Source: Actinomycetota bacterium (GTDB taxonomy: Bacteria; Actinomycetota; Actinomycetes; S36-B12; GCA-2699445). Taken from it: a stretch of DNA of 57,806 nt. The DNA lies in contig JAPOIY010000016.1 of assembly GCA_029978705.1 (NCBI GenBank), positions 1 through 57,806 of the forward strand, in the 5' to 3' direction. Positions within the stretch are counted from its first letter, which is position 1, and each line of letters begins with the position of its first letter. The translations under genes were made by a program, and so were the position numbers. This document shows positions 1-57,806 of the stretch, piece after piece. Under the pieces are notes generated by a model. It was not told where the DNA came from. It saw nothing but the letters and a program-made list of their open reading frames with translations, and did no database searches.

Positions 1-607
1 CGGAGGACGCCTCGGCCGGAGTCTCCTCGGCCGGAGTCTCCTCGGCCGGAGTCTCCTCGGCCGGAGTCTCCTCGGCCGGAGTCTCCTCGGCGGCGCCCTC
101 AGGGGCGGCCGCGGCGGGGGTGTCGGCCTCCGGCTCCGCTGCCTCGGCAGCCGGTGCGGCCGGTTCCGCGGGGGCAGCGGCCTCGGGGGCCGCCTCTGCG
201 TCGCGGGCAGCGGCGGCCTTGGCGGCCGCCTTGGCCTTGACCTCGTCCAGCCGGTCCTTCTCGCCGACGGCCTCCTCGGCCGCCTTGGCGAAGATGGCCT
301 TGCGGTCCGCCTTGGGCTCGGCCTCGCGCAGCGTGCCCTCGGATCCGGGCTCCCCGGTGAACTTCTGCCAGTCACCGGTCACCTTGAGGATCGCCATGAC
401 GGGTTCGGTCGGGCGGGCCCCCACCGACAGCCAGTACTGCACGCGGTCGGAGTCCACGCGGATGATGCTGGGGTCGGCCTTGGGCTGGTAGATCCCGATC
501 TCCTCGATGGCGCGCCCGTTGCGCGCGGTGCGGGAGTCGGCGATGACGATGCGGTACTGCGGGATGCGGATCTTTCCGATCCGCTTCAGCTTGATCTTTA
601 CAGCCAC
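1..607 (-). CDS. rpsP: 30S ribosomal protein S16, 3' end outside the window
   Basis: Small-subunit ribosomal protein S16, a structural component of the 30S body. The protein opens [20 protein letters not shown] and continues with [10 protein letters not shown], the S16 signature. The usual S16 core of about 80 residues is followed by a long Ala/Glu/Pro-rich tail that becomes an exact AEETP pentapeptide repeat before the window edge, so the total length is unknown. The GTG start at 607 is preceded by AGGAG about 11 nt upstream. Actinobacterial S16 often has an acidic Ala-rich tail; the perfect repeat here is unusual. It lies 162 bp downstream of ffh on the same strand, and that gap holds no gene I can support. 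Confidence 0.95.
11..90. repeat. 15-bp tandem repeat in the rpsP tail
   Basis: Five identical consecutive copies of a 15-bp unit (ctcggccggagtctc on the plus strand) plus a partial sixth. On the coding strand each unit encodes Ala-Glu-Glu-Thr-Pro. The copies are identical at the nucleotide level, including synonymous sites, which suggests recent expansion by slippage. Confidence 0.95.
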
Positions 608-769
608 GGCTGTGTTGTCTCCTGTCGGTGGTGGGTTGGGGACCTGGCGCACCCGTGGGGGTGGGGAGCCGAGGAGACCCTGATGACCCGGCGGTCCGGT
701 TGAGAGGGTCCGGCGCCGCCAACCGTCACAGTGTGCCAGAAGGAGCCGGGCGCGCCCAAACCCGCCCGG

Positions 770-2299
770 TCACTGCTTGCCCAGGAGGTCCTTGAACTGG
801 CTGGGCAATTCCAGCGACGTGGGGTCGACCAGCGGCTGCCCGGCGGCCGCGGCCGCCTCCTGCTGGGCCCGCTTGGCGGGATTCCCCGACCGGCCCTTCT
901 TCACCTTCGGTTTGGCGCGGCTCTTGGCCTTCCTGCTCCCACCGGGCATGGCGGGCATGCCCGGCAGCCCCGGGCCCTTGCCGCTACGCATCTGTCGCAT
1001 CATCTTCTGGGCGTCCCCGAACCGGTCGACGAGGTTGTTGATGTTCTGGACCTCGACTCCGGCGCCGCGGGCGATGCGGGTGCGCCGGGAGGCGTTCAGG
1101 ATCTTGGGGTCTTCCCGCTCGGCCGGGGTCATGGACTGGATGATGGCGGCGACGCGGTCGATCTCGCGTTCGTCGAGGGACTCCAACTGCTGCTTCATGT
1201 CGCCCATGCCGGGCAGCATGCCGAGCAACTTCGACAGGTTCCCCATCTTCTTGACGGCCTGCATCTGTTCCAGGAAGTCCGTCAGCGTGAAGTCCTCGCC
1301 GCGCTCGACCTTACCGGCCATCCGCTGCGTCTGCTCCGCGTCGAAGGCCTGCTCCGCCTGCTCGATCAGACTGAGCACATCGCCCATGTCGAGGATGCGC
1401 CCGGCCATCCGGTCGGGGTGGAAGACCTCGAAGTCGGTGACCTTCTCGCCCGTGGACGCGAACAGGATGGGTTCCCCGGTGACACCGACGACCGAGAGCG
1501 CGGCGCCGCCGCGGGCGTCGCCGTCCAGTTTGGTCAGGACGACCCCGTCGAACCCGACCTGCTCGTTGAACAGCACGGCGGTGTTGACGGCGTCCTGTCC
1601 GATCATCGCGTCAACGACCAGCAGCGTCTCGTCGGGTGACACCGCATCGCGCACGTCCCGCAGCTGAGCCATCAGCTCGGCGTCGATCGCCAGGCGCCCG
1701 GCCGTGTCGACGATCACGATGTCGTGCAGCTTCACTTCGGCCTCGCGGACCGAGCGGCGGGCCACCTCCACGGGATCGCCGACGCCGTTGCCCGGCTCCG
1801 GGGCGAACACCACGACCCCGGCGCGCTCGCCGACGATCTGCAGCTGGTCGACCGCGTTGGGCCGTTGCAGGTCTGCGGCCACGAGCATCGGCTGGTGGCC
1901 CTGGTCCTTCAGGTGTTTGGCCAGCTTCCCGGCGAGCGTGGTCTTGCCCGCACCCTGCAGGCCGGCCAGCATGATCACCGTCGGCGGCGTCTTGGCGAAC
2001 TGGAGGCGCCGCGTCTGGCCCCCGAGGATGCCCACCAGTTCCTCGTTGACGATCTTGACGACCTGCTGGCCGGGGTTGAGCGCGCGTGACACCTCGACAT
2101 CGAGGGCCCGCTCCTTCACGCGGGCGCAGAACGCCCGCACCACGGGGAGGGCGACGTCCGCGTCCAGCAGGGCGAGGCGGATCTCCCGGACGGTGGTGTC
2201 GATGTCCTCCTCGGACAGCCGACCCTTGCCGCGGAGGTTCTTGAACGTGGCGGTGAGGCGGTCAGACAGTGACGCGAACAACTTCGTCCCCTGGAGCAC
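770..2299 (-). CDS. ffh: signal recognition particle protein Ffh (SRP54)
   Basis: GTPase subunit of the signal recognition particle, which binds 4.5S RNA and signal sequences of nascent membrane and secreted proteins and docks on FtsY. The 509-residue protein shows the N domain, then the G domain with the P-loop GLQGAGKTT, DTAGR and TKLDGDARGG. The Met-rich M domain follows with GNLSKLLGMLPGMG and QKMMRQM. The tail is basic and then Ala-rich (KAKSRAKPKVKKGRSGNP). The start is GTG at 2299. It lies 51 bp downstream of glnD on the same strand. Length and domain order are normal. Confidence 0.97.
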   Translation of the reverse strand: MLQGTKLFASLSDRLTATFKNLRGKGRLSEEDIDTTVREIRLALLDADVALPVVRAFCARVKERALDVEVSRALNPGQQVVKIVNEELVGILGGQTRRLQFAKTPPTVIMLAGLQGAGKTTLAGKLAKHLKDQGHQPMLVAADLQRPNAVDQLQIVGERAGVVVFAPEPGNGVGDPVEVARRSVREAEVKLHDIVIVDTAGRLAIDAELMAQLRDVRDAVSPDETLLVVDAMIGQDAVNTAVLFNEQVGFDGVVLTKLDGDARGGAALSVVGVTGEPILFASTGEKVTDFEVFHPDRMAGRILDMGDVLSLIEQAEQAFDAEQTQRMAGKVERGEDFTLTDFLEQMQAVKKMGNLSKLLGMLPGMGDMKQQLESLDEREIDRVAAIIQSMTPAEREDPKILNASRRTRIARGAGVEVQNINNLVDRFGDAQKMMRQMRSGKGPGLPGMPAMPGGSRKAKSRAKPKVKKGRSGNPAKRAQQEAAAAAGQPLVDPTSLELPSQFKDLLGKQ

Positions 2300-2350
2300 G
2301 ATGACTGGGCCCGCCCAGACTACCTGCCCCGGCCCCCGGTCCCTCCCCGC

Positions 2351-4711
2351 TCACCCCGGGAAACTCTCCCCGCGGGCGGCCTCGGCGAGCCGTACGCTGA
2401 TTCCGGACACGGTCTCCTCGGAGAGCGGATGCCCCCTCCGGTCCCGCAGGTAGAACACGTCCACCACGTTCGAGCCCAGGGTGTCGGCGCGTGCTCCGGC
2501 GATGTCCACCCCCGCCTCGGCGATGACCAGGGCCAGACGGAACAGGGCGCCGGGCCGGTCGTACGTACGCACCTCGATCACGGTCGCGGTGTGGGAGGCG
2601 TCCGGCACGGTGACCACCCGCGGCTCCAGCGCCAGCGCCTCGGCCGGGTCCCGGTGGCTGCGGTCGCGTTTGGCCAGCCGCGACCTCAGGTCGAGGCTGC
2701 CGTCCAACGCCCGGCGGAGGTCCTCACGCAGCCGCTCCGGCTCGGGGCGGCCCGCGAACCCCGGATCGACCGTCCAGCGGGACACGGCCATGTCACCGCG
2801 CCCGGCGGCGCGGGCCCCGCGGACGTTGAGCCGGTTGGCGGCCAGCACGCCGGCGACAGTGGCCAGCAGCCCGACACGGTCCGGGGCCAGGACGGTCACC
2901 TCCACCATTGCGCCGGGCGCCGAGTCGGCCACGAACACGTCCGTCCGGCCGGCCGCAGCAGCCGCCTCCTGTTCCCCGCTCAGCCGCAGCGCCGCGCCGG
3001 GGACGGCCGCCCTGCCGCCGAGGACGCCACGTACCCGCTCGACGAGGTCGGCCATGAGTGCGGCCCGCCAGTCGCTCCACGCGGCCGGCCCGGTCGCCTG
3101 GGCGTCGGCGCGGGCCAGCGCGTACAGCAGGTCGAGGGTCTCCCGGTCCCCGACGGCCGCCACCACCAGATCGACGGTGGCCGGGTCGTCGGGGTCCCGG
3201 CGCGTGGCCGCCTCGGGGAGCAACAGGTGGTGCCGCACCAGGGTCACCAGCGTTGCCGTGTCCGCCTCGTCGAAGCCCAGGTGGGGTCCGATCCGAGCCA
3301 CGAGTTCGACGCCGACGTCGGTGTGGTCGAGCCCGGGTCTGCCCTTGCCGATGTCGTGCAGCAGGGCGCCGACGAGCAGGAGGTCGGGCCGGGTGACCTC
3401 ACGCTGGTAGCGCGCCGCCTGGATGGCGGCCTCGACGAGATGCCGGTCCACGGTGAAGCGGTGCACGGGGTTGCGCTGCGGGGCACTGCGCACGACGTCC
3501 CATCCGGGGAGCAGGTCGCTGAACACCCCCGCCTGGTCGAAGGTCTCCCACACGGGCAGCGTGGCCCGGCCCGCCCCCAGCAGCGACACCAGGGAGTCCC
3601 GCGCGGCGGCGGGCCACGGCACCGGCAGCGGGGCCGCGGTCTCGGCCAGCCGCTGCACGGTGTGCGGCGCGACCTGCAGCCCCGCTTGGGCCGCCGCGGC
3701 GGCCGTGCGCAGCAGCAGGCCGGCGTCCCGCTCCGGTCGGGCGTCGACGGCCAGCACGGCCTCTCCCTCCTGCACCACGACCCCGTCCGCCAACGGGGCC
3801 CGCTCGGGGCGCCCGCGCAGTCGGCGGAACGGGCGGCGGGAGGAGCGCCGCGTCATCCGGGCCACCCGGCTCCACGTGATGTCGGACGCGTGGGCGATCT
3901 GGCGTCCCCGCGAACTGACAGCCCGCATCAGGGTGTCCTCGTCGTCCTGCCCCAGGGCAGCCGCGACGCCGGCCTGCTCCTGCATGAGCAGGCGGTCGCC
4001 AGGCTTCCCCGACGACAGGTGTAGCGCGTCCCGGCAGTCCATCAGAAAGGACGTCGCCGGGGCGAGGTCGGTGTGCGGGATGTCGGTCAGCCAGGCGGCG
4101 GCGATAGCCCGCAGGACGGTGACGTCGCGCAGGCCGCCGTAGGAGTCCTTGAGGTCCGGTTCGAGGAGGTGGCCCACCTCCCCCTGCCGTTCCCGCCGTT
4201 CCTCGGTGGCGGCGCGCAGTTCCGCCATCCGTCCGGCGGCGAGTCCCCGCCAGTCAGCGCGGATCGAGGACACCAGGTCCCGGGTCAGCGCATCGTCGCC
4301 GGCGACGGTCCGCGCATCCAGCAGACCGAGCATCACCTTGAGGTCCCGGGCGGCCAGGCGGCGCGCCTCCGCAGGCGTGCGGACCGCGTGGTCCAGCCGC
4401 ACCCGGCTGTCCCACACCGGGTACCAGATGCGGTCGGCGAGGTCGCCGACGTCGCCGTCGTGCAGCAGGAGCAGGTCGAGGTCGCTGCCGGGCGACAATT
4501 CGCCCCGCCCGTAGCCCCCCACCGCCACCAGCGCCGCGGCGCGCCCAGCGCCCCCGGCGGACCGGAAGAGCCCGTCCAGCCAGTCGTCGGTGAGCGCCAC
4601 CAACGCCCCCCGCCGCCCCGGGCCGGGCGGCCCGGGGCGGCTCAGGAGTTCCGCGCGGGCGGCCGCGAACGCCGCGGCGTCCCCTGGTCCGACCTGGTCC
4701 GGATGCCGCAC
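2351..4711 (-). CDS. glnD: PII uridylyl/adenylyltransferase GlnD
   Basis: Bifunctional nucleotidyltransferase that modifies and de-modifies the PII protein in response to nitrogen status; in actinobacteria the family often adenylylates PII. The 786-residue form shows the nucleotidyltransferase motif GGYGRGELSPGSDLD at about residues 65-79 with the catalytic aspartates. An HD hydrolase domain (GALLHDIGKGRPGLDHTD) follows, then two C-terminal ACT domains (TVLAPDRVGLLATVAGVLA and EVRTYDRPGALFRLALVI). I chose GTG 4711 because GGAG lies just before it and it starts 8 nt after the glnB stop; the open frame continues upstream into glnB but without domain homology. Third gene of amtB-glnB-glnD. Confidence 0.95.
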   Translation of the reverse strand: MRHPDQVGPGDAAAFAAARAELLSRPGPPGPGRRGALVALTDDWLDGLFRSAGGAGRAAALVAVGGYGRGELSPGSDLDLLLLHDGDVGDLADRIWYPVWDSRVRLDHAVRTPAEARRLAARDLKVMLGLLDARTVAGDDALTRDLVSSIRADWRGLAAGRMAELRAATEERRERQGEVGHLLEPDLKDSYGGLRDVTVLRAIAAAWLTDIPHTDLAPATSFLMDCRDALHLSSGKPGDRLLMQEQAGVAAALGQDDEDTLMRAVSSRGRQIAHASDITWSRVARMTRRSSRRPFRRLRGRPERAPLADGVVVQEGEAVLAVDARPERDAGLLLRTAAAAAQAGLQVAPHTVQRLAETAAPLPVPWPAAARDSLVSLLGAGRATLPVWETFDQAGVFSDLLPGWDVVRSAPQRNPVHRFTVDRHLVEAAIQAARYQREVTRPDLLLVGALLHDIGKGRPGLDHTDVGVELVARIGPHLGFDEADTATLVTLVRHHLLLPEAATRRDPDDPATVDLVVAAVGDRETLDLLYALARADAQATGPAAWSDWRAALMADLVERVRGVLGGRAAVPGAALRLSGEQEAAAAAGRTDVFVADSAPGAMVEVTVLAPDRVGLLATVAGVLAANRLNVRGARAAGRGDMAVSRWTVDPGFAGRPEPERLREDLRRALDGSLDLRSRLAKRDRSHRDPAEALALEPRVVTVPDASHTATVIEVRTYDRPGALFRLALVIAEAGVDIAGARADTLGSNVVDVFYLRDRRGHPLSEETVSGISVRLAEAARGESFPG

Positions 4712-4719
4712 AGGTCTCC

Positions 4720-6468
<1,749 letters not shown>

Positions 6469-6477
6469 TCAGGTTTC

Positions 6478-6524
6478 GTTTCGCCGCCGTGACGGATCGG
6501 ACGTCTTCGTTACGGGGGTGTTTC
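6478..6524 (-). promoter_or_regulatory. GlnR-like binding region upstream of amtB
   Basis: Read on the minus strand, GTCAC at 6493-6489 and GAAAC at 6482-6478 are separated by exactly 6 bp, matching the actinobacterial GlnR unit GTnAC-N6-GAAAC. Further upstream GAAAC (6524-6520) and GTAAC (6513-6509) are also 6 bp apart. Another GAAAC lies downstream near 6459. The region is between the divergent amtB and GH13 starts, so either could be affected; amtB is the usual GlnR target. The assignment is by motif only. Confidence 0.55.
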
Positions 6525-6560
6525 GTGCGCTGCGCTTGCATCCGTCGTGATGATGAAGCC

Positions 6561-8213
6561 ATGCCCGAGGCCCCGTGGTGGCACCGCACCACCGTCTACC
6601 AGGTGTACCCCCGGTCCTTCGCGGACTCCGATGGTGACGGGATCGGCGACCTGCCCGGGCTTCTGGGGCGCCTCGACCACATCGTGGCCCTCGGGGTGGA
6701 GACCGTGTGGGTGTCGCCGTTCTTCCCCAGCCCGCAGGAGGACTTCGGATACGACATCACCGACTACACCGGCGTGGCCCCCGAGTACGGGACGGTCGCG
6801 GACGCGCAGACGTTGATCGATGCGGCCCACGCCCGCGGGCTGCGGGTGATGTTCGACCTCGTCCTGAACCACACGTCGGACCAGCATCCGTGGTTCCTGC
6901 GCTCGAAGGGGTCGCGGTCCAATCCGCGCTCCGACTGGTACATCTGGGCCGACGGCCGCGGCCGGAACGGTCGCCGGCCACCCAACAACTGGCGGTCCAA
7001 CCTGGAGGTGACGTCGGCGTGGCAGTGGTCGGCGGAGCGGCAGCAGTTCTACCTGGCGTCCTTCCTGCCGTTCCAGCCGGACCTGAACTACCGCAACCCC
7101 GCGGTGAAGGACGCGATGTTCGCGGCGGTGCGGTTCTGGCTGGACCGAGGGGTGGACGGGTTCCGCCTCGACATGTTCGGTCAGATCATGAAGGACCCGG
7201 GCCTGCGGGACAACCCGTTCCGGCCCCACGTGGACACGGGGTTCCCGCGCGGGTGGCGCCGCGTGTACACGGAGAACACCGCGGATGTCATCACCTTCGC
7301 CCGGGAACTACACGCCGTGTGCGCCGAGTACGGCGACCGCGTACTGCTCGGGGAGGTGTTCGGTCCGCCGGAGACCCTGCGCGGGCTCCATGCCGAGGGA
7401 GCGGGGCTGGACCTGGTCTTCCTCTTCGACTTCCTGGTGTTCCGCTACGACGCCGCTTGGTTCGCCGACACGATCCGGCGCTTCGAAGAGGCCTTCCCGC
7501 CGCCGATGCAGCCGACGTACGTCATCGAGAACCATGACCGCTCCCGGTGCATCGACCGCGTGGGCGGAGACCCTGCCAAGGCCGCGGTGCTGGCAGTGAT
7601 CCTGTTGACCGTCCGCGGGGTGCCCACGGTGTACATGGGTCAGGAGATCGGCATGTCCAACACGTATGTGCCGCTGCGACAGGCGCTCGACCCCATCGCC
7701 GCCCGCTACTTCCGACGCCTCCCGGAGGTCGTGAACCGGAGGATCCCCGAACGCCTCAACCGTGACGAGGTCCGCAGCCCCATGCAGTGGGATGCGTCGG
7801 GGAACGCCGGGTTCTGCCCACCCGACGTACGCCCGTGGTTGCCGGTCAATCCGGACCACACACATGTCAACGTCGCCGCCGAGACCGGCGTCGCCGGGTC
7901 CCTGCTCGAGCTGTACCGCACCCTGCTCACCACGCGCCGGGACTCGCCCGCTCTCAACTCCGGAACCCTCGAACTCGTCTCCGGGCTGCCCGCCGACGTG
8001 TTGGGGTTCCGGCGCACCGACGCCGCGTCGGGCGAGCAATGCGCGACGTTCGCCAACCTGGGCCGCACCGCGCAGACCGTGCGCGCCGTCGGCTCGGTAG
8101 CGATGGCGGCCTGCGGCGGCGCCATGGCGGAGCGCGGCGATCTCCACCTGCCCCCCGACGCGGCGATCGTCGTGCGCCGGGAACGTGTCGCCTACGACAC
8201 CATGGACTCATGA
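6561..8213 (+). CDS. GH13 alpha-glucosidase / oligo-1,6-glucosidase type
   Basis: Retaining alpha-glycosidase of 550 residues acting on short alpha-glucosides such as maltose, isomaltose or sucrose. The (beta/alpha)8 barrel has TVYQVYPRSFADSDGDGIGDL, then the nucleophile Asp204 in GVDGFRLD, acid/base Glu265 in LLGEVFG and Asp326 in VIENHDRSR; all three catalytic residues are present. There is no signal peptide, so it is cytoplasmic. The start is ATG 6561 with only a weak upstream purine run. The stop overlaps the ATG of the GH3 gene (ATGA). The oligo-1,6-glucosidase/alpha-glucosidase subgroup fits better than trehalose synthase, but exact substrate cannot be read from sequence. Confidence 0.9.
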   Translation: MPEAPWWHRTTVYQVYPRSFADSDGDGIGDLPGLLGRLDHIVALGVETVWVSPFFPSPQEDFGYDITDYTGVAPEYGTVADAQTLIDAAHARGLRVMFDLVLNHTSDQHPWFLRSKGSRSNPRSDWYIWADGRGRNGRRPPNNWRSNLEVTSAWQWSAERQQFYLASFLPFQPDLNYRNPAVKDAMFAAVRFWLDRGVDGFRLDMFGQIMKDPGLRDNPFRPHVDTGFPRGWRRVYTENTADVITFARELHAVCAEYGDRVLLGEVFGPPETLRGLHAEGAGLDLVFLFDFLVFRYDAAWFADTIRRFEEAFPPPMQPTYVIENHDRSRCIDRVGGDPAKAAVLAVILLTVRGVPTVYMGQEIGMSNTYVPLRQALDPIAARYFRRLPEVVNRRIPERLNRDEVRSPMQWDASGNAGFCPPDVRPWLPVNPDHTHVNVAAETGVAGSLLELYRTLLTTRRDSPALNSGTLELVSGLPADVLGFRRTDAASGEQCATFANLGRTAQTVRAVGSVAMAACGGAMAERGDLHLPPDAAIVVRRERVAYDTMDS

Positions 8214-10600
8214 CGCGCGCCGCCGACCTGCCGCCGGCCGACCGCATCGCCCTGCTGTCGGGCGGCGACTTCTGGCACACCCGGGCACTGCCGGACCACG
8301 GGGTGCCCGCGGTCCTGCTCAGTGACGGGCCCCACGGGCTGCGCACCCAGGAGGAGGGGGGCGACCACCTGGGACTCGGGGACAGCCGCCCCGCCACCTG
8401 TTTCCCACCCGCGGTGACGCTGGCCAGCTCCTGGGACGAGGACCTGGTCGGCGAGGTCGGCCGGGCGCTGGGCGCGGAGGCCGCCGGCCTCGGGGTCGCC
8501 GTACTGCTCGGGCCGGGCCTGAACATCAAGCGCCACCCCCGCTGCGGCCGCAACTTCGAGTACTTCTCCGAGGACCCGCTGCTGAGCGGCCGCCTGGCCG
8601 CGGCCATGGTGCGGGGGATCCAGGACACCGGGGTCGGAGCCTGCCTCAAACACTTCGCGGTCAACAACCAGGAGACGATGCGGTTCGTGGTCGACGCCAT
8701 CGTCGACGAGCGGACGCTGCGCGAGTTGTACCTGTCCGGCTTCGAGCACGCCGTGCGCACGGCGCAGCCCCGCAGTGTCATGGCCGCGTACAACCTGGTC
8801 AACGGCGTGTACTGCAGCGACAACCGCTGGCTGCTCACCGACGTGCTGCGCGAGGAGTGGGGATTCACGGGTGTCGTCGTCAGCGACTGGGGCGCGGTGA
8901 ACGACCGGACCGCGGGCGTATTCGCGGGAATGGATCTGGAGATGCCGGGCAGCGCCGGGATCTCCGACGGTGATGTCGCCGCCGCCGTAGCCGACGGCCG
9001 TCTGGCGGCAGCGGACGTGACCCGTTGCGCCGGCCGCATCCTCGACCTGGTGGCCGCCGCCCCGCCGGCGCCGGCCGGTGTCCCCTCCTTTGCCGACCAC
9101 GACGCCCTGGCCCGCCGCGCGGCGGCGGCGGGAACGGTGCTCCTGACCAACGACGGCACGCTGCCCCTGGCCGAGAACGTCTCCGTCGCCCTGATCGGGG
9201 GCTTCGCCGACCAGCCGCGGTACCAGGGAGCGGGAAGTTCCCAGGTGGTCCCGACCCGACTGCACACTGCGCTGGCCGAGTTCCGGGACCGTGGCTGGGA
9301 CGTGCGGTACTCCCCCGGCTTCGACCCGGTCACCAGTGCCCGCGACGACTCGGCCGTGGCGGCGGCCGTCGCGGAGGCGCGCGCTGCCGACGTCGCCGTG
9401 ATCATGGCGGGGCTGCCCGGCGTGTCCGAGAGCGAGGGGTTCGACCGGGACGACCTGGCGCTGCCCTCCCAGCAGCAGGTCCTCATCGACGCGGTCTGCC
9501 GGGCCAACCCCCGCACCGTGGTGGTGCTGAGCAACGGGGCGCCGGTGACCATGCCGTGGGCCGCAGCCCCGGCCGCCGTCGTCGAGGCCTACCTGGGCGG
9601 GCAGGCTGGTGGCGCGGCGGTGGTGGATGTCCTGACCGGGTCGGCCGAGCCGGGTGGCCGCCTCGCCGAGACGTTCCCGGTGTGCGCGGAGGACGTGTCG
9701 TCCGACCCCTGGTTCCCGGGCGACCCCCATCAGGTCACCTACCGCGAAGGTCTGTTCGTCGGGTACCGCCACACGACGACGGCGGGCGTCGAACCGCTGT
9801 TCCCGTTCGGCCACGGGCTGAGTTTCACCACCTTCGTCTGGTCGTCCCCGACGGTCGCCGACGCCGTGATCCCTGCCGGCGGCGACGTGACGGTGGCGCT
9901 GTCGGTGAGCAATGTGGGAGACCGTTCCGGCAGTGACGTGGTCCAGGTGTACCTGCACGACCGCACCGGGACGGTGCTGCGGCCACGGCGGGAGCTGGCG
10001 GCGTTCGCCAAGGTGTCCTTGCAGCCCGGCGAGACGCAGGACGTCACGCTGACGGTGCCGGGCCGCGCCTTCGCGTTCTGGGATGTCCGTACCGGGACGT
10101 GGGAGGTCCCCGCGGGACCGTTCGACATCGAGGTGGCCCGGTCCAGTGAGGACGTCCACGCCAGTCTGTCCGTCACGGTCACCGGCGGTGTGACGTCGTC
10201 GGCCGACCCTGCGGGGGGGCCCGCGATCGCCGACACCGACGGACGGTTCGCCGCGCGGCTGGGCTATCCGATCCCCCGGCCCCGCCCCACCCGACCGTTC
10301 ACCCGGCTGGCCACGGTGGGAGAGATCGCGACCACGCGCCTCGGCCGTGGGATCCGCACCGTCCTGCGCAAGAACAGCGGCGCGGATTTCGCCGCCGTGG
10401 CCGAGACGGACCCGGCCCTGGGCCGGATGCTGGAGCGGGGGCTCGATGAACTGCCGCTGCGCACTGCGGCCCTGTTCTCCCAGGGGCTGGTCACGTGGCC
10501 CGTCCTCGACGGTGTCATCGCCCTGCTGAACGGGGACCCGCGCGGCGCACTGGCCGTTCCCCGCGCCCTGCTGGACCGGCTGCGTCGCTCGCTCGGCTGA
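8210..10600 (+). CDS. GH3 beta-glucosidase
   Basis: Family 3 glycoside hydrolase of 796 residues, probably an exo-acting beta-glucosidase. The N-terminal barrel contains LKHFAVNNQE and the nucleophile Asp226 in VVVSDWGAV. The alpha/beta sandwich has SESEGFDRDDLALP, with the probable acid/base glutamate near residue 407. An FnIII-like domain lies at about 560-630 (VSNVGDRSGSDVVQVYLHD). The last roughly 110 residues (from RLGYPIPRPRPTRPFTRL) form a helical extension beyond the usual GH3 core. No signal peptide, so it is cytoplasmic. It overlaps the GH13 gene by 4 bp (ATGA), giving a two-enzyme operon for alpha- and beta-glucosides without a transporter in view. Confidence 0.92.
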   Translation: MTRAADLPPADRIALLSGGDFWHTRALPDHGVPAVLLSDGPHGLRTQEEGGDHLGLGDSRPATCFPPAVTLASSWDEDLVGEVGRALGAEAAGLGVAVLLGPGLNIKRHPRCGRNFEYFSEDPLLSGRLAAAMVRGIQDTGVGACLKHFAVNNQETMRFVVDAIVDERTLRELYLSGFEHAVRTAQPRSVMAAYNLVNGVYCSDNRWLLTDVLREEWGFTGVVVSDWGAVNDRTAGVFAGMDLEMPGSAGISDGDVAAAVADGRLAAADVTRCAGRILDLVAAAPPAPAGVPSFADHDALARRAAAAGTVLLTNDGTLPLAENVSVALIGGFADQPRYQGAGSSQVVPTRLHTALAEFRDRGWDVRYSPGFDPVTSARDDSAVAAAVAEARAADVAVIMAGLPGVSESEGFDRDDLALPSQQQVLIDAVCRANPRTVVVLSNGAPVTMPWAAAPAAVVEAYLGGQAGGAAVVDVLTGSAEPGGRLAETFPVCAEDVSSDPWFPGDPHQVTYREGLFVGYRHTTTAGVEPLFPFGHGLSFTTFVWSSPTVADAVIPAGGDVTVALSVSNVGDRSGSDVVQVYLHDRTGTVLRPRRELAAFAKVSLQPGETQDVTLTVPGRAFAFWDVRTGTWEVPAGPFDIEVARSSEDVHASLSVTVTGGVTSSADPAGGPAIADTDGRFAARLGYPIPRPRPTRPFTRLATVGEIATTRLGRGIRTVLRKNSGADFAAVAETDPALGRMLERGLDELPLRTAALFSQGLVTWPVLDGVIALLNGDPRGALAVPRALLDRLRRSLG

Positions 10601-10642
10601 TACCCCCTGTCATCTGTCTCCGCGGAGGCGCACCCTGGTCCC

Positions 10643-11887
10643 ATGCGCAGCCGTCTTCTCACCGTCGTCCTCGCCACTGCCCTCGCCGTCGGGTTCCTGG
10701 GAACCCCGGACGCCTCCGCGGACCCGGCCCTCGTGGGCACCTACGCGGTGTCGGCGGTGGGGCCCAACAACCAGATCGCCGTCGGGCCGGACGACAACAT
10801 GTGGGTCACGCTGGACGGGGGTGTCACCGACATCGCCCGCATCACCCCCGCCGGCGCGGTGACCGAGTTCGACCTGCCGGGGGTCGCCGGGGCCGTCGGG
10901 GTGGCCGCCGCCAACGGCCAGGTCTGGGTGACCTACCCCAACGGGGTCGCCCGCTTCACCCCCGGGAACCCGGTGGGCACGACCGCGACCACGGCCATCG
11001 CTGCTATCACGGACCCCCGCGGCATGATCATGGGACCGGACGGCAACCTGTGGACCGCCAGCCTGGACAAGGTCGTCAGCATCACCCCGGCGATGCCAGC
11101 CGCCTTCACCGTGTATCCGGCCACCGGCCTCGTGGCCGCGCGGGCGATCGCCAGCGGCGGCGGCTCACTGTGGATCGCCGACTTCGCCGGCGCGCAGGTC
11201 GTGAAGGTCACCCCCACCGGCACCGCCACCACCTTTGCCACCGGCGGCGGCCCGCAGGGGGTCGCGGCCAGCCCGGCCGGCACTGCGGCCGTGGCCAACC
11301 CGGGTACCGCGCCCCAGACCATCGGACTGCTGCCGCCGCTCGTGACCGTCCCGGTCCCCGCCACCGACCCGTTCGGCGCCACCTACGCCGGCGACGGTGC
11401 GTTCTGGGTCGCGCAGTTCCTCACTGACTCCCTGGCCCGGCTGACCCCCACCGCCGCCCTGACGACGCCCATCGTCTTCCCCGCCGGGTCGGGGCCGCGC
11501 CAGTTGACCACCGGACCCGCGAACACGTTGTGGGTGACCCTCGACACCACCAACCGCGTCGCGCAGGTCACGGGCGTGACAGCACCGCCGACGCCGACCC
11601 CGGACACCCTCATCACCAAGGCTCCCCCGGGCCAGATCACGACGGGGGCAGCCTGGCGCCGCCTGACGTTCCGGTTCACCTCCGACATCGCCGGGGCGCA
11701 GTTCTCCTGCCGCCTCGTGCGGTTCACCCCCGCGCGCGTGGCCCCGCCGTGGGGTCCCTGCACCAGTCCGACGCGCTACCGCGTCCGCTCCGGGCGGCGG
11801 TACACGTTCGCGGTGCGCGCGGCCGCGGGCGGCGTACTCGACCCGACACCGGCGAAAGCCAAGGTGCAGATCTTCCGCAGGCGCTGA
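10643..11887 (+). CDS. secreted Vgb-like beta-propeller protein
   Basis: Exported protein of 414 residues with a clear signal peptide (hydrophobic LLTVVLATALAVGFLG, cleavage near ASA). Residues about 30-310 form repeats like ...ITPAGAVTEFDLPG... and GPDGNLWTASLDKVV, resembling virginiamycin B lyase-type or SMP-30 propellers. The C-terminal part (DTLITKAPPGQITTGAAWRR onward) is an Ig-like module with FSCRL and GPCTSPTRYRVRSGRRYTF, widespread in secreted actinobacterial proteins. The catalytic histidines of true Vgb lyase are not evident, so I do not assign that reaction. GGAGG lies about 14 nt before the ATG. It follows the GH3 gene by 42 bp but need not be functionally linked. Confidence 0.75.
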   Translation: MRSRLLTVVLATALAVGFLGTPDASADPALVGTYAVSAVGPNNQIAVGPDDNMWVTLDGGVTDIARITPAGAVTEFDLPGVAGAVGVAAANGQVWVTYPNGVARFTPGNPVGTTATTAIAAITDPRGMIMGPDGNLWTASLDKVVSITPAMPAAFTVYPATGLVAARAIASGGGSLWIADFAGAQVVKVTPTGTATTFATGGGPQGVAASPAGTAAVANPGTAPQTIGLLPPLVTVPVPATDPFGATYAGDGAFWVAQFLTDSLARLTPTAALTTPIVFPAGSGPRQLTTGPANTLWVTLDTTNRVAQVTGVTAPPTPTPDTLITKAPPGQITTGAAWRRLTFRFTSDIAGAQFSCRLVRFTPARVAPPWGPCTSPTRYRVRSGRRYTFAVRAAAGGVLDPTPAKAKVQIFRRR

Positions 11888-11941
11888 CGCGGCTGCGTGT
11901 TGGTCCCACCGCACCGCGACCGGTCCGCGCACCATGAGGGC

Positions 11942-12388
11942 ATGCCTCTGCCGCAGGATCTGTCCCGCTCATTGACCCGGCGTCTCTTCGACGGCGACCT
12001 GCCGGGTCCCGTCTACGCGGCAGTCGGACTGGTCGACGAGATGACGGAGCAGACCCGCACGGCGGTCACGGTGGCCTGGAATGCGCCGCGCACGGTGAGC
12101 GGCAGCGCCGCCCAGCGGTACGCGGACTGGGTGGCGCGGGGGCAGAGCCGCTCGGTCGAGGTCGCCACGGAGCGGGTCGTGCGGGAACGTGTCGCCCGGT
12201 GGGAGGACCGGGTGGCCCCCACAGCTGCCCGGGCGACCGCCCGCTGGAACGAACGCCGCCGCCGGTGGCGGGCCACCCGCGCGGCGGGACGGGCGTCCGC
12301 TGCCGCCCAGCGGGCGCGCACCGCAGCCGAACGGTTCAACGAGATGAACTCCCCTGTCCTTGCCGACGACCCTTCTCCTCGACCCTGA
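11942..12388 (+). CDS. uncharacterised Ala/Arg-rich protein
   Basis: A 148-residue protein I do not recognise. It starts MPLPQDLSRSLTRRLFDGDL and has a helical, very Arg/Ala-rich C-terminal half (RWNERRRRWRATRAAGRASA) that could form a basic coiled coil. There is no membrane segment or signal peptide. Codon use is like its neighbours and the reading frame is cleaner than the opposite strand. It ends 4 bp before the stop of the convergent lipoprotein gene. Function unknown. Confidence 0.55.
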   Translation: MPLPQDLSRSLTRRLFDGDLPGPVYAAVGLVDEMTEQTRTAVTVAWNAPRTVSGSAAQRYADWVARGQSRSVEVATERVVRERVARWEDRVAPTAARATARWNERRRRWRATRAAGRASAAAQRARTAAERFNEMNSPVLADDPSPRP

Positions 12389-12392
12389 GTCC

Positions 12393-13367
12393 TCACTCGT
12401 ACAGCACGTAGTCGGGACGGGGCTTCAGCTGCATGACCTGCTTGGGCGTCATCAGCACGCTGCCCCACGGCGGGCTGGTGTCCTCTTTGTAGAACAGTTT
12501 GAAGCCCGGGTGGATGTACTTGGGCTGGTTCTGTACGAGCTCCTCGTACTTCGCGATCTTGTCCGCGGGGCCACCCAACCCATCGATGGAGCGGATGAGC
12601 ACGACGCCCGGGTGGGGTTTGAGGCCGCGGATCTTCTCCACGGCGGCCTCGTTGAACTGGTGGAACACCATGACCTTCTCCGGCAGGTTGCCCTCGGCCA
12701 CGATCTGCGCCAGGTACTCCGCCGCGTCGTTCAGCTCAGGCCCGTCGGACCGGCCGAGGTTCACCCCGGGGATCTCGCCGGGATCCATGGCCCACTCCGG
12801 GTCGAGCGCCACCCCCACGTCGGGTTCCCGCAGGAACTTCTCGTAGTGCTTCATCTCGGGCATGAACTCCGAACGCCCCGGCTGGATGTTCAGAAGTAGC
12901 ATCGCATCGCACCGGCGCGCTGCATCCAGGTAGAACTGCACGTCCTTGTTCTTCACTCGGGTGCGGTAACTGCCGTCGGACTGGGGCGAGCCGTGCACCA
13001 CCACGGGGATGTACTCGAACACGGGCATGATCTGCTTGCCGTACTCGTACTGACGCCCGACCCGCTCGATCTCCCGGCACACCTTGTCGAGGTCACCGGT
13101 CAGGCGCCCCATGTCAGCGGCCGGGTCCACCCGGACCCCGGAGTACCCCACGAGGCGGTAGTCCGGGAACACCGTGTACCCACCGCGGGGCAGTTCCGGC
13201 ATGGGAGGGGGGCTGGGCTGCATGTCGTCGCCCGCCTCGGAGCGGATGGAGGCACCGTCCCCGGTGGGGGACGCGGGCTGGGCGCACCCCCCCAGCGACA
13301 GGACCGTGGCAGCTACCCCCGCCGTCACCAGCACCCACCGGACGCCCCCGCCCCAACACCCGACCAC
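12393..13367 (-). CDS. conserved lipoprotein of unknown function
   Basis: A 324-residue lipoprotein. The N-terminus has the hydrophobic stretch WVLVTAGVAATVLSLGGC, whose SLGGC is a good lipobox. The mature protein has an acidic Pro-rich linker (MQPSPPPMPELPRGG) and then a compact domain with YRLVGYSGVRVDP, EYIPVVVHGSPQSDGSYRTR, LLLNIQPGRSEF, DVGVALDPEWAM and KVMVFHQFNEAAVEKI. These look like strands of a barrel-type fold, possibly glycosidase-like, but I see no defined family motif. GTG 13367 was chosen because AGGAGG lies 7 nt upstream. It is divergent from the response regulator. Confidence 0.75.
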   Translation of the reverse strand: MVGCWGGGVRWVLVTAGVAATVLSLGGCAQPASPTGDGASIRSEAGDDMQPSPPPMPELPRGGYTVFPDYRLVGYSGVRVDPAADMGRLTGDLDKVCREIERVGRQYEYGKQIMPVFEYIPVVVHGSPQSDGSYRTRVKNKDVQFYLDAARRCDAMLLLNIQPGRSEFMPEMKHYEKFLREPDVGVALDPEWAMDPGEIPGVNLGRSDGPELNDAAEYLAQIVAEGNLPEKVMVFHQFNEAAVEKIRGLKPHPGVVLIRSIDGLGGPADKIAKYEELVQNQPKYIHPGFKLFYKEDTSPPWGSVLMTPKQVMQLKPRPDYVLYE

Positions 13368-13500
13368 GGCCCACCCTCCTGATTCGCAGTCCCCGCAGGG
13401 TAACCGCAGCCTCGCGTGCTGCCGAAAACCGCGACCGGCGGTTCGGGAGCAATCCGTTGCCAGTCTTCGGGGTAACCGCAGATCGACTCGCCGGTTCCGA

Positions 13501-13513
13501 TACTTTTGCTCCA
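13501..13513 (+). promoter_or_regulatory. -10 element directly before the response regulator start (leaderless type)
   Basis: TACTTT at 13501-13506 is followed by 7 nt and then the ATG at 13514, with no Shine-Dalgarno sequence between. This spacing puts transcription start at or next to the A of ATG. Confidence 0.5.
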
Positions 13514-14203
13514 ATGAAGCCGAAGGCTCTCCTTGTCGAGGACACCGCCGAGTTCGCGATGCTCGGCGCCAATCTGCTGTCCCGGGAAGGCTACGAGGTC
13601 GTCGAGGCCGGTGACGGGGAGACGGCCCTCACCCGGGCGCGCGAGGTGAACCCGGAACTCGTCCTGCTGGATGTGGCGTTGCCGGGGATCGACGGGTTCG
13701 AGGTGTGCCGCCGGCTCCGCGAATTCTCCGACGCCTACGTGATCATGGTCACGGCCCGCACCGAGGAGATCGACCGCGTCGTCGGGCTGACGGTGGGCGC
13801 GGACGACTATGTGACCAAGCCGTTCTCGGCCCGCGAGCTCGCCGCCCGGATCGCCGCGATGCGCCGCCGTCCCCGGCAGCAGCCCAATCCGGATGTGCGC
13901 CACTTCGCCGACCTGGCGATCGATACCGGCGCCCGCGAGGTCCACTTGGCGGGACAGCCGGTGCCGCTCACCCGTATCGAGTACGAACTGCTCGAACGGC
14001 TGTCCTCGGCGCCCCGGCGGTCCTTCACCCGCGTGCAGCTCCTCGACTCGGTGTGGGGGGGCGAGTGGTACGGGGACAGCCATGCCGTCGACGTGCACAT
14101 GGCGAATCTGCGCAAGAAGCTCGGCGAGAGCGGCGGCGACCCCCGGTTCATCCGGACCGTGCGCGGAGTCGGATTCCGGTTCGAGGTCCCCGAGGACGAG
14201 TGA
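13514..14203 (+). CDS. OmpR/PhoB-family response regulator, orphan
   Basis: DNA-binding response regulator of 229 residues. The receiver domain (1-115) has the acidic pair in LLVEDT, phospho-acceptor Asp53 in LVLLDVALPG, and Lys102 in DDYVTKPFS. The C-terminal winged helix contains PLTRIEYELLERL, VDVHMANLRKKLGE and TVRGVGFRF. No histidine kinase lies nearby, so it is an orphan or is served from elsewhere. A possible target is its own divergent promoter region shared with the lipoprotein gene. A likely leaderless -10 lies 7 nt upstream of the ATG. Confidence 0.95.
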   Translation: MKPKALLVEDTAEFAMLGANLLSREGYEVVEAGDGETALTRAREVNPELVLLDVALPGIDGFEVCRRLREFSDAYVIMVTARTEEIDRVVGLTVGADDYVTKPFSARELAARIAAMRRRPRQQPNPDVRHFADLAIDTGAREVHLAGQPVPLTRIEYELLERLSSAPRRSFTRVQLLDSVWGGEWYGDSHAVDVHMANLRKKLGESGGDPRFIRTVRGVGFRFEVPEDE

Positions 14204-14258
14204 CCTGGGCGATGGCAGCGGGCTGCCCGCCCTGACAGGATGACGAGCGGGAGGACCT

Positions 14259-14981
14259 GTGCCCGTCGCTGTTCCCATCGTGGCTGGGACCGCCATCCGG
14301 GGGGTGGCGGCCACCGTCATGATGCGTGGTGTCCTGGAGCGTCACCCGAACGCCTTCCTGATCACCCTGGCGCAGTTCGGGGTCACCCTCCCCCTGCACC
14401 GCTCGCAGCGCCCGCTGGCCCGCGACATCCGCCGCGGGCTGGCCGAACAGGGGCGGCCGGCGGACGCTCCCATCGTCCTCGTGGGCCATTCCCAAGGAGC
14501 GCTGGCGTGCCTGCGGTACGCCGTGGACCATCCCGACCAGGTCCAGCACGTGGTCAGCGTCGGCGCTCCCTGGCACGGCTCCCGCAGTGCGGCGCGGGTG
14601 GCCCGACTGCTGACCGTGAGATCGCGGACTCTGGCGCCCGCCCTGACGGACATGGCAGAGGGGTCCGATTTCCTCACGCGGCTGCATGAGGACCTACCCG
14701 TCGTCGCCGACCGGGTGACCAACATCTACAGCACGCGGGAGATCGTCATCCAGCCGTACACGGCGGCCCACATCGACGTGCCAGGTGTCTCCAACGTCCT
14801 GATCGCCACCGACGAGGAGGTGCGCCGCCATCTGATGAGTTTCCCCGAACTCCCGCTGGACGATCACATCCCGGGCAAGGTCACCCATCTCGGGGAGATG
14901 AACACGCCGCAGGTGCGGGCCCTGATCTGGACGATCGTGGACCGCGTGTCCGCGGACCTGCGGTCGCGGGGGGAACGGTAG
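14259..14981 (+). CDS. alpha/beta-hydrolase, lipase-like
   Basis: A 240-residue alpha/beta-hydrolase. The nucleophile elbow is VLVGHSQGAL with Ser78, followed by YAVDHPDQVQHVVSVGAPWHG, as in lipase/esterase families. The likely catalytic His lies in KVTHLGEMNTPQVRAL near the C-terminus; the acid residue is less certain. The usual HG oxyanion segment is not obvious at the N-terminus. There is no clear signal peptide. GTG 14259 follows GGGAGG at good spacing. Its stop overlaps the GTG of the next gene (TAGTG), so it is translationally coupled to the membrane protein that follows. Confidence 0.8.
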   Translation: MPVAVPIVAGTAIRGVAATVMMRGVLERHPNAFLITLAQFGVTLPLHRSQRPLARDIRRGLAEQGRPADAPIVLVGHSQGALACLRYAVDHPDQVQHVVSVGAPWHGSRSAARVARLLTVRSRTLAPALTDMAEGSDFLTRLHEDLPVVADRVTNIYSTREIVIQPYTAAHIDVPGVSNVLIATDEEVRRHLMSFPELPLDDHIPGKVTHLGEMNTPQVRALIWTIVDRVSADLRSRGER

Positions 14982-16849
14982 TGGCGCGGGCCCCCCGGTG
15001 GATCGCGGCGCTCCTGCTCGCCGGCGAGGCCGTCGCAGTCGTGACCCCGGTCTCGGCGGCCAGCGGCTACGTCGCCGGGGCGCAGACCATCGGCAAGGCC
15101 CTGCGGTTCGTTCCGGTCCCCGACGTCGTCGGCCAGGGGTTCGCCCAGGCGCTGACCCCGCTGCTCACCGTGCTCCTGCTGCTGGCCGCCTGGGGGGTCG
15201 GGCACGCCGCGCGGGGGGTGGGGGCGCTGCTCCTGCAACCGGGGGTGCTGGCGTTCGCGTGGATACCGTTCCTGGCGCCGCTGGCCGCCCTCGACCCGGC
15301 GGGGCCATGGCCGCTCACCGTTCTCGTCGCGGCAACGGTGGTGTGCCTGGTGGTCGTCCTCGCCGGCGGCCGCGACGCCGGGGCGCCCCACGGGCACCGC
15401 CGGTGGTGGTGGCTGACCGCCTACGCCCTGGGCATCGTCGTCTTCGCTGCCGTCGGGGGCCTGTCGCGCTCGCTGCCGTCCGGACCGGCCGATCTGCTGG
15501 CCGACCCCGGCGGCGGCACTCCCCCCGCCGCCGGACCCCCGGGCGCGGGCACGCCGCAGAACCCGGGCCTGGCGGCCAACCCCTACAACAGCATTCACAA
15601 CGACTCGTGGGCCACCGACTCCTCCCCGCGGCCCGCCGGTCCCGCCCAGCCGGGCAGCGCCGCCGTGGACTCGCTGTTCACCGGGGGGGACTGCGCCACC
15701 ATCACCTTCGACTCCCGCGGCCGTCTGGTGACCTTGTGCTCGACGCTGACCGCCGTCCTCGCCTACGTGGTCGACCCCTCCGACCTGAGCGTCCTCCACC
15801 AGGAGACCGTGGGCTCCCGCACCCCCGACCTGACGGACTTCTCCGGTGGCGGCTATTTCGTGCTCGACGACCGTGACCGCATCGTCTTCCCCGCCGCCGG
15901 GGGCGTCATCCGCGTGCTGACGACGGAGCCGGCCATCGCCCCGGCCGCGGCCATCCCGGTGACCGACGCCCTCCTGCCCGACGAGAAGATCACGTCGGTG
16001 CTGCCCGACTGGCGGGGCAGGTACTGGTTCGTCGGCAATCGTGGCAGTGTCGGCGTCGTCGGGGAGCGCGGCGGCCCAGCGCGCTCGCTCAATCTGGGAC
16101 AGGAGTCCATCGAGAACTCGTTCGCGGTGACCCGCAATGCGGTCTACGTGGTGACGGGAGCCGCCCTGTACCGCCTGTGGGCCCGCCCGAACCGGGAGCC
16201 GGTCGTGCGGTGGCGCACTCCCTACGACGTGGGCGAGCGCCCCAAACCCGGCCAGACCAGCCGGGCGTCGGGCACCACCCCGACGGTGTTCGCCGGGGGG
16301 CGCCTGGTCGCGATCACCGACAACGGCGACCCCGACATGCATCTCGTTGTGGCCCGCACCCGCGACGGCCGGGTCACGTGCGACATCCCCGCGTTCGGCG
16401 GGGGCACCGCCGCGAACGAGAACTCCCTGATCGCCGCCGGCAACCGCCTCGTGGTGGAGAACAACTACGGCTATCGGCCCCCGATCACGGCCACGGCGGG
16501 CGGACACAGCACGACGCCCGGCCTGGCGGCCTTCACCGTCGCGCCCCGCACGGGAAGCTGCCGTCCGCACTGGCGCAACGACACCGTCACCATCCCCTCG
16601 CTGGTGTCCAAGGCCAGCCTCGTGGGCAACCAGGTGCTGACCTACACGAAACCCGCGGACCCGCGTGGCGTCGACGCCTGGTACTTCACCGGCGTGGACC
16701 TCACCAGCGGGCAGGTGGCATGGCGGCGGCTCGCCGGCACCGGGATCGCGTTCAACAACCACTACGCGGCCGCGGCGCTCAGCCCGTCGGGCGACCTGCT
16801 CGTCGGGACGGTCAACGGCATCGTCCGCCTGCGCAACGGTGCGGGCTGA
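14981..16849 (+). CDS. membrane-anchored protein with extracellular propeller-like domain
   Basis: A 622-residue protein coupled to the preceding hydrolase. It has a first hydrophobic segment (IAALLLAGEAVAVVTPVSA), further membrane segments around residues 45-165 (LLTVLLLLAAWGVG, LTVLVAATVVCLVVVLAGG, LTAYALGIVVFAAVGGL), and a Gly/Pro linker. The soluble C-terminal part of about 430 residues has repeated four-strand motifs (YVVDPSDLSVLHQETVGS, GYFVLDDRDRIVFPA, YWFVGNRGSVGVVGE, VRLRNGAG) that resemble a PQQ-type or YVTN propeller. No catalytic motif is visible. The coupling suggests a paired surface function. Confidence 0.75.
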   Translation: MARAPRWIAALLLAGEAVAVVTPVSAASGYVAGAQTIGKALRFVPVPDVVGQGFAQALTPLLTVLLLLAAWGVGHAARGVGALLLQPGVLAFAWIPFLAPLAALDPAGPWPLTVLVAATVVCLVVVLAGGRDAGAPHGHRRWWWLTAYALGIVVFAAVGGLSRSLPSGPADLLADPGGGTPPAAGPPGAGTPQNPGLAANPYNSIHNDSWATDSSPRPAGPAQPGSAAVDSLFTGGDCATITFDSRGRLVTLCSTLTAVLAYVVDPSDLSVLHQETVGSRTPDLTDFSGGGYFVLDDRDRIVFPAAGGVIRVLTTEPAIAPAAAIPVTDALLPDEKITSVLPDWRGRYWFVGNRGSVGVVGERGGPARSLNLGQESIENSFAVTRNAVYVVTGAALYRLWARPNREPVVRWRTPYDVGERPKPGQTSRASGTTPTVFAGGRLVAITDNGDPDMHLVVARTRDGRVTCDIPAFGGGTAANENSLIAAGNRLVVENNYGYRPPITATAGGHSTTPGLAAFTVAPRTGSCRPHWRNDTVTIPSLVSKASLVGNQVLTYTKPADPRGVDAWYFTGVDLTSGQVAWRRLAGTGIAFNNHYAAAALSPSGDLLVGTVNGIVRLRNGAG

Positions 16850-16866
16850 ACCGGCAGGCTAGGACC

Positions 16867-17583
16867 ATGTCCCTCCCGCTGCGGCCCGGCCCCCTGCCCA
16901 CGTACGCGTGGGCGAGCGCACCCCCCGACCGGGTTCCCGTCGGGAGGATCGCCGGCGCCCTCCCCCCGGTCGTCGCCCCGGCCCCGGAGGGTCTCCCCGA
17001 CGCCCCACCCCCGGTCGCGGGCGACCTGGTGGAGGTCGCCCATCCCCGCATCCGTGTCCTGGGCGCCTACTTCCACGAAGGCTGGCCGTTCTCCCGGCCC
17101 GGCGCCCTGCTGCGTCCCGAGGTCGCCCGCCGTCTGCAGCAGGCCGCGGAGTCGCTGCCCGAGGGGGTCGGGCTGGCGGTGTGGGACGCGTGGCGCGATC
17201 CCCGGCTGCAGCAGGTCCTGCACGACACCGTCTACCAGGACGCCACGCTGCCGCCCGGGTTCGTCGCGGAGCCGGACCCGGATCCCCGGCACTGCCCGCC
17301 ACACGCCAGCGGCGGCACGGTGGATCTCACCCTGACGTGGCACAACACCGCGCTGGCGCTGGGAACCGGCTTCGACGCGTTCGTGCCCGACGCCGCGGCC
17401 GCTGCCCTGGAACCCGACGGCCCCGCACCCGCCCGTGACCTGCGCCGGCTCCTCGCCGCCGCGATGGGAGGCGCCGGCTTCGTCGTCCACCCCCAGGAGT
17501 GGTGGCATTGGGAGCACGGGACCCGCATGTGGGCCGCCCTCACCGGGGACGCCCCGACGTACGGCCGCGTCACCCCGGGCTGA
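16867..17583 (+). CDS. D-alanyl-D-alanine dipeptidase (VanX/DdpX family)
   Basis: Zinc dipeptidase of 238 residues. The metal and catalytic set is intact: His146 and Asp153 in HASGGTVD, and Glu211 and His214 in EWWHWEH. Arg110 in VWDAWRDP matches the conserved substrate arginine. The family cleaves D-Ala-D-Ala, either in glycopeptide resistance or in wall turnover. No vanHA ligase or vanRS pair is adjacent, so a role in peptidoglycan recycling is more likely than resistance. There is no signal peptide. The ATG is 17 nt after the upstream stop, and the gene converges on the MgtE-like gene with a 7-bp gap. Confidence 0.88.
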   Translation: MSLPLRPGPLPTYAWASAPPDRVPVGRIAGALPPVVAPAPEGLPDAPPPVAGDLVEVAHPRIRVLGAYFHEGWPFSRPGALLRPEVARRLQQAAESLPEGVGLAVWDAWRDPRLQQVLHDTVYQDATLPPGFVAEPDPDPRHCPPHASGGTVDLTLTWHNTALALGTGFDAFVPDAAAAALEPDGPAPARDLRRLLAAAMGGAGFVVHPQEWWHWEHGTRMWAALTGDAPTYGRVTPG

Positions 17584-17590
17584 CCGGTTC

Positions 17591-18544
17591 TCACAGCAGC
17601 CACGTCACGATGAGGCCGTAGCAGATGATCGTCAGCAGGTCCTGGACGACGGTGGCCAGCGGACCGGAGCCGTAGGCCGGGTCGCGCCCCAGCCGGGCCA
17701 GCAGGTACGGCAGCAGCATCGCGACCACGGAGGCCACCGCACACGACACGAACAGGGACAGGCCGACGGCCGCCATGACCGTCGCGTCACCGAAGACGAG
17801 GATGCCGGCCGGGATGAACAGCAGCGCGACGATCACGCCGATGATGAGACCGGTCAGCGCCTCGCGGCGCGCGACCCGGGCCACCGGCACGCCCACCGAC
17901 AGCCCGCGCACCACGACCGTCTCGGTCTGGGTGCCGACGGCGTCCGCCATGTAGACCACCCCGGGCAGGAAGAAGGCCAGGATCACCTGGCGGCTGATGG
18001 ACTCCTCGAACGAGGCCACCACCATGGCCGCGACCATGGCTCCGACCAGTCCGACCAGCAACCACGGCAGCCGATGCCGTACGCGCCGGGGGACGGACTC
18101 CACCGTGCGGGACCGCACGGCGTCCGCGTCGTGGACCACACCGGCCAGCCGCGAGAGGTCCTCCTCGTGCTCCATGAGCAGCACCTGCATGATGCGGTTG
18201 GGCGGAACGATGCCGTGGAAGGTGCCGTCGGCGCCCACCACGGCCAGGCTCGACTCGCCGTGGGCCACCATGACCCACGCCGCCACCTCCTGGTCGACAC
18301 CCGGCCCGACGATGGGCGGGTAGCGGTCCATCAGGTCGACCACCGGCGTCCGGGCGGGCGCCCCGAGCAGGCGCTCGACGGGGGCCAGTCCCACCAACTC
18401 GTCCCCCGCCAGGACGGGGATGTCGGCGACCGAGTCGAAGTCGCCCCCCACCATCGCCCGGCGCACGCTGCCCGCGTCCTGGTCCGGGGCCGCCCGGGGG
18501 ACCCGGTCGGTGGCCAGATGCACGATCGTCGCCGTACTGCTCAT
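17591..18544 (-). CDS. MgtE-family divalent cation transporter lacking the N domain
   Basis: A 317-residue protein with two CBS domains (about residues 20-140, with IPVLAGDELVGLAPVERLL and SLAVVGADGTFHGIVPP) and a five-segment MgtE membrane domain (FLPGVVYMADAVGTQTETVVVRGLSVG is the pore-region signature). Typical MgtE of about 450 residues has an additional N-terminal superhelical domain that gates the channel with magnesium; it is absent here. ATG 18544 has GGAGAC just upstream, and 90 bp separates it from the divergent cupin, so the missing domain is not simply a mis-called start. Probable Mg2+ or Co2+ transport. Confidence 0.85.
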   Translation of the reverse strand: MSSTATIVHLATDRVPRAAPDQDAGSVRRAMVGGDFDSVADIPVLAGDELVGLAPVERLLGAPARTPVVDLMDRYPPIVGPGVDQEVAAWVMVAHGESSLAVVGADGTFHGIVPPNRIMQVLLMEHEEDLSRLAGVVHDADAVRSRTVESVPRRVRHRLPWLLVGLVGAMVAAMVVASFEESISRQVILAFFLPGVVYMADAVGTQTETVVVRGLSVGVPVARVARREALTGLIIGVIVALLFIPAGILVFGDATVMAAVGLSLFVSCAVASVVAMLLPYLLARLGRDPAYGSGPLATVVQDLLTIICYGLIVTWLL

Positions 18545-18635
18545 GTCTCCAGTGTCCGCCGGGGCGCGGCGGCCTGTCATGGGGCGTGGCATGGTCGGCG
18601 ACGACATGACAGAGTCGGTCCCGGAGGCGAGGAAC

Positions 18636-19019
18636 ATGGAGCGCAACGATCTCGGACGGGTGATCGTCGACACCCCGGTGGACATCGACGCCATCGACTG
18701 GGTCGCTCACGGCGACCATCCCGGCGTGCGTCACAAGGTGCTGTGGCAGTCGGGCACCACGGTTCTGGGCCTCATGCAGATCGACGCGGGCGCGCAGAAC
18801 CCCGAGCACACCCACCACGGCGCCCACCACCACATCCTGATGATCGAGGGCAGCTGCCGGATGCTGGGACGCGACCTGCCCGCGGGATCGTACGTCTACG
18901 TCCCGCCGGGAGTGCCCCACGCGGCGGTCAACGACAGCGCGGAGTCCTGCACGTTCTTCTACACGTACCGTCCCGTCGAGGTGGATCCCATGGCCGACGA
19001 GCCCCCGATCGTCGCCTGA
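18636..19019 (+). CDS. small cupin-domain protein
   Basis: A 127-residue single-domain cupin. Cupin motif 1 is visible as HTHHGAHHHILMIEGSCRMLG, rich in metal-binding His, and motif 2 as GSYVYVPPGVPHAAVN. I chose ATG 18636 because GGAGG lies 8 nt upstream; in-frame ATGs at 18591 and 18606 would add 15 or 10 residues. The reaction is unknown: cupins include dioxygenases, isomerases and sugar or metal binding proteins. It is divergent from the MgtE-like gene and convergent with the WS/DGAT gene (3-bp gap). Confidence 0.8.
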   Translation: MERNDLGRVIVDTPVDIDAIDWVAHGDHPGVRHKVLWQSGTTVLGLMQIDAGAQNPEHTHHGAHHHILMIEGSCRMLGRDLPAGSYVYVPPGVPHAAVNDSAESCTFFYTYRPVEVDPMADEPPIVA

Positions 19020-19022
19020 GTG

Positions 19023-20537
19023 CTACTCGGCTCCGGTGGCCTCGGCCAGCGCGTCGATCTCGACGAGCACGAGCCGGGCCAACTCCGCCGGGTCAGGCAC
19101 CAGATCGGCGTCGCTGGCGAACCCGACCGTCACCTCGTTGTTGTAGCTGAAGATCGTCGCGGTCATCGGCTGGTCACCGGAACAGGGGGCGAAGCCGACG
19201 ACCTGGCGCACCGGCACACCGGCGAACGTCATCTCCGCGCGGGGACCGGGCACATTGGTCAGCACCCCCACCGCCTTGTTGGCGAAGAAGTTCGTCAGCG
19301 CGAACGCCACTTGGCTCGGTGACTGCGACACGACACGTTGCAGCCCGAAGGTCAGGACCGCCTCGTCGGAGTGTTTGATCCGTTCCATCCGCTGGTGCAT
19401 CTGCATCAGGCGTTCCCGGGGGTCGGCGGCGCCCAACGGCATGGGCACGAACACGAGCGCGAAGTAGTTGCCCAGGTCCTCGGGGAGGTTCTCGGCGATC
19501 GGCTTCAGGTTGACCGGGACCATCCAGTTCACCTCGGGGATGAACGCGTCACGGTCCAGCAGGTACTGGCGCAGGCCCCCGGCGATGGCCGCCAGCAGGA
19601 CGTCGTTGACGGTGGCACTCCCGGCCCTGCCGATGTTCTTGATCAGGCCGAGTGGGACCGGCTGGGACCACGCGATGGCCTTGCGGGTGCCGGGGTGACC
19701 GGTCCACACCGTCCGCTCATTCCCCGACAGGGCGATCTTGGTGACGGACGAGAGGTCGTACGTGCCCCGCCCGGAGACAACCCCCATGTCATCCAGGGCG
19801 TCGAGGAGGTGGTCGGGATGCCGGATGAGTTCCACCGAGCCCCCCACTCCGTGCACGACCGTCCCGGGCAGCGACGTGACCGAGCCCACCGGGTCGGTGG
19901 CGGCGTCGCGCATGCCACCGGCCATCCCCTTCATGCTCCGGCCGACGACCCGGGCCGCGCCACTGGCTGCGTTCCGGGCGCTCTCGCCCACCCCGGCCAC
20001 GACGTCGAGGGGACCGGACGAGGCCCCCGACTTGGCGACGGCGACGGGGACCGCACTGTCGGGCACGTCGCACAGGCCGAGCATCACCTGGGTCAGCCTC
20101 ACCCCATCGGCGATCGCATGGTGGAACCGATTGACCACCGCCGAGCCGGTCGTGCCGTCGTCCAGTCGTACGTCCCGGACCAGCTGGGCGACCCACAGCG
20201 GACGGTCCCGCGGAAGCGGCACCGTCCGCTGCTCCGCCAGATACTGCTGCAACTCGGCCACTCCCGCCGGCTCCGGCAGACTCACCTCGCTCAGGTGGCG
20301 GTCCATGTCGAAATCCGGGTCGTCCACCCAGGCCCAGCCATTGCCGTCGGGGACGGCAACACGGCGGAACACGGGGAACCGGCTCAGCGCCGCCCGGTAG
20401 ACCTCCCGCACCTCGGCCAGGTCCACGGGAGCAGCGAGGATCATCACCCCGTCGACGACCATGAGGTTGTTGGCCCGGTCCATCGTCAGCCACAGTGCAT
20501 CCTGCACGCTCATGGACTTCTTCGTGGGACTCGTCAT
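19023..20537 (-). CDS. WS/DGAT-family O-acyltransferase
   Basis: Wax-ester synthase / diacylglycerol acyltransferase family protein of 504 residues that transfers acyl groups from acyl-CoA to long-chain alcohols or diacylglycerol, giving storage wax or triacylglycerol. The catalytic HHxxxDG motif is present as His139-His140-Ala-Ile-Ala-Asp144-Gly145. Other family segments are LSRFPVFRRVAVP, DRPLWVAQLV, the C-terminal half starting LIKNIGRAGSATVNDVLLAA, and NVPGPRAEMTFAGVPV. ATG 20537 follows GGGAGG. It lies 68 bp downstream of the aminotransferase on the same strand. Confidence 0.92.
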   Translation of the reverse strand: MTSPTKKSMSVQDALWLTMDRANNLMVVDGVMILAAPVDLAEVREVYRAALSRFPVFRRVAVPDGNGWAWVDDPDFDMDRHLSEVSLPEPAGVAELQQYLAEQRTVPLPRDRPLWVAQLVRDVRLDDGTTGSAVVNRFHHAIADGVRLTQVMLGLCDVPDSAVPVAVAKSGASSGPLDVVAGVGESARNAASGAARVVGRSMKGMAGGMRDAATDPVGSVTSLPGTVVHGVGGSVELIRHPDHLLDALDDMGVVSGRGTYDLSSVTKIALSGNERTVWTGHPGTRKAIAWSQPVPLGLIKNIGRAGSATVNDVLLAAIAGGLRQYLLDRDAFIPEVNWMVPVNLKPIAENLPEDLGNYFALVFVPMPLGAADPRERLMQMHQRMERIKHSDEAVLTFGLQRVVSQSPSQVAFALTNFFANKAVGVLTNVPGPRAEMTFAGVPVRQVVGFAPCSGDQPMTATIFSYNNEVTVGFASDADLVPDPAELARLVLVEIDALAEATGAE

Positions 20538-20605
20538 GGCGGCCTCCCCAGACCTCACTGTAGTTCCGGGCGGGACCCGACGGGATGCCGCGCTGCGGAA
20601 TTCGG

Positions 20606-21958
20606 TCAGGCGATGCGGGCCAGGGCCTCGTCGAACAGGCTGGTGTGCAGGTCCACGTCCACCTCCCGCGTGGCGGGGCACATCAGGGCCATGTTGTGGA
20701 AGGGCGTCATGAGCACGCCGCGGTTCGCCAGGAAGAGGTGGAGGTACTCCTCCAGATCGTCGTCGTGGGCGGCCGCCGACTGCGTACCGGTGCGGGGGGC
20801 GGGCGAGACGAACCGGTACTCGGCGCGGGCGCCGAGTTGTGCCACCGACCACGGCACCTGCCGGTCGGCCAGGACCTGCTCGACCCCCTCCCGGAATCGG
20901 GTCGCCAGCCGGACCATGTGGGCGAAGGCGTCGTCGGTGAGCACCTCCCCCAGCGTGGCGCGCATGGCGGCGGTGGACATCACGTTGCCCGCCAGCGTGC
21001 CACCCACGCCCCCGACGTCGATCAGGTCGGCGTCGCGCGCTGCGTTGATGCGGTCCGCGACTTCCTGCGTCACGCCGTAGGCGCCGCTGGGTACCCCGCC
21101 GCCCAGGCTCTTGCCGATCACGAAGAGGTCCGGCTGCAGCCCCCACAGGGCCGTGCACCCCCCCGGACCGGCGGAGATGGTGTGGGTCTCGTCGATCAGC
21201 AGCAAGGTGCCGTGGCGGGTGCACAGCTCGCGAACACCTTCCAGGAACCCGGGTTCGGGCAGGACGATACCGATGTTGGTCAGCGCCGGTTCCATGATCA
21301 GGACGGCGACGTCCTCGTGCGCGAGCCCGGCGGCGACGGACTCCAGGTCGTTGAACTCGGCGACCCGCGTCGTCGTAGCCACCGGCACCGCCGGACCGAC
21401 GTTCCCGCCGCGGGGCTCGGTGGCACCGCCCGGCCCGGCGATGACGAACGTCTCGTCGACGGAGCCGTGGTAGCAGTAGGAGAACGCCATGACCTTGGGT
21501 CGGCCGGTGACCAGGCGGGCCAGTCGCAGTGCCCACCTGTTGGCGTCGGTAGCGGTCAGACTGTACGACCACAGCGGCAGCCCGAAGCGCCGGGTGAGGT
21601 CGGCCGCCACCCACTCGGCGTCGTCGGTAGGCATCATGGTGGTGATGCCGCCGGCGACACCGATCCGCTCGGTGACCGCGCGCACGGTCGCGTCCGGGGA
21701 GTGCCCCGCCATCGCGCCGGTATCCCCGAGGGCGAAGTCGACGTACTCGTTGCCGTCGACGTCCGTGACCCGGTTGCCGCGCGCCCCGCCGAGGTAGAGG
21801 GGATAGCCGCCCGCCCACTTGTTCATCCACGTCATCGGCACTCGCCCGAACAGGTGCTCGGCCTGCCCGTAGCGAGCTCGCGACCCGGGGCTGCGTTCGA
21901 GGTGATGCGCACGCTCCGCCCGCAGTCCCTCGGCCAGCGCGTCAGCTCGGATGGCCAC
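20606..21958 (-). CDS. class-III PLP aminotransferase (glutamate-1-semialdehyde mutase-like)
   Basis: PLP enzyme of 450 residues. Family features are the N-terminal YPLYLGGARGNRVTDVDGNEYVDFALGD, FSYCYHGSVDET, Asp256 in LLLIDETHT that contacts the pyridine nitrogen, and the Schiff-base Lys283 in VIGKSLGGGVPSGAYG. The fold resembles glutamate-1-semialdehyde aminomutase, but the position beside an acyltransferase, away from heme genes, argues for a transaminase with an unknown amine or amino acid. GTG 21958 has GAGGAGG upstream. The gene is divergent from the TetR regulator at 22082, which may control it. Confidence 0.88.
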   Translation of the reverse strand: MAIRADALAEGLRAERAHHLERSPGSRARYGQAEHLFGRVPMTWMNKWAGGYPLYLGGARGNRVTDVDGNEYVDFALGDTGAMAGHSPDATVRAVTERIGVAGGITTMMPTDDAEWVAADLTRRFGLPLWSYSLTATDANRWALRLARLVTGRPKVMAFSYCYHGSVDETFVIAGPGGATEPRGGNVGPAVPVATTTRVAEFNDLESVAAGLAHEDVAVLIMEPALTNIGIVLPEPGFLEGVRELCTRHGTLLLIDETHTISAGPGGCTALWGLQPDLFVIGKSLGGGVPSGAYGVTQEVADRINAARDADLIDVGGVGGTLAGNVMSTAAMRATLGEVLTDDAFAHMVRLATRFREGVEQVLADRQVPWSVAQLGARAEYRFVSPAPRTGTQSAAAHDDDLEEYLHLFLANRGVLMTPFHNMALMCPATREVDVDLHTSLFDEALARIA

Positions 21959-22043
21959 GGAAGCCTCCTCTCGGCTACTGACCCCACCCTAGGGGCCGGG
22001 CCGGGAGAACGGCTTGTCCGAGTCCTGCCACCAAGCTGTTGCG

Positions 22044-22074
22044 CGGGAATTCCCGATGCTGGGGGGAGTAGATT
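22044..22074 (+). promoter_or_regulatory. palindrome and -10 element before the TetR gene
   Basis: CGGGAATTCCCG at 22044-22055 is a perfect 12-bp palindrome. TAGATT at 22069-22074 is followed by 7 nt and the GTG at 22082, so the transcript is probably leaderless. The palindrome covers the position of the -35 box, the natural place for autorepression by the adjacent TetR protein. Confidence 0.45.
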
Positions 22075-22081
22075 GGCGGAC

Positions 22082-22702
22082 GTGAATGATCTTCGTCCCC
22101 GCCGCCCGATCCGCGTACCGACCCAGGCGCGAGCCAAGGTCACGGTGGAGCGCATCCTCGCCGCCGCTGACGAGTATCTCGTGGCGCACGGCGTGACCGG
22201 CTTCACCACCAACGTGGTGGCCGATCGGGCCGGCGTGAACATCGCCACGCTGTACTCGTACTTTCCCGACAAGGTGGCCATCCTGCGGGAGTTGCTGGAG
22301 CGCGCCGACGAAGAGCGCAGTGAGGCGTTGAGCGAGTGCCTGGACGAACTGGCCGACGAGGGCTGGCGTGAGGCCCTCAGCGACGGGATCGACACGATGG
22401 CGCGGTACCGCGTCACCCACCCCGGCACTCCGGTCGTGCGGCAGGCCGCCCTGATGTCCCCGCAACTGCGCGAACTGGATCGCGAGACCCACCGGCGACT
22501 GGCGGCGCGGATGGCGGCGCGGATCCGGCAGCGCAACCCCGACCTGACGGCCCGGGAGGCCGACCGCATCTGCCAGGTAGCCGTGGTGAGCAGCATGTCG
22601 GTGCTGGACGACGCATGCGACAACGGCCGAGTCGACCGGCGCAAGGTGGCCGAGCTCAAGGAGATGATGACCGGCTACCTGGCGCCCTACCTCGGCGCCT
22701 GA
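22082..22702 (+). CDS. TetR/AcrR-family transcriptional regulator
   Basis: A 206-residue one-component regulator. The N-terminal helix-turn-helix is typical: TVERILAAADEYLVAHGVTG, then NVVADRAGVNIATLYSYFPDKVAILRELL. The C-terminal ligand-binding domain is helical and without a recognisable ligand signature. It diverges from the aminotransferase gene at 21958 with 123 bp between them, so that gene and the downstream WS/DGAT gene are the likely targets. GTG start with a -10 element 7 nt upstream. Confidence 0.93.
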   Translation: MNDLRPRRPIRVPTQARAKVTVERILAAADEYLVAHGVTGFTTNVVADRAGVNIATLYSYFPDKVAILRELLERADEERSEALSECLDELADEGWREALSDGIDTMARYRVTHPGTPVVRQAALMSPQLRELDRETHRRLAARMAARIRQRNPDLTAREADRICQVAVVSSMSVLDDACDNGRVDRRKVAELKEMMTGYLAPYLGA

Positions 22703-22739
22703 CGACTCTCCCGGGGCCACACCCCCCACCGGCCGACCG

Positions 22740-22767
22740 CCGCAAGAGTCGCATGCGACCGTTTCGG
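22740..22767. repeat. solitary copy of the 28-bp palindromic repeat
   Basis: The 12-bp core GTCGCATGCGAC at 22748-22759 is flanked by the arms CCGCAAGA and CGTTTCGG. The same element occurs several times at 53099-53331. Here it covers the place where the -35 box of the hydroxyacid oxidase gene would be: the -10-like TACCGT is at 22770-22775 and the ATG at 22783. Confidence 0.8.
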
Positions 22768-22782
22768 ACTACCGTCAGCCGT

Positions 22783-23889
22783 ATGGCCACCGATCCCGTC
22801 GCCGACCTCGTCGTCGCCGTCCACCAGTTGGAGCACCCGGCAGCGCAAGCACTCGCCGGACCGGTGTGGGACTACGTCTCCGGGGGCGCCGCCGACGAAA
22901 CCACACTGCACGACAACGTGGCCGCCTGGTCCCGGGTGCAGCTCGCGCCACGCACTCTCGTCGACGTCTCGCACATCGACACCCGCACGGAATGGCTCGG
23001 CCTGCCCCGGCAGCACCCCATCGTCATCGCCCCGACGGCGCGCCACACCAGCTACTGCGGGGACGGCGAAGCTGCCACGCTCGCCGGGGCGCGGGCGTCG
23101 GGCGCCCTCTATGTGCAGAGTTCCCTCGGAGGCACCCCGCTGGCTGATGTGGGCCGCATCGCCGCCTCCCTGGACCAACCGTGGTGGTTCCAGCTCTACA
23201 TCCAGCGGGACCGCTCCTTCACCGCCGATCTCGTGCACCGGGCGGTGGCCGCTGGAGCGCAGGCGCTGGTCCTGACGGTCGACACCCCCACGCTCGGCGC
23301 CCGGGACCGCGACAAACGCAGCAACCTGGGCTCGCCCGACGGCGTGCCCTATCCGATCCTGGCCGACGCACCGCTGTCCACGGCGACGGACGTCCCGGCC
23401 CACCGCCGCATCTACAACCCGCTGCTCGCGCCGGACATCACGTGGGCGGACCTGGAGTGGCTGATCGCCGAGAGCCCGGTGCCGGTGCTGGTCAAGGGGG
23501 TGCTGCGCGCCGACGACGCGGACCGGTATGTGCGCACCGGGGTAGCCGGGATCCTGGTCTCGAACCACGGGGCCCGCAATCTGGACACCGTCCCTGCGAC
23601 CGTTGCCGCGCTGCCGGGGGTGTGCGCCGCAGTGGCCGGCCGGGTCCCGGTGCTCGTCGACGGCGGCATCCGCCGCGGCACCGACATCGCCAAAGCCATC
23701 TGCCTGGGGGCCGCGGGTGTGCTCGTAGGACGCCCAGTCATCTGGGGCTTGGCCACGTACGGGGCCGCCGGCGTCTCCCATGTCCTCGACATCCTGCGCA
23801 CGGAGCTCGAGATGGCCATGGCCCTGCTGGGGGCCCCGACACTGGCGGACCTGACCCCCGACCTCCTGTGGGACACCCCGCGCCCGTAA
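22783..23889 (+). CDS. FMN-dependent (S)-2-hydroxyacid oxidase/dehydrogenase
   Basis: A 368-residue enzyme of the glycolate oxidase / lactate oxidase / L-lactate dehydrogenase (LldD) family that oxidises L-2-hydroxy acids with FMN. Visible residues are the FMN-binding segment PIVIAPTARHT, QLYIQRDR, Lys238 in VPVLVKGVL, the catalytic base His262 and Arg265 in SNHGARNLD (normally SNHGGRQLD), and DGGIRRGTDIAKAICLGAAGVLVGRP. There is no membrane-binding insertion, so it is soluble. It has a leaderless-type promoter (-10 7 nt before the ATG). The substrate could be lactate or another hydroxy acid. Confidence 0.9.
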   Translation: MATDPVADLVVAVHQLEHPAAQALAGPVWDYVSGGAADETTLHDNVAAWSRVQLAPRTLVDVSHIDTRTEWLGLPRQHPIVIAPTARHTSYCGDGEAATLAGARASGALYVQSSLGGTPLADVGRIAASLDQPWWFQLYIQRDRSFTADLVHRAVAAGAQALVLTVDTPTLGARDRDKRSNLGSPDGVPYPILADAPLSTATDVPAHRRIYNPLLAPDITWADLEWLIAESPVPVLVKGVLRADDADRYVRTGVAGILVSNHGARNLDTVPATVAALPGVCAAVAGRVPVLVDGGIRRGTDIAKAICLGAAGVLVGRPVIWGLATYGAAGVSHVLDILRTELEMAMALLGAPTLADLTPDLLWDTPRP

Positions 23890-23895
23890 CCGTTC

Positions 23896-23911
23896 TGTGA
23901 CCTAACTCACC
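23896..23911. promoter_or_regulatory. CRP/GlxR-like site upstream of the NlpC/P60 gene
   Basis: TGTGA-CCTAAC-TCACC matches the CRP consensus TGTGA-N6-TCACA in 9 of 10 defined bases. It lies 97 bp upstream of the GTG at 24008. Muralytic genes (rpf, NlpC/P60) in actinobacteria are known CRP/GlxR targets, which fits. Motif evidence only. Confidence 0.5.
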
Positions 23912-24007
23912 GCCGATTTCGGTCGTTTCCGGCACGTCGCGGGTGCCGCATCAGCATGCTCTGGGGCTATGTGCTCGCACTTCCCCGCGGGCCGTGGAGG
24001 TGACTCG

Positions 24008-24523
24008 GTGGACCGCACGAGGCGACGGACGGCTCTGATCTCCCTGGCTGCAGCCGCCACCCTGGCCCTTCCGTGTGTGGCAGCGGGCGCCGCGTCGGCC
24101 AGCCCGACCGCCCCCACCGCCACCAGCCGCCGCACCCCGGAGAAGCTGGCGGCCGTGCGCGCCTCGCGCCAGCAGGTCGTGGACCTGGCCATGGGTCGGA
24201 TCGGCTCGACCTACGTGCTGGGTGCCGCCGGCCCCGACGAGTTCGACTGCTCCGGACTCGTGATGTGGGTGTATGCCCAGCTCGGCATCGAACTGCCGCA
24301 TTACTCGGGGGCGCAGATGCAGACCGCAACCCCCGTGACCGGCAAACTGCGCAAAGGCGACCTGCTCTTCTACGGACCCGACGGCAGCCAGCATGTGTCG
24401 ATCTACATCGGAAAGGGCCTGCAGATCGGCGCCAACAACCCCCGCACGGGCATCGTGGTGGACGCCATGGAGGGGTCGTACTGGAGTGAGCGCTACGTGG
24501 GAGCCGGTCGGCTCATCAACTGA
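24008..24523 (+). CDS. secreted NlpC/P60 peptidoglycan hydrolase
   Basis: Exported endopeptidase of 171 residues that cleaves wall stem peptides. The basic start MDRTRRRTALISLAAAATLAL and cleavage near ASASP form the signal peptide. The NlpC/P60 domain occupies about 50-171, with catalytic Cys81 in EFDCSGLVMWVY and His129 in SQHVSIYIG; the third polar residue is probably Asn143/144 in GANNP. I chose GTG 24008 because GGAGGTGA lies 7 nt upstream; an in-frame ATG at 23969 would only extend the signal peptide with non-typical residues. It has no LysM or coiled-coil domain, so it is a minimal form. Confidence 0.92.
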   Translation: MDRTRRRTALISLAAAATLALPCVAAGAASASPTAPTATSRRTPEKLAAVRASRQQVVDLAMGRIGSTYVLGAAGPDEFDCSGLVMWVYAQLGIELPHYSGAQMQTATPVTGKLRKGDLLFYGPDGSQHVSIYIGKGLQIGANNPRTGIVVDAMEGSYWSERYVGAGRLIN

Positions 24524-24526
24524 TCG

Positions 24527-24682
24527 TCAGCGGGGGTCGAGCAGATCCGGGTCGATCTCCTGGGCCTGATCCTCGGCGGTCTCAGTGACGGGCTCGCGCG
24601 GGTCCGGGGCGCCCGGGTTGATCTCACTGTCCTCTTGCCGGCCAAGGGTGTCTTCGGGGTCAGGTCCACCGGGAATCGACAT
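24527..24682 (-). CDS. small acidic protein, 51 residues
   Basis: A short gene starting MSIPGGPDPEDTLGRQEDSE and ending DPDLLDPR. It is highly acidic and Pro-rich, with no membrane segment. AAGGAGG lies 7 nt before the ATG at 24682, an excellent ribosome-binding site, and the frame closes 3 bp from the convergent NlpC/P60 stop. The good start signal and gene-like packing are the evidence; I do not recognise a family. Confidence 0.6.
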   Translation of the reverse strand: MSIPGGPDPEDTLGRQEDSEINPGAPDPREPVTETAEDQAQEIDPDLLDPR

Positions 24683-24751
24683 CGAACGCCTCCTTCATGC
24701 TGACGCGAGCCTAGGCCGGGCGTGCCACCGATGCGCGGCGACGTCCGCGGC

Positions 24752-25513
24752 TCACCGCGGCAGGGACAGCCACCGTCGCCCCGCGATGCTGCCGTCGCTG
24801 CGGTAGACCCGCACCAGCAGCGCACCGCCGGGCCGCGCCCGCGACGCCGCCACCAGGGCGGCGATCCGACCGACGGGGACGGGGATCACCCCCGTCGCAC
24901 CCTGGGCACCGACTGATGCTGACCCCCGCCGGCCCCCGGGCTCCCGGTAGGACGGCACCGCGACGTCGCGGCCGGGTGTCCCCGGACTGCGACCCACGGT
25001 CAGGGTGATGCGCAGACCGCCCGCGCTGTTGCGGTACTGCTGGTGCGCGGTCACCGTCAAGCCCCCGATGCGGGCCCCGACGTCCGGACCGGTCACGACC
25101 CGGGGGGCCAACGGGCCGCCCGGGTACGACCGCCAGGTCGCCAGACCCTCCGGTCCGGCCTGCAGCTCGGCGATGCGGTACGACGCGGACCCGTAGTCGA
25201 GCGTCGCTGACCGGCGCCCCACGATGAGGTCTGCCTCCCCCACGTCCTGCCGTCCGGCGGCGAACACGCGGCCCCAGTAGGCGGCGTAGCCCCGCGCCGG
25301 GGACCCGGGCCGGGAGTTGCGCACCATCGTGGCCACGTCGTTGGCGGCCCAGGCCCTCAGATAGGCGACCGCCGCGGCGGGCAGCTCCGTGGCCGTCCCA
25401 CTGACCGTCCCACTGGCCGTGGGGGCGGCCGGAGGCACGCTGCACGCCACCACCAGGACCCCTGTCGCGACCGGCCCCACGATCATGCCGGTCCTCAGCC
25501 GCCCGGACCTCAT
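24752..25513 (-). CDS. lipoprotein of unknown function
   Basis: A 253-residue lipoprotein. The signal peptide (RTGMIVGPVATGVLVVACS) carries the lipobox VVAC. A Ser/Thr/Ala linker follows, then a domain beginning LPAAAVAYLRAWAANDVATM that resembles the NTF2-like or MecA_N-type domains of secreted actinobacterial proteins, and C-terminal beta-rich segments ending RVYRSDGSIAGRRWLSLPR. Its ATG overlaps the stop of the sulfotransferase gene by 4 bp (ATGA) and is preceded by AGGAG, so it is the third gene of an exporter-sulfotransferase-lipoprotein operon. The function is not known. Confidence 0.75.
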   Translation of the reverse strand: MRSGRLRTGMIVGPVATGVLVVACSVPPAAPTASGTVSGTATELPAAAVAYLRAWAANDVATMVRNSRPGSPARGYAAYWGRVFAAGRQDVGEADLIVGRRSATLDYGSASYRIAELQAGPEGLATWRSYPGGPLAPRVVTGPDVGARIGGLTVTAHQQYRNSAGGLRITLTVGRSPGTPGRDVAVPSYREPGGRRGSASVGAQGATGVIPVPVGRIAALVAASRARPGGALLVRVYRSDGSIAGRRWLSLPR

Positions 25514-26253
25514 GGCTCCTGCCGATAGCGGCGCGCCCACTGCTCGACCAGGTCGTTGTCGCGCGCGTGGATGCGAGGAGGACCCACCTGCCCGGCCTGC
25601 GGGGGCGCCACCCCCAAGTGGCGACAGGTCGCCGCGAGCGCCTGGAGGGGGTCGGCCGTCGCCGACTCGTAGGACAGCCGCAACACGTCCTCCTCCCGAC
25701 CGGCGAAGAACCGCTCCCATGCCGCTGTCTCACGGTGCAGGCGCGCCGACGCGTCGTCGATGTGGCGCCGCGAGTACACCGGATCGGCTCGAGGCGCCTG
25801 GCTCACATTCACCCACACCCCCGTCTGCTCGGCCAGGGACAGGGAGGCAGCCTGGGCGACCCGGTCCTCGCGGTACAAGTACAGGAACCGCTGCGGCCGC
25901 ACGAGGTCGCGCAACCCCCTCTTCGCCTGAACCGCTTCCCACGTGTGCCAATGCGTCTTGAGTCCGAACCATCCGGAACTGCCGGTGCGGCGTCGTTGCG
26001 CCTCCCGGAACAGGCGGATCTCCTCCTCCGGGGTCACCGGACGACCGCGCGCCTGTAACTCCACCAGCATCCGGTGACCGTTGAGGTACTCGAACGGCAC
26101 CCCGATCGTGCCGAGGCGACCCACCAGATCGGCGAAATAGTGACTCCCGGTTCGCTGCGTCGTGGCCACCACGTACGTCCGCACCGGTCCCGTCACACCC
26201 GGCAGGTCGTAGGCGGCATCGAACTCCGACCAAGCCCTGTCCGGGTCAGCCAT
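25510..26253 (-). CDS. Stf0-type sulfotransferase
   Basis: A 247-residue PAPS-dependent sulfotransferase resembling mycobacterial Stf0, which makes trehalose-2-sulfate. The 5'-phosphosulfate loop is VVATTQRTGSHYFADLV (about residues 28-44). GVPFEYLNGHRM and GLKTHWHTWEAV follow, the latter with a likely catalytic region, then YLYREDRVAQAASLSLAEQTGVWV and RLSYESATADPLQAL. The acceptor is unknown; a sugar is likely, given the divergent glycosyltransferase. It overlaps the upstream MFS gene by 8 bp and the downstream lipoprotein by 4 bp, so all three are co-translated. Confidence 0.85.
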   Translation of the reverse strand: MADPDRAWSEFDAAYDLPGVTGPVRTYVVATTQRTGSHYFADLVGRLGTIGVPFEYLNGHRMLVELQARGRPVTPEEEIRLFREAQRRRTGSSGWFGLKTHWHTWEAVQAKRGLRDLVRPQRFLYLYREDRVAQAASLSLAEQTGVWVNVSQAPRADPVYSRRHIDDASARLHRETAAWERFFAGREEDVLRLSYESATADPLQALAATCRHLGVAPPQAGQVGPPRIHARDNDLVEQWARRYRQEP

Positions 26254-27796
26254 GACCGGCCAGTCGACGGCGCCACATCGCGGCGAGGACGAACGCCAGG
26301 CTGACGGTGTACGCCACCGCAGCGAGCACGGCGACCAGCCGCAACGTGTCGACCTGGGCCTGCGCCAGCCCCACGAATCCCTGGACCGCCTCGCGTGCGG
26401 GTACGCCCTGCAGCAGCGGGCTCGCGGCGACCTCGCTCAGGGGGAGCCCGCTGCGCACCGCCTCGGCGGCCCAGTCGGCGGTCGGCGCGGGCACTCCCGC
26501 GTCCCGCAGGCTCGCCGACCACGTGGCGGAGAAGTACCCGAGGACGACCGCACCGCTCGCGACGCCACCGAGGGTGGCCCCCACGCTCCACCCTGCCTGC
26601 CGCCACGACGCCGCAGCCCCGGAAGCGTCGACATCGGCACAGTCCAGGAACGCCTTCGTGAGCGTCCCGACGATGCAGCCACCGGCCGAGGCGAAGATCG
26701 CGGCGAGCACGATCAACTGTGCCGTGGCCGAGCCCGTGGACAAGGTGAGGAATCCGAGCGCGGCCACGCAGCCGACGCCGAGCGCCACAGCGGTCGTCAC
26801 CTGCGACCCGATGCGGGCGCTGACCCAGCCGCCCGCCAAGCCCCCCAGGATGCCGGCCACCTGCGGGACGATGAGGAGTGCCGCGGCCTGGGGGGCGGTC
26901 ATCCCGACGCGGTACTGCAGGAAGAGGTTGACGTAGAAGAACAGGTTGACGAAGCCCACGGTCAACAGGGCCGCCATCAGCCAGCCGGCCCCCGGGGTCC
27001 GGAAGAGGGAGACATCGAGGGTCGGCCGCACCCCACGCGAGCGCAGCCGGCCGGCGTACCGGACGAGGACGACAAGAGCCAACACGGCGACGGCGAGGGC
27101 GACAGCCGCCAGGGGAGCGGCTGGTTTGGCCGCCAGGGCGGCCAGACACGTGGCCGACAGGACTACGCCAGCGCTCACCGGGGTGACGAACTCCCGTCGC
27201 CCGTGCTCCTCCCGCCCCGACAACGAGGCACCGCCGACGAGGGCCACCGCCGCCGCCGCGACGAGGATCCACCCGACAGGGACCAGGCGCCAGGTCAGGT
27301 CCCGGGCGATCACGCCGCCGAACACGGGAGACACCGCCGCCACCACACCGATCACCGCTGCGAACACACCGAACACGTAGGCCCGTTCCCGGTCGGCGGT
27401 GACCGTCGCATTGATCAGCGCCAGGCACGCCACGGACATCGAGGTCCCCCCGATCCCGCCGGCGACGCGCCCGGCCACCAGCCACCCGAAGTCGCCCGCG
27501 AGAGCCACGGTCACGGCTCCCACGGTCACGATCGCAGCACCCGCGGTGAGTACCGTCCGGGAGCCCAGGCGGTCGACCAACGCCCCCGCGGCGAAGAGGA
27601 TCAGCAGGCTTCCGGCGGCGAACACGAGCACGAGGACGTTCAGATCGTCCACTGACAGGACGAACTCGTTCTGGACCGACACCAGCATGCCCTCCAGTGA
27701 GGCCATCGCGACCAGACCGGTGGCGATGCCGAAGTAGCATCCCGTGATCAGGCGCACCCGGCCCACTCCGCTACCCGTCTGCCCAGCCTGCACCAC
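26246..27796 (-). CDS. MFS transporter, DHA2-like
   Basis: A 516-residue major-facilitator protein with about 14 membrane segments. Motif A is LVDRLGSRTVL after helix 2, and GRVAGGIGGTSMSVACLALI is the motif typical of proton-coupled exporters. The family exports drugs or small metabolites; coupling to a sulfotransferase makes a sulfated sugar or lipid precursor a plausible cargo, but this is inference. GTG 27796 is 6 nt from a -10-like TACCAT, so the transcript is probably leaderless. Only 40 bp separates it from the divergent glycosyltransferase. Confidence 0.88.
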   Translation of the reverse strand: MVQAGQTGSGVGRVRLITGCYFGIATGLVAMASLEGMLVSVQNEFVLSVDDLNVLVLVFAAGSLLILFAAGALVDRLGSRTVLTAGAAIVTVGAVTVALAGDFGWLVAGRVAGGIGGTSMSVACLALINATVTADRERAYVFGVFAAVIGVVAAVSPVFGGVIARDLTWRLVPVGWILVAAAAVALVGGASLSGREEHGRREFVTPVSAGVVLSATCLAALAAKPAAPLAAVALAVAVLALVVLVRYAGRLRSRGVRPTLDVSLFRTPGAGWLMAALLTVGFVNLFFYVNLFLQYRVGMTAPQAAALLIVPQVAGILGGLAGGWVSARIGSQVTTAVALGVGCVAALGFLTLSTGSATAQLIVLAAIFASAGGCIVGTLTKAFLDCADVDASGAAASWRQAGWSVGATLGGVASGAVVLGYFSATWSASLRDAGVPAPTADWAAEAVRSGLPLSEVAASPLLQGVPAREAVQGFVGLAQAQVDTLRLVAVLAAVAYTVSLAFVLAAMWRRRLAGHG

Positions 27797-27836
27797 CCGA
27801 CGATGGTACGGAGCCTGACTGCCCTACGCTGCTGCC
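27797..27836. promoter_or_regulatory. overlapping divergent leaderless promoters
   Basis: For the MFS gene, TACCAT (27808-27803, minus strand) lies 6 nt before its GTG. For the glycosyltransferase gene, TACGCT (27825-27830, plus strand) lies 6 nt before its GTG. The minus-strand -10 coincides with the -35 position of the plus-strand promoter, so the two cannot easily be occupied together. No Shine-Dalgarno sequence is present on either side. Confidence 0.5.
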
Positions 27837-30011
27837 GTGCCCGTGTCCTTCGACGCCCGCCCGTCCCCGGGGGGCACCACGCCTGCGCCGCGGCCCTTGG
27901 GCATCGAACTGCTGGTCGATGCGGAGTGGTATCGCAGGCAGTACCCGGACGTCGCCGACCGCGACCCCCTCACGCACTACCTGGAGACCGGCTGGCGGGA
28001 AGGCCGCGACCCCGGGCCCCTGTTCGACACCGACTGGTACACCGCCACCTACCCCGAGGCAGCAGCCGCACCCCTGCCGCACTTCCTCGCCAACGGCCCC
28101 TCCCGGCTGCTGCGGCCGAACCCGTTGCTCGACCCCGACTGGTATGCGCGTACCCACCCCCTGGTCCGGGAACAGGGATGGGACCCGGTCACGCACTACA
28201 TCGCGGTGGGCCGGCAGGAGGGTCTGGCCCCGGGGCCGGCCGTGGCGGCAGTGGCGGCACATCCCGCGCGCCACCCGCCGGGGGAACTGCCCAGCGTGAC
28301 CGTGGTCGTCCCGGCGGGCGCCGACCTCGTGCATGTGGACCGCTGTATCCGGGCGTTGGCCGCCACGGAGGTGCCGCTGTTCGCCAACGTGGCCGTCCTC
28401 ACGACAGCGGCGGTTCCGCCCCCCTGGCAGCAGGTCTACCCCTGGCTGCGCGTGGTCGGTTCGGCGCCCCCGGACGACCCCATGAGCGCCGTCGCCGACG
28501 TCGTGGCCGCGGCGCGGGCGGACTTCGTCCTGGTGCTGAGTCCGCATTCCGAGCCGGTGCCGGGATTCCTGCACGCCCTGGTCGCGGAACACCACTCGCA
28601 GTCTGTCGCCGAGAATCCCTCGCCCGTGGTCATCCCCTGCGCGCGGGCCAGTCTGGTGGCCCCCGACCTGCCCGGGGACTGGGGCCCCCTTGCCGATGCC
28701 TCGTTGCCGGCGGAGGCTGCCCTCGTCGCCGCCGCCGACTGGCCCTCGGCTCTTGCTGCGGTCACCCGCCCGGTGGTGGCGGGCGACTGTGCGGCCGCCC
28801 TGGCGGCTCGGTCCTGCGTCACCGCTCCGGACGCCTGGGTGATCACCCACCGGCCGATGGTGCTGGCCCAGGCGGTGCGCACCGTCCTGCCGCGCTGGAC
28901 CCCGGGCCGGACGCCCGGGCTGGTCCTGCAGGCGGCGCAGGCCGAGTTCCGCGTCGGCGTACCGGTCATGCTGGCGTGGCTGCAGCTCGCCGCCTGCGAC
29001 ATGGCCGCCGCCGACACCTCGCTGTCCCGGTGGCGAACCGCCGTCGCCACTCTGTCCCCCGCCGAGCGAGCGGCGCTGCCCCGACTGATCCGGCGCCGGG
29101 ATCAGTTGGTCGCCGAGATCCTCCAGGAGGCGGCACTCGCCCCGGCGGCGGCCGAGAGAGCCAACGCAGCGATCCGGCAGGACGATGAGGACGCGGCCGT
29201 CCGGAACCTGCGGGACTGCCCGGGCTCCTACCCCGCCGCCGTCGCGGTGATGACCCTCGCCGCCGCCGAACGCCCGGCGGATCCCGGGACGCGCGCCCCG
29301 GGCGTGCCGCGCGTCATCGTGCAGGGCTGGTTCGACAGCCCGGTGCCCGACGACGCCCGCCGCATGGCGCAGACCTGGGTGGGGCATCACCCGGGCTGGC
29401 AACATCTGCTGTTCGACACCGGGACGGCCGCGGCGTGGATCCGGCGCGAGTTGGGGCCGCACGCGGAGAGCGTCTTCCGGACTGCGTCTCCGGTCGGGAA
29501 GTCGAACCTGTTCCGGTACGCCTACCTGTCCGTCGCCGGCGGGGTGTGGAGCGACATCGACGACAGCTGTGTGGCGCCGCTGGATCCCCTCGTGACGGGC
29601 TCCTCGTTCGTGATGCTGCGGGAGTCGTTGGGGGCCGTGGCGGACAACATCATCGCGGTGACCCCGGGGCACCCGGCCCTGGTGGCCACCCGGCAGGAGG
29701 CCTTCGCGAACGTCCACGAGGGGTTCGCCGAGTCGCAGTGGCTGGCCAACGGCCCGGGGCTGTTCACTCGCAAGGTCGCGGCCTGGGTGGCCGGCGATCT
29801 CCCGGTCACCGGAGCTCCCGGCGACTACCGAGTGGTGTCCGGGCTGCGCATGTCGGAGTTCGTCGCCGTGCACGGGGCCCTCTCCTACAAGGAGACATCC
29901 CTCGCCTGGGACGTGCCGGACGACCCCGCGCAACTGCGCGCCACCCCGACCTGGGGCCATCCGACCCCCCTGTCCCGCCGGCAGCGGCTCCTGGCCGAAG
30001 GCTGCTCGTGA
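27837..30011 (+). CDS. multidomain glycosyltransferase: tandem repeats, GT2-like and GT32 domains
   Basis: A 724-residue protein. Residues about 28-140 contain three copies of a WY-type repeat (DAEWYRRQYPDVADRDPLTH; FDTDWYTATYPEA; LDPDWYARTHPL) with the linking motif HYxxxGxxEGxxPGP. About 148-340 resembles a GT2 Rossmann domain (LPSVTVVVPAGADLVHVDRC) but the DxD position reads LVLSPHSEPVPG, so it looks inactive. About 485-640 is a GT32-like domain (VIVQGWFDSPVPDDARRMAQ) with the metal motif Asp573-Ile-Asp575 in GGVWSDIDD. There is no membrane segment. A role in surface polysaccharide synthesis is likely; the sugar is unknown. Its stop overlaps the next gene by GTGA. Confidence 0.85.
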   Translation: MPVSFDARPSPGGTTPAPRPLGIELLVDAEWYRRQYPDVADRDPLTHYLETGWREGRDPGPLFDTDWYTATYPEAAAAPLPHFLANGPSRLLRPNPLLDPDWYARTHPLVREQGWDPVTHYIAVGRQEGLAPGPAVAAVAAHPARHPPGELPSVTVVVPAGADLVHVDRCIRALAATEVPLFANVAVLTTAAVPPPWQQVYPWLRVVGSAPPDDPMSAVADVVAAARADFVLVLSPHSEPVPGFLHALVAEHHSQSVAENPSPVVIPCARASLVAPDLPGDWGPLADASLPAEAALVAAADWPSALAAVTRPVVAGDCAAALAARSCVTAPDAWVITHRPMVLAQAVRTVLPRWTPGRTPGLVLQAAQAEFRVGVPVMLAWLQLAACDMAAADTSLSRWRTAVATLSPAERAALPRLIRRRDQLVAEILQEAALAPAAAERANAAIRQDDEDAAVRNLRDCPGSYPAAVAVMTLAAAERPADPGTRAPGVPRVIVQGWFDSPVPDDARRMAQTWVGHHPGWQHLLFDTGTAAAWIRRELGPHAESVFRTASPVGKSNLFRYAYLSVAGGVWSDIDDSCVAPLDPLVTGSSFVMLRESLGAVADNIIAVTPGHPALVATRQEAFANVHEGFAESQWLANGPGLFTRKVAAWVAGDLPVTGAPGDYRVVSGLRMSEFVAVHGALSYKETSLAWDVPDDPAQLRATPTWGHPTPLSRRQRLLAEGCS

Positions 30012-30955
30012 CCGGACTGCCCGCCGGGATGCGCGTCGCCTTCCACCCCAATTCGTATGTACTGTCACCTGCCGCTGGGGGGCTCGCCCACTCCTTCGCG
30101 ACGGTGGTCCGGCGCGCCGATGCAGCAGGTGTCAGTGCCATCGCATTGATGGACCACTTCCTGCCACCGGGGCCGTTCCCGCGGGAGGACCCGGTCCTCG
30201 AGGGGTACACCGCCCTCGGCTTCGTAGCGGCCCACACCACCACTGCTGACGTGATGCTGCTGGTCTCCGGGGTGACCCACCGGCACCCGGTCCTGCTGGC
30301 GAAGGCGGTCACGACGTTGGATGTCCTGTCGGGCGGGCGGGCGCGGTTGGGGATCGGGGCCGGCTGGTTCGAACCGGAGAACACGGCGTACGGGCTGCCG
30401 TTCCCGCCGGCGCCGGAGCGGTTCGAGATGCTCGACGAGACCCTCGGGATCGTACGGCGCCTGTGGGCGCCGGGAACAGAACCCGTGCACGGGCGACTCT
30501 TCACCGTGGAGTCGACGGTCTTCTCGCCCCAGCCGGTCCGCCGGCCCCACCCTCCGATCCTGGTCGGCGGCAACGGGCGGCAGCGGACCCTGCGGCTGGT
30601 GGCGCGCCACGCCGATGCCTGCAATCTCCTGGCCGGCCCCGACCAGGGAGGGCCCGAGGCCGTCGCCGCAGCCTTGGCCGTGTTGCGCGGTCACTGCGCG
30701 GCGGAGGGCTCCGACTTCGACCGGATCACCAAGACGATCCTCTACACCGCACCGGTGGGCACCGACACCTCCGGCGCCGAACGCTTCGCCGACCAGATGC
30801 GCGCCTACGCAGCCCTGGGAATCCAGGAGGTGTTCGTGATGCCGGTGGGCCACGCAGACCCGCTCGGTTTCGTCGACAGACTCGGCAGTGCCGTGATCCC
30901 CGCGGTGGCGGCAGCGACCGGCGACCTCCTCACGCAGGCCGACGACACAGCCTGA
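30008..30955 (+). CDS. luciferase-like, probably F420-dependent oxidoreductase
   Basis: A 315-residue LLM-class flavin/F420 oxidoreductase. Family segments are VSAIALMDHFLPPG, VSGVTHRHPVLLAKAVTTLDVLSGGR, LGIGAGWFEPENTAYGLPFPP, ERFEMLDETLGIVRRLW and PPILVGGNGRQRTLRLVARHAD. F420 use is inferred from family resemblance and the actinobacterial setting, not from a proven cofactor site. Its GTG at 30008 overlaps the stop of the glycosyltransferase (GTGA), so it is translationally coupled and may act in the same pathway or on its product. It converges on sigA. Confidence 0.85.
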   Translation: MTGLPAGMRVAFHPNSYVLSPAAGGLAHSFATVVRRADAAGVSAIALMDHFLPPGPFPREDPVLEGYTALGFVAAHTTTADVMLLVSGVTHRHPVLLAKAVTTLDVLSGGRARLGIGAGWFEPENTAYGLPFPPAPERFEMLDETLGIVRRLWAPGTEPVHGRLFTVESTVFSPQPVRRPHPPILVGGNGRQRTLRLVARHADACNLLAGPDQGGPEAVAAALAVLRGHCAAEGSDFDRITKTILYTAPVGTDTSGAERFADQMRAYAALGIQEVFVMPVGHADPLGFVDRLGSAVIPAVAAATGDLLTQADDTA

Positions 30956-30972
30956 CGCCGGACCCGGGCGTC
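30954..30972. terminator. hairpin between the oxidoreductase and sigA
   Basis: GACGCC (30954-30959) and GGCGTC (30967-30972) form a 6-bp stem with a 7-nt loop between the two convergent stops at 30955 and 30977. There is no clear T tract, so it would be a weak or bidirectional terminator. Confidence 0.4.
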
Positions 30973-30976
30973 GGGC

Positions 30977-32428
30977 TCACTCCAGATAGTCGCGCAGGAC
31001 CTGGGAGCGACTCGGATGACGCAGTTTCGACATGGTCTTGGACTCGATCTGGCGGATCCGCTCGCGGGTGACGCCGTAGACCTTGCCGATCTCGTCCAGG
31101 GTCTTGGGTTGCCCGTCGGTCAGTCCGAACCGCATTCGGACCACGCCCGCCTCCCGGTCGGACAGGGTCACCAGAACCTGGTCCAACTGTTCCTGCAGCA
31201 GCGTGAAGGACACCGCGTCCGCCGGGACGATGGCTTCCGAGTCCTCGATCAGATCGCCGAACTCGCTGTCGCCGTCCTCGCCGAGGGGGGTGTGCAACGA
31301 GATGGGTTCGCGTCCGTACTTCTGGACCTCGACGATCTTCTCCGGGGTCATGTCGAGCTCTTTGGCCAGTTCCTCCGGCGTGGGCTCGCGGCCCAGGTCC
31401 TGCAGCATCTGGCGCTGGACGCGGGCCAACTTGTTGATGACCTCCACCATGTGCACGGGGATGCGGATGGTGCGGGCCTGATCTGCCATCGCGCGGGTGA
31501 TGGCCTGGCGGATCCACCACGTCGCGTACGTGGAGAACTTGTAGCCCTTCTTGTAGTCGAACTTCTCCACCGCCCGGATGAGGCCGAGGTTGCCTTCCTG
31601 GATGAGGTCGAGGAAGAGCATGCCGCGCCCGGTGTAGCGCTTGGCCAGCGACACCACCAGGCGCAGGTTCGCCTCCAGGAGATGGTTCTTGGCCCGCCGG
31701 CCGATCACCACGAGCTGCTCGAGTTCGTACTCCTGCGCGGGCTTCAATTTCTTGCGGAAAGCGGGGTCGGCCAGCTTCTCCTCGGCGAACAGACCCGCCT
31801 CGATGCGCTTGGCGAGCACGACCTCCTGCTCGGCGTTGAGCAGCGGAACCTTGCCGATCTGCTTGAGGTAGTCCTTCACCGGGTCGGCGGTCGCTCCCGC
31901 GACCGTCACGGTCTGCACCGGCTCATCGGTGTCGTCGTTGTCGGACAGGACGAACCCCTCGGCCCCGGTGGGTTTGGGAGTCTCGGGGGCGTCGGTCTTC
32001 TCCAGGGTCGCCAGATCACGCTCCAGGTCCGCCTCGGCCTGGGCCTCGATCTGCGCGGCGGCCGCCATATCGACCTCGTCCGCAGCGGTCTTCTTGGCGG
32101 TCTCCTTCGCGGGAGCCTTTGTCGCGGCCTTCTTGGCGGCCGCAGCCGGGGCCTTCTTCGCCGGGGCTTTCGCCGCGGGAGCCTTGCTTGCCGGGGCCTT
32201 CTTCGCGGGAGCCTTCTTGGCGGTCTCCTTCGCGGGGGCCTTCGTTGCCGCCTTCTTGGCGGCGGCCGGGGCCTTCTTCGCGGGAGCCTTCTTCGCGGCC
32301 GCCGGGGCAGGCTTGGGCCGAGCCGTCTTGGCAGCCGGGCTGCCGTTCACGGCCTTGCCGCCGGCCGTCTTCTTGGTGGCCTTGGCGGTGCTGGCCTTCT
32401 TACCGGCTGTCGAGCCCTTGGTGGCCAA
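30977..32428 (-). CDS. sigA: principal RNA polymerase sigma factor
   Basis: Group 1 sigma-70 factor (RpoD/SigA/HrdB type) of 483 residues that directs RNA polymerase to housekeeping promoters. Residues 1-115 are a Lys/Ala/Pro-rich extension, like eukaryotic histone H1 tails, with the segment [11 protein letters not shown] twice. About 116-180 is acidic. Region 1.2 starts at [20 protein letters not shown], region 2.4 has [19 protein letters not shown], and region 4.2 ends [20 protein letters not shown] chose TTG 32428: GAGGAGG lies 4 nt upstream, whereas the next upstream Met adds residues unlike the family. Confidence 0.95.
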
Positions 32429-32526
32429 GGATCCTCCTCGTGGCGGAATACGAAAGGCCCGTGTCAAGATCCCGGAAACGTTCCCGGGTACTTGGACGGG
32501 CTTGTGGACGCCGAAGCGCCGCCCCC

Positions 32527-32532
32527 ATTGTA
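32527..32532 (-). promoter_or_regulatory. -10 element upstream of sigA
   Basis: TACAAT on the minus strand, about 100 bp before the TTG start, is close to the TATAAT consensus. A -35 at the proper spacing is weak (GGTGGA). It would place the 5' end of the sigA transcript near 32520. Confidence 0.4.
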
Positions 32533-32586
32533 GGCATGGATTCGCCGGATCCACCGATCCGACCCCGTTTGTCGACCAAGACAACG

Positions 32587-32603
32587 CCCGCCAGCCAGGC
32601 GGG
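32587..32603 (-). terminator. short hairpin after the DUF4190/DUF4333 gene
   Basis: CCCGCC and GGCGGG are separated by 5 nt, just downstream of the stop at 32622 on the minus strand. No T tract follows. Confidence 0.35.
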
Positions 32604-32621
32604 ATTCCCGGCTGCGCAGGG

Positions 32622-33320
32622 TCAGTTGTAGCTGTACCCGGCCCATTCCGGTGGGTATCCCCCGGGATAGTCGCCGACCACCCGCCACGTCACGTTGCCC
32701 TTGTCATCCACCTGCGTCACCTCGACCGTGGCCGTCGTGCCCTTGGCGGTCGCCACGCAGTCGAAGGTCGCGCCGGCTTCGATGCGGACGGAGTCGGGAC
32801 ACGTCACCTTCACGTCCGTGCCGGTCTGGTAGGAGATGTCCTCCTCGATGAGGCGGGCAGCCTTGGTGGTGTCGATCTGGTTGAAGACGCCCGCTGCGCC
32901 CAGGATGGCGAGGACGATGAGGCTGAGCAGCCCCAACACCAGGCCGACGATGCCCAGGATGAACCCGGCCTTCGCCACCCCCTTATTGGTGGCCAGACCC
33001 TGTTTCGCACGACTCATGCCCAGCCACCCGAACACGATGGCCAGGATCGATCCGAGTGGACCCAGGCAGAGGAACTGCAGAATGCCCATCACCAGCGCGA
33101 CGGTGCCGAAGCCGTTCTGCGGAGCGGACGGGGCCGCCGGGTAGCCGGGCGCGGTCGCCGCGGGGTAGCCGGCCGCCGGCGGCGCCGGTTGACCGGGTAC
33201 GGGAGCGGGCGGAGGGACCGGCTGACCGGATGCGGGCGCGGGACTGCCGCCCGCAGGGTCGTTCGGGTCGGGGTCAGGAGGCGGCGGAGCCCCCGGCGGA
33301 GGGGGTGGTGGAACGGACAT
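32622..33320 (-). CDS. membrane protein with DUF4190 and DUF4333-like domains
   Basis: A 232-residue protein. The first 65 residues are a Pro/Gly/Ala-rich cytosolic tail ([20 protein letters not shown]). The DUF4190 hairpin follows: two membrane segments, [20 protein letters not shown] and [20 protein letters not shown]. An extracellular DUF4333-type domain follows ([20 protein letters not shown], then [20 protein letters not shown]). Both families are of unknown function and widespread in actinobacteria. GGGAGG precedes the ATG. It is paralogous in its membrane part to the next gene upstream. Confidence 0.85.
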
Positions 33321-33422
33321 GACGACCTCCCGTTACTGCTGCCTTCAGGCTAGCGCGGTGGGAATGATCAGGCGAGGAGACCGGAGGAGGCCCGGCCCTG
33401 GGGACCGGACCCCCTCTCGCCC

Positions 33423-33764
33423 TCACCCGACGCGGTACTCGTAGGTGGTGTTGAAGGCCCCGGTCGCGGACAAGATGATGGCGATGATCACACCGATCAC
33501 GAAGAGCACGAGCCCGATGATCCCGAGCACGAAGCCGGCCTTGGCGGTGCCCCGGTTGTCGGCCAGGCCCTGGTCGGCCTTGTCCATGCCGATCTTGCCG
33601 AAGACGATCGCGAGGATCGAGCCGATGATCCCGAGGCAGAAGAACTGCAGGATGCCCATGATCAGGGCGGTGGTCCCCATCCCGTTCTGCATCGGCTGAT
33701 AGGTGGCGCCGGCGGGCATGCCGGGGGGCGGACTCTGCGGCGGCGGTGGCGGCGGTGCGGACAT
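33423..33764 (-). CDS. small DUF4190 membrane protein
   Basis: A 113-residue protein with a Pro-rich N-terminal tail (MSAPPPPPPQSPPPGMPAG) and two membrane segments (TTALIMGILQFFCLGIIGSI and GFVLGIIGLVLFVIGVIIAI). It has the same hairpin as the neighbouring 232-residue protein, including the LxMGILQF and ILAIVFGxxGM blocks, but lacks the extracellular domain, so the two look like tandem duplicates. AGGAG precedes the ATG. The function is unknown. The 180-bp space before the next gene upstream holds no gene I can support. Confidence 0.85.
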   Translation of the reverse strand: MSAPPPPPPQSPPPGMPAGATYQPMQNGMGTTALIMGILQFFCLGIIGSILAIVFGKIGMDKADQGLADNRGTAKAGFVLGIIGLVLFVIGVIIAIILSATGAFNTTYEYRVG

Positions 33765-33943
33765 CGTGCTCCTATCTCAGGCGGCGCGTCCGATGCACGC
33801 CGATGGCAGGAGCGTAGCCGTCCGCGGCGCGCGGGTCACTGACCGGCGCTCTTGGCCTTGCGCTTCTGTTCCTGCTTCCAGACTGTCCGGCCCGGTGACG
33901 ACGGCGATCGACATGTGTGTCCCGGCGGCATTCGGCCTCTGCG

Positions 33944-35677
33944 TCAGCCGGTCCCGCTGATCTTGCACCGGATCGCGGGATCAGCCGTGACCCGCCACGC
34001 CTTGTGCCAGACGGCTCGCCTGGCCCCGGCCTTCTTCGCCACGATCGTCGCCGAGATCCGCAGACCCTTCGAACATGTCGGGGCGGCCGTGATGCGCACC
34101 CCGGTGGTCGCCGTCGCCAGTGGCCGCTTCACCGAGATGTGACACAACCGGTCCGATGCACGCTTGGGCAACCGGTTTCCCCGCAGCTCGCAGCGCGCCT
34201 GCACCGCCTTGATCGCGCCGTCCGTGCGCTGCTTACGGGTCAGCACCGTCTTCTGGCCGGCCTTCACCGGACCCTTGTGAGAGAACACCTTCAACGTAGT
34301 CGTCGGCGTCGGCGTCGGCGTCGGGGTCGGGGTCGGGGCCGCCGTGGCGGTGCCGGTCAACTCGGTGCCCTCTCCGGTACCGGCCCCGTCGGGGTACAGG
34401 ATCATCAGCGTGCCACCGGAAAGCGCCCCGGCAGCCGTCGGCGCCCACGCCAACTCGACAGTGCAGGTGCCCTTTGCCGGGATCTGCGTGCCCGCAGCAC
34501 ACGTGCCTCCCGTCACCGACACACCGGTGCCCTCGGCCTTGATCGACGTCGGTCTCACCGGCGAGTTCCCCGAGTTGGTGACCGTGACCGTCAACTTGCC
34601 GGTCGCGCCCACCTGGACCGTCCCGAAGGAACCGGAACTATACAGCAGCGGACCGCGCACGGGGCTCATCTTCGTGACGGTCTTGTCCGAACGATTGGCG
34701 GTGTAGAGGTTGTCGTCGGCGTCGATAGCGATCGCCCAGGGCCCATCTCCGGTGGTGCCCCCGTACTGCTCCGTGGTCTGGCCGTCCGCACTGATCCTGG
34801 TGACCGTGTCCGCGCTGAAGTTGGCGGTGTAGACGTTGCCCGCAGAGTCGACCGCGATGCCTCGCGGGCCGGCCCCTGTCGCGCCCCCGAACTGAGCGGT
34901 GGTGGTGCCGTCGGCGCTGATCTTCATGACCTTGTTCGCGCTTGTGGACACGAAGACATTGCCGGCGGCGTCGATCGCCAGCCCCTGTGGCGTACCACCG
35001 AGTGCCCCGCCGAACTGCGTCGTGGAGGCGCCGTCGGCGCTGATCTTCATCACTTTCTGGGTCTGGATCGTATCGATGCCCGTGAAGACGTCGCCGTTGT
35101 GAACAGCAATACCGTAGGCCTGTGACACGGTCCCGAAGTTTGCCCCGAACTGAGCAGTGGTGGCGCCGTCCGCGCTGATCTTCGTGACGGCACCCGGCAG
35201 CAAGGGCTGCTGGTTGAGCGTCGCGCCGTTCGCGTACACGTTACCGGCGGCGTCGAGCGCCAGATCGGTCGTGATGTTGCCGAAGGTAGTGCCGAACTGA
35301 GCGGTGGTACCGCCGTCCGCGCTGATCCTGGTGACCGAACCATTCGCGTAGTTGGCGGTGTAGACGTTGCCGGCCTTGTCCAGCGCAATCCCCCAGGCGC
35401 CCGCCACTGTGCCGCCGAACTGGGCCGTGCTGGTGCCGTCGGCGCTGATCTTCGTCACGGAGTTGCCGCCGTTGTTGGCGGTGAACACGTTGCCCGTCTT
35501 GTCGACCGCGATCCCGGTCGGACCGGTCCCGGTGGTTCCTCCGAACTGCTTGGTGGTGACGCTGTCTGCGGCCTGCGCCGGAGTGGCCACGACGGCCAGT
35601 CCGGTCAGTCCGGTCAGTCCGGTCAGCGCCAGCGCAGACACCGACATCACTGCCGTCGTTCGCCCGAGTCTCCTCAT
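33944..35677 (-). CDS. secreted NHL/Vgb-type propeller with four-cysteine C-terminal domain
   Basis: A 577-residue exported protein. The signal peptide (ALALTGLTGLTGLAVVATPAQA) contains a 9-bp triplication encoding TGL. About 30-360 are seven or more strand repeats of the form ADGTTTAQFGGATGAGPRGI and AVDSAGNVYTANFSADTVTK, giving a beta-propeller. An Ig-like/ASPM-like domain follows (LYSSGSFGTVQVGATGKLTV), then a Thr-Pro linker and a C-terminal domain of about 110 residues with four Cys ending SGTG. That last domain is shared with the giant protein at 45344. GGAGG lies 8 nt before ATG 35677. The role is extracellular and unknown. Confidence 0.85.
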   Translation of the reverse strand: MRRLGRTTAVMSVSALALTGLTGLTGLAVVATPAQAADSVTTKQFGGTTGTGPTGIAVDKTGNVFTANNGGNSVTKISADGTSTAQFGGTVAGAWGIALDKAGNVYTANYANGSVTRISADGGTTAQFGTTFGNITTDLALDAAGNVYANGATLNQQPLLPGAVTKISADGATTAQFGANFGTVSQAYGIAVHNGDVFTGIDTIQTQKVMKISADGASTTQFGGALGGTPQGLAIDAAGNVFVSTSANKVMKISADGTTTAQFGGATGAGPRGIAVDSAGNVYTANFSADTVTRISADGQTTEQYGGTTGDGPWAIAIDADDNLYTANRSDKTVTKMSPVRGPLLYSSGSFGTVQVGATGKLTVTVTNSGNSPVRPTSIKAEGTGVSVTGGTCAAGTQIPAKGTCTVELAWAPTAAGALSGGTLMILYPDGAGTGEGTELTGTATAAPTPTPTPTPTPTTTLKVFSHKGPVKAGQKTVLTRKQRTDGAIKAVQARCELRGNRLPKRASDRLCHISVKRPLATATTGVRITAAPTCSKGLRISATIVAKKAGARRAVWHKAWRVTADPAIRCKISGTG

Positions 35678-35778
35678 CGCTGCGTCCTCCGAAACTGCGT
35701 GGTCAACGGCGCTGATCATGCCACACCGGGGCGCGCGACGCAGCCACTGTCCCCACCAGGACCCACGCACGGATGGTT

Positions 35779-36570
35779 TCACGGTAGGTCGGACCGGTAG
35801 ACCGCGCCAGCGGTGTCGAGCGGGAGGCGGGCGGTGCTGGCCTGGGTGACGGTGCCGGCGATGTCGCGTTTCCCCAACCCCGCGACCTCGAAGGTGCCGT
35901 TCCACGTCGTCTCCAGGATCACCCGCTGCCAGCCCGGCTGCCGGAACACATGGCTCACCGCGCGATCCGGCCAGCGGCTCCCCGGAGTCGTGGTCACGAG
36001 GTCGGGGCCGTCGGGGAAGCGCCAGCGCCACGTCGCCCGCACGGTCGTGGTGACCCGGACGCCGGCGACCACGTCGTGCCAGACCAGAGCGGCGCCGGGT
36101 TGGCCGGAGTGCAGCAGCACGGGGACGTTGACAAGCGGGTGGTGGCGCGGCTGGATGGAGATGCGCTGCGCGGGAACGCGGTGGCGCGCCGAGTCCGCGA
36201 CCAGGTTCCCGATCTGGGTCACATTCGGAACCTGGTCGACGTCGCGGCACCGGGCCTCCCCGGGCACCCAGCGGCCGGCGGCAGCTGTCCACTCGCGCAG
36301 GAACCGCTCCCCGTGAGGACAGGTCTCGTCGCCTACCGTCAGGCAGGGCCGCGCGGGCGGGGTGAGGCGGGGGCTAGGTGAGGTGTTCAGGCACGCCGGC
36401 ACCCAGATCACCTGGACGCAGCCGGTGCATCCCCCTCCCGGCGCCCGGCTCACTCCCCCGACGATGAAGGTGTCGTTGCCGTCGTTGCCTGTGACGTCCG
36501 TGGCCGCCGCGGCCGGGGCGAGCAGCAGCAGCGGGCCTCCCAGCACGAGGGCTGTCCAGCGACCGTTCAT
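35779..36570 (-). CDS. secreted protein of unknown function
   Basis: A 263-residue exported protein. The signal peptide is MNGRWTALVLGGPLLLLAPA with cleavage near AAA. The N-terminal mature part has clustered Cys (GGGCTGCVQVIWVPACLN, GDETCPHGERF), and the remainder has beta-rich segments with a Trp-rich strand (TTTVRATWRWRFPDGPDL, VSHVFRQPGWQRVILETTWN), which is how PKD-like domains end. GGGGGAG precedes the ATG. I do not recognise a defined family. Confidence 0.7.
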   Translation of the reverse strand: MNGRWTALVLGGPLLLLAPAAAATDVTGNDGNDTFIVGGVSRAPGGGCTGCVQVIWVPACLNTSPSPRLTPPARPCLTVGDETCPHGERFLREWTAAAGRWVPGEARCRDVDQVPNVTQIGNLVADSARHRVPAQRISIQPRHHPLVNVPVLLHSGQPGAALVWHDVVAGVRVTTTVRATWRWRFPDGPDLVTTTPGSRWPDRAVSHVFRQPGWQRVILETTWNGTFEVAGLGKRDIAGTVTQASTARLPLDTAGAVYRSDLP

Positions 36571-36643
36571 GGCTCCCCCGATCCGCCCGGTCTGGCAGCG
36601 ACGTTAGCGGCCGGTCCGGCGTCGCGGAAGAGTCGGAGAGGAG

Positions 36644-37825
36644 TCAGCAGGGGGCGTGGTCGGCACCGGTGGCGGTGAGCAGCTCGGCGATCAGCCGACC
36701 CACCCGCTCGTACTCGATGAGGAACCCGTCGTGGCCGAACGGCGTCTCGATCACGTCCAGTCCGGGGCAACCGGGGATCTCGTCGGCCAACTGCTGCTGC
36801 TGCGCCAGGGGGTAGAGGCGGTCGCTGTCCAGTCCGGCGACGCGGACGGGAACGGTGATCCCGGCGAGCACCGCCGCCCGCTCCGCGCGGCCGCGGGCCA
36901 CGTCATGGGTGTTCATCGCGTCGCTGAGGGCCACGTAGGTGCCGGCGTCGAAGCGGTCGACCAGCTTGTCGGCGTGGTGGTCGAGGTACGACTGGATGGC
37001 GAACCGGCCGGCGGCGTCGTGGCGGCCGGGCACGGAGTCAGCGTGGGCGGCCTCACCGGACTGCTCGTCGCGCCCGAACCGCAGCTCCAGTTCGTTGCCG
37101 GTGCGGTAGGTCAGGTGGGCGAACCGGCGAGCCACGCCGAGCCCCACGTGGGGCCCGACGGGAGCGTCGTAGTAGTCGCCGCCGTTCCAGGCGGGGTCGG
37201 TGGTGATGGCCTGGATCTGGGCGGTCTGGGTGCCGATCTGGTCGGCCGAGGCAGCCGCGCACGTCGCCAGCAACGCCGCGGAGCCCACCCGCTCCGGGTA
37301 CAGGAGCAGCCACTCGAGCGCGCGCATACCCCCCATGGAGCCACCGATGACGGCCGTGAACGTGGCGATGCCGAGGTGGTCGGCCAGGGCCGCCTCGACC
37401 CTGACCTGGTCGCGGGTGGTGATCCGCGGGAACCGGGAACCGTAGGGCCGCCCGTCGGGAGCGGGGCTGGCCGGTCCGGTGGTGCCTTGGCAGCCGCCGA
37501 GCACATTGCTGCACACCACGAACCACCGGTCCGTGTCGATCACCTTGCCCGGGCCGATGAGGGCGTCCCACCAGCCCGGCGTGGGCTGTCCCGGGGCCGT
37601 CGGGCCGGAGGCGTGGGCGTCCCCGGTGAGGGCATGTTCGACGAGGACGGCGTTGCGGCCGTCGGGGGCCAGGGCCCCCCAGGTCTCGTAGGCCACGCGC
37701 ACGTCGGGCAGGTGGCCACCGAACTCCAGGTCGACGGCCCCGATGTCCGCGAACCTGCGGAAAGCGGCAGGCGCTCCCTCCCGCCAGGCACCGCTGGCAG
37801 GGGGGAGCGCCCGTTCGCGTGTCAT
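36644..37825 (-). CDS. metX: homoserine O-acetyltransferase
   Basis: Transfers an acetyl group from acetyl-CoA to homoserine, the activating step of methionine synthesis by direct sulfhydrylation. The 393-residue alpha/beta-hydrolase-fold protein shows the nucleophile Ser in GGSMGGMRALEW, the acid Asp in VAGLDSDRLYP, and the catalytic His in FGHDGFLIEY. Also present are VEHALTGDAHASG and SNVLGGCQGTTGP, diagnostic for MetX. The start is 6 nt after the metY stop, so the two are co-transcribed from the SAM-IV-controlled leader. Confidence 0.96.
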   Translation of the reverse strand: MTRERALPPASGAWREGAPAAFRRFADIGAVDLEFGGHLPDVRVAYETWGALAPDGRNAVLVEHALTGDAHASGPTAPGQPTPGWWDALIGPGKVIDTDRWFVVCSNVLGGCQGTTGPASPAPDGRPYGSRFPRITTRDQVRVEAALADHLGIATFTAVIGGSMGGMRALEWLLLYPERVGSAALLATCAAASADQIGTQTAQIQAITTDPAWNGGDYYDAPVGPHVGLGVARRFAHLTYRTGNELELRFGRDEQSGEAAHADSVPGRHDAAGRFAIQSYLDHHADKLVDRFDAGTYVALSDAMNTHDVARGRAERAAVLAGITVPVRVAGLDSDRLYPLAQQQQLADEIPGCPGLDVIETPFGHDGFLIEYERVGRLIAELLTATGADHAPC

Positions 37826-37831
37826 CTCCGG

Positions 37832-39157
37832 TCAGTCCTGCGCGTCCGCCTTGGCCGACCGGAAGCCCGCCTCCAGGTCCGCCAGGATGTCGTCGATGTT
37901 CTCGATGCCGACGGCCAGGCGCACCAGGCCCGGCGTCACGCCCGCCTGCAACTGCTCCTCGGGGGACAGCTGCGAGTGCGTCGTCGACGCGGGGTGGATG
38001 ACGAGACTGCGCACGTCCCCGATGTTGGCTACGTGGCTGTGCAACTGCAGCCCCTCCACGAACGACCGGCCCGCCTCGACGCCGCCGGCGATCTCGAAGG
38101 CGAGCACCGCCCCGGTGCCCAGGGGTGCGTACTTCTGCCCCAGCCCGTACCAGGGGCTGTCGGGCAGACCCGCGTAGTTCACCGACAGCACCTCGTCGCG
38201 CGTCGTCAGCCACTCGGCGACCGCCTTGGCGTTCTGCACGTGCCGCTCGATACGCAGGGACAGGGTCTCCAGACCCTGGGCCAACAGCCAGGCGTTGAAC
38301 GGCGCCACCGCGGTACCGAGGTCGCGCAGCAGTTGGACGCGGGCCTTCATGATGAACGCCACGTTGGCCCCGAACTGCGAGCCGACGCCGAGATCCCGGG
38401 CGTACACCAGGCCGTGGTACGACGGGTCGGGCTGGTTGTAGTTGGGGAAACGCTCGGGGTACTGGGCGTAGTCGAACGAACCCCCGTCGACGATGACCCC
38501 GGCAACGGCGGTGCCATGGCCGCCGATGTACTTCGTCGCGGAGTGCACGACCACGTCGGCGCCCCACTTCAGCGGCTGGATCAGGTACGGCGTGGCGACG
38601 GTGTTGTCGACGATGAGCGGAACGCCGACCTCATGCGCCACCGTGGCGATGCCCTCGATGTCGAGGACGTCGTTCTTGGGGTTGGCGATGGTCTCGCCGA
38701 AGAAGGCCTTGGTGTTGGGCTTCACGGCAGCGCGCCACGACTCGGGGTCGTCGGGGTCGTCCACGAAGGACACCTCGATGCCCAGCTTCGGCAGCGTGTA
38801 GTGGAACAGGTTGTAGGTGCCGCCGTACAGGCTCGGGCTGGACACGATGTGGTCCCCGGCCTCGGCGACGTTCAAGATGGCCAGCGTCTCGGCCGCCTGG
38901 CCGCTGGATACCAGCAGCGCACCGACGCCGCCCTCGAGGGCCGCCAGCCGGTCCTCGACGGCCGCCTGTGTCGGGTTCATGATGCGCGTGTAGATGTTGC
39001 CCAGTTCCTTGAGGGCGAACAGGTTCGCGGCATGCGTGGTGTCGTTGAAGGTGTACGAGGTGGTCTGGTAGATCGGCAGGGCCCGGGAGTGCGTCGCCTC
39101 ATCGGGGGTCTGGCCGGCGTGGATCTGCTTGGTTTCAAAGGACCAGGCGTCGCTCAT
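37832..39157 (-). CDS. metY: O-acetylhomoserine sulfhydrylase
   Basis: PLP-dependent O-acetylhomoserine aminocarboxypropyltransferase of 441 residues, converting O-acetylhomoserine and sulfide to homocysteine. Family features are QIHAGQTPDEATHSRALPIYQTTS, YTRIMNPTQAAVEDRLAALE, LVSSGQAAE, VDNTVATPYLIQPLKWGADV and the Schiff-base Lys in HSATKYIGGHG. ATG 39157 is preceded by GGAGG about 9 nt upstream. First gene of metY-metX; the 5' leader holds the riboswitch. A six-codon open frame starts at 39174 and ends on the metY ATG (ATGA). Confidence 0.96.
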   Translation of the reverse strand: MSDAWSFETKQIHAGQTPDEATHSRALPIYQTTSYTFNDTTHAANLFALKELGNIYTRIMNPTQAAVEDRLAALEGGVGALLVSSGQAAETLAILNVAEAGDHIVSSPSLYGGTYNLFHYTLPKLGIEVSFVDDPDDPESWRAAVKPNTKAFFGETIANPKNDVLDIEGIATVAHEVGVPLIVDNTVATPYLIQPLKWGADVVVHSATKYIGGHGTAVAGVIVDGGSFDYAQYPERFPNYNQPDPSYHGLVYARDLGVGSQFGANVAFIMKARVQLLRDLGTAVAPFNAWLLAQGLETLSLRIERHVQNAKAVAEWLTTRDEVLSVNYAGLPDSPWYGLGQKYAPLGTGAVLAFEIAGGVEAGRSFVEGLQLHSHVANIGDVRSLVIHPASTTHSQLSPEEQLQAGVTPGLVRLAVGIENIDDILADLEAGFRSAKADAQD

Positions 39158-39325
39158 GGTGTCGTTTCCTCCATGGTGTTGTGGTTGATGAGCGGTCGGT
39201 TTGGTGCGGATGGACGTCAGGCAGCGCACCCGCGTCGGTCGACGGGGAACGCTCGGAAGCGTCGGTTCAAGCCCCGGCGACACCGGTCATTCGGCAACGA
39301 CACATGACATCCACCTTCACCTGTG

Positions 39326-39447
39326 GGCCTTGTGGTGCAAGGCCGCGCTTGTCGATTTCGACCAGGTCTTCACCCGGAGCACCCCACCGCGGTCGGAGGG
39401 TTGCTGCTCAGCCAGCCGGGGCTTGTCGCTGAGACTCATGACCTGCG
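39326..39447 (-). promoter_or_regulatory. SAM-IV riboswitch upstream of metY
   Basis: The minus-strand sequence contains the SAM-IV core in order: GGTCATGAG, CAGCGACAAGCCCCGGCTGG, GCAGCAACCCTCC, ACCGCGGTGGGGTG, CTCCGGGTGAAGACC. A GGCCTTG...CAAGGCC hairpin follows. This class binds S-adenosylmethionine and represses downstream methionine genes. The remaining 168 nt to the start contains small hairpins but no obvious T-tract terminator, so translational control or a weak terminator is possible. No other gene fits in the 344-bp space 39158-39501. Confidence 0.9.
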
Positions 39448-39501
39448 AAAACGATAGCCCACCCCGGTTTCCGTCGTCCACCCACTCCCGGGGAGTGTCC
39501 G

Positions 39502-40506
39502 TCACTCGTGCGGGATCTCCCCGTGGCGGCACGTGGGTTCGTCGAGTCCCGACATGACCTGCCACCACACGGTGGGGGGCACCGCGGCGTCCACGCAGCG
39601 ATACACCAGCTCCGCCAGCGAATGCTGCGGATCGGCGGCCCACGCGCGGGGCAGAGCCGCCATGGCCCGCGTCCCCTCCCCCCTCTGCCACGCCACCAGC
39701 GCTGCGACGGCGGCGACGGGGGCCACCGTCACCCCCGGGGCCTGCCGCAGCACGGCGCTGACCACCTGCCAAGTCTGCGGGTCGGCGATCCCCGGCCGGT
39801 GCCCGCCGCAGGTGAGGCGCCACAACACGACGTCGCGGACGCGGATGTCGCTCATGCCGACCGCGAACGTCGCGATCTCGGCGTCGCTCAGGGCGCCGCC
39901 TCGTTCCAGGACCGCCAGACAGGCGGGGATCATCTCGTCGCGCCAGGCTTCCAAGCCGCCCGGGTGCAACGGCACACTCACGGCGACGTCGTCGTCGAGT
40001 TGATCTGCGGCAGCGGTCACCTCGGCTGTCACCTCGTCCCGGTCGGCGGCGGGAGCCACACCCTCCGCGATGAGCCGGGTGACGGTGACGCACTGCGGGT
40101 CCAGCACGTGGCGGTCGCAGTCGTCGGTGCACTCCAGGCCGCGCCAGGCGCCCGCACGGCACTCCCCCGCCCAGTCGATGGTCAGGCCGCGGTCGAGGAA
40201 GCCGACACACAGGTGGGTCAGCACCTCCCAGTCCGGCTGCTGGGGGTCCATCGCGACGATCAGCACGGAGTGCGCATCGCAGTTGCCGGCCCGCTCCGAC
40301 AAGGTGGCGACGACGTCGTGGGTGGCCAGCCGGGTGGTGTCCCAGTCCACCCGGGAACTGAGGCGCATCTCGTCGTCCGCTCCGAAGAACAGGCACACGA
40401 GGCTGTCCGTCGGGTGGTAGCCGAGGAGGTAGGGCACGGCGGGCAGGAGTTCCTCGGGGCGACGCCCGAGGGTGCGGGACACGGGGCAGAAGGTGGTGGT
40501 GCTCAT
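39502..40506 (-). CDS. DUF4192 family protein
   Basis: A 334-residue soluble protein of the actinobacterial DUF4192 family. The signature segments are ELLPAVPYLLGYHPTDSLVCLFF near the N-terminus, SVLIVAMDPQQPDWEVLTHL, and the C-terminal FAVGMSDIRVRDVVLWRL and AWQRGEGTRAMAALPRAWAADP. No catalytic function is known for the family. ATG 40506 has AGGGTGG upstream. The gene is oriented away from the LPG-type gene's terminator region, with 215 bp between them. Confidence 0.88.
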   Translation of the reverse strand: MSTTTFCPVSRTLGRRPEELLPAVPYLLGYHPTDSLVCLFFGADDEMRLSSRVDWDTTRLATHDVVATLSERAGNCDAHSVLIVAMDPQQPDWEVLTHLCVGFLDRGLTIDWAGECRAGAWRGLECTDDCDRHVLDPQCVTVTRLIAEGVAPAADRDEVTAEVTAAADQLDDDVAVSVPLHPGGLEAWRDEMIPACLAVLERGGALSDAEIATFAVGMSDIRVRDVVLWRLTCGGHRPGIADPQTWQVVSAVLRQAPGVTVAPVAAVAALVAWQRGEGTRAMAALPRAWAADPQHSLAELVYRCVDAAVPPTVWWQVMSGLDEPTCRHGEIPHE

Positions 40507-40605
40507 GCGCCCACCCTGCGGCTGCTGCGGCGAGGGCCGTTACCGCTCCGCAACCACTGGGGACGACACCCCGTCCGGGGGGCTGGGGACACGCGCGTGT
40601 CGGTC

Positions 40606-40621
40606 GGTGATGTGGATCACG
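40606..40621. promoter_or_regulatory. weak CRP-like site upstream of the DUF4192 gene
   Basis: GGTGA-TGTGGA-TCACG is an 8-of-10 match to TGTGA-N6-TCACA, about 100 bp before the DUF4192 start. Such matches arise by chance at this level, so this is tentative. Confidence 0.25.
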
Positions 40622-40645
40622 CCCGCCGATATGTTCAAGTCCAGA

Positions 40646-40687
40646 GCCCGGTTGCCAGACAGAGGGGAAGCTGTCCGGCGACCGGGC
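40646..40687 (-). terminator. long hairpin downstream of the LPG-type gene
   Basis: Outer arms GCCCGGTTGCC and GGCGACCGGGC (one mismatch) enclose inner arms GACAG and CTGTC around an 8-nt loop, giving about 16 paired bases. It follows the other hairpin after the stop at 40722. There is no U tract. Confidence 0.6.
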
Positions 40688-40696
40688 TCGACCATG

Positions 40697-40721
40697 CCCG
40701 GTCGGCTGGTTCCGGACCGGG
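40697..40721 (-). terminator. first hairpin after the LPG-type stop
   Basis: CCCGGTC and GACCGGG form a 7-bp stem with an 11-nt loop, beginning directly after the stop codon of the LPG-type gene on the minus strand. Together with the next hairpin it forms a tandem structure. Confidence 0.55.
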
Positions 40722-41912
40722 TCAGGCGGGTGCCTCCGCCTTCCGGCGCCGGTGATTGATGTCCCACCGCCAGTAGAAGATCATGATCAGGCCGATGGCC
40801 ATCTGCGGGATGTAGGAGGCCGCCCGCCACACCAGGTCGGCGGCGGTAGCCGCGCCGTTGTCCACCCCGAACGTCGTGAGCAGCCCGATCAGCACGGCAT
40901 CCACGGTCCCCAGCCCGCCGGGCGTCACCGGGATCATGATCCCGAGCTGGGAGATCGCCCAGCAGCCGTAGGCGACCCAGATGGTCGGCATGCCGATGTC
41001 CTTGGTCACGCCGAGGAGGGCGGCGTAGAGGATGAGGAACTGCGACCAGGACACCGCGATCTGGGAGAGCGTGATGACGTGCCACCGGCGGGCCACCAGG
41101 TCCACGATGTCGTGGCGCAACTTCAGGATCTGGCCCTTGAAGTCGACGGTGGTGTCCTTCTTGAACCAGTGGATCATCCCGTTGAGGACCTTGTCCGCCC
41201 AGTTCCCGACCCGTTCGGCGTTCTTCTCGGACCGCAGGATCACGGCGAACAGCCCCACGATCACGACCAGGACCACGACCCCGATGACCGCCCCGAGCAC
41301 GTAACTGCCCGCGGCCTCACCGCTCAGGGTGAGGGCGAGGATGCCGGTCACCGGCAGGAACAGGGTGACGAACACACTCCACAGCCCCGTCGCTCCGATG
41401 GCCGCGGTCGCCACGGTGGGGGTGGTGCTGTAGGAGGTCAGCTGGGCGTACTGCAGCCCGAGCCCGAAGGCGCCGCCCGCGGGGATGCCGTTGGACACGG
41501 CGAACGCGGACTGGTTGACGATGAACCCCTCCTTGTACCGCAATCCCGGGGTCGCGGCCACGAAGGGCCAGCCGTACACGAACAGGTACCAGATGGTGGC
41601 GGCGATGAGGCCGGCGATCGCCAGCCCGGTCATGGCCTTGATGTAGTCCGCAGCCTCGGAGTAGCTGCCGATCTGCGGGATGACGCGCGTGAACACGATC
41701 GCCAAGAAGACGATCGCGACGATGGCCCCGATGATCGTCTTCTTGCGGTCGATGCCGCCGGCGCCGATGCTCTGCCGCGCCTCCTCGTCGGTCAGTTCGC
41801 CGGGCGAGGTCACGCTCGAGCCCGTGGGGTCGGCCGGGGACGCGGGGGTCGGGTCTGCGGAACTCACCCCCTGATCGTAGGGGGTGTCCCCGGCGCGCCC
41901 GTCCAGGACCAC
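40722..41912 (-). CDS. lysylphosphatidylglycerol-synthase-type membrane protein
   Basis: A 396-residue integral membrane protein of the LPG_synthase_TM (flippase-domain/UPF0104) family. The acidic, Ser/Pro-rich N-terminus (about 50 residues) is followed by around eight membrane segments: KKTIIGAIVAIVFLAIVFTR, AIAGLIAATIWYLFVYGW, VLGAVIGVVVLVVIVGLFAV and others. The C-terminal signature IPVTPGGLGTVDAVLIGLLTTFGV is typical. There is no aminoacyl-transferase domain, so only the flippase-like half is present. The start is GTG 41912; GTG 41867 is an alternative. It starts 9 bp after the aquaporin stop, so it is likely co-transcribed. Confidence 0.82.
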   Translation of the reverse strand: MVLDGRAGDTPYDQGVSSADPTPASPADPTGSSVTSPGELTDEEARQSIGAGGIDRKKTIIGAIVAIVFLAIVFTRVIPQIGSYSEAADYIKAMTGLAIAGLIAATIWYLFVYGWPFVAATPGLRYKEGFIVNQSAFAVSNGIPAGGAFGLGLQYAQLTSYSTTPTVATAAIGATGLWSVFVTLFLPVTGILALTLSGEAAGSYVLGAVIGVVVLVVIVGLFAVILRSEKNAERVGNWADKVLNGMIHWFKKDTTVDFKGQILKLRHDIVDLVARRWHVITLSQIAVSWSQFLILYAALLGVTKDIGMPTIWVAYGCWAISQLGIMIPVTPGGLGTVDAVLIGLLTTFGVDNGAATAADLVWRAASYIPQMAIGLIMIFYWRWDINHRRRKAEAPA

Positions 41913-41921
41913 CGGGCGCGG

Positions 41922-42899
41922 TTACTTCTTCTTGGGACGCCGGATCCTGGTGTGCAGCGCTCCCTGTGCGGCCAGCGAGCCGGACCTGCCGCCGCCGGGG
42001 CCGCGCAACACGTAGGCGAACACACATGCCAGGAAGGCCCCGAGCAGCGGTCCCGCCAGATACACCCAGTAGGGGCCCAGGTGACCGCCGACGAGGTTGG
42101 GGCCGAGGGTGCGGGCCGGGTTCATGGAGGCCCCGGACAGCGGCGCCGCCCACAGCCCCGCCAGGGAGATGTATCCGGCGACGGCGACGGCCGCGATGAT
42201 GCCGATGCTCTGCGCGCCGGCGGCGGTGCCCAGGATCACGCTCACCAGCCCGAACGTCAGCAGCGTCTCGGTGAGGAAGGCCTGCCCGGGAGTCGTGTAC
42301 GCGCCGGGGTAGGAGCCGCCGAGGTCGGCCGACACCCCGACAAGACCCGTGAGGACGAAGGCGGCGAGGCAGGCGCCCAGGACCTGCGCCAGGATGTAGC
42401 CGGGAACGCGCGCCCACGGGAAGTCGCCGCGCAGGGCGAACGCACACGACACCGCGGGGTTGAGGTGGGCGCCGCTGACGCGGCCCATGAACATGATGAC
42501 CGCCAGAACGGTCAGGCCGGGGGCGACGACGGCCATCGCCAGACCGACGGTCCCCGGGTACCGACTGGCCACCATGGGCGCTCCGGCTGCCGCGATGACG
42601 AGCAGGAAGGTCCCCACCAGTTCGCTGGTCATGCGCCGCCACTCCTGGTGGGGGTCGTCGAAGTTGGCGATCCGGCGCGTCGCGGCGGTCTCGACGGCAC
42701 CCAGGAGGGTGTGACTCTCGGCCGCTGCCTCGCTCTCCCACGAGGAGGAGGACGGGGCGGTGGAACTGGTCGAACTGCTCGGGTTTCCGGACGGGCTGCT
42801 CGCCGTGGCGGAGGGGCTCGCCGGCGGCGCCGGGGACGCGGTGGCGTCGGCCGGGTTCTCGGATTCCGGGCCGTCGCCGGCGCCTATCACGTCTGCCAT
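41922..42899 (-). CDS. aquaporin / MIP channel with long N-terminal extension
   Basis: A 325-residue major intrinsic protein, a water or small-solute channel. The two NPA boxes are HLNPAVSCAF and SMNPARTLGP, and six membrane segments plus the two half-helices are visible from about residue 93 (ELVGTFLLVIAAAGAPM). The first ~90 residues are a Ser/Pro/Ala-rich extension (PSSSTSSTAPSSSSW) with acidic parts, followed by an amphipathic segment; most bacterial MIPs begin within a few residues of helix 1. The basic tail RIRRPKKK ends the protein. A -10-like TACAAC lies 6 nt before the ATG. It is upstream of the LPG-type gene. Confidence 0.9.
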   Translation of the reverse strand: MADVIGAGDGPESENPADATASPAPPASPSATASSPSGNPSSSTSSTAPSSSSWESEAAAESHTLLGAVETAATRRIANFDDPHQEWRRMTSELVGTFLLVIAAAGAPMVASRYPGTVGLAMAVVAPGLTVLAVIMFMGRVSGAHLNPAVSCAFALRGDFPWARVPGYILAQVLGACLAAFVLTGLVGVSADLGGSYPGAYTTPGQAFLTETLLTFGLVSVILGTAAGAQSIGIIAAVAVAGYISLAGLWAAPLSGASMNPARTLGPNLVGGHLGPYWVYLAGPLLGAFLACVFAYVLRGPGGGRSGSLAAQGALHTRIRRPKKK

Positions 42900-42978
42900 G
42901 GTCCTGTTGTAGCGAGGCGGTGCCCGCATTGTCCCCGGTTCGCCGGATCCGCCTCGATCCGTCCGGCCCGCGCCGGTG

Positions 42979-43872
42979 TCAGGAGTGCTGGGCGGCGTCC
43001 GCGTCCAGGTACTTGCGCAGTTTGTGGGCCAGTCTGGTGATGGCGCGCACATGGGCGTAGTCGCCGTCGGACTGGAGAACGGCCGGTCCCGCGGTGGTGA
43101 TGATGGCGACCGCGTAGCCGTCGACGATGCCCATCTGGCGCGTCTCCGTGTAGGGCTCCAGCCAGCCACCCTTGAAGTGCACGGCCCCGATCCGGCCCAG
43201 GCCCCAACTGTGTTTCGGGATGGGGTTCATCGTGTGCAACAGGTACCGGCTGGTCCGCTTGTTGACGACCTTCCCGTCGTTCAGGGCCGCCATGAAACGC
43301 ACCTGGTTGCGCAGCGACCACGACATGGAGCCTTCGGAACTGTTGGGAGCGGTGGTCCGGTGGTCCCCGATGGAGCGCAGGATCTCCGTCATCGGGGCGC
43401 CGGAGCCTCCCGGGATCTGCCCCCGCATCGCCAGCAGAGCATCCATGTCGGAGGCGGTCAGGGCCCGCTTCACCAAGTTCCTCTGATACGTGTCGAGGTT
43501 ACGGGGGTCGCCGCCGGCCACCTCCCGCACGAAGGCCGCGGCCACCAGGACCTTCGATGTCGACCAGGCGTTGTCGGTGGTCACGTCGCCGACGACAGTC
43601 ACCCGGTTGGGGTGGTCCAACGGGGCGAAGGCGATGGCGTTGCGGCGGTCGCCCGTGAGGTCGGGCAACCGCGGGGTGGGCGTCGGGGTGGGCTGCGGCT
43701 GGAGGGTGCGATAGCTGGGGGTGGGGGCGACAGCGACCGACGCGGGGGCGGACGAGGCGGCGGCGCTGGGCGCGCCCTGCGACGGCGAGGGGGCACACGC
43801 GACGAGGACCAGCGCGACGGCGGGCGTGAGGCCGATGGCAGCGCGACGGCCGGGCCCGTGTCGCTCACTCAT
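42979..43872 (-). CDS. beta-lactamase-fold serine hydrolase lipoprotein
   Basis: A 297-residue lipoprotein of the serine beta-lactamase / DD-peptidase fold. The lipobox LVLVACA gives Cys26. A Ser/Pro/Thr linker follows (TLQPQPTPTPTPRLP). The active-site motifs are Ser104-Thr-Ser-Lys107, Ser141-Asp142-Met143 (usually SDN), and Lys234-Gly-Gly236 (usually KTG). These are complete enough for a class-A-like enzyme, but the substituted SDN and KTG elements mean resistance activity cannot be assumed; a wall-related role or a binding protein is equally possible. GGAGGAA lies 8 nt before the ATG. Confidence 0.8.
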   Translation of the reverse strand: MSERHGPGRRAAIGLTPAVALVLVACAPSPSQGAPSAAASSAPASVAVAPTPSYRTLQPQPTPTPTPRLPDLTGDRRNAIAFAPLDHPNRVTVVGDVTTDNAWSTSKVLVAAAFVREVAGGDPRNLDTYQRNLVKRALTASDMDALLAMRGQIPGGSGAPMTEILRSIGDHRTTAPNSSEGSMSWSLRNQVRFMAALNDGKVVNKRTSRYLLHTMNPIPKHSWGLGRIGAVHFKGGWLEPYTETRQMGIVDGYAVAIITTAGPAVLQSDGDYAHVRAITRLAHKLRKYLDADAAQHS

Positions 43873-43963
43873 CGCCGTTCCTCCACCTCGGACCGCTGCG
43901 GTACCGGGCCAGTATGGGGTCGACTGCGGGGAAACCACGAATGACGGTGCTCCTGCGAGACTC

Positions 43964-45187
43964 TCACTCGGCCTCATCGATGAGGGGAATCGTCACCACG
44001 TGGTACGGGAGCTGCCAGGCAGGCTCGTACAGTCCCGCCAGAAGGCTGACGCCGTAGCCGAGGGCGATCTGGATGTGGATCCAGGTCTCCAGTTGTTCCG
44101 GGGTGCGGGTGGTGTCCTCCTCGGCCAAGCGGCTGATCGTGTCCTGGATCCCCGCCTCCATGACGGCCCGCATCTCGCCGTCGCGCCAGGACAGGCGCAC
44201 CTGCTCCAGGTTGGCGGTGTAGAGCGGCTGCCGTCCGGGCAGCATGTGCTCGCGCATGTGGGCGGCCTCCGCGATGCCTGGGGAGTGGGTCTCGGTCAGC
44301 CCGCGCACATAGGCTTCATTGAGTTCGGTGGCATTGGCGTACATGCGGTTGGTGACGTCGAGGAACATGTCGCGCTTGGTGGGATAGCGGCGGAAAATCA
44401 GTCCCTGGCTGTACCCACAGGCGGCGGCCACCCGTTCCACGGTGGCGCCGTCGTAGCCGTGGGTGGCGACCTCGTCCAACATCGCCTGCAGGAGCGCGTC
44501 CCAGGCCTCCTCCCCCGTGTTGAAGACCGCCGGCTCGTCGAGATGTGCCGCTGTCTCCGCTGGCAGGCCGGCCAAGTGCGGGGAGGCCGCGAGCGCACCG
44601 GCCAGTAGGTCCACTTCATGGGACAGGTCGAAGAACTCCCCGGGGTGGCCGCGCGACTCGATCAACAGGCCCAGGGCCAGCAGGACCAGGTAGCCGTGGC
44701 GCCCCGCCTGGGCGCGGGACAAGTGCCCGCGCCGGGGAGTCAGCGCCTCGGTCAGGACAGCCCCAAGGCTTTCCCCCACGGCGGCGGCAACAGGGGGCTG
44801 GTGCCGGGCGACGATCAGCAACTCTGCCGCAGCCCGCATGGTCTCGTTGGGGCGGGCGAACACCGAAAGGGCCGCCAGGAGTTGCTCAGCATCCGGTGCT
44901 GCTCCCCGGGACGGACACGCCTCAAGCAGCGCGATCACTGCGGCATCGACTGAGGACGCCAATCGCTGCCGCCACAAGGCGACGGCCAGACCGGTGCGTT
45001 GCCCGAAGCGGGCCGTGACCGTTCCCGGGGCCAGTCCGGCCCGCCGGGCCACCGGGAGCACCGCCAGGCCGGGCCAGCCCTCGACGTCGGCCTGCGCGAG
45101 AGCGGCGTCCAGGATCTGCTCGGTCTTGCGCGCCGCCGGCGACGTGTGCCGAAGCACCGTCGCCTGCGGCCGACTACCGGGGAGCAC
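43964..45187 (-). CDS. TetR-type regulator with two tandem TetR units
   Basis: A 407-residue protein, twice the normal TetR length. The first helix-turn-helix is at about 20-75 (KTEQILDAALAQADVEGW, then RAGLAPGTVTARFGQRTGLA) and the second at about 226-282 (ALLQAMLDEVATHGYDGATV, then ACGYSQGLIFRRYPTKRDMF). Each is followed by a helical ligand-type domain. The first HTH is divergent and may have lost DNA contact; the second is more canonical. TAGACT lies 6 nt before the GTG, so it is probably leaderless. It is divergent from the giant Ig-repeat gene, its likely target. Confidence 0.88.
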   Translation of the reverse strand: MLPGSRPQATVLRHTSPAARKTEQILDAALAQADVEGWPGLAVLPVARRAGLAPGTVTARFGQRTGLAVALWRQRLASSVDAAVIALLEACPSRGAAPDAEQLLAALSVFARPNETMRAAAELLIVARHQPPVAAAVGESLGAVLTEALTPRRGHLSRAQAGRHGYLVLLALGLLIESRGHPGEFFDLSHEVDLLAGALAASPHLAGLPAETAAHLDEPAVFNTGEEAWDALLQAMLDEVATHGYDGATVERVAAACGYSQGLIFRRYPTKRDMFLDVTNRMYANATELNEAYVRGLTETHSPGIAEAAHMREHMLPGRQPLYTANLEQVRLSWRDGEMRAVMEAGIQDTISRLAEEDTTRTPEQLETWIHIQIALGYGVSLLAGLYEPAWQLPYHVVTIPLIDEAE

Positions 45188-45193
45188 ATCGGC

Positions 45194-45253
45194 AGTCTAG
45201 GCGCAGTCCGGGGCGCCCGGTTGGCGTCTCACTGCCAGACCCGGATATCCGGG
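45194..45253. promoter_or_regulatory. promoter and palindrome between the double-TetR gene and the giant secreted protein
   Basis: On the minus strand TAGACT (45199-45194) is the -10 of the regulator gene. CCCGGATATCCGGG at 45240-45253 is a perfect 14-bp palindrome, about 90 bp before the start of the giant gene. It is a natural operator candidate. From about 45256 on, the sequence becomes relatively AT-rich (up to the Shine-Dalgarno AAGGAG at 45331), as expected for the promoter of the giant gene. Confidence 0.5.
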
Positions 45254-45343
45254 GGAACTCTCCTTGAGGATCCCTTGATCTATCTGGAGTAATTTGCACT
45301 TCACTATCGAGAGTATGTCGTCGCTTTCTCAAGGAGACAGCCA

Positions 45344-48300
45344 GTGAGCAGCATCGCCCGCCGTCCCGACCGCAGCACCCCGGACTCCCGGAGGGGGCGC
45401 CGGAAGTGGCTGGTCCGGCCCGTCGTCCTCGCGATGGGGGCTGGGCTGATCGTCCCGGTTGCGACCAGTTCGCCCGCGCAGGCCGCCGCGTGCAGTCCCC
45501 AGACGGTCACGAGCGGCGAGTACACCGTCGTGCGCTTCCCCAGCATCGGGTCGTGCGACTGGTCAGCACCGGGCTCAGGCGCACTGGGTATCGAATACCT
45601 GATCGTGGCCGGCGGCGGTGGGGGCATCTTCGGTAAGACGGGCGGTCCCACCGGGGGCGGTGGCGGCGGTGGCGCGGGTGGCTTGCTCACCGGCTTCACC
45701 ACCGTCAGCGGCACGCAGGCCATCACCGTCGGTGCTGGGGGTAGCGCTCACTACAGCGGGAGCAACAGCGTGGCCTTCGGGTATACAGCCTTGGGCGGTG
45801 GTAGCGGCGGCGGTGGTTCTACTAGCTCAGCGGGTGGCTCGGGGGGCGGCGGAAGCAGCCACTCCGGATGGACCCCATCCGCTGGCGCGGGAACGTCCGG
45901 CCAGGGCAATGACGGAGGCGCGGGAACGTCCGACTCCGTCGGCGGCGGCGGCGGTGGCAAAGGCTCGGCGGGGTCCAGTGCCGGTTCCGGTGGTTATGGA
46001 GGTGCTGGCTTCCTTTCCTCCATCAGCGGCGGGTATGTCTGGTACGCCCGCGGCGGCGACGGTGGCGCCAGGACCGGGGGGGCGAACGGCAGCAACGGCG
46101 CTGCCAACACCGGCAACGGGGGCGGAGGCGGCGCCGGTCAAGGCGGTGCGGGTGGAGCGGGTGGTTCCGGTGTTGTCGTTGCCCGCTATCTGACGGCTCC
46201 GACGTTCTCCGCGACGCGTACCAATGCGTCCACTGTCCGGCTCACGGTGCCTGCCGCGTCGGGGGCGATCTCGGGGTACGAATACCGGGTCGATAGCGGG
46301 TCCTGGACCAGTGCCACCGGCGGGGAGACGGTCAATCTGACCGAATCGTCGGGCATCACTGTCAGCCTGCGGGCCACCGGCACGTCGATCGGTGACGGAG
46401 CTGTGTCCTCGGTTGCGGTACCGACCATCGACACGCAGCCGCAGGGTGTCAGCAAAGTGTCTGGGCAGACCACGCAGTTGTCCGTCTCAGCGTCCCGGAC
46501 CGACGCGGGAGTGTTGTCGTACCAGTGGCAGAAGTCCACGGATGGCGGCACGTCCTGGGCGAATGTGTCCGGAGGTAGCGGTGGGACCACGGCTACCTAC
46601 ACGACGCCGGCGCTGTCGTATGCCGACCCGAAAGCCCAGTTCCGGGTGGTGGTGACGAACACCCTGTCGGGAAACACGGCAGCCGTTGCCTCCTCCGCGG
46701 CGACGGTCACGGTGGGCGCTCCGACCCCGGTGATCGCGACATCTCCCGCTGACGTGAGCCGGGACGCCGGCCAGACGGCAACCCTGTCCACGGTCGTGAC
46801 GCCGCCTGCGGAGGGCGTCGTCTCGTACCAGTGGGAGACATCCACCGACAGCGGCGTCCACTGGAACGACGTCAACGGGGCCACGAGCTCCTCGTACACG
46901 ACGCCGACGTTGTCGTACGCCAGTCCGAAGGTGCGGTACCGCGTCCGGGTCACCAACACGATCGCGGGAGCTGACCCGGAGACCGCGATCACGACCTCAT
47001 CCGCAGCGACGGTGACGGTGGGCGCGGACACCCCGGTGATCGGCACCCAACCCGGCAATGCCACCACCCGCTCCGGACAGAGCGCAACATTCTCCGTGAG
47101 CGCCACCAACGCCGAAGGCTCACTGTCGTATCAGTGGAAGAAGTCGGTGGACGCCGGGTCGACCTGGAGCCCCGTCACCCGCGGCACCGGCGGGACGACG
47201 TCCACCTACTCAATCGGCTCGACCCGCGAGGTCGATGAGGGCTGGTACCGGGTGGAGGTGACCAACACCCTGACCGGGGCGGACCCCGCCACGCGCACCA
47301 CGGCCTCGTCGTCGGCCACGCTGACAGTGGGGGCGCCGGACGTAACGGTCGTGCACCAGCCGACCGACGTCGCCGTGTTGGACGGCACGGCCGCGACGGT
47401 GTGGATAGCACTGGAGGAGCCGGCCGAGGGCACGGTGTCGTACCAGTGGCAGTCGCGGGATCCCAGCGGGTCGTGGGGCAACGTGTCGGGAGGCACGGCG
47501 AGCGTGTCTCCCGACGGGTTGACGGCCAGCTACACCTCACCGGCTCTGGCTGCGGGACAGGACGGGCGGCAGTACCGGGTGGTGGCCACCAACACCGTGG
47601 TCGGAGCGACCCCGGCCACGGCCACCACAACATCGTCGGCGGCGACCGTGAGCGTCCACGCCGAAGCGTCCGTGGCGCCGACCCTGGGGACACCACCGGT
47701 GGATTCCACGCGCGCGATGGGACAGCAGGCAACGCTGACCGCGGCCGCGTCGGCCTCGGCGGGCACCGTGAGTTACCAGTGGCAGAAGAAGATCAGTGGG
47801 GTGTGGTGGAACATCGCCGGCGCGGACGCTGCCAGCTACACCACGCCGAACCTGACGCCGGGCGACAACGGGGCCCAGTACCGCGTGGTGGTGACCAACA
47901 CCCAGGCCGCGAAGGCAGCGACGGTCACCTTGTCGGATCCGGTGACGGTGACGGTGACCGCGCAAGATCCGGTGATCGACCCCAATCAGCAACCCGACAA
48001 CCAGACGAAACTCATCGGGCAGTCCGCGACGTACAGCGTCACGGCGGCTCTGCCGGCCGGCGGGGGCGCCCTGTCCTACCAGTGGTACCGCGATGGGCAG
48101 GCCATCTCCGGAGCCACCGGCTCCAGCTGGACGGTGAACCCGGTCACCCTGTCCGATCGCGGCACCTACACGGTGCGGGTGATCAACTCCGTGCCCGGAG
48201 CCCAGGACGCCCCGGTGACCGTGACCGGCGGCAGCCTGGCGATTCCGGACTCGGTGACCCCGAGCGTGGACAGCCAACCCGGGCCGCAGACCGGGCATGT

Positions 48301-50260
48301 GGGGCAGACGGTGACGTTCAGCACGACCGCCTCAGCCGGCGCCGGTGTGGTGACCTACCAGTGGCAGGCCAAGACCCCCGGCGGCTCCTGGGCCGACGTG
48401 CCGGGCGCCACCACCGCCACTCACACCACCGCGGCTCTGACCAGCGGCGACTCCGGCACCCTGTACCGGGTCGTGGTCACCGCCACCGAGACCAACAAGG
48501 CCCCCACGTCGGTGACGTCGACCCCGGTGGCGCTGACCGTGGCCGCCCAGCCGCCGGCCATCGACCCCAATCAGACCCCGGCGGCACGCACCCCGCTGTT
48601 GGGGGACCCGGTGGCGCTGGCCGTCGCCGTGGCGACCCCTACCGACGGAGGCACCTTGTCCTACCGGTGGTTCCGCGACGGCCACCTGATCGCCGGCGCC
48701 ACCGGCGCGACGCTGAGTATCGCCGGGGCAGGCGCTGCTGACGCTGGCGAGTACACCGTCGAGGTCACCAACACCTTGCCCAACGGCAACACCGATACGG
48801 TGACCGTGACCGTGGGCACGGTCACCATCCCCGTGTCCGCCGCGCCCTCTATCGCAGCCCACCCGGCCACTCCGGAAGCAGTCGCGGGCCAGCGCGCACA
48901 CCTGAGCGTGGGCGCCTCGGCGACCGCAGGGGTCGTGTCCTACCAGTGGCAGGTCAGGACGCCCGGGGGTTCCTGGGCTGACGTGGCCGGCGCTACCGGT
49001 GCCGAGTACGACACCGCGGTGCTGACCGCCGGTGACTCCGGCACCGGGTATCGAGTGGTCGTCACCAGCACTGAGACCGGGAAGCTGCCCACCTCGCTGA
49101 CCTCGGACCCCGTCACGATCACTGTCGCGGCCCCGCGCCCGGCGGTCGACCCCGGTTACACCGCCGGCCGTCAGGATGTGCGCCTCGGCGGAGTGCTGGA
49201 GTTGAGCGCCCCGGTCGCACCCCCCGCCGCGGGAACCTTGAGTTACCAGTGGTTCCGCAACGGCAAACCGATCGCCGGCGCCACCGGCGCGCGACTGGTC
49301 GTCAACCCCGTCACCGCCGGCGATGCCGGCGAGTACAGCGTGGAGGTCACCAACACGCTGTCCAACGGTGAGACCAGCACGGTCACCATCCCGGTGGCCA
49401 CCATCGCGGTCACCCCCTCCCAGTCGGACCTGCTCACCGGACCGCTGGCGCCGCGCACCGCCGCCGACGATCTCTCCCCCGGCGAGCACACCGTCCTGGT
49501 CGACGGACGTCCCCAGAAAGTCACCGTCGAACCCACCCGCAAGGGCACCGGGGTGCAGATCACCGGCCAGGACTTCTCCTTGAACCTGGCCGGACGCACC
49601 GGCGACGGCAAGCCCCTGCCGCTGGACGCCGACGGCAACCTGCAGTTGCTGGCCGGTGGCGGGGTGCGCACCGAAGGTGACGGGTTCGCGGCCCGTTCCA
49701 CGGTCCGCGGCTTCGTCATGTCCACTCCCCGCCCGTTGGGGGAACTGACGACCGACACCTCCGGGGCATTCGCCGCCACCCTGGACTTTCCCCGTGACCT
49801 CGCCGTCGGGCACCACACCCTGCAGGTCAACGGCTACACCCCCGACGACGAGGTACGCAGCATCTCACTGGGCGTGAGCGTGCATCCCGCCACACAGCGC
49901 CTGTCCGGCACCGTGGCCGTGCGCGCGCGGCACAAGGGCCGTATCCCCACCGGCCGGCGCACCGTGCTGGTCGCCCATGCCCACGGCAACGGCGCGCCCA
50001 CGGCTGCGACCGTCCGCTGTGTCCTGCACGGCCAGACACTTCCCCGGGCCTTGGCTCGGCAGTTGTGCCACACCAGGATCTCCCGCCACGGCAGCGACCA
50101 TGCGATACGCGTGACCGCCAACCCGCGCTGCACCGCCGGTCTGCGGGTCCGGGTCAGGCTGACGACGTCGGTACCCGGCAGCCGTCCCGCTTCCTGGTCC
50201 CGGACGTGGCGACCCAGCCGTCACTCCCCCATCCGCTGCAGCCTGCCCGGCACCGGCTGA
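45344..50260 (+). CDS. giant secreted protein: Gly-rich domain, ten Ig-like repeats, four-cysteine tail domain
   Basis: A 1638-residue exported protein, probably an adhesin or surface structural protein. The signal peptide ends near AQAAA. Residues about 85-280 are a Gly-rich domain (YLIVAGGGGG, TVGAGG). About 285-360 is FnIII-like. From about 361 to 1355 run ten Ig-like repeats of about 100 residues, each with an (L/V)(S/T)Y(Q/R)W core strand. Repeats 5-10 alternate two types, with GSW(A/N)DV-like and DGxxIxGATG-like loops. A conserved actinobacterial surface domain follows (SPGEHTVLVDGRPQ...HHTLQVNG), then a four-Cys domain ending CSLPGTG. There is no membrane anchor or sortase tail. AAGGAGA precedes the GTG. 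Confidence 0.9.
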   Translation: MSSIARRPDRSTPDSRRGRRKWLVRPVVLAMGAGLIVPVATSSPAQAAACSPQTVTSGEYTVVRFPSIGSCDWSAPGSGALGIEYLIVAGGGGGIFGKTGGPTGGGGGGGAGGLLTGFTTVSGTQAITVGAGGSAHYSGSNSVAFGYTALGGGSGGGGSTSSAGGSGGGGSSHSGWTPSAGAGTSGQGNDGGAGTSDSVGGGGGGKGSAGSSAGSGGYGGAGFLSSISGGYVWYARGGDGGARTGGANGSNGAANTGNGGGGGAGQGGAGGAGGSGVVVARYLTAPTFSATRTNASTVRLTVPAASGAISGYEYRVDSGSWTSATGGETVNLTESSGITVSLRATGTSIGDGAVSSVAVPTIDTQPQGVSKVSGQTTQLSVSASRTDAGVLSYQWQKSTDGGTSWANVSGGSGGTTATYTTPALSYADPKAQFRVVVTNTLSGNTAAVASSAATVTVGAPTPVIATSPADVSRDAGQTATLSTVVTPPAEGVVSYQWETSTDSGVHWNDVNGATSSSYTTPTLSYASPKVRYRVRVTNTIAGADPETAITTSSAATVTVGADTPVIGTQPGNATTRSGQSATFSVSATNAEGSLSYQWKKSVDAGSTWSPVTRGTGGTTSTYSIGSTREVDEGWYRVEVTNTLTGADPATRTTASSSATLTVGAPDVTVVHQPTDVAVLDGTAATVWIALEEPAEGTVSYQWQSRDPSGSWGNVSGGTASVSPDGLTASYTSPALAAGQDGRQYRVVATNTVVGATPATATTTSSAATVSVHAEASVAPTLGTPPVDSTRAMGQQATLTAAASASAGTVSYQWQKKISGVWWNIAGADAASYTTPNLTPGDNGAQYRVVVTNTQAAKAATVTLSDPVTVTVTAQDPVIDPNQQPDNQTKLIGQSATYSVTAALPAGGGALSYQWYRDGQAISGATGSSWTVNPVTLSDRGTYTVRVINSVPGAQDAPVTVTGGSLAIPDSVTPSVDSQPGPQTGHVGQTVTFSTTASAGAGVVTYQWQAKTPGGSWADVPGATTATHTTAALTSGDSGTLYRVVVTATETNKAPTSVTSTPVALTVAAQPPAIDPNQTPAARTPLLGDPVALAVAVATPTDGGTLSYRWFRDGHLIAGATGATLSIAGAGAADAGEYTVEVTNTLPNGNTDTVTVTVGTVTIPVSAAPSIAAHPATPEAVAGQRAHLSVGASATAGVVSYQWQVRTPGGSWADVAGATGAEYDTAVLTAGDSGTGYRVVVTSTETGKLPTSLTSDPVTITVAAPRPAVDPGYTAGRQDVRLGGVLELSAPVAPPAAGTLSYQWFRNGKPIAGATGARLVVNPVTAGDAGEYSVEVTNTLSNGETSTVTIPVATIAVTPSQSDLLTGPLAPRTAADDLSPGEHTVLVDGRPQKVTVEPTRKGTGVQITGQDFSLNLAGRTGDGKPLPLDADGNLQLLAGGGVRTEGDGFAARSTVRGFVMSTPRPLGELTTDTSGAFAATLDFPRDLAVGHHTLQVNGYTPDDEVRSISLGVSVHPATQRLSGTVAVRARHKGRIPTGRRTVLVAHAHGNGAPTAATVRCVLHGQTLPRALARQLCHTRISRHGSDHAIRVTANPRCTAGLRVRVRLTTSVPGSRPASWSRTWRPSRHSPIRCSLPGTG

Positions 50261-50282
50261 TCCGGAACTGCGGCGGTCTCGG

Positions 50283-52994
50283 CTACCCCCGACCGGGCCT
50301 CTGCGGGGTACCGGACAAGGACCGGTGCACGCTGACCACCTGCTGGAAGGTCGGCCGGTTCTGGAAGGGGAACGACGACGGGGTACCGATCGCGGACGTG
50401 ATGCGCATGCGGTCGCGGTCGTAGCAGGATGCCTGCGGGTCCGTGGCACAGGCACCGAGGCCGTACAACTCCGTCGGCGTGACCGCTGTCGCGGCCAGCA
50501 ACGTCGCCTGCAGGACCTCCCGGCACGCCGTGGGGTCACCGTCGCCGCAGAATTCGCGGCCCAGGGGCTGGGACTGCTTGCCGTCGAACACCGCCCGCAG
50601 GTCCCGGTCCACGTAGCCCCACCAGCCGTCGGCGAATCCGCCCGCATGGGGCTTCTCCCCCTCGGTCACGGCGCCGCTGGGGATGATCGCCTGGATGGCG
50701 TCGTAGGAGGTGCTGCCCAGACCCGGCTCGAACTCCGCTGCGACCAGGCGCGGCCACCACGCGTCCATGATCTCGATGGCGCGGTTGTGTTCGTAGACAC
50801 CGTCGCCGTTGAGGTCGCGGCGGTAAGAGCCGGCCTCCATCCAGGCGCGCAGTTGGGCGACGGCGTCGGCGATCGCAGGATCGGTCGGGTCGCCCAGGAC
50901 TCGCAGGAGCAGCGGCAGCAGTTTCACCCCGCGCACGTCCTGCGTGGCCGGCAACTCCATGGCCTGCACCAACTGCGCCCGCGTCATGTCGCCCCGACGC
51001 AGGTACCGCCGGATGCGCTGCTCGATCATCTGCGAGCGGTAGATGGGGCCGTACCCCCACTGGTCGTCGGCGGCCGCCCAGTCCCGCGCGGGCTTGTTGT
51101 TCCACGACACCAGAACGTCGGGGTCGACGACCCGGGGATGCGCGGAGAAGGGGATGGTGCGCGACGTCCAGGTCCGCGGGTTCCAGCCGCGCCAGTCGTA
51201 CTGCCCGGTGCCCAGGACCGGGAAGTCGGGAGTGGTGGCAGCGGCGCGCTGGGGATAGGCCCCGGACAGGAAGTAGGCGATGTGGCGGTGGTCGGTGTAC
51301 GCCCAGTTGAACGTGAACGAGATCTCCGACGCGGCCCGCTGGAAGGACTTCGGGCCGGTGACCTGCCGTGGGTCGTTGAGGGCGGCGAAGCCGACGGCCG
51401 ACTCGGCCTCGTGCATATAGGTACTGCGGGCCAGCGCGAACGCGACCCGCTTGCCGCCCACCGTGCCGTAGGACTGCACCAGGCCGTGGACGGTGCGGTA
51501 GGTGGTCAGCGTCGCCGAGCCAGCCGGTGAGGGGTCGATGGCGTTGGGGGTCCAGGAGTTCTCGCGGACCAGTTTCTCCATGGGCCGGCACGTGCCCCGG
51601 TAGCGGTACTTGTGGTCGCTGCCGCCGCACAGCACCTCAGCGAAGACGTCGGTGTTGTCGGAGCCCGCTGACGTGGCGCTCCAGGCGTAGTCGCGGCCGT
51701 GGCCCATCTGGATGAAGAGGTTGACGCCGGCGAACGCGACACCGCGGGCCTCGATGCCGGGTCCGTGGAGTTCCTGCTCGACCAGGATCTGCGGCAGCCA
51801 GTAGCCGACCTGCGGGCCCATGACGGCGATCGGCCGCCCGTTGGCGGAGTGGCGGCGGGACACCAACTCCCAGTTCGACGCGTGACCCTCCGCGCGCTGC
51901 GTCACCAGCGCGGCGGCGACGTCCCCCGGCTCGGCGGCCGCGGCTGAAGCGGACGAGGTGATGGGCGCGGGGGTCACGGAGCCGTTGTCGGGGATCGCGA
52001 GCCCGCGTGGGGAGAAGGAGTCCCCGGCCTCGTACGGGAAGGACCGTTTCGTCGTCACGGGGGCGGCGGCGTAGTTGCGGGTGCGGAACCCTTGCCAGAT
52101 GCGGCGGGCCCGATCGGCGCCGAACCGTTGCCGCAGGGCCGTGTAGACCTGCCCGGACTGGACCTCCGCTCCCCCACCGCGCCCGAAGATGCCGCCGACG
52201 AGGGAGGCGGTGGCGATGACGTCGGTGGCCCGCCAGTCGCGCACCTCCTTGTCGAGCAGGCTGTACTCGGAGGGCATCAGGGAAGGATCCCGGCGCGCGT
52301 CGGCGATGTAGGCGTTGACGCCGGCGGTGTAGGAGCGCAGTTCCCCGACGAGGGGGCGGCCGTGGGGTACCTGCTTCATGAGGCGGATCTGGCGGCGCAG
52401 GTCGGCGTCGGTGTAGGCGGCGAAGCGCCACTGGTCCTCGTCCGAGGTGAGACTCTTGGCGCCCAACAGGGAGGACAGGGTGGCGCGCCCGGTGTTGCGC
52501 AGGACGTCCATCAGGAAGAGGCGGTCGGCGGCGCCCGCGTAGCCGGCGCCGAAGGTGGTGTCGCGGCGAGTGGTGCCGTAGACCCGCGGTACCCCCCAGG
52601 TCTTGTCGCGCACGATGGTGACCCCGGGGCGCGGGCGCACGATCGCGGTGCGGTCAGCGGCGCGGACGCCGAAGGGCGCGTCCTTGTAGAAGTGGGAGAT
52701 GTCGGCGTTGGTCAGGTCCGGGGCAGCTGTCAGCAGGCCTTCGTAGAGGGGTTGCTGGTTGTCCCACCAGCGGGGTACGGCGCCGGTGGAGAGGTAGTTC
52801 TGGAAGTCGGTGAGGGAGTCGGTGCCGTTGGACCCGGGGGGCAGGATGTTGCGGAACCCGCCGGCATCGTTGTGGCCGTAGGGCTGGGGGTCGGCTGCCT
52901 GGGCGGGCACCGCCGCCAGCAGGAGGGCCGATGTCGTAGCGCCGACCACCAGGGCCAGCCTCCGGCTCCGCGTAACCGCAGGTCTGTGGATCAT
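50283..52994 (-). CDS. secreted penicillin-acylase-family amidohydrolase
   Basis: An Ntn-hydrolase precursor of 903 residues. The signal peptide ends near AQA. The alpha-chain region is followed by the self-cleavage site: the nucleophile Ser373 in EGHASNWELVSRRH (the family motif is G/A-S-N-W). The beta chain carries GPQVGYWLPQILVEQELHGPG and later ITFTFNWAY-like and WNNKPARDW segments. The family includes penicillin, cephalosporin and acyl-homoserine-lactone acylases; the substrate is not predictable. ATG 52994 has TAGGGT 7 nt upstream (leaderless type). An open frame continues upstream through the palindrome array but shows only repeat translation, so I do not extend it. Confidence 0.88.
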   Translation of the reverse strand: MIHRPAVTRSRRLALVVGATTSALLLAAVPAQAADPQPYGHNDAGGFRNILPPGSNGTDSLTDFQNYLSTGAVPRWWDNQQPLYEGLLTAAPDLTNADISHFYKDAPFGVRAADRTAIVRPRPGVTIVRDKTWGVPRVYGTTRRDTTFGAGYAGAADRLFLMDVLRNTGRATLSSLLGAKSLTSDEDQWRFAAYTDADLRRQIRLMKQVPHGRPLVGELRSYTAGVNAYIADARRDPSLMPSEYSLLDKEVRDWRATDVIATASLVGGIFGRGGGAEVQSGQVYTALRQRFGADRARRIWQGFRTRNYAAAPVTTKRSFPYEAGDSFSPRGLAIPDNGSVTPAPITSSASAAAAEPGDVAAALVTQRAEGHASNWELVSRRHSANGRPIAVMGPQVGYWLPQILVEQELHGPGIEARGVAFAGVNLFIQMGHGRDYAWSATSAGSDNTDVFAEVLCGGSDHKYRYRGTCRPMEKLVRENSWTPNAIDPSPAGSATLTTYRTVHGLVQSYGTVGGKRVAFALARSTYMHEAESAVGFAALNDPRQVTGPKSFQRAASEISFTFNWAYTDHRHIAYFLSGAYPQRAAATTPDFPVLGTGQYDWRGWNPRTWTSRTIPFSAHPRVVDPDVLVSWNNKPARDWAAADDQWGYGPIYRSQMIEQRIRRYLRRGDMTRAQLVQAMELPATQDVRGVKLLPLLLRVLGDPTDPAIADAVAQLRAWMEAGSYRRDLNGDGVYEHNRAIEIMDAWWPRLVAAEFEPGLGSTSYDAIQAIIPSGAVTEGEKPHAGGFADGWWGYVDRDLRAVFDGKQSQPLGREFCGDGDPTACREVLQATLLAATAVTPTELYGLGACATDPQASCYDRDRMRITSAIGTPSSFPFQNRPTFQQVVSVHRSLSGTPQRPGRG

Positions 52995-53098
52995 GAGGCC
53001 GACCCTAGACCCGGGGCGCGGGTCATGACAGTCCACGGCGTTCCCGGGCCGTCGGCGACGGCCGCCTGGCGCAGTCCACGGGGGCGCCCGGGATGTGC

Positions 53099-53331
53099 CC
53101 GAAACGGTCGCATGCGACTGTCTCGGAGGCGGGGTCGGGTCGCTGGGGAAGCCGAAACAGTCGCATGCGACCGAATAGGGCCCGATTCGCGAGCCGAACG
53201 TGCCGAAAGAGTCGCATGCGACCGTTTTGGGCGGGTGTCTCGCCCGTGGGAGCCAGAAGCGACCGTTTCGTACAAGTGCGACCGTTCCTGCAGTCGCCCC
53301 TGACGCCAACAGTCGCATGCGACTGTTTCGG
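53099..53331. repeat. array of 28-bp palindromic repeats at about 50-bp spacing
   Basis: Four copies share the exact 12-bp core GTCGCATGCGAC at 53107-53118, 53160-53171, 53211-53222 and 53312-53323. Each has 8-nt arms close to CCGAAACA (left) and TGTTTCGG (right), so the consensus is a perfect 28-bp palindrome. A degenerate copy without the core (CCAGAAGCGACCGTTTCG) is at 53253-53270 and a half copy near 53275. Successive starts are 53, 51, 50 and about 51 bp apart. The spacers are unrelated. This fills most of the 387-bp space 52995-53381, where I see no gene. A fifth full copy is at 22740. Confidence 0.85.
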
Positions 53332-53381
53332 GCGGTCACCGCACTCGCGCGAGGACCATCGCCGGGCAGAAGCTGCTGCGG

Positions 53382-55136
53382 TCAGGCGCTGTCCGGGTCG
53401 CCGAGGTCGGCGGCCTCGGTCACGTCGGCACGCGTGTCCTCGGCCGGCTGTGTCCGCTGCGCCGGGGGGGTCAGACTGTCGGCCGCCTCGGGGAACCGCT
53501 TCAGATACTCGGCCACGGCCGTCGGCAGCGTCGGGTACATGTCGTCCTCCCCGATCAACTCGGACACCCCGTGGTCGCGCATCGGGTTCAACACGTCGTT
53601 CTTCACCCGCGCCAGCCACAACTCGGTGCCCTGCTTCTCGAGGGCGCCGTGCAGTTCCATGAGCATCTCCAGCGCCGTCGAGTCCAGTTCGACGTTCGCC
53701 TCCATGTTGAGGATGACCACCTTGGTCCCCTGCGGACAGGCCTCCATGACCTTGTTGTAGAAGTCGAAGGCGTTCATGAAGAACAGGGGCGCGTCGTAGC
53801 GGAAGACCACGAGACCCGGGATGGTGATGGCCTCCTCGAAGTCGTCGATGTCGTGCATGCCCGCCCGGTCGGGCACGTAGCCGAGGACCCCGTCGTGCGG
53901 GCGCGCCAGCCGGGCCATGAACTCCGCGATCGACAGCGCGATCGCGATGATCACGCCGGGGAGGATGCCGAAGACGATCACTGAGATCGTGCAGACGGCG
54001 GCGATGGTGGTCTCGCGCTTGCGGAACTTCAGCAGCGACGCCCACTCGGCGGGCTCGATCAGGCTGATGGCCGCGAAGATGATCACCCCGGCCAGCCCGG
54101 CGATCGGCACCGCCGCGATCACTCCGGGGAACAGCAACGGACCCGCCAGCAGGATCACGAGCACGAAGATGGAGTAGAACCGGGTCGTGGCCCCACCCGC
54201 GACCGCGAGTGCGGTTCGCGAGGACGACGCGGACATCGGGTAGCCGCCCGCGATGCCGGTGGCGGCCTGGACCCCCGCGAGGGCCCGCATCTCCGAGCTC
54301 GGGTCGGGGGGCACCCCCTGGGCGAAGGCTCGCGACGTGACCATGACATCGGTGTACGACACCACCGCGATCGACAGCGCCGGCACCAGGAGGGCCTCGA
54401 TCACGTCGAGACTCACGATCCCGAACTGCGGCACCGGCACGGCCAGGTGCACCGGGCCGACGGTCGGGACCTCCCACACCATCCCGAGCAGAATGGCCAC
54501 GATCAAGGCGATGAGCGGTCCGGGAATCTTGGGGTTGACGAACTTCAGGATCAGGGCGATGCCGGCGACGATCACGGCGATGGCGACGGTGTGCCAGTCC
54601 GGCATCTGCCAGTCGGTGTTCCACAGCCCGAGCAGGGAGGACGTGTCGACGTCGTACCCGAGGACCTTCGGCAGCTGGGAGATCAGCATCAGGATGGCGA
54701 CGCCGGTGAGGTACCCGACCAGGATGGGCTTGGAGAGCAGGTCGGCCAGGAAGGACGCCTTCAACAGCCAGGCGATGAACAGGATGATGCCGACCATGAG
54801 ACTCGTGAGGCCCAACGCCGTCAGGACGGGCACCCCCATCTCCGCGGCCACGGGTCCGACGGCCGCCGCCGCCATCAGGGCAACCGTGGACTCCGGCCCC
54901 AGCGACATGTACTTGCTGCGGCCCAGGATCATGTAGACGACCAAGGGGATCACCGCGACCCCGAGGCCGGTCGCCGCGTCGATCCCCGCCAACTGTGCGT
55001 AGGCCATCGCCTGCGGGATCAGGTAGGCGCCCACGGAGACCCCCGCAAGGATGTTCCCAGGGGTCAGGACGGCGGAGCGCAGTTTGCCGCCGAAGCCCTT
55101 CCCGGACTCGGTGGTCGCGGCGGTGTCGGTGCCCAT
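53382..55136 (-). CDS. SulP-family anion transporter with STAS domain
   Basis: A 584-residue SLC26/SulP transporter. The membrane domain (about 25-420) starts with GNILAGVSVGAYLIPQAMAYAQLAG, the family signature, and has GPESTVALMAAAAVGPVAAE and SRAFAQGVPPDPSSEMRALAG. The cytosolic STAS domain is at about 455-560 (PGLVVFRYDAPLFFMNAFDF, VVILNMEANVELDSTALEML). The C-terminal tail is acidic. The family carries sulfate, bicarbonate or other anions; the substrate is not assignable. TAGTCT lies 6 nt before the ATG, so it is probably leaderless. Confidence 0.93.
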   Translation of the reverse strand: MGTDTAATTESGKGFGGKLRSAVLTPGNILAGVSVGAYLIPQAMAYAQLAGIDAATGLGVAVIPLVVYMILGRSKYMSLGPESTVALMAAAAVGPVAAEMGVPVLTALGLTSLMVGIILFIAWLLKASFLADLLSKPILVGYLTGVAILMLISQLPKVLGYDVDTSSLLGLWNTDWQMPDWHTVAIAVIVAGIALILKFVNPKIPGPLIALIVAILLGMVWEVPTVGPVHLAVPVPQFGIVSLDVIEALLVPALSIAVVSYTDVMVTSRAFAQGVPPDPSSEMRALAGVQAATGIAGGYPMSASSSRTALAVAGGATTRFYSIFVLVILLAGPLLFPGVIAAVPIAGLAGVIIFAAISLIEPAEWASLLKFRKRETTIAAVCTISVIVFGILPGVIIAIALSIAEFMARLARPHDGVLGYVPDRAGMHDIDDFEEAITIPGLVVFRYDAPLFFMNAFDFYNKVMEACPQGTKVVILNMEANVELDSTALEMLMELHGALEKQGTELWLARVKNDVLNPMRDHGVSELIGEDDMYPTLPTAVAEYLKRFPEAADSLTPPAQRTQPAEDTRADVTEAADLGDPDSA

Positions 55137-55267
55137 GGGGGCAGACTAGGGATGAACGTCCGGTGACTGCGGGGTGAACGGGGCATCTTCACCCGGCTAG
55201 TCGCTATTCGGTCGCCGGGGGCGGAGGTCGGGGGCGATTTGCCCGTCTGTCGTGCCTTAGCCGCGAT

Positions 55268-55321
55268 CCACCGATCCCGCTGGCTCCTGCGCGTCCCGCT
55301 CGCTGCGCCGGGGATCGGTGG
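55268..55321 (-). terminator. hairpin downstream of the diguanylate cyclase gene
   Basis: CCACCGATCCC (55268-55278) pairs with GGGATCGGTGG (55311-55321) across a 32-nt loop, right after the stop at 55330 on the minus strand. The stem is 11 bp, but the loop is large and no T tract follows. Nothing else gene-like is visible in 55137-55329. Confidence 0.5.
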
Positions 55322-55329
55322 CTTGTGGA

Positions 55330-56664
55330 TTAGGGGTCGATGCTGACCTGCGCGACGACGGCGCCGCCGCCCTCGCGTTTCGCGACGTACATGTTGGCGT
55401 CGGCGCGCCGGATGAGCGACTCCGCGTCGTCTCCGGGCAGCGCCAGGGCCACCCCGATGCTGATGGTGCTGACGATGGGGTCGCTGCCGGCGATGTCAAT
55501 CGGGGCGGCCACTGCCTGCCCCACCTTCTGGGCCACTGCCGTAGCGCCGGCCAGATCGTGGATGCCCGTCAGGACCGCGACGATCTCGTCGCCTCCGATC
55601 CGGGCGATCACGTCGTCCTGCCGCAGGGCCCCTCGGACGCGGTCGGCTGCCGTCGTCACGAGGATGTCGCCGACGTCGTGGCCCCGGGTGTCGTTGATCC
55701 TCTTCAGGCCGTCCAGGTCCCCGAACAGCACAGCCAGCTTCTCGCCGGTCCGGGGCGGGTGGTCCAGCAGTCCGGTGAGCCGGTGCAGGAGTTCCCCGCG
55801 GTTCAGCAGACCGGTCAGCTCGTCGGTGTGGGCCTGCTGCTGGAGGGCCAGTTGCTTCTCCACGGCAGCGGTGACGTCGATGATCGACGTCAAGACCGCC
55901 GGGGAGGCGGGGTCCTCGGGGCGGGTGAAGGGAACGGACATCACGTTCAGCCATGTCACGACCCCGGCCGGATTGCAGACCCCGAGGGACTCGTCGGTGA
56001 CGGGTCGGCCGGTGGCCAGGGCCCGCATCGCGGGGTGGTCGTCGGGAGCCACGTCGCTCCCGTCCGGGCGGATGGTGCGCCAGGCGGGGCTGTCGGACGA
56101 ACGGCCCAACATGTTGTCCCGCGTCAGTCCCAGGATCTCCGCGGCCGCGGGGTTGACCTCGAGGATGCGTCCCCGACCGTCCTGAACCAGCATCCCGGAG
56201 GGGGTGGCGTGCACGAGGGCGCGGAACCGCTCCTCGCTTGCCGTGAGAGCGGCCCGGGTGCTGCGCCGCTCGGTCACGTCGCGCCAGGAGAACGACACGA
56301 TCTCGGCGTCGATCCCGACACCGCGGATGTCGTAGTACCGCTCGGTGCCGGGGTTCTGGTGGGAGTAACTCCACTCGTCGAGCACGACCGGTGCGTCGCC
56401 GGCGAGCACGCTGCGACACATGCCGATGACCTCGACCGCGGCGGGCGCCGGGTAGAGAGTGGTGACCGTGGCTCCGAGGAGTTGGTCCCGCGTCAGGTGC
56501 AGGTGCCTCAGAGCGGCGTGGTTCGCCTCGATGTAGGAGAAGTCCACGATCTCGCCGTCGTTGTCCCGGACGGCCCGGAGCAGGACGTGCGGCTCGACCG
56601 AGGATTCGAAGACGCCTTTCAGGAGCTGGTCAGTAACCACCAGGTCCGCGTCACGAGCCGCCAT
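55330..56664 (-). CDS. diguanylate cyclase with two PAS domains
   Basis: A 444-residue cytosolic c-di-GMP synthase. Two PAS domains lie at about 15-130 (DFSYIEANHAALRHLHLTRD; YYDIRGVGIDAEIVSFSWRD) and 142-265 (RFRALVHATPSGMLVQDGRG). The GGDEF domain is at about 275-440, with HTDELTGLLNRGELLHRL and the active-site motif GGDEI at 357-361. The inhibitory site RxxD (Arg348-Asp351) lies five residues before it and is intact. No EAL domain is present. The signals for the PAS domains are unknown. The gene stands alone between the SulP gene and the last secreted protein gene. Confidence 0.93.
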   Translation of the reverse strand: MAARDADLVVTDQLLKGVFESSVEPHVLLRAVRDNDGEIVDFSYIEANHAALRHLHLTRDQLLGATVTTLYPAPAAVEVIGMCRSVLAGDAPVVLDEWSYSHQNPGTERYYDIRGVGIDAEIVSFSWRDVTERRSTRAALTASEERFRALVHATPSGMLVQDGRGRILEVNPAAAEILGLTRDNMLGRSSDSPAWRTIRPDGSDVAPDDHPAMRALATGRPVTDESLGVCNPAGVVTWLNVMSVPFTRPEDPASPAVLTSIIDVTAAVEKQLALQQQAHTDELTGLLNRGELLHRLTGLLDHPPRTGEKLAVLFGDLDGLKRINDTRGHDVGDILVTTAADRVRGALRQDDVIARIGGDEIVAVLTGIHDLAGATAVAQKVGQAVAAPIDIAGSDPIVSTISIGVALALPGDDAESLIRRADANMYVAKREGGGAVVAQVSIDP

Positions 56665-56760
56665 TCCCCATCACATCCCTCACCCCGCGCTGAGGCTGCT
56701 CTCAGGATGCCCGCTCTGGGGGAAAATACTCAAGCGAAGGGACGCGATGCGCGCCTCCCG

Positions 56761-57558
56761 TCACTTATTTCGTTTGAGCGTCAAGGACACCGCGTTGCCC
56801 TTCACGCCGTTCACGGTGGGAATGCCGTAGGCGGTGACCTTGCCGCTCTTCTCCAGGGCAGCTGTTGCCGCCTTGGTCAGGTTGACCTGCTGCTTGAGCG
56901 ACCCCTTCTTGGTCAGCTTGAACGTCAGGCTGGCGTATGTGGTGCCTTTCGTCGCTTTGCTGGACACCTGAAGGCTTCCCGTGCACGCCGCACTGCACAC
57001 CACCACGATCGTCGCGGTCTTGCCGTTCGACGCGACCGGGACGGTGTGGGCCACGCTGACTTTCACCTTGGGGACAACCGACGGAACGGACGGCGACTGG
57101 GTGGGCTCAGGAGGGGTGGTGGGGGCGGGCGTGGGGGCGACGGTGGGGGTGGGTGTGGGTGTAGGGGTAGCTGTAGGTGTGGGTGTGGGTGTGGGCGTGG
57201 GCGTGGTGGCGAGGGCGACCAGGTCAAGGTGCGTGTTCCCGCTGATGGTCACCACTGTCGCGTCGGCACAGGAAGCTCGAGCGGAGTGCCACGATTGGAC
57301 CCCCTCTGCGGCGTTGTCGGGCGTGATCAGAACACGGTAAGTGCCATCGGGGATGCTCGGATTCGCGTAACTGCCATTGCTGATCGCCGCCGAACCATCC
57401 GGGGCGTTGATGTCGGACGGGCATGACACGAAGAACCGCACCTCTCCACCGGAGATAGGCCCGCGACTGCTCGTCACATTCCCCCACGCATCCCCAAACG
57501 TTATGGCGTGCGCCGCGGGCACCCGACCCAACAGGAGTGCCACGATCGCGGCCACCAA
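56761..57558 (-). CDS. secreted protein with Thr-Pro linker, start disrupted
   Basis: An exported protein of 265 residues in the open frame. The N-terminal region (ITFGDAWGNVTSSRGPISGG, then DGTYRVLITPDNAAEGVQSW) is beta-rich, followed by a Thr-Pro repeat linker and a C-terminal domain (ATIVVVCSAACTGSLQVSSK... VTAYGIPTVNGVKGNAVSLT) common in actinobacterial surface proteins. The frame starts at TTG/GTG 57558/57555 inside a signal peptide with no basic n-region. A good start (ATG 57593 with AGAGGA 7 nt upstream, encoding MSFRRSSAAVF) lies just upstream in another frame, suggesting a frameshift. It is followed upstream by a paralogue. Confidence 0.7.
   Translation of the reverse strand: MVAAIVALLLGRVPAAHAITFGDAWGNVTSSRGPISGGEVRFFVSCPSDINAPDGSAAISNGSYANPSIPDGTYRVLITPDNAAEGVQSWHSARASCADATVVTISGNTHLDLVALATTPTPTPTPTPTATPTPTPTPTVAPTPAPTTPPEPTQSPSVPSVVPKVKVSVAHTVPVASNGKTATIVVVCSAACTGSLQVSSKATKGTTYASLTFKLTKKGSLKQQVNLTKAATAALEKSGKVTAYGIPTVNGVKGNAVSLTLKRNK
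57141..57205. repeat. low-complexity GTGGGT-type run coding for Thr-Pro linker
   Basis: Purine-rich (GTGGGT)n-like sequence on the plus strand, read as a Thr-Pro dipeptide run on the coding strand. It is a flexible linker in the secreted protein; the variable unit composition shows past slippage. Confidence 0.8.
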
Positions 57559-57733
57559 ACGAAAACAGCGGCGCTGGACCTACGAAAAGACATAGCGGAA
57601 TCCTCTCACTCGGCGGGGGCCGAGTTACGGAACTCGAGCAGAACATCCCCGTGGAGAACGTGTCAACCGAGATGACCCGGGCAGCCGATCTCACGGGGGG
57701 ACGCCTGTTGCCCGAGGCGACGTCGCCATGCGT

Positions 57734-57806
57734 TCACTTGCGGCGAAGAGTCACCTTGACCGGTGCCTGCCGGACTCCGTTGACGGTGATGACGCTGTAC
57801 GCCGTC
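57734..57806 (-). CDS. 3' end of a paralogous secreted protein (cut by the window edge)
   Basis: The last 24 codons of a minus-strand gene: TAYSVITVNGVRQAPVKVTL and then RRK and a TGA at 57736-57734. This matches the C-terminus of the neighbouring protein (TAYGIPTVNGV..AVSLTLKRNK), so the two genes are tandem paralogues with the same C-terminal domain. Only the end is visible, so nothing more can be said about its domains. Confidence 0.75.
   Translation of the reverse strand, partial: TAYSVITVNGVRQAPVKVTLRRK

Follow-up and report, generated by a model that had tools for sequence, protein, structure and literature searches.

The Array and Its Neighbors

The gap between two genes at positions 53099–53331 is occupied by a row of similar palindromes, which raises the question of what kind of element they represent and how they came to lie there. 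The window (the whole stretch of 57,806 nucleotides analyzed here) contains the exact 12-bp core GTCGCATGCGAC in this region at 53107, 53160, 53211, and 53312, giving core-to-core steps of 53, 51, and 101 bp. One degenerate copy lies within the last step, 41 bp past the third core and 60 bp ahead of the fourth. An earlier note on this DNA had reported four identical cores plus a degenerate copy, which was confirmed, and starts 50–53 bp apart throughout, which was not; the actual steps are 53, 51, 41, and 60 bp, and equal spacing is therefore approximate. The repeat is palindromic as described there, though the 28-bp palindrome (full consensus CCGAAACAGTCGCATGCGACTGTTTCGG) is imperfect in all four copies rather than perfect, and the variable 8-bp arms of the exact copies, which had been called matching, agree only in part.

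The first outer palindrome is a single one (53099–53126, core 53107–53118) and is followed by a second with a decayed right arm (53152–53179, core 53160–53171) and a third (53203–53230, core 53211–53222). The remainder, 53244–53331, forms one composite, which consists of a degenerate outer site retaining only the right half-site GCGACCGTTTCG (53244–53271), an inner palindrome with the half-sites GCGACCGTT and GCAGTCGC (53272–53303), and the fourth outer palindrome as its right end (53304–53331, core 53312–53323), with the same 60-bp spacing as elsewhere in the genome. The inner palindrome had been overlooked previously. A fifth exact core was located at 22748, in a lone outer palindrome belonging to this family (22740–22767) between two plus-strand genes.

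Both neighbors of the array are encoded on the minus strand, a penicillin amidase family gene (50283–52994) and a SulP sulfate permease gene with a STAS domain (53382–55136), and the array fills the gap between them, 50 bp from the stop codon of the latter. The open frame of the amidase gene continues through the array to 53339, and this extension is a spurious N terminus; the recurring SHATV- and TVACD-type peptides pointed out earlier are real and are added to that frame by the array. A known RNA family was rejected, as Rfam matches were sub-threshold only.

Distribution of the Palindromes in the Genome and Relatives

The core was found in 26 exact copies at 16 places of the 2.9-Mb genome, while the reversed control pattern gave 0. 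This genome-wide search, which the earlier note had proposed, shows that the core is not confined to the array. The sole congener compared (G001) contains 14 copies. Among 99 relatives, more than two copies were detected in this congener only; 12 other genomes hold one or two each, which is about the number expected by chance for a 12-mer according to our own estimate. A longer pattern searched within the family agreed with the result for the core. Matches of a 19-mer pattern to Methylocystis and Flavobacteriales were likewise close to our estimate of chance for that contig collection. The palindrome pattern was not found in viral contigs, and a phage origin was rejected; one weak phage homolog was seen.

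When the places were aligned, they sorted into three forms. These are lone 28-bp outer palindromes, asymmetric units of ~80 bp, and 88-bp composites, in which the centers of two outer palindromes lie 60 bp apart with an inner palindrome midway. All three are composed of one half-site, GCGACYGTT, in alternating orientation. The composite with fixed 60-bp core spacing and inner palindrome occupies 13 places of the genome. The ~50-bp regularity, from which a regularly spaced operator array had been proposed, is local to the window site, and elsewhere cores stand alone or in pairs 60 bp apart. Folding of the repeats into hairpins gave z values of −6 to −10, and the forms of this genome had z ~ −9 as single strands. 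The former suggestion of a hairpin-forming or protein-binding element of the BIME/REP type is supported.

The elements are intergenic, mostly within ~130 bp of a stop codon, and lie between tandem or convergent genes. The enrichment between genes that had been predicted was thus observed at every place except one on contig C148 of this genome (G000), which resisted judgement. There, a composite (L066:1997–2076, G000:C148:4700) is located within the open frame L066:363–3179, whose glycosyltransferase matches are near the C terminus only; this frame either passes through the element or comprises two genes. At another place (L064:22–1437, G000:C115), the ATG of a FAD-oxidase gene is supplied by the element (ATGAAACGGTCGCATGCGACC), creating the spurious N terminus MKRSHATVS. 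The palindromes are best explained as a REP/TIR-like dispersed family specific to this genus.

Presence and Absence between the Two Species

Both the genome under study and that of the congener are multi-contig draft assemblies, and most of their comparable orthologous element sites differ. The window array is missing at the orthologous place in the congener, where the intergenic gap is ~55 bp compared with ~390 bp, and no core was detected there when up to 2 mismatches were allowed; the flanking proteins are 48–83% identical to their counterparts. The congener likewise lacks both elements of locus L062 and the single element of L060 at the corresponding positions, around which the gene content differs as well. 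These differences support mobility of the elements, against which one element (C115/C443), behind a nitrilase gene, occupies the same place in both species.

A Complete Unit Encoding a Putative Endonuclease

Each species possesses a unit of ~1.2 kb in which a single gene is bracketed by a pair of these elements. It lies outside the window and was invisible from the window alone. The two units (G000:C104 and G001:C530) are located in non-orthologous places with unrelated surroundings and are homologous inside, as BLAST of the two loci gave a segment of ~850 bp with 67% DNA identity. They neighbor housekeeping genes, rpsL/ADH and rdgB/MFS. A clean empty site exists for the unit of the congener, since ~15 bp separate rdgB from the MFS gene in G000:C83, versus 1.5 kb in G001. 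Beside this unit, behind the end of rdgB, the congener also has a tandem array of a ~20-bp repeat (CTCACCTGACGTCTTGGCCC-like; L122:3135–3300, G001:C530) that is absent in G000.

The unit protein is 325–340 residues long in the congener; the intact 325-residue form is encoded at L018:3481–4455. In G000, the only copy of the gene (G000:C104:21284–22069, L063) is interrupted by one frameshift shortly ahead of the catalytic strand, at residue ~262, which may reflect decay or an assembly error. PADLOC labels the N-terminal part as AbiEi, and Pfam detects DUF559, MTES_1575, or AbiEi_4 in many homologs, with weak matches in the unit protein. A profile of 35 homologs matched the endonuclease-like structure 3hrl (E 8.6e-9) and the EDxHD mobile-intron endonuclease 3r3p (E 1.4e-4) in the PDB. 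E206, D238, E249, D251, and G252 are invariant in the 35 sequences, as would be expected of an active Vsr/DUF559-type nuclease, so that a catalytic role is predicted from sequence for these residues. A single-sequence structure model was discarded (pLDDT 37). The protein is best explained as a fusion, in which an N-terminal region resembling AbiEi, and probably binding DNA through a winged helix, precedes a predicted C-terminal PD-(D/E)XK endonuclease of the Vsr/DUF559 type.

Repeats Flanking the Homologous Genes

Homologs were found in 47 of the 99 relatives, often several in one genome. To each locus we assigned a score, the best ungapped repeat common to the left and right flanks, and the controls were genes of comparable length taken from these same genomes. 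A score of at least 17 was obtained for 28 of 39 homolog loci and for 0 of 149 ordinary genes (Fisher p ~9e-25). When boundaries were set at the gene ends, a score of at least 14 was reached by 40 of 47 loci, a set that contains the two seed units, compared with 2 of 149 controls; the remaining 7 loci had no flank repeat. In 26 of the 40, both flank repeats are inverted repeats scoring at least 10, for which the random background has a median of 8 and a 90th percentile of 11. Repeats common to both sides were also observed for two Tsukamurella plasmid copies, one Collinsella, and one Arthrobacter. The homologous genes lie in convergent gaps more often than expected (20 of 40 versus 118 of 637 gene pairs, p ~1.5e-5). 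Three of four pairs of homolog loci compared between G024 and G036 are orthologous.

One relative (G090) has three homologs with three different palindrome families, each of which is dispersed, at about 13, 1 extra, and 3 places in a 400-kb stretch. The 13 copies of the first family have nearly exact ends and internal mismatches that are mostly identical. They lie at G090:C3:1183297–1394030 (L242–L252), around their nuclease gene at 1.3576 Mb, none being present in 1.00–1.18 Mb, and most have C-rich/G-rich flanks. In G000, a second homolog, L187 (G000:C148:16925–17782), has another palindrome (GACCGCAAACCTGCCCCGTGCGGGGC) on its two sides.

Comparison with Known Systems and Proposed Mechanism

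We consider it likely, with a probability of roughly two in three, that the array in the window consists of clustered, non-autonomous members of a dispersed family of palindromic mobile elements, whose complete form is the ~1.2-kb unit with palindromes at both ends and an AbiEi-DUF559 endonuclease gene. Points that weigh against this are the lack of a visible target-site duplication, the frameshift in the G000 gene, the 7 homolog loci with no flank repeat, the element shared behind the nitrilase gene, and the draft state of both assemblies. The closest parallel is the REPtron or TIRtron, where REPs or inverted repeats border a RAYT gene and are found dispersed as well (PMC3733652). Like REPs and REPINs paired with a RAYT (TnpA-REP), the present repeats are short, imperfect, intergenic palindromes that are dispersed and often located behind stop codons (PMC3733652, PMC8266576); like REPtrons and TIRtrons, they enclose a single gene between the same repeats, fall into several families within a genome, each family having a gene of its own, and have more non-autonomous copies than genes (PMC3733652, PMC8266576). 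The repeat consensus, unlike that of REPs, has no GTAG or CGTC tag, and the gene encodes an AbiEi-DUF559 PD-(D/E)XK endonuclease instead of the HUH tyrosine transposase of REPtrons. The HUH Y1 transposase (Y1_Tnp, PF01797) is absent from the genome, in a search whose positive controls worked, and a classical RAYT/REP system was rejected accordingly. The system thus resembles a REPtron in its working and is not one, because its enzyme has no relation to RAYT and Y1 transposases are missing from the genome. We conclude that the array elements are REPtron-like and paired with an AbiEi-DUF559 endonuclease in place of a RAYT transposase.

EDxHD-type domains are known to cut DNA (PMC3943268). The EDxHD or Vsr-like homing endonucleases such as I-Bth0305I share with our protein the C-terminal domain that matches 3r3p and 3hrl, and they too form a small, selfish-looking nuclease unit (PMC3943268). 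The present unit differs from the I-Bth0305I type in that it is not intronic, is bounded by palindromes, has short non-autonomous copies, and is intergenic rather than inserted in a conserved target gene.

In the mechanism we propose, the N-terminal part would recognize its own palindrome, in duplex or extruded-hairpin form, and the nuclease would nick or cut there. Repair or strand transfer could then copy the palindromes or the whole unit to new sites, and short copies like those of the window array may be acted on in trans. With 26 sites in the genome, cutting of the duplex would hardly be survivable for the host, which makes an extruded or single-stranded hairpin the likelier substrate, in parallel with RAYT (PMC8266576).

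Alternative Explanations

The same units could be read as ordinary MITEs, whose ends are moved by an unrelated transposase and whose endonuclease gene is a passive cargo. Features shared with MITEs are palindromic termini in inverted orientation, short copies that have lost internal sequence and carry the ends of the gene-bearing unit, and orthologous sites that are occupied in one species and empty in the other. The ends are composite palindromes here, however, and the palindrome family changes among homologs while the gene inside remains one protein family. No target-site duplication was visible by eye, either at the 13 element boundaries inspected in G000 or at the 13 inspected in G090, and neither a Y1 nor a classical transposase was seen. 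We regard this explanation as unlikely.

Alternatively, the palindromes could be operators through which an AbiEi-like protein regulates its own gene, with the dispersed copies being regulatory targets or decoys, and the gene itself a toxin–antitoxin or defence component. The DNA targets of AbiEi proteins are paired 23-bp inverted repeats, which for AbiEi and Rv2827c lie in their own promoter (PMC7319586). The AbiEi-like N-terminal part assigned by PADLOC and Pfam and the alternating half-sites are compatible with this, as in the AbiE type IV toxin–antitoxin systems (e.g., Rv2827c), whose AbiEi binds inverted repeats (PMC7319586). The repeats nevertheless flank the gene on either side rather than upstream alone, and they occur genome-wide, where the dispersed copies are downstream of genes and not at divergent promoters. 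An AbiEii nucleotidyltransferase partner was found neither adjoining the two units nor among the 25 commonest families of 84 neighbor proteins, and the conserved nuclease motif at the C terminus is a further departure from AbiE. Housekeeping neighbors and the varying presence and absence between the two species also speak against a regulatory function, which appears improbable to us.

We find it very doubtful that the elements are non-mobile, REP-like sequences selected for a benefit to the host, as bidirectional terminators or protectors of mRNA 3′ ends. Their position close behind stop codons and their strong hairpins would suit such a role, but no intrinsic terminator, promoter, or T-run terminator signature was detected in the array, orthologous places differ, and the association with an endonuclease would be unexplained. 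A CRISPR array, to which only the repeat–spacer appearance of the window site points, is rejected on geometry and dispersion, because the arms vary, the spacings are 53/51/41/60, most genome copies are single or paired, and the immediate neighbors, penicillin amidase and SulP, include no cas gene, in agreement with the earlier note.

Implications for the Protein Family

The occurrence of palindrome-bracketed genes for a predicted endonuclease across actinobacteria points to a type of mobile element not described so far; no prior description of DUF559 or AbiEi together with palindromes was found among the open-licence PMC papers searched. We also lean, with less confidence, towards a new class of mobile element that is widespread in Actinomycetota, in which an AbiEi-DUF559 PD-(D/E)XK endonuclease mobilizes the palindromes bracketing it and, in trans, the short intergenic repeats, so that the REP–RAYT arrangement would have been invented independently with other chemistry. 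Movement would then be based on a restriction-type nuclease rather than an HUH transposase, and cognate pairs of nuclease and palindrome are predicted, each of which is individually testable. Scattered palindromes in genomes that lack RAYT genes would thereby have a source, and a large, functionally unassigned protein family, usually labeled as AbiEi antitoxin or DUF559, would have a role. If it is true, many orphan "AbiEi antitoxin" annotations in Actinomycetota would denote mobility enzymes and not antitoxins.
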